Shown here: positions 1 through 21,408 of the stretch, in pieces
Layout of the letters: every line of letters starts with the position of its first letter
Numbering within the stretch: position 1 is the stretch's first letter
Source of the DNA: a virus
Length of the DNA stretch: 21,408 nt
Virus record (IMG/VR): IMGVR_UViG_3300033816_000950
Span: 1 to 21,408 of that record
Strand: one strand, 5' to 3'
The notes under the pieces: generated by a model
The model's database searches: none
What the model saw: only the letters and a program-made list of their open reading frames with translations
Told to the model about the DNA's origin: nothing
Program-made: the position numbers and the translations under genes

Positions 1-796
1 CTTTTCTATTATGCTCATATCTAATATTTTCTCCACCATACTGTGATGTTTTTCCTTCCTGTATTTTAGGTACCCACAATAGCTCTTCTCCTGAAAGTCT
101 ATGCTGTAAATTATACAAATGCTTCTGCTCATTATGAGTCAAGAATATTACTTCAGCTTTTACATTATCAGTATTCCATTTATTAAAGGCAGAATGTCTG
201 TTGATTATATGAAACAAAAACTCATATTCTATAAGCCAATTATCATGAACTATTACTGGACTAAAGTTCAAATGAACTTCATATCCTGCTCTTAAAAACA
301 AGTATACAGCATTTAATCTTTCATCAAGAGAACTTGTATTAGGTTCAAGAACTTTTCTCCATTTCTCAGGCATAAGACTAAATCTTACTCTAATCTTACC
401 TTCTGGATTAAACTTCAATAAATCATGATTTACATACTTAGTAGCAAATGAACCCATAGCAAGTGGATGATCTCTGAAGAATGCAAATATCTTCTCCCAT
501 TCATGAAATTTAGCATGTAGAGCAAAGTCTTCATTACAAGAAATATCATAAGTAATATACTCTCCTGTTTGATTAGGTTTTTCTACTGTTGCAAAGTATG
601 CATGTGAATTAATCTCTGTCAGGATATCCATAGTATTGGTAGCTACAGAAAGTCCTTCCGGTTTGTGTCTTTTCATGTAGCAGTAACTACAATTATAAAG
701 ACAACCATGTCCAAAACTTGGTGAAATAAAGTCAGTACTTCTACCGGAAGGTCTAATAACCATAGACTTCCTAGTAACTTTTTCTACTACAGACAT
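1..796 (-). CDS. Radical SAM protein, spore-photoproduct-lyase-like family (3' end beyond window)
   Basis: The frame stays open from an ATG at 796 to the left edge, giving 265 codons, so the C-terminus is missing. Cys32, Cys36 and Cys39 form the CxxxCxxC motif (GHGCLYNCSYCY) that ligates the 4Fe-4S cluster in radical SAM enzymes. Downstream blocks (DISCNEDFALHA, FATKYVNHDLL, IRVRFSLMPEKW, HLNFSPVIV) match my recollection of the SPL-like family found in non-sporulating bacteria. Classical spore photoproduct lyase repairs a UV-induced thymine dimer, but the wider family has no settled substrate. An in-frame TAG lies just upstream of this ATG, and the preceding 21-codon ORF stops one base before it (TAA-T-ATG), which fixes the start. 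It is the last visible gene of the long leftward operon. Family call is solid, substrate unknown. Confidence 0.85.
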   Translation of the reverse strand, partial: MSVVEKVTRKSMVIRPSGRSTDFISPSFGHGCLYNCSYCYMKRHKPEGLSVATNTMDILTEINSHAYFATVEKPNQTGEYITYDISCNEDFALHAKFHEWEKIFAFFRDHPLAMGSFATKYVNHDLLKFNPEGKIRVRFSLMPEKWRKVLEPNTSSLDERLNAVYLFLRAGYEVHLNFSPVIVHDNWLIEYEFLFHIINRHSAFNKWNTDNVKAEVIFLTHNEQKHLYNLQHRLSGEELLWVPKIQEGKTSQYGGENIRYEHNRK

Positions 797-797
797 A

Positions 798-863
798 TTA
801 ATCTAGATTTCTATATATACAGCTGATTAGTGCTACATATATAAATTCAAATAGCTTTTTCAT
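798..863 (-). CDS. Possible 21-aa hydrophobic micro-protein
   Basis: An ATG two bases after the stop of the 73-aa gene opens a 21-codon frame (begins MKKLFEFIYVALIS). Its TAA lies one base before the ATG of the radical SAM gene. The frame fills the whole gap between two genes, and tight packing of this kind is usual in this operon. The peptide has two Lys residues followed by an uninterrupted hydrophobic run of about 12 residues, as expected for a single membrane segment. It could also be a translational coupling leader for the radical SAM gene. Only the geometry and composition support it. Confidence 0.4.
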   Translation of the reverse strand: MKKLFEFIYVALISCIYRNLD

Positions 864-865
864 GA

Positions 866-1087
866 CTATTCTATTTGTAAACTGTTCTCAGATAAAATCT
901 CCCGGATCTTATCTCTTAACTTTTCATAAGCTTCTTCTACTTCAGAAGGAAGTTGTTCATTATACTTAATTTCATTTCTCAAGTATTGGTCTAATTCCTC
1001 CATAGCATGTTTCCAATTCCAACCCTCTAATGCTACCTGAGCATCAGATGCAGCATCTTCATCTGAAAATTCAATTATTACTTTCAT
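866..1087 (-). CDS. Small conserved phage protein, unknown function (73 aa)
   Basis: The protein starts MKVIIEFSDEDAA, continues with a helical ELDQYLRNEIKYNEQLP block (about residues 31-47) and ends in an acidic amphipathic helix. The combination of a short beta strand, a YLRN.IKY block and a charged C-terminal helix recalls a small protein family common in tailed phages, whose function is not known to me. Its ATG is the final triplet of the 23-bp junction element at 1085-1107, one base after the TAG of the 58-aa gene. Its own end (positions 866-880) reads like a decayed copy of the same element. Confidence 0.75.
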   Translation of the reverse strand: MKVIIEFSDEDAASDAQVALEGWNWKHAMEELDQYLRNEIKYNEQLPSEVEEAYEKLRDKIREILSENSLQIE

Positions 1088-1107
1088 TCTATTCTGATTT
1101 AAAGGTT
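1085..1107 (-). repeat. Three-frame stop/start junction element, copy A
   Basis: On the minus strand the element reads AACCTTTAAATCAGAATAG, then A, then ATG. It is identical to the copies at 1263-1285, 1474-1496 and 1756-1778. Here the upstream 58-aa gene reads through it as (L)TFKSE and stops at the TAG, and the ATG starts the 73-aa gene. Confidence 0.95.
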
Positions 1108-1265
1108 AATTCTTGTGCTTTTGCAATTTGTTCTGTTAAAAATTCAACTAATATTTCGGTTTCTGTTATTGAAATCCATGAACTCCAACCATCTCTCTCA
1201 ATTTCAATTTCATTATCCGAATCAAGTTTATGGAATCTTATTCCTTTTACTAATATACTTTCCAT
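1089..1265 (-). CDS. Small unknown protein (58 aa)
   Basis: The ORF begins at the ATG of junction copy B and ends at the TAG of copy A. It starts MESILVKGIRFHKL, has an acidic alternating stretch (DSDNEIEIERDGWSSW, residues 15-30) that suggests beta strands, then a predicted helix (residues 35-52). Its last residues, LTFKSE, are encoded by the junction repeat itself and match the TFKSE end of the preceding 69-aa protein, so this shared tail is a nucleotide-level effect and not protein homology. I do not recognise the family. It lies between two similarly sized genes in the same operon. Confidence 0.7.
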   Translation of the reverse strand: MESILVKGIRFHKLDSDNEIEIERDGWSSWISITETEILVEFLTEQIAKAQELTFKSE

Positions 1266-1285
1266 TCTATTCTGATTTAAAGGTT
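1263..1285 (-). repeat. Three-frame stop/start junction element, copy B
   Basis: Identical over 23 bp to the other three copies. The 69-aa gene reads it in the same frame as copy A (TFKSE, then TAG at 1269-1267). The ATG at 1265 starts the 58-aa gene. The two bases before the element (GA) differ from the TT found in the other three copies, which marks one edge of the conserved block. Confidence 0.95.
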
Positions 1286-1476
1286 TCTAATCTGTTTACT
1301 ATTTTTTCAACAACTTTTTTATCCATTCCAATATATCTAAATGTAATATCTACATCTTGAACATCATTTAAAAAGTCCTTTTGTTGTTGTTCTGTCATTC
1401 TAAAAAACATCCATCCATTTTCTTTGTTTCTAATGACCATCCAAAGCATTTTAATAAATAAAAATTTCTGTTTCAT
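1267..1476 (-). CDS. Small unknown protein (69 aa)
   Basis: The ORF runs from the ATG in junction copy C to the TAG in copy B. The N-terminal third is basic and hydrophobic with many aromatic and Met residues (FLFIKMLWMVIRN, residues 5-17). The rest looks helical and charged, with a polar QQQKDFLNDVQD stretch. The C-terminal TFKSE is encoded by the junction element. Other in-frame ATG codons at residues 10 and 13 could be starts, but the ATG supplied by the repeat is preferred because all four copies end exactly in a start codon. Family not recognised. Confidence 0.7.
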   Translation of the reverse strand: MKQKFLFIKMLWMVIRNKENGWMFFRMTEQQQKDFLNDVQDVDITFRYIGMDKKVVEKIVNRLETFKSE

Positions 1477-1496
1477 TCTATTCTGATTTAAAGGTT
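1474..1496 (-). repeat. Three-frame stop/start junction element, copy C
   Basis: Same 23 bp. Here the upstream 87-aa gene enters in a second frame: its TAA at 1497-1495 uses the TAACC edge of the element. The rest is untranslated up to the ATG of the 69-aa gene at 1476. Confidence 0.95.
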
Positions 1497-1758
1497 AAAT
1501 ACTTTTTTTACTCTTTCTTGCTTTGACCATAATTTCATCAGGATGGAAAAAATAATCTAAGAAACATTTTTTAGAACAGAAGTGCTTTAACCTTGATACA
1601 GATGTCATAAGTCTAACTGAAGTATCAGTGTCCTGATTATTGTTATAATAATTCAAGTCCATTGTTATCCAATTATCTGGTACATCGTTCTCATTTCTCA
1701 AGCACTTTGTTTGTTTTTCATTAAGTGTACTACACTGATTACATTTGTAAACTATCAT
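1495..1758 (-). CDS. Small zinc-ribbon-like protein, unknown role (87 aa)
   Basis: Two Cys pairs, C6-x2-C9 (YKCNQC) and C61-x3-C65 (HFCSKKC) with a neighbouring His59, form a probable four-ligand zinc site. The second pair leads into a short helix (CFLDYFFHP), as in treble-clef folds. The ends are basic (KARKSKKS, residues 79-86). Zinc binding is inferred from ligand spacing only. Such small zinc proteins in phage early operons may bind nucleic acid or host proteins, but nothing here decides between these. It begins at the ATG of junction copy D and stops inside copy C. Confidence 0.75.
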   Translation of the reverse strand: MIVYKCNQCSTLNEKQTKCLRNENDVPDNWITMDLNYYNNNQDTDTSVRLMTSVSRLKHFCSKKCFLDYFFHPDEIMVKARKSKKSI

Positions 1759-1778
1759 TCTATTCTGATTTAAAGGTT
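1756..1778 (-). repeat. Three-frame stop/start junction element, copy D
   Basis: Same 23 bp. The upstream 133-aa membrane protein enters in the third possible frame (AAC CTT TAA), so its last residues NL and the stop come from the element. The ATG at 1758 starts the 87-aa gene. With copies A-C, all three reading frames of the element end a gene. Confidence 0.95.
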
Positions 1779-2171
1779 AATTTTCCAAGATCCAAGTAGT
1801 TCAGGATGAAAATGAGCTACAAATAACCATACAAGAATAGTCATAGATATTACACCATCTATCTTCTTAAATAATATCAAAGCTTCCCAGTGCTTATTTT
1901 TCTTAAAATATTTGGCCACAGGAGCTTGTAAAAGAGACAATAGAAAAATACCTAAGTATGCATACCATAGTCCACTAATAGCCATGCCTAAAATTAACCA
2001 CACAAGATAAATTGCTGAAAAACAACCACTTGCAAGTTTTATTGATTTCTTATCTTCATCATCATTTGGCAACATGTAAATTACTTTTACAAATGCTCTT
2101 GTTTTAAGAAACACCCACATTTCATACATAAAAGCTGCACCTATCATAAGTGCTAAAATAACATCTTTCAT
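1770..2171 (-). CDS. Multi-pass inner-membrane protein (133 aa)
   Basis: There are about four hydrophobic segments: residues 4-21, 48-68, 70-86 and 108-122. The short charged loop MLPNDDEDKKS follows the first segment and a basic KYFKKNKH loop precedes the last. It probably sits in the host inner membrane. The start codon overlaps the stop of the 64-aa gene by four bases (ATGA), which implies translational coupling. The size and topology would fit a superinfection-exclusion or holin-type protein, but no specific family is recognised and no lysis gene lies beside it. Confidence 0.7.
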   Translation of the reverse strand: MKDVILALMIGAAFMYEMWVFLKTRAFVKVIYMLPNDDEDKKSIKLASGCFSAIYLVWLILGMAISGLWYAYLGIFLLSLLQAPVAKYFKKNKHWEALILFKKIDGVISMTILVWLFVAHFHPELLGSWKINL

Positions 2172-2362
2172 AACTTCTTTTTTTGTTCTAAATAATCAAT
2201 AATAAAACCAATAGCAACAAGTATATTCATACCACAGGATGCTATTATTTCATGAATGTCCTCATATATAGTGGACATCAAATGTACATGACCAACCATC
2301 CAGAAAGGTACGGATAAGTTTTGACTTATCCATACCACTAGATATTTTAGAAAATGCTTCAT
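2168..2362 (-). CDS. Small membrane-associated protein (64 aa)
   Basis: The protein has an amphipathic N-terminus with many aromatic residues (FLKYLVVWISQNL, residues 4-16) and one clearer hydrophobic segment at about 44-57 (MNILVAIGFIIDYL), followed by a basic EQKKKL tail. It overlaps the next gene by ATGA and begins directly after the stop of the lipoprotein gene. The pair with the adjacent 133-aa membrane protein may act as a two-component membrane unit, which is inference from coupling alone. No family recognised. Confidence 0.65.
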   Translation of the reverse strand: MKHFLKYLVVWISQNLSVPFWMVGHVHLMSTIYEDIHEIIASCGMNILVAIGFIIDYLEQKKKL

Positions 2363-2815
2363 TTAATTTTTCATAAAGTCATATGCTAATGTAGTATTAG
2401 TCATTTTAAAACTATATGTATTTTCTGTACAATAACTTTCATTAATTCTAACTTTCATTAAAGTAGCTGCTTTAAAATCTTTTAATAATTCCGGCAATGA
2501 TTCAAAATCCCATGTAAGAAATATTGTTGTATTATCATTTGACTTATCTCCCGTTAAATGATATTTTTTATCAACACCATTTATAGTAAATACAATATCT
2601 ACAGATGGATAATCATCACAGAAGTAAGTATCTTGTATATAAAATACAATAGAACTATTTACATTTTCTAATTTTGCTAAACCATAATCATTAGATTGTA
2701 CATATGCAATTTTAAATGGATCATCAAAACCATTATTTATAGTTTTATAATTCCACTGAGCATTGATACATCCTGTAATCAATACTGCTAATATTAAATT
2801 AATCACCTTCTTCAT
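2363..2815 (-). CDS. Secreted lipoprotein-like protein (150 aa)
   Basis: The N-terminus is a signal peptide: MKK, a hydrophobic core (VINLILAVLI), then an ITGC lipobox with Cys16, the residue that would be lipidated. Cleavage after NAQ by signal peptidase I is an alternative. The mature part is beta-rich and polar, with Cys residues (CDDY and SYCTEN) that could form a disulfide outside the cytoplasm. It overlaps the upstream gene by four bases. Phage lipoproteins often block superinfection or alter the receptor, but that role is only a suggestion here. Family not recognised. Confidence 0.75.
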   Translation of the reverse strand: MKKVINLILAVLITGCINAQWNYKTINNGFDDPFKIAYVQSNDYGLAKLENVNSSIVFYIQDTYFCDDYPSVDIVFTINGVDKKYHLTGDKSNDNTTIFLTWDFESLPELLKDFKAATLMKVRINESYCTENTYSFKMTNTTLAYDFMKN

Positions 2816-3072
2816 TGTTCACTCTCTTTTTCTTGTCTGGCTTCTCCGTAGTGGGATGAGAACTTTTTCTTAGACTGTTCCACCTTGCTAATCTCTCCTG
2901 AATTTTCTGATTCAAAATTGATTGATCTAATTTCTTTTTGTTTTCTCTCATACTCTTTCCATTCAAAAATTTCTAACTCTTTCATTCTAGCAACATCTGC
3001 TATAGTCATACCTTCTGGTATACCTCCATTTGCTTCTATAATCTGTATACAGACTTCTTTCATTTTTCCCAT
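2812..3072 (-). CDS. Small charged unknown protein (86 aa)
   Basis: Residues 4-27 (from MKEVCIQIIEANGG to IADVARM) look like a compact helical domain and the remainder is a highly charged helix rich in Lys and Glu with no hydrophobic core, probably extended or coiled. The start at 3072 overlaps the previous gene by 13 bases. Met4 at 3063 is an equally good start and would reduce the overlap to 4 bases. The downstream overlap with the lipoprotein gene is also 4 bases. Function unknown. Confidence 0.65.
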   Translation of the reverse strand: MGKMKEVCIQIIEANGGIPEGMTIADVARMKELEIFEWKEYERKQKEIRSINFESENSGEISKVEQSKKKFSSHYGEARQEKESEQ

Positions 3073-3497
3073 AATACTAAACTTTTTTCTAAAAATAATT
3101 TGATAGTAGTTCTTATATCTTTATGACCAAGAATGGCACCTACTGCTTTTAGTTTCTTATAGAATTTTCCATCAAAATCTAATTCTACTCTCACAGATCT
3201 ACCAGTTTTTACATAAATGTCAATTACACTAAAGTCAAATGGAAATCTCTGAGCATATACATAAATATTCTCTTGATATGATTTATCTTGATGAAGCTGT
3301 AATACTAATCTTTTATTATAATTAATATTATGTCTCTTCATTCCAATAGCTTTGGAAATACCATGCTCTGACATCATAAATTTATAAGCAAGAATTCCAA
3401 TAAGATAACTTCTTTGGTCTACAAGAACTCTTTTTCTAGTTTTGTAGACAAGAGGTTCAAGTGCTTTTAGCACATCCTCTTTAGTGTAATCTTCCAT
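3060..3497 (-). CDS. Possible DNA-binding protein with HTH-like segment (145 aa)
   Basis: Residues 23-60 (VLVDQRSYLIGILAY... HGISKAIGMKRHNINYNKRL) read like a helix-turn-helix of the type in DnaA domain IV: a long helix, then a GISKAIG turn, then a basic RHNINYNKRL recognition helix. A central stretch carries short beta strands. The C-terminal AILGHKDIRTTIKLF (from about residue 119) resembles the LGH....T motif of tyrosine recombinases, but the catalytic Tyr is absent and the protein is far too short to be an active recombinase. Sequence-specific DNA binding is plausible. The family is not recognised with certainty. Confidence 0.6.
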   Translation of the reverse strand: MEDYTKEDVLKALEPLVYKTRKRVLVDQRSYLIGILAYKFMMSEHGISKAIGMKRHNINYNKRLVLQLHQDKSYQENIYVYAQRFPFDFSVIDIYVKTGRSVRVELDFDGKFYKKLKAVGAILGHKDIRTTIKLFLEKSLVLWEK

Positions 3498-3498
3498 A

Positions 3499-3777
3499 CT
3501 AAACTAAATCAAGTTCTGCTTCTTTTTCCTCAACTTTTTCTACTTCAGCAAATAAACCTTCTATAGGAAGGAATCTAGTTGCATCATAATATTCATAAGG
3601 AAATGATTTTTTAGACAACTGGACTTCTTTAAGTACAAGTCCCAGTTTACCTGGTTGTAATCCCATATTGACAACAGATACTACAGTATATACTATACCT
3701 TCTTCTATCCATTCTTCTACTGGAATCTTTGCAGGCTTTTTAGATGAATCAATGCAAATGACCTTCATATTCCTCAA
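3499..3777 (-). CDS. Small conserved Bacteroidota phage protein, unknown (92 aa)
   Basis: The MKVICIDSS start (Met4, position 3768) followed by IPVEEWIEEGIVYTVV, a QPGKLGLVLKEV strand and a YYDATRFLPIE block matches a small protein I remember from Bacteroidota phages and mobile elements, built like a small beta barrel. Its function is not known to me. Met4 is probably the true start because relatives begin at MKV. Either start overlaps the end of the ClpS-like gene (29 or 20 bases), so the two are likely translationally coupled. The C-terminal tail is acidic (EKVEEKEAELDL). Confidence 0.7.
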   Translation of the reverse strand: MRNMKVICIDSSKKPAKIPVEEWIEEGIVYTVVSVVNMGLQPGKLGLVLKEVQLSKKSFPYEYYDATRFLPIEGLFAEVEKVEEKEAELDLV

Positions 3778-4003
3778 TTTCTGTTATTAAATCTAATTCT
3801 TCTAAATTATTTTTTAATTCAAACATTTCAAGAAAATCACCAGATTTAACAGAACACTTACCTTTTTCATGAGTTATAATTGCACACTGTTCAGCTTGTA
3901 AAGGTTCATGTTTACAATACCTCATAAGACATGCAACTACATATAAAAAGTCATGGACATCATCATTATGCAATACTAACTTATGTGTTTTTGTATCTTC
4001 CAT
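3749..4003 (-). CDS. clpS: ClpS-like adaptor of the Clp protease (N-degron recognition)
   Basis: ClpS binds destabilising N-terminal residues and hands the substrates to ClpA/ClpC-ClpP. This 84-aa protein has the ClpS signature LVLHNDDVHDF (residues 9-19) and QAEQCAIITHEKGKCSVKSGD (36-56). Asn13, Asp14, Asp15 and His45 keep the exact 32-residue Asn-to-His spacing of E. coli Asn34 to His66, the pocket that holds the free alpha-amino group. The residue at the place of gatekeeper Met40 is Phe19. Only 12 residues precede Asn13 against 33 in E. coli, so the N-terminal extension used for delivery is nearly absent. That could make it a decoy that binds but does not deliver, which is inference. It is the gene after the helicase and overlaps the next gene. 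Confidence 0.85.
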   Translation of the reverse strand: MEDTKTHKLVLHNDDVHDFLYVVACLMRYCKHEPLQAEQCAIITHEKGKCSVKSGDFLEMFELKNNLEELDLITEIEEYEGHLH

Positions 4004-4032
4004 ATACTTCTAATATAAGAAAAATATTAGTC

Positions 4033-5127
4033 TTAATCTAATTTAACTCCAAAATCTTTCCACATTACTTTACTCTGATCAAATCCTTCTAAAGCTTCTT
4101 TAACCCATTTTTCATCTATTGTATCCATATAACATAAGATATGTACAATAGCTTTGTCATCTGGGTTTAACCGGAGTAACCTACCAATCCTCTGACTTGC
4201 TTTTCTCTCATTACCATATGCATGCATAATAATACCTTGTTTAAGATTAGGAATATTTACACCCTCATTTAACTGCAGTACAGTAGAAAGTTTATTAATT
4301 TTTCCTTCCTTAAACATTACAAGATTATCTTCAGATTCTTTATTACCACTATGATAGCTGTATTCACATAATCTGTCTGCTTGGGCTTGAGTATTAGCAA
4401 ATACAATACATTTAGTCTGTATACTATTCATTAAGATTTTAGTATACTTTTCTTTAGTAGGATATTCCATCATTGCTTTCATCCTCATAACTCTAAGTAT
4501 ATGCATGTTTCCAGATCCAACATCAATTCTTCTAGACCAATATATGTAATTAGACTCTTCATCTGTTACCCACTTTCTACCACCTTGGTCTACTACATAA
4601 TTTTTTTCTTTAGATAAATTTAATTGGTGTACTACTATTTGATAATCATTTAGTATTCCATTCTCTACAGCATCATCTGCTTTGAATGTATATACTACTG
4701 GACAGAATTCTTGCACTAACTTACCTTTCTCTGAATAATCACGTTTTGGTGGAGTACCAGTTAAACCAAGGATTTTACCTTTATATAACTGTAGAAACCC
4801 CCGGTGACTATCTAACAAACTATGAGCTTCATCCAAATAGACAGCATCATAATCATTAGGTACATGCTTATTCAAACTTAGATAAGTGGTAAATACCATT
4901 CTATCTAATAAATGTTCTTTTCCAAACTTTACAGCATCATCTTTCCAAGACTGAAAGATTGATCTCTTTGGAGCCACAATAAGACACTTCATTAGAGGTG
5001 TAGTATTATTCTCAATATGTGTAAGACCTACAAGAGTTTTCCCAACACCAGTTCCAAGAACAACACAACATCTCTGTTTACCTTCAGTTGCTTGTAATGC
5101 TTCTAATTGAACTTCATTTTTTGTCAT
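4033..5127 (-). CDS. DEAH-type superfamily 2 helicase/translocase (364 aa)
   Basis: Walker A is GTGVGKT (residues 25-31), motif Ia is VAPKRS, motif II is DEAH (99-102), motif III is TGTP (123-126), and motif VI is QRIGRLLR (312-319). Together they give two complete RecA-like lobes. An additional segment (about 165-215) sits between the lobes. At 364 aa it is compact for an SF2 helicase and carries no nuclease or extra DNA-binding domain. UvsW-like branch migration or unwinding in phage replication and recombination is the likely role. The HNH gene lies 4 bases upstream and the ClpS-like gene downstream. Helicase assignment is firm and the exact substrate is inferred. Confidence 0.92.
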   Translation of the reverse strand: MTKNEVQLEALQATEGKQRCCVVLGTGVGKTLVGLTHIENNTTPLMKCLIVAPKRSIFQSWKDDAVKFGKEHLLDRMVFTTYLSLNKHVPNDYDAVYLDEAHSLLDSHRGFLQLYKGKILGLTGTPPKRDYSEKGKLVQEFCPVVYTFKADDAVENGILNDYQIVVHQLNLSKEKNYVVDQGGRKWVTDEESNYIYWSRRIDVGSGNMHILRVMRMKAMMEYPTKEKYTKILMNSIQTKCIVFANTQAQADRLCEYSYHSGNKESEDNLVMFKEGKINKLSTVLQLNEGVNIPNLKQGIIMHAYGNERKASQRIGRLLRLNPDDKAIVHILCYMDTIDEKWVKEALEGFDQSKVMWKDFGVKLD

Positions 5128-5131
5128 AAGT

Positions 5132-5536
5132 TTATTTTAACCAATTCATTGTTCTTGCTTCTGTAGGATGAGCATGAATCCAATCATGACAATTCCTACA
5201 AACTGCTAACCAAGTACTTTGAACTAAGTAAAAAGCATCTCTATTAGACCCTGCATAGGTATGATGAATGTCTGTAGCCATATGACTACATCCATCCACC
5301 TTTACCTGGCAGAGATTGTTAACTAATAAATGTTTTTCTCTTAGTTTAAGATACTCTTGATCTTTCTTTTTTCTTTTAGAAGAAACCTGAGGGATTTTAT
5401 AATCAGTTGGTTTCTGTGAACTGTCACTATTAATGGCTTTTTGGCAACTCCAACAATATTTACAGTATTTGAATCCCTCATGGTTCTTCCATATCACGGT
5501 TTCCTTTTGGCAACCATCACAAGTTTTTAATTTCAT
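5132..5536 (-). CDS. HNH endonuclease with zinc-binding N-terminus (134 aa)
   Basis: The N-terminal part has C6-x2-C9 and a CKYCWSC cluster (25-31), a likely zinc ribbon. The HNH core follows: C76 and C83, the catalytic pair His91-His92 in TDIHHTYAGS, then CRNCHDWIH with Cys113, Cys116, His117 and His121. A basic KRKKK linker (54-58) joins the two parts. In Bacteroidota phages such free-standing HNH proteins may nick or cleave DNA for replication, recombination or packaging, and homing is also possible. It overlaps the 110-aa gene by 4 bases and precedes the helicase, so a joint DNA-processing role is likely. Confidence 0.88.
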   Translation of the reverse strand: MKLKTCDGCQKETVIWKNHEGFKYCKYCWSCQKAINSDSSQKPTDYKIPQVSSKRKKKDQEYLKLREKHLLVNNLCQVKVDGCSHMATDIHHTYAGSNRDAFYLVQSTWLAVCRNCHDWIHAHPTEARTMNWLK

Positions 5537-5865
5537 AATAGTTCTTCAGGAAACTCTACTTTTGTTTTAGTAGCCGCAGGTGTCTTTCCACTTCTAAATA
5601 AAGTTCTAAGACCATCCATAAGACCTGTAGCTAGATAACAATGGTGAATTATCACACCTTTTGGAATAACAATAAATCCAATTAAAGTTGTGTGGTATCT
5701 ATCTTCATTGTGTAACCAACTCAAACCGGCATTATAATAGTCATCTTTAGGGATGTATATAAGCCAATGAGTTTTTGTTTTCCAAATAACTCTACCTTGT
5801 AGAGCTTCTACTTTTGATTTATAACCTGGTTCTAAACCAGCTCTTCTGTCATAAAATGTTTTCAT
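5533..5865 (-). CDS. Unknown protein in the helicase operon (110 aa)
   Basis: The protein starts with a basic segment and continues with alternating strands (GRVIWKTKTHWLIYIP, residues 24-39, and TTLIGFIVIPKGVIIHHCYLA, 59-79), which suggests a small beta-rich domain. No catalytic motif is evident, although the paired His in IIHHC could bind metal. Four-base overlaps on both sides show translational coupling with the 165-aa gene and with the HNH gene. Family not recognised. Confidence 0.6.
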   Translation of the reverse strand: MKTFYDRRAGLEPGYKSKVEALQGRVIWKTKTHWLIYIPKDDYYNAGLSWLHNEDRYHTTLIGFIVIPKGVIIHHCYLATGLMDGLRTLFRSGKTPAATKTKVEFPEELL

Positions 5866-6359
5866 ACACTTTGATTTTTTAACATTGGTAAATTTACTGC
5901 TGCTTCTTGTAAACTTAAAAAGTTTTTAGGAAGTATACCTTCTGCTATAAAGATACTAATAATATCATCTTTTGTGACATTTAAATCTTTAAAAGTTAGA
6001 GTATTCTTAAACTTTTCATCAATTTCAGTATACTCTAAAAAAGCCTTTGTAAGATTACTTTTAGGAAACAATGTTTCAAAAAGTTTATTAGTGTACTCTA
6101 TTGTAAGTTTTTGTTTAAAAACATTAAGTACATTCTGAGCTCTTTTATAAACATTAATAATCCGTTGTTTCTTTTTACTACACATAGTAGCTAATTCTTT
6201 TTGTTCAAGTGCATCAAGACCATATAATGCTCTCTTGTACAAATAGTTTTGATAAGTTGAATACTTATCTTGTTCATATTGCATATAAGTTTTACTTGCA
6301 TGCAATTGATAATTTCTAACCTGTTGTTTTAACTTTTCCATTTTATACATTTTAATCAT
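5862..6359 (-). CDS. Helical unknown protein, first gene of the long operon (165 aa)
   Basis: The sequence is rich in Lys, Tyr, Gln and Leu and appears all-helical, with a probable coiled coil at residues 5-100. The C-terminal third (LTFKDLNVTKDDIISIFIAEGILP) looks like a small separate helical unit. Starts at Met1, Met4 and Met7 are all possible. The first is used here and lies immediately after the T-run of the terminator at 6361-6390, so the promoter would have to overlap that terminator or transcription must read through. Function unknown. Confidence 0.65.
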   Translation of the reverse strand: MIKMYKMEKLKQQVRNYQLHASKTYMQYEQDKYSTYQNYLYKRALYGLDALEQKELATMCSKKKQRIINVYKRAQNVLNVFKQKLTIEYTNKLFETLFPKSNLTKAFLEYTEIDEKFKNTLTFKDLNVTKDDIISIFIAEGILPKNFLSLQEAAVNLPMLKNQSV

Positions 6360-6360
6360 A

Positions 6361-6390
6361 AATAATAAAAGGGGACATTACTGCCCCCTT
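6361..6390 (-). terminator. Rho-independent terminator of the 159-aa gene
   Basis: On the minus strand GGGGGCA, loop GTAA and TGTCCCC form a 7-bp stem with one G-U pair, followed by TTTTATTATT. It lies 24 bases after the stop of the 159-aa gene. Confidence 0.85.
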
Positions 6391-6413
6391 CTACTTGCTT
6401 AACTAACTAAATA

Positions 6414-6893
6414 CTATCCACCAATTGAAAAATCATCAGATGGACGAGCATTTTCTATTGCTTTAGATTTACTTGCATTGTATGCAGCACGTAATTCTTC
6501 AGTATTGTTGTGTTTAATTAATGTATCAGATACATTTCCATCAAAACTAAACTTTGTTCTTCTATAGATAGGTAAACCATCTAATGTACATACAATACCT
6601 GTTTCACCAGCTACTTTAAGATCTCTTTCAGGAGTCTTATCATTGAATGGCTCCAATGATTCTTCTACAATAATTTTACCATCAAGTTGTTGACCTGCAA
6701 AGAATCCAGATTCTTTTAATTCAGCTAATGTACCAGGTACTAATGCAGATACTGGTTTTCTACGTAAGAAACCATTGTCATCAATCATTGTTCTTACTTG
6801 TTGAACACGGATATATCCGAATTCAGGATTGTTTGATACATTTACTACAGCTCCTGTAGTTTCATCAGCCAATACGATTACTTTAGAGTTCAT
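6414..6893 (-). CDS. Conserved crAss-like-type unknown protein (159 aa)
   Basis: The protein is beta-rich and polar (KVIVLADETTGAVVNVS at the start, FGYIRVQQVR near residue 25). A KESGFFAGQQLDGKIIVEESLEPF block lies in the middle and the acidic tail ends DDFSIGG. I remember similar proteins from Bacteroidota phages with the same two-arm layout, but no function. The OB-like strand pattern and the acidic flexible C-terminus would suit a single-stranded DNA-binding protein, which is a guess. It has its own terminator and an AT-rich leader. Confidence 0.65.
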   Translation of the reverse strand: MNSKVIVLADETTGAVVNVSNNPEFGYIRVQQVRTMIDDNGFLRRKPVSALVPGTLAELKESGFFAGQQLDGKIIVEESLEPFNDKTPERDLKVAGETGIVCTLDGLPIYRRTKFSFDGNVSDTLIKHNNTEELRAAYNASKSKAIENARPSDDFSIGG

Positions 6894-6976
6894 CTTTAAA
6901 AGTTTTAAAAAATTAATAAATAAATTGATTTGTGAGTAGATACTAAGTCCTTAATTACTCATTTTAAGGGTAGTTG

Positions 6977-6993
6977 TGTAGTTTAAAACTACA
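6977..6993. repeat. Perfect inverted repeat across the stop codon of the 93-aa gene
   Basis: The 17-bp block TGTAGTTTAAAACTACA has two perfect 8-bp arms around one central base. It contains the TAG of the 93-aa gene (6991-6989). On the minus strand no T-run follows, so it is not a convincing terminator. It may be an operator or protect the mRNA 3' end. Confidence 0.6.
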
Positions 6994-7270
6994 TATCCAA
7001 ATTGTCAGATAAATCAATGATATCATCAAATGGTTGATCATCTGATATAACATCATCTAAATCATAGTCATCCAAAGGAAGGAAGTCTAAGTCTATACAT
7101 TTTTCTCTGGTATTTTTCTCAACAGCAGAGCCAATAAAAGGATCCCTAATGTGTTCACCATAGTCAATTGACATGAGGTACTGGATATCTTCATCTGTAA
7201 GATCAAGGAATTCCTCGGTAGAGAGGTGAACTACTTTCCCGTTAGGGAGTTGATAAAACATTATCGGCAT
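6989..7270 (-). CDS. Small acidic conserved phage protein, unknown (93 aa)
   Basis: The N-terminal part, MFYQLPNGKVVHLSTEEFLDLTDEDIQYLMSIDYGEHI (residues 4-41 in pieces), matches a protein type I recall from Bacteroidota phages: a short hairpin, then a helix starting in LTDEDIQ. The C-terminal half is extremely acidic and lacks hydrophobic core (DDYDLDDVISDDQPFDDIIDLSD, 67-89). Acidic proteins of this size can mimic DNA or bind basic partners, but no role is known to me. Met4 at 7261 is an alternative start. The stop codon lies in the inverted repeat at 6977-6993. Confidence 0.7.
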   Translation of the reverse strand: MPIMFYQLPNGKVVHLSTEEFLDLTDEDIQYLMSIDYGEHIRDPFIGSAVEKNTREKCIDLDFLPLDDYDLDDVISDDQPFDDIIDLSDNLDM

Positions 7271-7333
7271 AAATAAATATGCAGATAAATATATAGCATT
7301 TATAAATACAATGATTGTTTAAACTAATAATAT

Positions 7334-7351
7334 TTAGCAATATATAGCTAA
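7334..7351 (-). promoter_or_regulatory. Possible promoter/operator with TTAGC...GCTAA arms
   Basis: The minus strand reads TTAGCTATATATTGCTAA, with 5-bp inverted arms. It lies just after the terminator at 7353-7380 and about 64 bases before the ATG at 7270. The core TTAGCTATATATT recurs at 8856-8868 in the same orientation before another leftward gene, which suggests a shared control element. Confidence 0.35.
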
Positions 7352-7352
7352 C

Positions 7353-7380
7353 AATGAAAAGGGGAGATTACTCTCCCCAT
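7353..7380 (-). terminator. Rho-independent terminator of the 139-aa gene operon
   Basis: The minus strand forms GGGGAGA, loop GTAA and TCTCCCC, a perfect 7-bp stem followed by TTTT. The GTAA loop and GGGG/CCCC base match the terminator at 6361-6390. Confidence 0.9.
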
Positions 7381-7420
7381 ATCATTTGGTCAGGAAAAGT
7401 ATATTCACAGAATACACTTC

Positions 7421-7840
7421 TTAAAACTCCTCAATAATTTCTAATTCATTAGCTCTTACATATGTAGTATCTTTCTTAACATTACCTTTATCATCAACAC
7501 CTGTATATTCTACATGATATTGTGAATACTCATGATAACCTCTGAAATCTTTAACAGTAACAATAATACAACCATCAGCATCAGCATACTTTTCTCTAGT
7601 AAGAGCTTTGTCCATACCATAACCAATAGTACTTATAGGCATTCTACATAGAGTACCATCAGGTATAGTATCAGGTAGTTTATTACCAAGCATAAGTTTA
7701 AAGAAATATTCTACTGTTTGTGAACTACCACAAATAATGGGAGTAAATAACTTGACAAACTCTTCTGCATTTGGATCTTTAATGATCTTGTTTAATGCTT
7801 TTGCTACATCAGTTTCATCATAATTTACAGATATCTTCAT
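7421..7840 (-). CDS. Unknown protein (139 aa)
   Basis: The N-terminal half is helical and mixed (VAKALNKIIKDPNAEEFVKLF, about 12-32). The C-terminal half looks like a small beta barrel (GTLCRMPISTIGYG, IIVTVKDFRGYHEYSQYHVEYTG, TYVRANELEIIEEF), similar in shape to SH3-like or KOW-like modules. It is the last gene of the four- or five-gene operon from 8808 and is followed by a clear terminator. No family recognised, function unknown. Confidence 0.65.
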   Translation of the reverse strand: MKISVNYDETDVAKALNKIIKDPNAEEFVKLFTPIICGSSQTVEYFFKLMLGNKLPDTIPDGTLCRMPISTIGYGMDKALTREKYADADGCIIVTVKDFRGYHEYSQYHVEYTGVDDKGNVKKDTTYVRANELEIIEEF

Positions 7841-7842
7841 AC

Positions 7843-8061
7843 TTAATCATTTATCCTTCTGAATTCTCTTATTTTATTTAAGAGATCTTCATTAAAGTGA
7901 GTAAAGAAATTCTTATCTAGTAATCTTGGTGTTAAAGGTCTGTATTCTTTAGGTAGAGCACCTGTTTTAAATCCAGTTGAAATAAGATTACCATCCATAT
8001 CTCTAATGTCTGCCTTGAGATTCATCCCAAGGACAGACTTTATTAAATATACATCACTCAT
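7843..8061 (-). CDS. Small unknown protein (72 aa)
   Basis: There are two short strands at the start (VYLIKSVLGMNLKADIRD, residues 4-21), a Gly/Pro-rich middle (KTGALPKEYRPLTPRLL) and a C-terminal basic helix (LLNKIREFRRIND). Its ATG overlaps the preceding stop by 4 bases and its stop lies 2 bases before the next ATG, so it belongs to the operon. Family not recognised. Confidence 0.6.
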   Translation of the reverse strand: MSDVYLIKSVLGMNLKADIRDMDGNLISTGFKTGALPKEYRPLTPRLLDKNFFTHFNEDLLNKIREFRRIND

Positions 8062-8387
8062 TTGTTTCCAAATAAATCATCAAAAGCAGTAAATAGTTTT
8101 CTTCTACTGATCTCTCTCTCCATAATTTTTTGATACAACATAACACCAAATACTACTTCATTAGTATGATTACATTCTTTGACTATATTTTCTAATCCTA
8201 AATGCATAGTCTCATTTTTTTCAAATGAAATTTTTGCTAGTTTTAATAGTTCTTCAGCTCTTTCATTTGTAATACCCAGTATTTCATGAATAAGCTCTTT
8301 TGAATCATCAATAATTAATAGTTTATACTGACTATCAGTATTATAACTTTGTTTCTTTTTCTTAAATAACTTTCCTAACCAGTTCAT
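8058..8387 (-). CDS. Unknown helical protein (109 aa)
   Basis: The protein begins with a basic, possibly membrane-touching stretch (MNWLGKLFKKKKQS), then a strand LLIIDD (23-28), and then an all-helical domain with the pattern IHEILGITNERAEELLKLA (33-51) and VVFGVMLYQKIMEREISRRKLF. The amphipathic start could anchor it to the inner membrane. It overlaps the next gene by 4 bases. No family recognised. Confidence 0.6.
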   Translation of the reverse strand: MNWLGKLFKKKKQSYNTDSQYKLLIIDDSKELIHEILGITNERAEELLKLAKISFEKNETMHLGLENIVKECNHTNEVVFGVMLYQKIMEREISRRKLFTAFDDLFGNK

Positions 8388-8402
8388 AATTTACAATTTT
8401 AA

Positions 8403-8690
8403 TTAATAAGCTTCTTCTTCTGTACCAAGACGGATCCAATCACCATCACCAAGTATCCATGATTCACCTACAAATCCATCAGGTTTTAACACATACATTG
8501 TGTTTGTAAATTCAATAACAATATGCTTGTCTTTTCTTTTTGTTATCTCTACAACAGGTTCTTTCTGCATAGAAATAACATTTCTAACAAACTTCTTTTC
8601 TTCTTTAGACAAAAAATCAGGAAGATCTTGAGTATTTCCTGATACACTTACAAACATATTGAACATCAATAAACTAAATATTTTTTTCAT
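8403..8690 (-). CDS. Secreted or periplasmic unknown protein (95 aa)
   Basis: The N-terminus is a probable signal peptide (MKKIFSLLMFNMFVSVSGNTQ), with cleavage possible after SGN or TQ. The mature part of about 75 residues has a helix (SKEEKKFVRNVISMQ) and then a small beta meander (HIVIEFTNTMYVLKPDGFV, then WILGDGDWIRLG). With the lipoprotein at 2363-2815 it is one of two envelope-targeted products on this arm. Function unknown. Confidence 0.65.
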   Translation of the reverse strand: MKKIFSLLMFNMFVSVSGNTQDLPDFLSKEEKKFVRNVISMQKEPVVEITKRKDKHIVIEFTNTMYVLKPDGFVGESWILGDGDWIRLGTEEEAY

Positions 8691-8733
8691 AACTATACAA
8701 TTTTAAAGTAATTCATCAATTAGTACTTTATAC

Positions 8734-8808
8734 TTATTTTTTACTATTTAATTTATACTGTGACCATACCAATAACATGGATAAGATCATTACTACGATT
8801 ATATTCAT
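8734..8808 (-). CDS. Possible 24-aa membrane micro-protein
   Basis: An ATG at 8808 opens a 24-codon frame: MNIIVVMILSMLLVWSQYKL then a basic NSKK end. Fourteen of the first fifteen residues are hydrophobic or Ser, and the tail is positive, which is ideal for a single-span membrane peptide. An AT-rich leader and a candidate promoter/operator (8841-8868) lie upstream. It would be the first gene of the operon that includes the secreted 95-aa protein. Only the composition and the position support it. Confidence 0.5.
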   Translation of the reverse strand: MNIIVVMILSMLLVWSQYKLNSKK

Positions 8809-8840
8809 TTTTAAAAAATTTAAAAAATTTAAAATAAATA

Positions 8841-8868
8841 GTTATCTGATAACAAGAATATATAGCTA
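8841..8868 (-). promoter_or_regulatory. Candidate promoter and operator for the 8808-7421 operon
   Basis: The minus strand carries TTAGCTATATATT (8868-8856), shared with 7351-7339. Four bases further on, GTTATC-A-GATAAC (8853-8841) is a perfect 6-bp inverted repeat. The order, a shared AT-rich box followed by a palindrome near the expected transcript start, is what a repressed promoter would show. No protein binding is established. Confidence 0.4.
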
Positions 8869-8872
8869 AAGT

Positions 8873-9107
8873 CAAATGCAAATACAAAATCAAAGACCTT
8901 CTCTTCTACAAAGGCAAATACAAATACTAAGTCTCATTGTTGTTAGCCAATTGCATATCTATAATGCAGTAACCTGTCTAACTATGAGTTCTATCTCAGT
9001 TTTTATAGTTTGAAGAGAAGCGGTTTGGGTTATGTATTAAAAGTACATTCCATAATGTTATAATGGTTATCAACCATTTCTTTAGTTCTGGATTCTTGTT
9101 ACCAGAT
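8873..9107. other. Gene-free region with direct and inverted repeats
   Basis: No ORF above 15 codons is convincing. It holds a 15-bp direct repeat with one mismatch (8873-8887 and 8909-8923) and a 9-bp inverted repeat CTTCTCTTC/GAAGAGAAG (8898-8906 and 9012-9020). Small hairpins lie between them, including TGCAT/ATGCA at 8952-8968. The inverted repeat could close an RNA domain of about 120 nt on either strand. Confidence 0.45.
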
Positions 9108-9148
9108 ATAAAGAGTAGAGGAATCAGCTTGTGCTTATCCTCTACTCA
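9108..9148 (-). terminator. Hairpin terminator of the 303-aa gene
   Basis: The minus strand forms GAGTAGAGGA and TCCTCTACTC, a perfect 10-bp stem with a 15-nt loop that can itself pair AGC with GCT. It lies 13 bases after the stop codon at 9162. Only a short T-run (TTTATAT) follows. Confidence 0.7.
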
Positions 9149-9161
9149 CCTAATCAGTTCA

Positions 9162-10073
9162 CTATTTTTCAGGTGTAATGAACATGTCAATTACATGCTG
9201 AAATCTAGGATCAACACTAATTCTTAGTGCTGCAGCTTCTTTAATCTTCAACTCACGTTGACTATTAAATTCCATAGTAAGTCTCAGTATCTCACCTTGA
9301 TATGCTTCATACTCAGCTTTGTACTGTTCCATTAACTCTTTCTCAAGTTTTAAGAACTCAGCTGCTTTATCTGCATTCACTTTCTGAACACGTGCATTCT
9401 CATCACTTACAAGGTTCTTTACCTTTGCTTTGTAATAATTTACACGTTGCTCATACTTACGGTGCTCATCTGCAATACTTTCATGAATACCCAATAACCC
9501 TGCAGATACATGGTGTTTGGTAATTTTAACAGGAGATTTCTTTCCTGCTTCAACCTCAAACCATTCAATGCTAGGAATGTTAGGTAATTCCTTTCTCAAT
9601 TGAGTAAGTTTACCATTCTTATGAATGAACTGACCCAAATGAGAAGCCATTGCTTCTGCTTGTAAATACTCAGAATACTCAGAATCTTTTAACTGAGCCC
9701 AACCCCATGACTCTGATATATCATGAAGAATATCATAATCTGGTACTGTTGGTCTCTCAGGTGCAATAAGATGAGAGAAATCAGGTCTTGTATCCCTAAT
9801 TCTCTCTATTTCATTATCCTTACCCTTGATAGCTTCCATAAGAAAAGCTTGACATGCATGCAAGTCACCCTTATTCTTAAGTTTTTCAAGTATATCACCA
9901 GGTACAGGAATACCTTCTTGTGTTTGATAAACTTGTCCACCAATATTAATGGATCTACTACAGTTATTGTAAGAGTCTAACTCTCTTTGGATTTCTTGTG
10001 CATTTTGATTACACAAATTACTAATTGATTGTGCTTGACTCATTGACAATCCTTTGCTTGCTAAGTTTCTCAT
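9162..10073 (-). CDS. Conserved crAss-like-type unknown protein with coiled coil (303 aa)
   Basis: The start MRNLASKGLSMSQAQSISNLCNQNAQEI and the LHACQAFLMEAIKGKDNEI block (72-90) match a protein I remember from crAss-like genomes, annotated only as conserved. Residues 195-290 are a long charged helix or coiled coil (YEQRVNYYKAKVKNLV onwards). The middle is mixed and carries several Trp residues. No enzymatic motif is visible. The gene is monocistronic, with its own terminator, and stands alone between two gene-free regions, so strong separate regulation is likely. A scaffold or partner-binding role is possible. Confidence 0.75.
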   Translation of the reverse strand: MRNLASKGLSMSQAQSISNLCNQNAQEIQRELDSYNNCSRSINIGGQVYQTQEGIPVPGDILEKLKNKGDLHACQAFLMEAIKGKDNEIERIRDTRPDFSHLIAPERPTVPDYDILHDISESWGWAQLKDSEYSEYLQAEAMASHLGQFIHKNGKLTQLRKELPNIPSIEWFEVEAGKKSPVKITKHHVSAGLLGIHESIADEHRKYEQRVNYYKAKVKNLVSDENARVQKVNADKAAEFLKLEKELMEQYKAEYEAYQGEILRLTMEFNSQRELKIKEAAALRISVDPRFQHVIDMFITPEK

Positions 10074-10127
10074 AATTTTCTTTTTTTAGAGATGAATAAA
10101 TAAATAATTAAGTTTCTTTTTAAGTTT

Positions 10128-10160
10128 AAAATGGAGCTTTACTGTCATTCACAGCTCCGG
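10128..10160 (-). terminator. Weak hairpin after the 264-aa gene
   Basis: The minus strand pairs GGAGCT with AGCTCC across a 14-nt loop, or alternatively CTGT with ACAG inside it, and is followed by ATTTT. It lies 15 bases after the stop at 10174. Confidence 0.45.
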
Positions 10161-10173
10161 ACAGACCTTTTTA

Positions 10174-10968
10174 TTAGGAATTTTCTTCTACACAGATATT
10201 ATCTTTGGCATACTCATACTCTTCCATAACAGAGTTGAAATGATAACTCTTACCAAACTCAGTTTTACGGTTATTATACCAGTAATACTTTATCTTAAGA
10301 ATTTCATCCAATGTTTCTAGATAATATTTTGTAGTATCATTTAGACCATCTATCTTAAGATATAGCTTACCTACTCCATAACGAGTTCTATCTTGAGTAA
10401 TATCTACTTCATATCCATAGGATAATGCTGTTGTGATATCTTTCTCAAATAAATAGAGATACTTTTGATATTCCTTATTGTAGTTTTTAATTAAGTCATA
10501 GAACATTCTATAATTATAATCATCTACCATAGGACCAACTAAACTATTATATTCAGTAAATAAGTCGGAGAATTGAGTATAAACACTTTTTAACCAATGT
10601 GGATTCTCTACTAGAAAGAAGTATTTTACTGTCTCCATGTAGCTAGATCCATCATAATCATAATGATGCTCATCAACAGTATATACACCAAGAGTAAGTC
10701 TAACTACAGTTTCATTCCACTTATCTGATTTGATAGTTATTTCATCTGAGTATTTAATATCATGATCAGGATATGCAAGTATTACTGCTCTTCTATCTTC
10801 AATCTTTTGCCACTCTTCACTACCTGGTCTATACTCATTACGGCATGATCTATCAATATTGTCCTTTTCATAATGTTGTTGAATAATCTCCCTAATGTTT
10901 CTAGGTTGTGTTTTGCTGATAATATTATGTAATACAGCAATGTCTTTAAGTTGAATTTTACGATCCAT
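10174..10968 (-). CDS. Unknown protein rich in Tyr and acidic residues (264 aa)
   Basis: From the ATG at 10968 the protein begins MDRKIQLKDIAVLHNIISKTQ. I prefer this start over the ATG 33 codons upstream at 11067. The leader just before 10968 has the AT-rich form seen before other genes here, sharing AGAAACTTAATTA with the leader of the 303-aa gene, whereas the extra 33 codons look unlike a protein start. The product is mixed alpha/beta with many Tyr and Asp and a central beta part (VVRLTLGVYTVDEHHYDYDG). No catalytic motif is seen and the family is not recognised. Confidence 0.7.
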   Translation of the reverse strand: MDRKIQLKDIAVLHNIISKTQPRNIREIIQQHYEKDNIDRSCRNEYRPGSEEWQKIEDRRAVILAYPDHDIKYSDEITIKSDKWNETVVRLTLGVYTVDEHHYDYDGSSYMETVKYFFLVENPHWLKSVYTQFSDLFTEYNSLVGPMVDDYNYRMFYDLIKNYNKEYQKYLYLFEKDITTALSYGYEVDITQDRTRYGVGKLYLKIDGLNDTTKYYLETLDEILKIKYYWYNNRKTEFGKSYHFNSVMEEYEYAKDNICVEENS

Positions 10969-11257
10969 TTTTAAGTTTATTTTTAAGTTATTAATTAAGT
11001 TTCTATAAGTTAAATACCCTCTGCACTCAGTTACTGTTTTAGACTTATTGATATGGCAACATTTCAATAACTGCTCACCCTTGGGAAGTGAGAATGGTGC
11101 ATTAATAACTACAGTATAAAGTCATAAAATCCCCAGGTATAAATACCGTAGATTCCAAATGCCTAACTCCTGTAGATGTGGCTCATTATGCTTTCATGAG
11201 TTGTTCCACGTTACGTTTGATAAATAAGCAGTTTTAATTCATGCTCAGGAAAGGTCA
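10969..11257. other. Gene-free leader region with hairpins
   Basis: About 290 bases separate the 264-aa gene from the 78-aa gene. On the minus strand it contains CTCACTT/GGGTGAG around a CCCAA loop (11076-11094, 7-bp with G-U pairs), GGTA/TACC with a 4-nt loop near 11138-11149, and CTACAG/CTGTAG arms that could close a domain of about 65 nt (11113-11178). It may be an untranslated leader or a small RNA. No good ORF is seen. Confidence 0.35.
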
Positions 11258-11494
11258 TTAGTATAAATGATCAAAATCCGGCTTCCTACTGTAGGAAACT
11301 TCATATTTATATTGATCTAATAACCATAGTTTATTATCTAATGATAGAGATAGTAATTCCATCTCTTGTTTTTTAGTTAATGTCTCTTTGTAGAATTTAT
11401 TAGCATATTGTACTAAGTCTTTGTTTACTTTAGTTTCAATTGCATGTTGAGTTTCTACATACTCTCTGTTCTGAATCATACCTGTTGTATTCAT
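11258..11494 (-). CDS. Small helical unknown protein (78 aa)
   Basis: The sequence is mostly helical and polar: NREYVETQHAIETKVNKDLVQYA (8-30), a second helix TKKQEMELLSLSLDNKLWLLDQYK (40-63) and a Tyr-rich end. No motif is recognised. It begins 25 bases after the stop of the 55-aa gene with an AT-rich leader and is the last gene of a group of three small genes. Met6 is an alternative start. Confidence 0.6.
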   Translation of the reverse strand: MNTTGMIQNREYVETQHAIETKVNKDLVQYANKFYKETLTKKQEMELLSLSLDNKLWLLDQYKYEVSYSRKPDFDHLY

Positions 11495-11519
11495 ATTATT
11501 TATTTAATTAGTTACTAAA

Positions 11520-11687
11520 TCAAGGAGCAAGACTATAATCCTGCTCCATTACTACTACCAATCCTACTGCAGGATGTTGGTATTCATGTATTACTTTATA
11601 ACCTTCTTTACACTTCATGTGTATAAGGTCCTTAATTTCCATGCCCATAGACATGGCTTGATCTTCAGTGATTGTAAAATTTGCCAT
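11520..11687 (-). CDS. Small unknown protein (55 aa)
   Basis: The frame from ATG 11687 to TGA at 11522-11520 encodes 55 residues: MANFTITEDQAMSMGMEIKD, then a CKEGYKVIHEYQHPAVGLVVVM core with two likely strands, and a short acidic end. It sits between two genes with gaps of 11 and 25 bases, in the same direction, which fits an operon. The coding-like amino-acid mix and lack of low complexity support it. Family not recognised. Confidence 0.65.
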   Translation of the reverse strand: MANFTITEDQAMSMGMEIKDLIHMKCKEGYKVIHEYQHPAVGLVVVMEQDYSLAP

Positions 11688-11698
11688 TGGTTAAATAT

Positions 11699-11980
11699 TT
11701 ATAGGTTATCTACATTAATTAATGAATCTAATTGAGTATAAGTACCACCATATACTCTATGGCTTGATACATTCTCAATCCAAATAGAATCTTCACTTAC
11801 TTCTAAGTAGTATTCAATGTCAATGTTACCACCAACATCTGTCCAGTCTTTTGACACATTTTCCGGAGTCTTTGTTACTGAACTTGTATAAGTATAACCA
11901 AGTATAACTTGTATTACACAAAAGGATAAAGCACCTACTATAATGCCTATCACAAAAGAATCATAAATCCTTGTTTTCAT
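11699..11980 (-). CDS. Single-pass membrane-anchored unknown protein (93 aa)
   Basis: An N-terminal hydrophobic segment (FVIGIIVGALSFCVIQVILGYTY, residues 9-31 in pieces) follows a basic MKTR start, giving an anchor with the rest probably outside. The C-terminal domain is small and beta-rich (IEYYLEVSEDSIWIENVSSHRVYGGTY, 55-81), with the DSIWIEN turn that I recall from other Bacteroidota phage membrane proteins. Its ATG has a 19-bp AT-rich leader. The 300-base AT-rich region upstream ends in the TACAACCC motif at 12281-12295, which may drive it. Confidence 0.65.
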   Translation of the reverse strand: MKTRIYDSFVIGIIVGALSFCVIQVILGYTYTSSVTKTPENVSKDWTDVGGNIDIEYYLEVSEDSIWIENVSSHRVYGGTYTQLDSLINVDNL

Positions 11981-12219
11981 ATATGTTTATTTAAATAGTT
12001 AGCTATATAAAATATTATATAAGTATATAATATAATAGATATAAAGTATAGTATAGAGTTTGAGTAAAGTATAGTGAGTAGTTTGATAGTAAATAAAAGA
12101 TTTACACACAAACATATTCAAAATATATTTACTAATTAACTCATAGTATCTTTAGTATCTTAAGTAGAAGGATATTATCTATAATAATAAACTTATTCGT
12201 ATGTATTATTAAATATCTC
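11981..12219. other. Very AT-rich gene-free region with repeats
   Basis: Almost entirely A and T with TAAGTATATAA repeated at 12020-12030 and 12221-12231, AAGTATAG repeated near 12044 and 12066, and AGTATCTT twice near 12147-12160. Such a stretch melts easily and could be an origin, a promoter zone or a spacer. No protein-coding frame of note is present. Confidence 0.5.
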
Positions 12220-12270
12220 TTAAGTATATAAAAGATATAATATAATAATATAAGATAATAACACAAACAT
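12220..12270 (-). CDS. Possible 16-aa hydrophobic micro-ORF
   Basis: ATG at 12270, 10 bases after the shared motif at 12281-12295, opens a 16-codon frame of only hydrophobic, Ser, Thr and Tyr residues (MFVLLSYIIILYLLYT). The motif-to-ATG spacing is like those of the 113-aa and 23-aa units. AT-rich sequence alone would produce such a peptide, so support is weak. Confidence 0.25.
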   Translation of the reverse strand: MFVLLSYIIILYLLYT

Positions 12271-12280
12271 CTGTTAAGCC

Positions 12281-12295
12281 AAGTGGCGGGTTGTA
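12281..12295 (-). promoter_or_regulatory. Shared upstream motif, copy 5 (TACAACCCGCCACTT)
   Basis: Most divergent of five copies of the TACAACCCTNNACTT consensus, keeping TACAACCC and ACTT. It follows a poly-T tract directly downstream of the terminator at 12303-12358 and heads the AT-rich region and possibly the 93-aa gene. Confidence 0.65.
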
Positions 12296-12302
12296 AAAAA
12301 AA

Positions 12303-12358
12303 AGGAAAAATAAAGTAAATGATAAAGGAATTCTACATTTGTAAAACTCCTTTATCAT
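12303..12358 (-). terminator. Strong terminator of the 171-aa gene
   Basis: The minus strand forms TGATAAAGGA and TCCTTTATCA, a perfect 10-bp stem continued through TTTTAC/GTAGAA to an AAAT loop, about 17 bp in all with G-U pairs. TTTACTTTATTT follows. Confidence 0.85.
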
Positions 12359-12382
12359 CACTTGCTACATCAGCAACGGAAG

Positions 12383-12898
12383 TTATTCCTTCACATTGCT
12401 CAGGTCTGCACCCTCACCTGCTGACATAGCTGCTGCAAGTTTATTCACAGTAGATTGATTCAGTCCCATTCCTAACCTGCTACCAAGGACTGTTTCAGAA
12501 TACACCCTAGCAGCAGTTAGTAGACCCTTATTTTCAAGAGCTTCAAGTGTATCTTCTATGTCATAGGATTCTTCTTTATCTAGAACATATGTACCATACA
12601 TAGAAACTCTCACAGGATATTGAGTTCCAATGGTTCCGAATGCATCTTTCCAGTTACACCAATATTGTACTGTCTTACCATCAGCTGCATACTTGACACC
12701 ATATTCTTGATTCGAAGGATGGTTAATGAATTCTTCTAGTTCTTTAGCAGGACCACTCAGATTATACTTAAAGAATTTCTGACCTTTTCTTGCATGATTT
12801 TCTGCAGTTATAATACCTCTACCTGCATAGGTTGCTACTATACTTGTAGTTTTAGCTTGTGTTTGTACAGTTTTCTCTGTGTTGTTTACTTTGTTCAT
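12383..12898 (-). CDS. Unknown probable early protein (171 aa)
   Basis: The N-terminus is polar and disordered (NKVNNTEKTVQTQAKTT). A beta-rich domain follows (SIVATYAGRGIITAEN, KFFKYNLSG, KTVQYWCNWKDAFG, PVRVSMYGTYVLDKEE), then a helical C-terminus (DIEDTLEALENKGLLTAARVY and a final Ser/Ala-rich segment ending SNVKE). No family is recognised with confidence. It is one of four single-gene transcription units next to the divergent junction, with the shared motif 32 bases upstream and a strong terminator downstream, which is typical of early takeover genes. G+C of the coding region is a little higher than that of its flanks. Confidence 0.7.
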   Translation of the reverse strand: MNKVNNTEKTVQTQAKTTSIVATYAGRGIITAENHARKGQKFFKYNLSGPAKELEEFINHPSNQEYGVKYAADGKTVQYWCNWKDAFGTIGTQYPVRVSMYGTYVLDKEESYDIEDTLEALENKGLLTAARVYSETVLGSRLGMGLNQSTVNKLAAAMSAGEGADLSNVKE

Positions 12899-12930
12899 CT
12901 TAAAAGTATTAGTTAATAATTAATTTTTCC

Positions 12931-12945
12931 AAGTCCAGGGTTGTA
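12931..12945 (-). promoter_or_regulatory. Shared upstream motif, copy 4 (TACAACCCTGGACTT)
   Basis: Exact match to the consensus. It lies 32 bases before the ATG of the 171-aa gene and directly after a pyrimidine run that belongs to the preceding terminator. Confidence 0.8.
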
Positions 12946-12956
12946 AAGAAAAAGGA

Positions 12957-12994
12957 AATAAAAAAATAAAGGAACCCATCAAAGGGCTCCTTTA
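12957..12994 (-). terminator. Rho-independent terminator of the 120-aa gene
   Basis: The minus strand forms AAAGGAGCCC, loop TTTGAT and GGGTTCCTTT, a 10-bp stem with one G-U pair, followed by ATTTTTTT. Confidence 0.9.
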
Positions 12995-13012
12995 GTTTTA
13001 GATAGTTATAAA

Positions 13013-13375
13013 TTAAAAGTCTGAATGATCTCTTGCACATGTATCAATGTCATCCAAATCTATGTAACCAACAACCTTGACAGAATCTTCATCGGCTTCC
13101 ACATTAGAGGTAATCTCACCAGCCATATAGGACTGCACCAAGTTTACTGATCTATGGAAGGCAACAAAATCTTCACATGATTCTACTAACTGTTCAAGGC
13201 TGTCAGTTGCCATAATATTAGTTCTTAAAGTATGTCTAATATTACTGAAGGATTCATTACCCAGTAAATTAGTCAATCTTTTTAGAACTTTTAAATCTAC
13301 AAGAGCTACTTCTCTTGCATTGTCAGGAGTTAGATCTATCACCTGTTTGCCATTAATCTCAATTGAATTCTTCAT
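13013..13375 (-). CDS. Unknown probable early protein (120 aa)
   Basis: The start MKNSIEINGKQVIDLTPDNAREVALVDLK suggests a strand-turn-helix unit, then a helical middle (LKVLKRLTNLLG, LEQLVESCEDFVAFHRSV) and an acidic C-terminus (EADEDSVKVVGYIDLDDIDTCARD) with one strand. No motif is recognised. The gene forms its own unit between the motif at 13408-13422 (32 bases upstream of the ATG) and the terminator at 12957-12994. Confidence 0.7.
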   Translation of the reverse strand: MKNSIEINGKQVIDLTPDNAREVALVDLKVLKRLTNLLGNESFSNIRHTLRTNIMATDSLEQLVESCEDFVAFHRSVNLVQSYMAGEITSNVEADEDSVKVVGYIDLDDIDTCARDHSDF

Positions 13376-13407
13376 TTTTATTTGTTTTAGTTAATATTTA
13401 TTTTATA

Positions 13408-13422
13408 AAGTTGAGGGTTGTA
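13408..13422 (-). promoter_or_regulatory. Shared upstream motif, copy 3 (TACAACCCTCAACTT)
   Basis: Exact match to the consensus TACAACCCTNNACTT. It heads the 120-aa gene with a 32-base spacer, the same as in copy 4. Confidence 0.8.
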
Positions 13423-13424
13423 AG

Positions 13425-13459
13425 AAATAAAATCAAAACAGGATATTTCTATCCTGTTA
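13425..13459 (-). terminator. Rho-independent terminator of the 23-aa unit
   Basis: The minus strand forms AACAGGATA, a GAAA tetraloop and TATCCTGTT, a perfect 9-bp stem, followed by TTGATTTTATTT. Its presence 16 bases after a 23-codon ORF argues that the short unit is really transcribed. Confidence 0.9.
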
Positions 13460-13474
13460 ATGATTTATATGTAA

Positions 13475-13546
13475 CTATGAATTACTATTTAATACCCATG
13501 ATAATACTGTTACAACTCCGTTGATTACTACATATTGATTCTTCAT
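13475..13546 (-). CDS. 23-aa micro-protein in its own transcription unit
   Basis: The frame reads MKNQYVVINGVVTVLSWVL then NSNS and a TAG stop. Its interior is a hydrophobic strand or membrane-like segment (YVVINGVVTVLSWVL) and the ends are polar. The ATG lies 17 bases after the motif at 13564-13578, the same spacing as in the 113-aa unit (16 bases), and a strong terminator follows. The complete set of signals around such a short frame is the main support. It could instead be a small RNA, with the ORF fortuitous. Confidence 0.6.
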   Translation of the reverse strand: MKNQYVVINGVVTVLSWVLNSNS

Positions 13547-13563
13547 AATAATTAATTTTGACG

Positions 13564-13578
13564 AAGTCAAGGGTTGTA
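13564..13578 (-). promoter_or_regulatory. Shared upstream motif, copy 2 (TACAACCCTTGACTT)
   Basis: Exact consensus match, immediately after the T-run of the terminator at 13593-13634, heading the 23-aa unit. Confidence 0.8.
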
Positions 13579-13592
13579 AAAATAAGGGATGA

Positions 13593-13634
13593 AATAATAA
13601 AAAGGAAACTAGGGAAGGGCCCCCAGTTTCCTTT
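13593..13634 (-). terminator. Rho-independent terminator of the 113-aa gene
   Basis: The minus strand forms GGAAACTGGG and CCCTAGTTTCC with a GGCCCTT loop and one bulge, followed by TTTTTATTATTT. It begins 3 bases after the stop codon. Confidence 0.9.
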
Positions 13635-13636
13635 GG

Positions 13637-13978
13637 TTATTTCAACCATGCAGGTTTGTTTGCAGATGTCTTTGAAGATGTTGTAGCTTGCGGAGACTTC
13701 TTCTTGACAGGTGCAGACTTACCTGACTCAAGGGGTTGGTAAGAGTAGACCTTTATCAAGTCAAACTCTGTGTAACCCCTTGCATTGGTATACCTAGCTA
13801 CCCTTACTTTATAGGGTTGCTTAAGGTTCATACCAATGGTGTTAATATACTTCAGAGGTTTCCAACATAGGACATCCTCTGTAGTATAATCAGAAAGAAT
13901 ACACATCTCTGGATTCTTTTTACTTTGGAAGACGATCACATCCAATGTGAAGTAGTCTTCATAATTTTTATCTTTCAT
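13637..13978 (-). CDS. Unknown probable early protein (113 aa), first leftward gene
   Basis: The N-terminal 80 residues look like a small beta-rich domain (YFTLDVIVFQSKKNP, MCILSDYTTEDVLCWKPLKYI, YKVRVARYTNARGYTEFDLIKVYSY). A flexible tail rich in Ser, Lys, Pro and Ala ends KPAWLK, which resembles a short linear motif at the end of a disordered arm. It is the first leftward gene from the divergent junction, with the shared motif 16 bases upstream of the ATG and its own terminator. Nucleic-acid or host-protein binding is plausible. Family not recognised. Confidence 0.7.
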   Translation of the reverse strand: MKDKNYEDYFTLDVIVFQSKKNPEMCILSDYTTEDVLCWKPLKYINTIGMNLKQPYKVRVARYTNARGYTEFDLIKVYSYQPLESGKSAPVKKKSPQATTSSKTSANKPAWLK

Positions 13979-13994
13979 AGTACATATTTGTACT

Positions 13995-14009
13995 AGGTAA
14001 AGGGTTGTA
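13995..14009 (-). promoter_or_regulatory. Shared upstream motif, copy 1 (TACAACCCTTTACCT)
   Basis: Matches the consensus except for ACCT instead of ACTT. It is the copy closest to the divergent junction and heads the 113-aa gene. Confidence 0.75.
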
Positions 14010-14063
14010 CTCAGAAAAAAGTAAAGATTTTTCCCTAGAAAAATGTTTATTTTTTTATGTAAA

Positions 14064-14124
14064 CGGACCTGTGTGCTGGACTTGTGTGGGGGGTGGTGCC
14101 GGTGGCCGGAGGGCCGGGGGTCTG
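14064..14124. other. G-rich island at the divergent junction
   Basis: About 43 of 59 bases in 14065-14123 are G or C by my count, in a genome near one third G+C. The plus strand carries GGGGGG, GGTGG, CCGG, GGCC, GGAGGG and GGGGG within 35 bases (14086-14120), with possible GGCC-GGAG-GGCC pairing. It is non-coding as far as I can judge and lies between the leftmost rightward promoter box and the first leftward unit. Confidence 0.8.
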
Positions 14125-14202
14125 TTAACTAAGGAGTCACTACATTCTCTTATATACTACAAAAATCCTATAGGAAAAATTTTTTATTTTAAAAAAAGTT
14201 TG

Positions 14203-14210
14203 TATGTTTG
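14203..14210 (+). promoter_or_regulatory. Candidate -7 box TATGTTTG
   Basis: Fits the TAnnTTTG consensus of Bacteroidota promoters. A transcript from here would meet the terminator at 14252-14285 after about 70 bases. No clear -33 TTTG element is seen. Confidence 0.4.
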
Positions 14211-14251
14211 TATAGATTTATTAAGTATCATTACTTAGAAATTTATTGTTC

Positions 14252-14285
14252 AAAAACCCTGGAGTTGAAAGCCCGGGGTTTTTTT
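14252..14285 (+). terminator. Rho-independent terminator in the central junction
   Basis: AAAAACCCTGG pairs with CCGGGGTTTTT (11-bp, one G-U) around a 10-nt loop and is followed by further T. The A-run on the 5' side could let it act on leftward transcripts too. Confidence 0.85.
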
Positions 14286-14286
14286 A

Positions 14287-14294
14287 TATATTTG
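14287..14294 (+). promoter_or_regulatory. Candidate -7 box TATATTTG of the metalloprotease gene
   Basis: A perfect TAnnTTTG box ends 4 bases before the ATG at 14299, so the transcript would be leaderless or nearly so. It directly follows a terminator. Confidence 0.55.
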
Positions 14295-14298
14295 TTTT

Positions 14299-14742
14299 AT
14301 GAAAAAGTTTGATATGGGGGAGTATATACTCCTTGTTGGTAAAGATGCCACCGAAATATTTGATTATTATGATGTAGAAGAGATGCATGGGTTGAACAGA
14401 AAGGATGCCCAGGCAGAGGAAGTGGATAAGACTGTAGGTAATGGAGTTTATATATATGGGTGGACTAACTATGACCCGGCTGATAAGAAGCTAACAGCAA
14501 AAGCTCCAAACAAACCATTTCTGTTTATTAACCTTGGTGCATTTAAGAAATATTCTCTTACAGAAAAAGCAACAGCCGTTATGCATGAGACTATGCACAT
14601 GAGTATCTTGTTAAACAACTGGAAGATTACTGATAAGGAGGAAGAGGTAATTACTTTTGCAGAAGATGAGGCTAATAAGATTATTGAGAAGTTAGGGTTT
14701 GATAAAAAAGAAGAACCTAAGAAAGGATTCTTTAAAAAATAA
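14299..14742 (+). CDS. HExxH metalloprotease-like protein (147 aa)
   Basis: The HETMH motif (His96-Glu97-x2-His100 in AVMHETMHMSILL) is the zincin zinc-binding and catalytic motif. A Glu-rich helix follows (DKEEEVITFAEDEANKII, 112-129) that could supply the third ligand. The N-terminal half is a small alpha/beta part without a signal peptide, so it should act in the cytoplasm or in assembling virions. The tail is basic (KKEEPKKGFFKK). Phage proteins of this size cleave virion or host proteins, or are inactive relatives. It is the first rightward gene, with a -7 box touching the start and a terminator 51 bases after the stop. Confidence 0.75.
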   Translation: MKKFDMGEYILLVGKDATEIFDYYDVEEMHGLNRKDAQAEEVDKTVGNGVYIYGWTNYDPADKKLTAKAPNKPFLFINLGAFKKYSLTEKATAVMHETMHMSILLNNWKITDKEEEVITFAEDEANKIIEKLGFDKKEEPKKGFFKK

Positions 14743-14746
14743 TTTT

Positions 14747-14754
14747 TACATTTG
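14747..14754 (+). promoter_or_regulatory. Candidate -7 box TACATTTG
   Basis: A TAnnTTTG match just after the stop of the metalloprotease-like gene. A transcript would reach the terminator at 14793-14819 after about 60 bases. Confidence 0.4.
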
Positions 14755-14792
14755 TCTAGTTCATATAGGTTTATTTGATTAATAAGCTAGAG

Positions 14793-14819
14793 ACCCTGGA
14801 AAATTTTTCTGGGGTTTTT
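14793..14819 (+). terminator. Rho-independent terminator after the metalloprotease-like gene
   Basis: ACCCTGGAAA pairs with TTTCTGGGGT (10-bp with G-U pairs) and is followed by TTTT. The ACCCTGG and GGGGTTTT edges match the terminator at 14252-14285, and the TTTTTCTGGGG side matches 16075-16105. Confidence 0.85.
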
Positions 14820-14840
14820 AGTTTAAACAAAAAAAATTTA

Positions 14841-14848
14841 TATATTTG
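14841..14848 (+). promoter_or_regulatory. Candidate -7 box TATATTTG for the 14895 operon
   Basis: A perfect TAnnTTTG box directly after a terminator and 46 bases before the ATG of the 102-aa gene. Confidence 0.5.
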
Positions 14849-14894
14849 TCAAACCAACAAACTTGTATGATCACTTCAATCCCTTTTACATGAG

Positions 14895-15203
14895 ATGAAT
14901 CCACAGCAAAAAAAGTTGTGGGAAAAGATTACCAAGGAGGTTAGAGCTCTTGGAGGTAGTAACCTGGAAGCAAGAGAGCTCTATGATGAACTAAGTAAAT
15001 TATTAAATATGTCAGATAAAGTGTTATTGTCTATCATAGAAAAGGAAGATGGATTAGAAGTAAAAATAGGTGAGCAAGCCTATGGTAATATTGCTATAGT
15101 GGGTTTATTAGAAAAAATTAAGTTAAATATTTTATCTGACATTCCTGAAGTTGTAAAAGAAGAAAAACCTGTAACTAAAACAACCCAAAAATATGATGCG
15201 TAG
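14895..15203 (+). CDS. Small unknown protein (102 aa)
   Basis: The protein has a helical N-terminal half (KKLWEKITKEVRALGG, NLEARELYDELSKLLNM) and two strands (LLSIIEKEDGLEVKIGEQAYG), then a helix and a flexible Lys/Glu/Thr tail (EVVKEEKPVTKTTQK). No family recognised. The stop lies one base before the preferred start of the co-chaperonin gene (TAG-T-ATG), so translation is probably coupled. Confidence 0.65.
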   Translation: MNPQQKKLWEKITKEVRALGGSNLEARELYDELSKLLNMSDKVLLSIIEKEDGLEVKIGEQAYGNIAIVGLLEKIKLNILSDIPEVVKEEKPVTKTTQKYDA

Positions 15204-15204
15204 T

Positions 15205-15483
15205 ATGAAAGCTTTAAGAGGTAAAAGAGTATTGATTACAGTACCTGATCTTAAAAAAACTGCTGTAGAGTTATCTGCAAAAGATGAAGAAGCAAGAATG
15301 ATGGAAGCTATGAAGCAATGGCAGAAGTTAGAAGTCTTTGCCGTAGGAGATGAAATCCAAGATATTAACTCAGGAGATTTTGTGTATGTTCAAACATATG
15401 CATTAGAAACTGGTGAAAAAATTGAAGTAGATGGTAAGATGAGAATCTTGGTACCTGATACAGCAATAGCAATAGTATGGTAA
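15205..15483 (+). CDS. GroES/gp31-like co-chaperonin
   Basis: GroES caps the GroEL cage. T4 gp31 replaces it for capsid protein folding. Here KALRGKRVLITVP at the start corresponds to the first GroES strand. VFAVGDEIQDINSGDFVYVQTY corresponds to the VLAVG...VGDKV core, and KIEVDGKMRILVPDTAIAIVW corresponds to the EIDGEEYLILRESDILAIV end. The segment between about residues 12 and 40, which is the mobile loop in GroES, is charged and Met-rich, unlike GroES. I start at the ATG at 15205 (92 aa), where relatives begin. ATGs at 15193 and 15196 would overlap the previous gene. It sits in the late arm, suitable for folding virion proteins. Confidence 0.7.
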   Translation: MKALRGKRVLITVPDLKKTAVELSAKDEEARMMEAMKQWQKLEVFAVGDEIQDINSGDFVYVQTYALETGEKIEVDGKMRILVPDTAIAIVW

Positions 15484-15486
15484 GTT

Positions 15487-15858
15487 ATGGAAAATAAATA
15501 CAACCTATATAAGGCATGTACTCGTAGTGATAAACAGTCTCCATATAAAGATATGGTAGATGGAGTTTATGGAAAGGATACCAACCTTTATAAACCAACT
15601 CTCTCTACAGCAGCAGAAATAGATATTTCTAAAAGAGTAGTTAAACTTGATGAAGGTCCCCGGCCAGAATACTATGGAGGAAAAGATAATCCATATGAAG
15701 TATTTAGAGTTCTAGAAGAGTGGGGATTGGATAAAGACTTCTATCTTGGTAATGTAATTAAGTATGTTGCCCGGGCAGGTAAGAAAAATATTTCTCCAAA
15801 AAAAGAGGATTTACAAAAAGCTTTAGTATATTTACAAAGAAGAATTGATTCGTTATGA
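15487..15858 (+). CDS. DUF3310 family protein, T7 gp1.7-like domain (123 aa)
   Basis: Residues 61-121 (EYYGGKDNPYEVFRVLEEWGL, LGNVIKYVARAGKK, EDLQKALVYLQRRID) match the DUF3310 pattern, common in tailed phages. T7 gp1.7, a nucleotide kinase acting on dTMP and dGMP, carries this domain, but the domain itself has no assigned reaction in most phages and no Walker motif is present. The first 60 residues are an extension without recognisable domain. It begins 3 bases after the co-chaperonin stop and overlaps the next gene by 4 bases. Nucleotide metabolism is the best guess. Confidence 0.8.
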   Translation: MENKYNLYKACTRSDKQSPYKDMVDGVYGKDTNLYKPTLSTAAEIDISKRVVKLDEGPRPEYYGGKDNPYEVFRVLEEWGLDKDFYLGNVIKYVARAGKKNISPKKEDLQKALVYLQRRIDSL

Positions 15859-16052
15859 TACTTAAAGGATTACTTTTTATTGTAGGCATTCTTATTATTG
15901 GTGTTTTATTTCTAATAAATAATGCCATGAGCAAACCATTATATAATAAAATGCATAATGTATGGGAAGAAGATCCTGAAGGAAAAAAATATGCTAATAT
16001 AACTTTGACTGTAATGTTATTCATTGCATTCTTTATGGGTTTAATGTTTTAA
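15855..16052 (+). CDS. Small two-span membrane protein (65 aa)
   Basis: Two hydrophobic segments, residues 2-22 (ILKGLLFIVGILIIGVLFLI) and 48-65 (ITLTVMLFIAFFMGLMF), flank a polar loop with NKMHNVWEEDPEGKK. Size and topology would fit a class II holin, and the late-arm position agrees, but no endolysin is next to it in this window. It overlaps the DUF3310 gene by ATGA and is followed by a terminator. Confidence 0.7.
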   Translation: MILKGLLFIVGILIIGVLFLINNAMSKPLYNKMHNVWEEDPEGKKYANITLTVMLFIAFFMGLMF

Positions 16053-16074
16053 CCTTTAACTCTCCAAACAAAAA

Positions 16075-16105
16075 TATCCTCAGAAATTTTTCTGGGGATT
16101 TTTTT
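16075..16105 (+). terminator. Rho-independent terminator before the tail-fibre genes
   Basis: ATCCTCAGAA pairs with TTCTGGGGAT (10-bp with one G-U) and is followed by TTTTTTTA. The TTTTTCTGGGG side is shared with 14793-14819. Confidence 0.9.
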
Positions 16106-16157
16106 ATTTCAAATATTTTTTGTATATTATAGTATATTATTTATAAAACTTATTATC

Positions 16158-17195
16158 ATGGATATTTTAAATTTCGTTTCCTGGGTTAGAGGAAAAAGAA
16201 CAGTAAAGACTGTAAATCCTGCAAAAACATTATTACCTATAGCACTTAAAGATGGTAGAAGAGATGACAGATGGTTAACTGGTGCAATTACAGTTGTAGA
16301 CTTTGCAACTGAAGTTTCTGCTTATGTAGCTCCTGGTCCAGCAGGACCGGCTGGTTCTCAAGGTCCAACAGGTCCTCAAGGAGTTCCAGGTCCAGTGGGT
16401 CCAGCAGGATTAAACTGGCAAGGGTCTTGGTCTGCATCAGGAACATATGTTGCTGATGATGCTGTAGGATATAATGGAGCATCTTGGTTTTGTTTAAATC
16501 CAGTTGGTCCATCTGCAACTAACCCTGCTTCAGATCCAACTAATTGGGCATTACTTGCATCTCAAGGTGCTACAGGACCACAAGGACCTCAAGGTATTCA
16601 GGGACCAGCTGGTAGTGGAGGTACACCAGGTACAATAATAGGACAAACTGATGTTTGGAATGGTTCTACGTGGTTGCCAACTTTTGGATTATCTGTAAAC
16701 CCTTCAACAGGAGTTATCGGATCAGCAAGAATTGGTATTGGTTTAACAACTCTTAATACTACAGGTTATCCATTAAGAATAGCAACTAATAATGGAGGTA
16801 TGAGAATTGATCAAACTACATCTGGTTCTGGTATTTATAATATGTGGACAAGTCCAACAGCTACGTTTCAATTTGGATTGAATCCTCCTGTACCAGGAAA
16901 TCCTGTGTTTGATAACTCAATTTATTTTACACAAAATAATTCAAATGCAATTAAATTTGCAACTGGTTTTAATACAGGTGGTGGAGATAGATTTATTATT
17001 CAAGGAGATGGTCAAGTAACTGTTGGTTCTACTTATGCAACTAATCCGACTGCTGCGCTTGTTGTTAAAAGAGCTGATTTTGAAGGAATTGAAATTGAAA
17101 ATCCAGGAGCAGGTATTATATTAACATCTCCAAATGGAACAAGATATAAATTATCTGTAAATGATGGTGGTGGTCTTTCAGTTGTAGGTGTATAA
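16158..17195 (+). CDS. Collagen-like tail fibre or receptor-binding protein (345 aa)
   Basis: Residues 1-59 form a possible virion-attachment part. The first Gly-X-Y run (GPAGPAGSQGPTGPQG... about 60-84) is followed by a carbohydrate-binding-like module (NWQGSW...YVADDAVGYNGASWFC...W, 86-130). A second Gly-X-Y run (GATGPQGPQGIQGPAG, 137-152) and a beta-rich C-terminal part of about 190 residues complete it. The two collagen segments imply a trimeric rod with a small sugar-binding knob inserted. An ATG at 16158 is preceded by an AT-rich leader. The fibre role is strongly supported and the ligand is unknown. Confidence 0.85.
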   Translation: MDILNFVSWVRGKRTVKTVNPAKTLLPIALKDGRRDDRWLTGAITVVDFATEVSAYVAPGPAGPAGSQGPTGPQGVPGPVGPAGLNWQGSWSASGTYVADDAVGYNGASWFCLNPVGPSATNPASDPTNWALLASQGATGPQGPQGIQGPAGSGGTPGTIIGQTDVWNGSTWLPTFGLSVNPSTGVIGSARIGIGLTTLNTTGYPLRIATNNGGMRIDQTTSGSGIYNMWTSPTATFQFGLNPPVPGNPVFDNSIYFTQNNSNAIKFATGFNTGGGDRFIIQGDGQVTVGSTYATNPTAALVVKRADFEGIEIENPGAGIILTSPNGTRYKLSVNDGGGLSVVGV

Positions 17196-17211
17196 TTTAA
17201 AATAATTTAAA

Positions 17212-17451
17212 ATGGCAACTTTACCAGAATACGAAAATGTAGATAATGCTAGATCTACGATGCCTGAGTATAAATCTAAACTTACTCAGATGTACCAGTA
17301 TCAAAATAAATCAGTAGCTAAATTTTTATCTGATATAGGGAGAATGATTTCTAAAAGAGAATTTGCAAATGATACAGCAGCTATAGCAGCAGGATTGAAA
17401 TCTGGAGATTTATATAGTACTCCAACAGGAGAAGTAAAAGTAATTAAATAA
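17212..17451 (+). CDS. Small virion-type protein (79 aa)
   Basis: The helical N-terminal part (LTQMYQYQNKSVAKFLSDIG) is followed by AAIAAGLKSGDLYSTPTGEVKVIK (56-79). The end resembles a short motif (AGLxxGDIYxTxxGxLKVV) that I recall from the C-termini of phage structural proteins. It sits 16 bases after the fibre gene and 16 bases before the next, in the tail block, so a minor tail or chaperone role is plausible. Confidence 0.7.
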   Translation: MATLPEYENVDNARSTMPEYKSKLTQMYQYQNKSVAKFLSDIGRMISKREFANDTAAIAAGLKSGDLYSTPTGEVKVIK

Positions 17452-17467
17452 TTAAAAATTAGAAATC

Positions 17468-17794
17468 ATGGCAGACGTAAAAAAACCAATTGAAGAAGTA
17501 GGTCCAAGACCAGAACCAGGTAAAACTAAAGTTGTAGGTTTTACAACAAAAACTATTACACCAGCTGTATTTGCAACAGGTGAATATAAATCAAAACCAG
17601 AAGCAAAAGCTGTTGAGTTAACTAGATTATTAAAAGGTTTATTGGCATATGGTATTTATAAAAATGTACTAGATGCTGCTAAAGAAGGAGTACCCGCGGG
17701 AACATTTATTATTGTAGATGATCCTAAAACTCCAGAACAAGAATTTACAGTAGAGATAGTACCAAAAATCTTTAGAAGAAAAGAACAAGCATAA
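17468..17794 (+). CDS. Small tail-block unknown protein (108 aa)
   Basis: An unstructured Pro-rich N-terminus (KKPIEEVGPRPEPGKTK) leads to strands and a helix (AKAVELTRLLKGLLAYGIYKNVLDAA, 48-73). A strand-rich end follows (GTFIIVDDPKTPEQEFTVEIVPKIF). No family recognised. It is part of the tail operon and is followed by a very good terminator. A connector or chaperone role is a guess from position only. Confidence 0.65.
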   Translation: MADVKKPIEEVGPRPEPGKTKVVGFTTKTITPAVFATGEYKSKPEAKAVELTRLLKGLLAYGIYKNVLDAAKEGVPAGTFIIVDDPKTPEQEFTVEIVPKIFRRKEQA

Positions 17795-17797
17795 TTC

Positions 17798-17828
17798 AAT
17801 ACCCTGAGAAATCAGGGTATTATTTTTA
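17798..17828 (+). terminator. Rho-independent terminator inside the tail block
   Basis: AATACCCTGA, a GAAA tetraloop and TCAGGGTATT form a perfect 10-bp stem followed by ATTTTT. Confidence 0.92.
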
Positions 17829-17840
17829 AAACATAGAACT

Positions 17841-19052
17841 ATGTCAAATAGTATAGGAAATTTAAAGAACAGTGGCCTACAAGGAAATAATTTTCCTTGG
17901 CAACTTAAAGTATTACAAGGACTACAAGCAATAGCTAATTCAACAAGTGCACCATTAACTTGTGTTGATCAAGTAACTGTATGTGGTACAACATTTACTG
18001 ATATAGAAGGTGTTAGTGCTCTTAATGTAAATGTTGTAAATCCAATTCCATTAGAAGTAGTTATCAATGAAGCTAATGATAGCATCTTAGTTTATGGAAA
18101 TGATGGTACTACAAATAGAAAGATTAAAACTGATATTAATGGTGAGTTACAGGTAGATGTATTAACTATGCCTGCAACATTTGCAGAAGATTCTGCTCAT
18201 GTATCTGGTAATACAGGTGCCTTTGTAATGGGTGTTAGGAATGACCTTAATACTCCTATGACTAATGCTAATGGTGATTATTCTCCTATAGCAGTAAACA
18301 ACAATGGTGCAGTAGCTATTCAAGATGGTGGTAACTCTATAACAGTAGATGCTACAGCATTAGACATTAGACCATTAACATGTGCTGATAAAGTATCATT
18401 ATGCTTTAATGATGGTGTTAGTGATCTTACTGTAAGTACAGCAAATCCATTACCAGTTAATGCAGCAATTACATTTCCTTCATCACTACCAGTAACACAA
18501 GATCCTCTTTCTAATCCTTGGACAGTAGATGGTAGAGTTAGTATAGGTGATGGTACTGATTTGTTAGAAATAAATACAGATGGATCAATAAATGTAAATG
18601 CTACTATTGATTGTGATACAAGTTCAATAAAAATATGTGATGGTACTACAGACTTAGGTATTAATCTAGATGGTAGTATTAATACTCAATCTAGTACATT
18701 AGATGGTTCTGGTAATGCTATTACAAGTTTACTTAGCGGTTCAAGAAGAGGATTAGATGTAAATATATTAACACCAACTGTTGCTGTTGCATTAGGTAGT
18801 CTTGTTGAAACAGGAGTTGCAGGAGATTTGTCATCTTTTGGTCCATCTATAACTTCAATATCATTTCAAAATATTGGTACTACTGTAGCTACTATATCTG
18901 TTGATGGTGGAGCAAATTTCTTTCCATTAGCTCCAGGAACATCACTTAATCTAGATCCTAGAATTCCTATGGGTTACTATGATGGTACATCATTCTTTTG
19001 GGATGCAACAGCAATTGGTGCATCTTTACTTATTATTTATAACTATATCTAA
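17841..19052 (+). CDS. Beta-rich virion protein with Cys-pair repeats (403 aa)
   Basis: The N-terminus (NSIGNLKNSGLQGNNFPWQLKVLQGLQA, 3-30 in pieces) resembles a virion-attachment segment seen in tail proteins of Bacteroidota phages. Three Cys pairs then recur: PLTCVDQVTVC (38-48), PLTCADKVSLC (178-188) and DCDTSSIKIC (257-266), the first two exactly 140 residues apart. DGTTDL and DGSIN strand-turn repeats follow, and a C-terminal domain of about 90 residues ends with a Phe-rich and Ile-rich tail. No hydrophobic signal. It lies between two tail genes and after a terminator, so it probably has its own transcript or relies on read-through. Probably a tail or baseplate-associated protein. Confidence 0.75.
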   Translation: MSNSIGNLKNSGLQGNNFPWQLKVLQGLQAIANSTSAPLTCVDQVTVCGTTFTDIEGVSALNVNVVNPIPLEVVINEANDSILVYGNDGTTNRKIKTDINGELQVDVLTMPATFAEDSAHVSGNTGAFVMGVRNDLNTPMTNANGDYSPIAVNNNGAVAIQDGGNSITVDATALDIRPLTCADKVSLCFNDGVSDLTVSTANPLPVNAAITFPSSLPVTQDPLSNPWTVDGRVSIGDGTDLLEINTDGSINVNATIDCDTSSIKICDGTTDLGINLDGSINTQSSTLDGSGNAITSLLSGSRRGLDVNILTPTVAVALGSLVETGVAGDLSSFGPSITSISFQNIGTTVATISVDGGANFFPLAPGTSLNLDPRIPMGYYDGTSFFWDATAIGASLLIIYNYI

Positions 19053-19063
19053 AATAGTATATT

Positions 19064-21408
19064 ATGTCAATTTATATAAATAGAGATTTGCCAAATGATG
19101 AGTATAATGCAGCAGTAGGTGCCAATAATCCTTCAAGTGCAAATGTATTTGCTACAATAAGTGACTTATTAACTTTAGGGGGGATATTGCATGGAGTAGC
19201 TTCAGGTACTAATGCTTATACTGTTACTATCCCAAGTGTTACAAGTTATGCAGATGGAGATACATATGTTGTAAGATTTACAAATGGTAATGATGATGAC
19301 TCAACTATTGATATAAATGGTCTTGGTGTTAAAACATTAGTAAAACAACCAAATGTACAAGTAACAGGAGGAGATATTTTAGCTGGTCAAGAAATCATAA
19401 TAGTATATGATGGTACTACCTTTCAATGTATTGAAACAGCACCAAATCAACTTTTTGCATTTGTAACTAATGATGATTCTGTAACAATTAACAAAGGAGA
19501 ACCTGTATATGCTTTTGGTGCTTCAGGTAACAGAATGAGTGTTAAGTTAGCATTCAATACATCTGATGCTACATCAGCTAGAACAATTGGTGTTGTATAC
19601 AGCACATCTATTGCACCTAACCAAAGAGGTTTTATCATTATAAATGGAGTTGTATCAGGACTTAATACATCTATGTATGCTCCCGGAGATCAATTATATC
19701 TAGGAGCTACTGCAGGTACTTTGACAAATGTTAAACCATATGCACCTAACCATCTAGTATATGTTGGTCTAGTAGAAAGAGCAAATGCTGGTAATGGTCA
19801 AATATATATTAAGGTTCAAAATGGTTATGAACTTGATGAGTTACATGATGTAGATCTTATATCAAATCCACCTACTGACGGAGAGGTTTTAACATATGAC
19901 GGTGGTTCAGGTTTATGGATAAATGAAGCATTACCAGCTACAATTGGAGAAAACTTAAACATAAATTTAAGTCCTGTTATTGATAATACAATTACAGATC
20001 CATCTCTACTTACCCCAGATTATGAAGATGCCTACTTAGTACCTATAGGAGCTATTGGAGTATGGGCTGGACAAGATAACAATATTGCAACTTGGGATGG
20101 TGAACAATGGTTATTTTATACACCAAGTGCTAGTGATTCAACTACAGTTCTTACTGGTCCAAATGCTGGATATGTATATACTTTTGATGGAGCAGTTTGG
20201 AATATTACCATAACAACATCTCCAGGAGCAACACCTTTTTATATTGCAGGCTCTGCAGTAGATGCTGGTGGTAACAAAACTTCACAAATTGCTAGAGTTT
20301 CAGGATTAACTTTAGGTTCAAATTCAGGTGCTTATGGATCATCTCCACTTACTGTAAGAGGTACAGGTTCTTTAGAGAATGTTGTATCTAGATGGGGTAT
20401 GGGTGCAGGAAATGCAACTACCCTTGGTAACTGGTATAGAATTGCAGGTTTTACTATTAGTAATAATACTAGCAAAAATTATCAAATATTAATTAATATT
20501 GGAGGTAGAAATCCTAACACATGGGCCTCTGCAATTTTACATATTAATTTAAGTAAAGTGTCTGGTACGGGACAAGGTATTTGTAGAGTAGTAAACAACT
20601 CTGGTCCTGGTTATCTTACATCAATAGATAATAATTTTAGACTTGATGAATCTAATTTTGAATTTAGAAGATATGCAAATGCTGGAGCAGGTACTGTTAA
20701 TTTCAGACTATACTATAAACCAACTGTACTAAATACTTCTATGTCAGCTACGGTTCTTAATTCAGCTGGTGGTACAACTACTGCAATAGGAATACAATGG
20801 TTTAACACATATTTAGGAGCTGTAATTGAAGGTCCTGCTTCAGGAGGTATTACTGCTAATTATGCTACATTTAACTATTCAGGACAAAGAACTAATATAT
20901 CTGCAATTATAGATCCAACAATTCTTGACGATACAAATTTTCAATATACTATTGGTTCATTATGGTATAACACAGTTACTCAAAATGTATTTCAATGTTT
21001 AGATAATACATTAAATGCAGCAGTATGGAAACAAATTACAAATGAAATAGTTTTTATACCTCCTGTTGAACAATCAGAAATTAGAAGAGGTGCACTTGCA
21101 ATTTCTGGTATTACGAGTACAGGTTCTTTTGGTGGTATTACACCAGTATTAACTGGCTCGGCAGTTGCTATATCATTTGGAGGAACCGTACCATTACCAA
21201 AATTAAGATTACTTACAACAACAGGTACTACAAACTCAACTGTTGGTATAAATTATGGTGCATCTGGTATTGTAAATAGATTAGGCAAAGGATTTAGATT
21301 TATTGGAAGTTATATCTATTCAGATCAGTCAGCTGGAGGAACTAACTGGTTTGTACCAGGAGCAAGACAATTTATTGGTTTAACAACTGGTTTAGCATTA
21401 TTACCTAT
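19064..21408 (+). CDS. Large tail fibre/tail protein, C-terminus beyond window
   Basis: The frame from ATG 19064 is open to the window end: 781 full codons. The start MSIYINRDLPNDEYNAAVGANNPSSANVF is a typical fibre N-terminus. NGYELDELHDVDL with NPPTDGEVLTYDGGSGLW (about 259-290) is a module repeated in phage tail fibres. YLVPIGAIGVWAGQDNNIATWDGEQWLFY (about 323-351) matches DUF2793-like modules of phage tail proteins. A SLWYNTVTQNVFQCLDN block (about 632-648) is a second small beta module. The rest is beta-rich, Gly/Ser/Thr-rich and without Cys-rich or catalytic motifs. It should bind host surface structures. Confidence 0.85.
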   Translation, partial: MSIYINRDLPNDEYNAAVGANNPSSANVFATISDLLTLGGILHGVASGTNAYTVTIPSVTSYADGDTYVVRFTNGNDDDSTIDINGLGVKTLVKQPNVQVTGGDILAGQEIIIVYDGTTFQCIETAPNQLFAFVTNDDSVTINKGEPVYAFGASGNRMSVKLAFNTSDATSARTIGVVYSTSIAPNQRGFIIINGVVSGLNTSMYAPGDQLYLGATAGTLTNVKPYAPNHLVYVGLVERANAGNGQIYIKVQNGYELDELHDVDLISNPPTDGEVLTYDGGSGLWINEALPATIGENLNINLSPVIDNTITDPSLLTPDYEDAYLVPIGAIGVWAGQDNNIATWDGEQWLFYTPSASDSTTVLTGPNAGYVYTFDGAVWNITITTSPGATPFYIAGSAVDAGGNKTSQIARVSGLTLGSNSGAYGSSPLTVRGTGSLENVVSRWGMGAGNATTLGNWYRIAGFTISNNTSKNYQILINIGGRNPNTWASAILHINLSKVSGTGQGICRVVNNSGPGYLTSIDNNFRLDESNFEFRRYANAGAGTVNFRLYYKPTVLNTSMSATVLNSAGGTTTAIGIQWFNTYLGAVIEGPASGGITANYATFNYSGQRTNISAIIDPTILDDTNFQYTIGSLWYNTVTQNVFQCLDNTLNAAVWKQITNEIVFIPPVEQSEIRRGALAISGITSTGSFGGITPVLTGSAVAISFGGTVPLPKLRLLTTTGTTNSTVGINYGASGIVNRLGKGFRFIGSYIYSDQSAGGTNWFVPGARQFIGLTTGLALLP

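Follow-up and report, generated by a model that had tools for sequence, protein, structure and literature searches.

The clpS Locus and Its Phage Lineage

The DNA analysed here, referred to as the window, is a virus record of 21,408 nucleotides (21.4 kb; IMG/VR record IMGVR_UViG_3300033816_000950), the relatives of which are found on contigs of up to 123 kb. Its minus strand carries a clpS-like gene flanked by a helicase gene upstream and by a small gene, gp92, downstream (Table 1). Both the place and the length of the clpS reading frame were confirmed, and the PF02617 (ClpS) profile recognizes its product with an E value of 2.5e-15 and 56.4 bits, the curated cut-off being 23.

Table 1. Features of the window around clpS and elsewhere.
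Feature	Position	Strand	Basis
gp92, downstream gene, 89 aa (ATG 3768) or 92 aa (TTG 3777)	3499..3768	-	weak SH3-like fold
clpS-like gene, 84 aa, without N-terminal extension	3749..4003	-	PF02617, AF2 model, PDB ClpS matches
Codon His45 (E. coli His66)	3869..3871	-	alignment and phage tree
Codon Phe19, gatekeeper position (E. coli Met40)	3947..3949	-	alignment with hosts
Codons Asn13-Asp14-Asp15, pocket motif (E. coli Asn34-Asp35-Asp36)	3959..3967	-	alignment
Short A+T-rich element	4004..4032		
In-frame TAG, two codons 5' of the clpS ATG	4010..4012	-	reading of window DNA
DEAD/ResIII helicase gene, conserved upstream neighbour, independent anchor	4033..5127	-	Pfam and PHROG
Tail fibre protein	16158..17195	+	

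On G001, a 122.8-kb contig that is syntenic in this region, TerL shows about 25 % identity over 90 % to the crAss-like phage cr55_1, and PHROG matches of terminase, portal and major head to crAss-like families are located on G001 as well, not on the window itself. Judged by these structural genes of G001, the window falls within a distant crAss-like (Crassvirales) lineage, and its host is therefore probably a Bacteroidota bacterium. The cellular ClpS proteins nearest to the window protein come from Bacteroidota, save for one record (L089) titled Alphaproteobacteria; its ClpS is almost identical to that of Bacteroidales L080, and the record is probably mislabelled or a mixed bin.

To anchor the locus independently of clpS, 76 viral loci were sampled by their helicase gene, without reference to ClpS. 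In 68 of them, clpS lies directly behind the helicase. The other eight comprise five loci from which clpS and the gene after it are both missing, two whose ClpS-like protein does not show the usual pocket motif, and one truncated by the end of its contig. The A+T-rich element right before the clpS ATG (TATATTAG) recurs in many relatives and may serve as a promoter or leader. A protein with a Cys-rich stretch (GCLYNCSYCY), perhaps a radical SAM enzyme, is conserved near the clpS region in these phages (L208:11623-12519 and L226:6613-7479), and the tail fibre protein of the window is collagen-like with a CBM_5_12-like stretch.

The start of gp92 and the end of clpS share 20 bases in the window and in most relatives, and this overlap, TATGAAGGTCATTTGCATTGA, reads Y-E-G-H-L-H-stop in one frame and M-K-V-I-C-I in the other. 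The phage-specific C-terminal tail ESYMH was considered as a functional element and set aside, as it is at least partly explained by the overlap with the gp92 start. Among the lineage sequences, gp92 is found at the clpS end in 75 of 82, and when searched from the gp92 side, 50 of 51 homologues sit behind a ClpS-like gene. The joint absence of both genes from five helicase-anchored loci suggests that clpS and gp92 form a unit, with synteny of related phages as the plainer alternative. No match to gp92 was found among 50,697 phage records, and a fold search came no closer than SH3-like hits at Z 5.8 and Foldseek E 0.23, too weak for any claim of a YccV/HspQ- or ClpF-like partner.

A ClpS Core Without Its N-Terminal Extension

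The AF2 model of the window protein, built on 68 aligned sequences, has a mean pLDDT of 93.6 and follows the b-a-a-b-a-b order of the ClpS fold. PDB ClpS matches range overall from Z 13 to 15.6, with M. smegmatis ClpS at Z 15.6 (VIA), E. coli ClpS (3o2b_A) at Z 14.4 and an rmsd of 2.1 over 78 residues, and Caulobacter ClpS at Z ~14, whereas L7/L12 falls well below at Z 9.7. Searched by sequence, the PDB yields weak ClpS matches (E 0.05–0.1). The window protein is a member of the ClpS family. An earlier note, made from the DNA letters alone, had described a phage ClpS with the E. coli pocket spacing; family and phage context are borne out by the profile, the model and the crAss-like genes of G001, and the alignment places Asn13, Asp14, Asp15 and His45 on E. 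coli Asn34, Asp35, Asp36 and His66, with Phe19 at position 40. The alignment of helix 3 with Glu79, Glu82 and Lys84, the ClpA-contact residues of E. coli ClpS (PMC12493166), is ambiguous in register, and neither phage nor Bacteroidota ClpS match these residues clearly.

The clpS ATG is preceded in frame by Lys and Tyr codons and then by the TAG listed in Table 1, so that a longer window protein is impossible. A mis-called start hiding a longer ClpS is thereby ruled out for the window; it is feasible in a minority of relatives, chiefly in one subclade. In the model, residue 5 is the counterpart of E. coli Ser26, the first strand begins at residue 7, and the extension proper therefore amounts to about 4–6 residues versus 25 in E. 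coli. The 12 against 33 residues given by the earlier note are thus correct as a count before the pocket Asn, but not as the size of the extension itself. By structure, the missing part is almost the entire N-terminal extension, and the window ClpS has no disordered extension of a length that could enter the unfoldase pore.

The Short Start in Phages, Hosts and Other Viruses

Pooling two ClpS searches and one helicase search gave 82 distinct ClpS sequences of the phage lineage, at about 43–82 % identity to the window protein. Twelve residues precede the pocket Asn in 79 of these and eleven in the remaining three. An upstream in-frame ATG is absent in 62 of the 82 genes, and 40 of the 82 have an in-frame stop at most 12 codons upstream. 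Over clpS codons 1–77 the median dN/dS is 0.27, indicating purifying selection. As the length of 11–12 is fixed in 82 sequences at this dN/dS, the short start is not a matter of chance.

ClpS is present in 284 of 296 sampled Bacteroidota genomes, and the sampled host proteins carry about 23–36 residues before the Asn, including four in which the automatic anchor had picked an Asn further upstream and was reset by eye. The phage form is thus shorter than the ClpS of its presumed hosts as well, none of those sampled having the same short extension. A host ClpS used as query against the virus collection retrieved about 52 further distinct viral ClpS, in which the first ATG lies 23–37 residues before the Asn, with one ambiguous case (L415), and the pocket His is present. 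One of the viral loci (L462) combines a full-tail clpS with a nearby helicase that is 52 % identical to that of the window; since this related phage keeps the full tail, tail-lessness is specific to the clade of the window. The short form appears as one group in trees (SH-aLRT 87–88), which rest on 73–74 columns, too few to place the group deeper. One divergent clpS used as a query matched only itself.

In the subclade L028–L044, an in-frame upstream ATG, in several members a TAATG at the helicase stop, would give 23–24 residues before the Asn. The 33 bases upstream of clpS are more conserved there (0.85, third positions included) than the third positions of the gene (0.63), which makes regulatory DNA more likely than a longer protein.

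Variation of the Pocket

Asn13 is kept in 82 of 84 phage sequences and Asp14 in 83 of 84. The pocket His, fixed in 74 of 74 Bacteroidota ClpS, is replaced by Asp or Asn in 21 of the 84 phage relatives. On the phage tree it changed about 11 times, mostly to Asp, a rough count because many forks of this tree are weak. In L270 and L279 the Asn/Asp motif is lost, yet the gene and its neighbour gp92 are retained. The gatekeeper is Phe or Tyr in the phage clade; the Phe19 singled out by the earlier note is the normal host residue, present in all 74 Bacteroidota ClpS compared, and was therefore rejected as a phage trait.

The expectation that the protein should bind N-degrons agrees with the pocket residues of the window and is weakened by the recurrent His change and the two motif-less lineages among its relatives. 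Judged by the conserved residues, N-degron capture is likely in many members of the clade, whereas the changes at the His site and the loss of the motif indicate that it may not be the conserved, let alone the sole, task of the clade. Residues such as Thr6-His7-Lys8, Tyr21, Ala24 and Arg/Lys28 are fixed in the phages only, the hosts being variable or having Glu/Asp at these sites, and helix-3 positions 58 and 61 are more hydrophobic in phage than in host ClpS.

Possible Function of the Tail-Less Protein

During the handover of N-degron proteins in E. coli, ClpA takes the ClpS tail into its channel and pulls on it, and delivery is inhibited when this entry is blocked (PMC9663308). ClpC-type N-domains are encoded in the Bacteroidota host genomes that were read, and Aat was found in 7 of 10 hosts. 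Neither ClpP nor Aat turned up in the 14 large phage contigs searched, which may be incomplete. With the pocket kept and the tail absent, binding without delivery would therefore be expected, provided that the E. coli behaviour can be transferred from ClpA to ClpC. The kept pocket and lost tail suggest that the phage may jam the ClpS degradation pathway of its host. The reading we tentatively favour, granting it somewhat less than an even chance, is that the tail-less, pocket-bearing core kept by this crAss-like clade, presumed phages of aquatic Bacteroidota, counteracts ClpS-ClpC(P) N-degron turnover in the host. In its favour stand the fixed short start, set against the longer tails of hosts and of other viruses including the related L462, the purifying selection, the near-invariant Asn13 and Asp14, and the independent tail-less ClpS of a Vibrio jumbo phage.

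Going by fold and residues, such a core would dock on the ClpC N-domain and/or hold N-degron proteins in its pocket. If the pore works as in E. coli ClpAPS, its loops would find no tail to pull, so that the complex would not be remodelled and the cargo would not be handed over. Speculatively, host ClpS might then be displaced or its substrates sequestered, which could stabilise N-degron proteins useful to the phage or relieve phage proteins from ClpCP action. What speaks against the antagonist is that the need for the tail was established for ClpAP and may not hold for the ClpC of Bacteroidota; mycobacterial ClpC1, that of M. tuberculosis, treats ClpS differently from ClpA (PMC6274998). The ambiguous register of the ClpA-contact residues, the changes of the pocket within the clade and the upstream ATG of L028–L044 weigh on the same side. 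A wider version, in which the tail was deleted from host ClpS more than once, in the crAss-like clade and in a Vibrio jumbo phage, to give a dominant-negative N-degron inhibitor with recurrent change of the pocket His, is conceivable, and we hold it with noticeably more reserve.

Should a tail-less ClpS block delivery, it would be a means by which phages oppose the N-degron pathway of bacteria, for which few in vivo roles are known, and it would provide a natural dominant-negative tool for the role of N-degron turnover in infection. The phage protein would likewise serve as a natural experiment on whether ClpS can do without its tail when its partner is ClpC, the ClpA-type protein seen in the Bacteroidota genomes that were read.

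Rather unlikely in our view, while still a serious contender, is a working adaptor that would let the phage turn host ClpCP on proteins of its choice, either because ClpC delivery needs no long tail or because gp92 or host ClpS supplies the function. The pocket is mostly retained in the clade, a phage ClpS has been proposed in print to bring targets to host ClpAP (PMC7824862), and gp92 overlaps clpS, follows it in nearly all gp92 loci and disappears together with it. On the other side, every host ClpS sampled and almost every other viral ClpS has kept the tail, E. coli ClpS does not deliver when its tail is unable to enter the pore (PMC9663308), and a contact of gp92 with ClpS or ClpC would be hypothetical.

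We consider it less probable again that the ClpS fold was repurposed to bind one specific protein of host or phage, possibly gp92, via a changed surface, with N-degron recognition being incidental. The repeated His to Asp/Asn change, the retention of two pocket-less copies, the phage-only residues and the hydrophobic helix-3 positions would all fit such a protein, but the near-invariance of Asn13 and Asp14 is hard to explain with an unused pocket, and an Asp at the His site could still hold a free amino group. Finally, a host gene carried as an ordinary spare, its start shortened and with no function linked to the missing tail, would agree with the occurrence of clpS in many phages and its absence from some helicase-anchored loci, and is nevertheless disfavoured to the point of being very improbable by the length fixed across the whole identity range, the purifying selection and the regular position behind the helicase.

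Comparison with Known ClpS Proteins

Phage clpS genes as such are already known and annotated, in print at least since 2021, when jumbo-phage ClpS was suggested to feed targets into ClpAP of the host (PMC7824862). In the open-access literature we found a single passing mention of phage ClpS and no study devoted to it, nor a description of the tail-less clade, its fixed length or the recurrent His change.

Chromosomal ClpS of Bacteroidota share about 40–53 % identity with the window protein and have the same core, with the NDD-x-x-x-F motif, QAEQC and GKC-V-K-x-G. Unlike the phage proteins, they have a tail of about 17–29 residues before the core and a fixed pocket His, often carry Glu/Asp in helix 1 where the phages have Arg/Lys, and lack the phage C-terminal tail read in the overlap with gp92. 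E. coli ClpS (PDB 3O2B, 1MBU and others) agrees in fold and in the pocket Asn/Asp/Asp/His, and differs by its 25-residue extension into the ClpA pore, the Met40 gatekeeper and about 6 additional core residues past the pocket His.

ClpS is also encoded by jumbo or huge phages, namely Pseudomonas phage Paride, PA5oct, Sinorhizobium phage Phosso, Agrobacterium phage Atu_ph07 and the genomes LR756504, LR756502 and LR745206. Those of Paride, Phosso, Atu_ph07 and the three LR genomes have 25–29 residues before the pocket motif, unlike that of the window. The three LR genomes (L045, L046 and L047), from phages of about 640 kb, each combine a full-tail ClpS with two to three ClpP-like genes, one of which has an internal TGA in LR756504. 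In Paride, clpS adjoins an Hsp20 gene (L343:904-1752), and small heat-shock genes lie near clpS in Phosso and Atu_ph07 too. GAP32 and Kaldavass encode a 177-residue protein with a ClpS core that follows an N-terminal domain of about 70–80 residues and has an altered pocket motif (L348:1321-1854 and L347:1282-1815).

A parallel is found in Vibrio phage 2.275.O, a jumbo phage (MG592671.1) whose clpS (L346:1492-1848) neighbours genes for IF-3, RpsU and a KTSC protein, and starts behind a GAGGAG ribosome site. Its ClpS-like protein (AUS02627.1) has 12 residues before the Asn, as in the window clade, and its pocket His is replaced by Asp, as in some members of this clade. With 118 residues, a long acidic C-terminal extension and another host, it differs from the window protein, to which it is not closely related in sequence. 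As a single case, the Vibrio protein hints at convergence on a tail-less ClpS.
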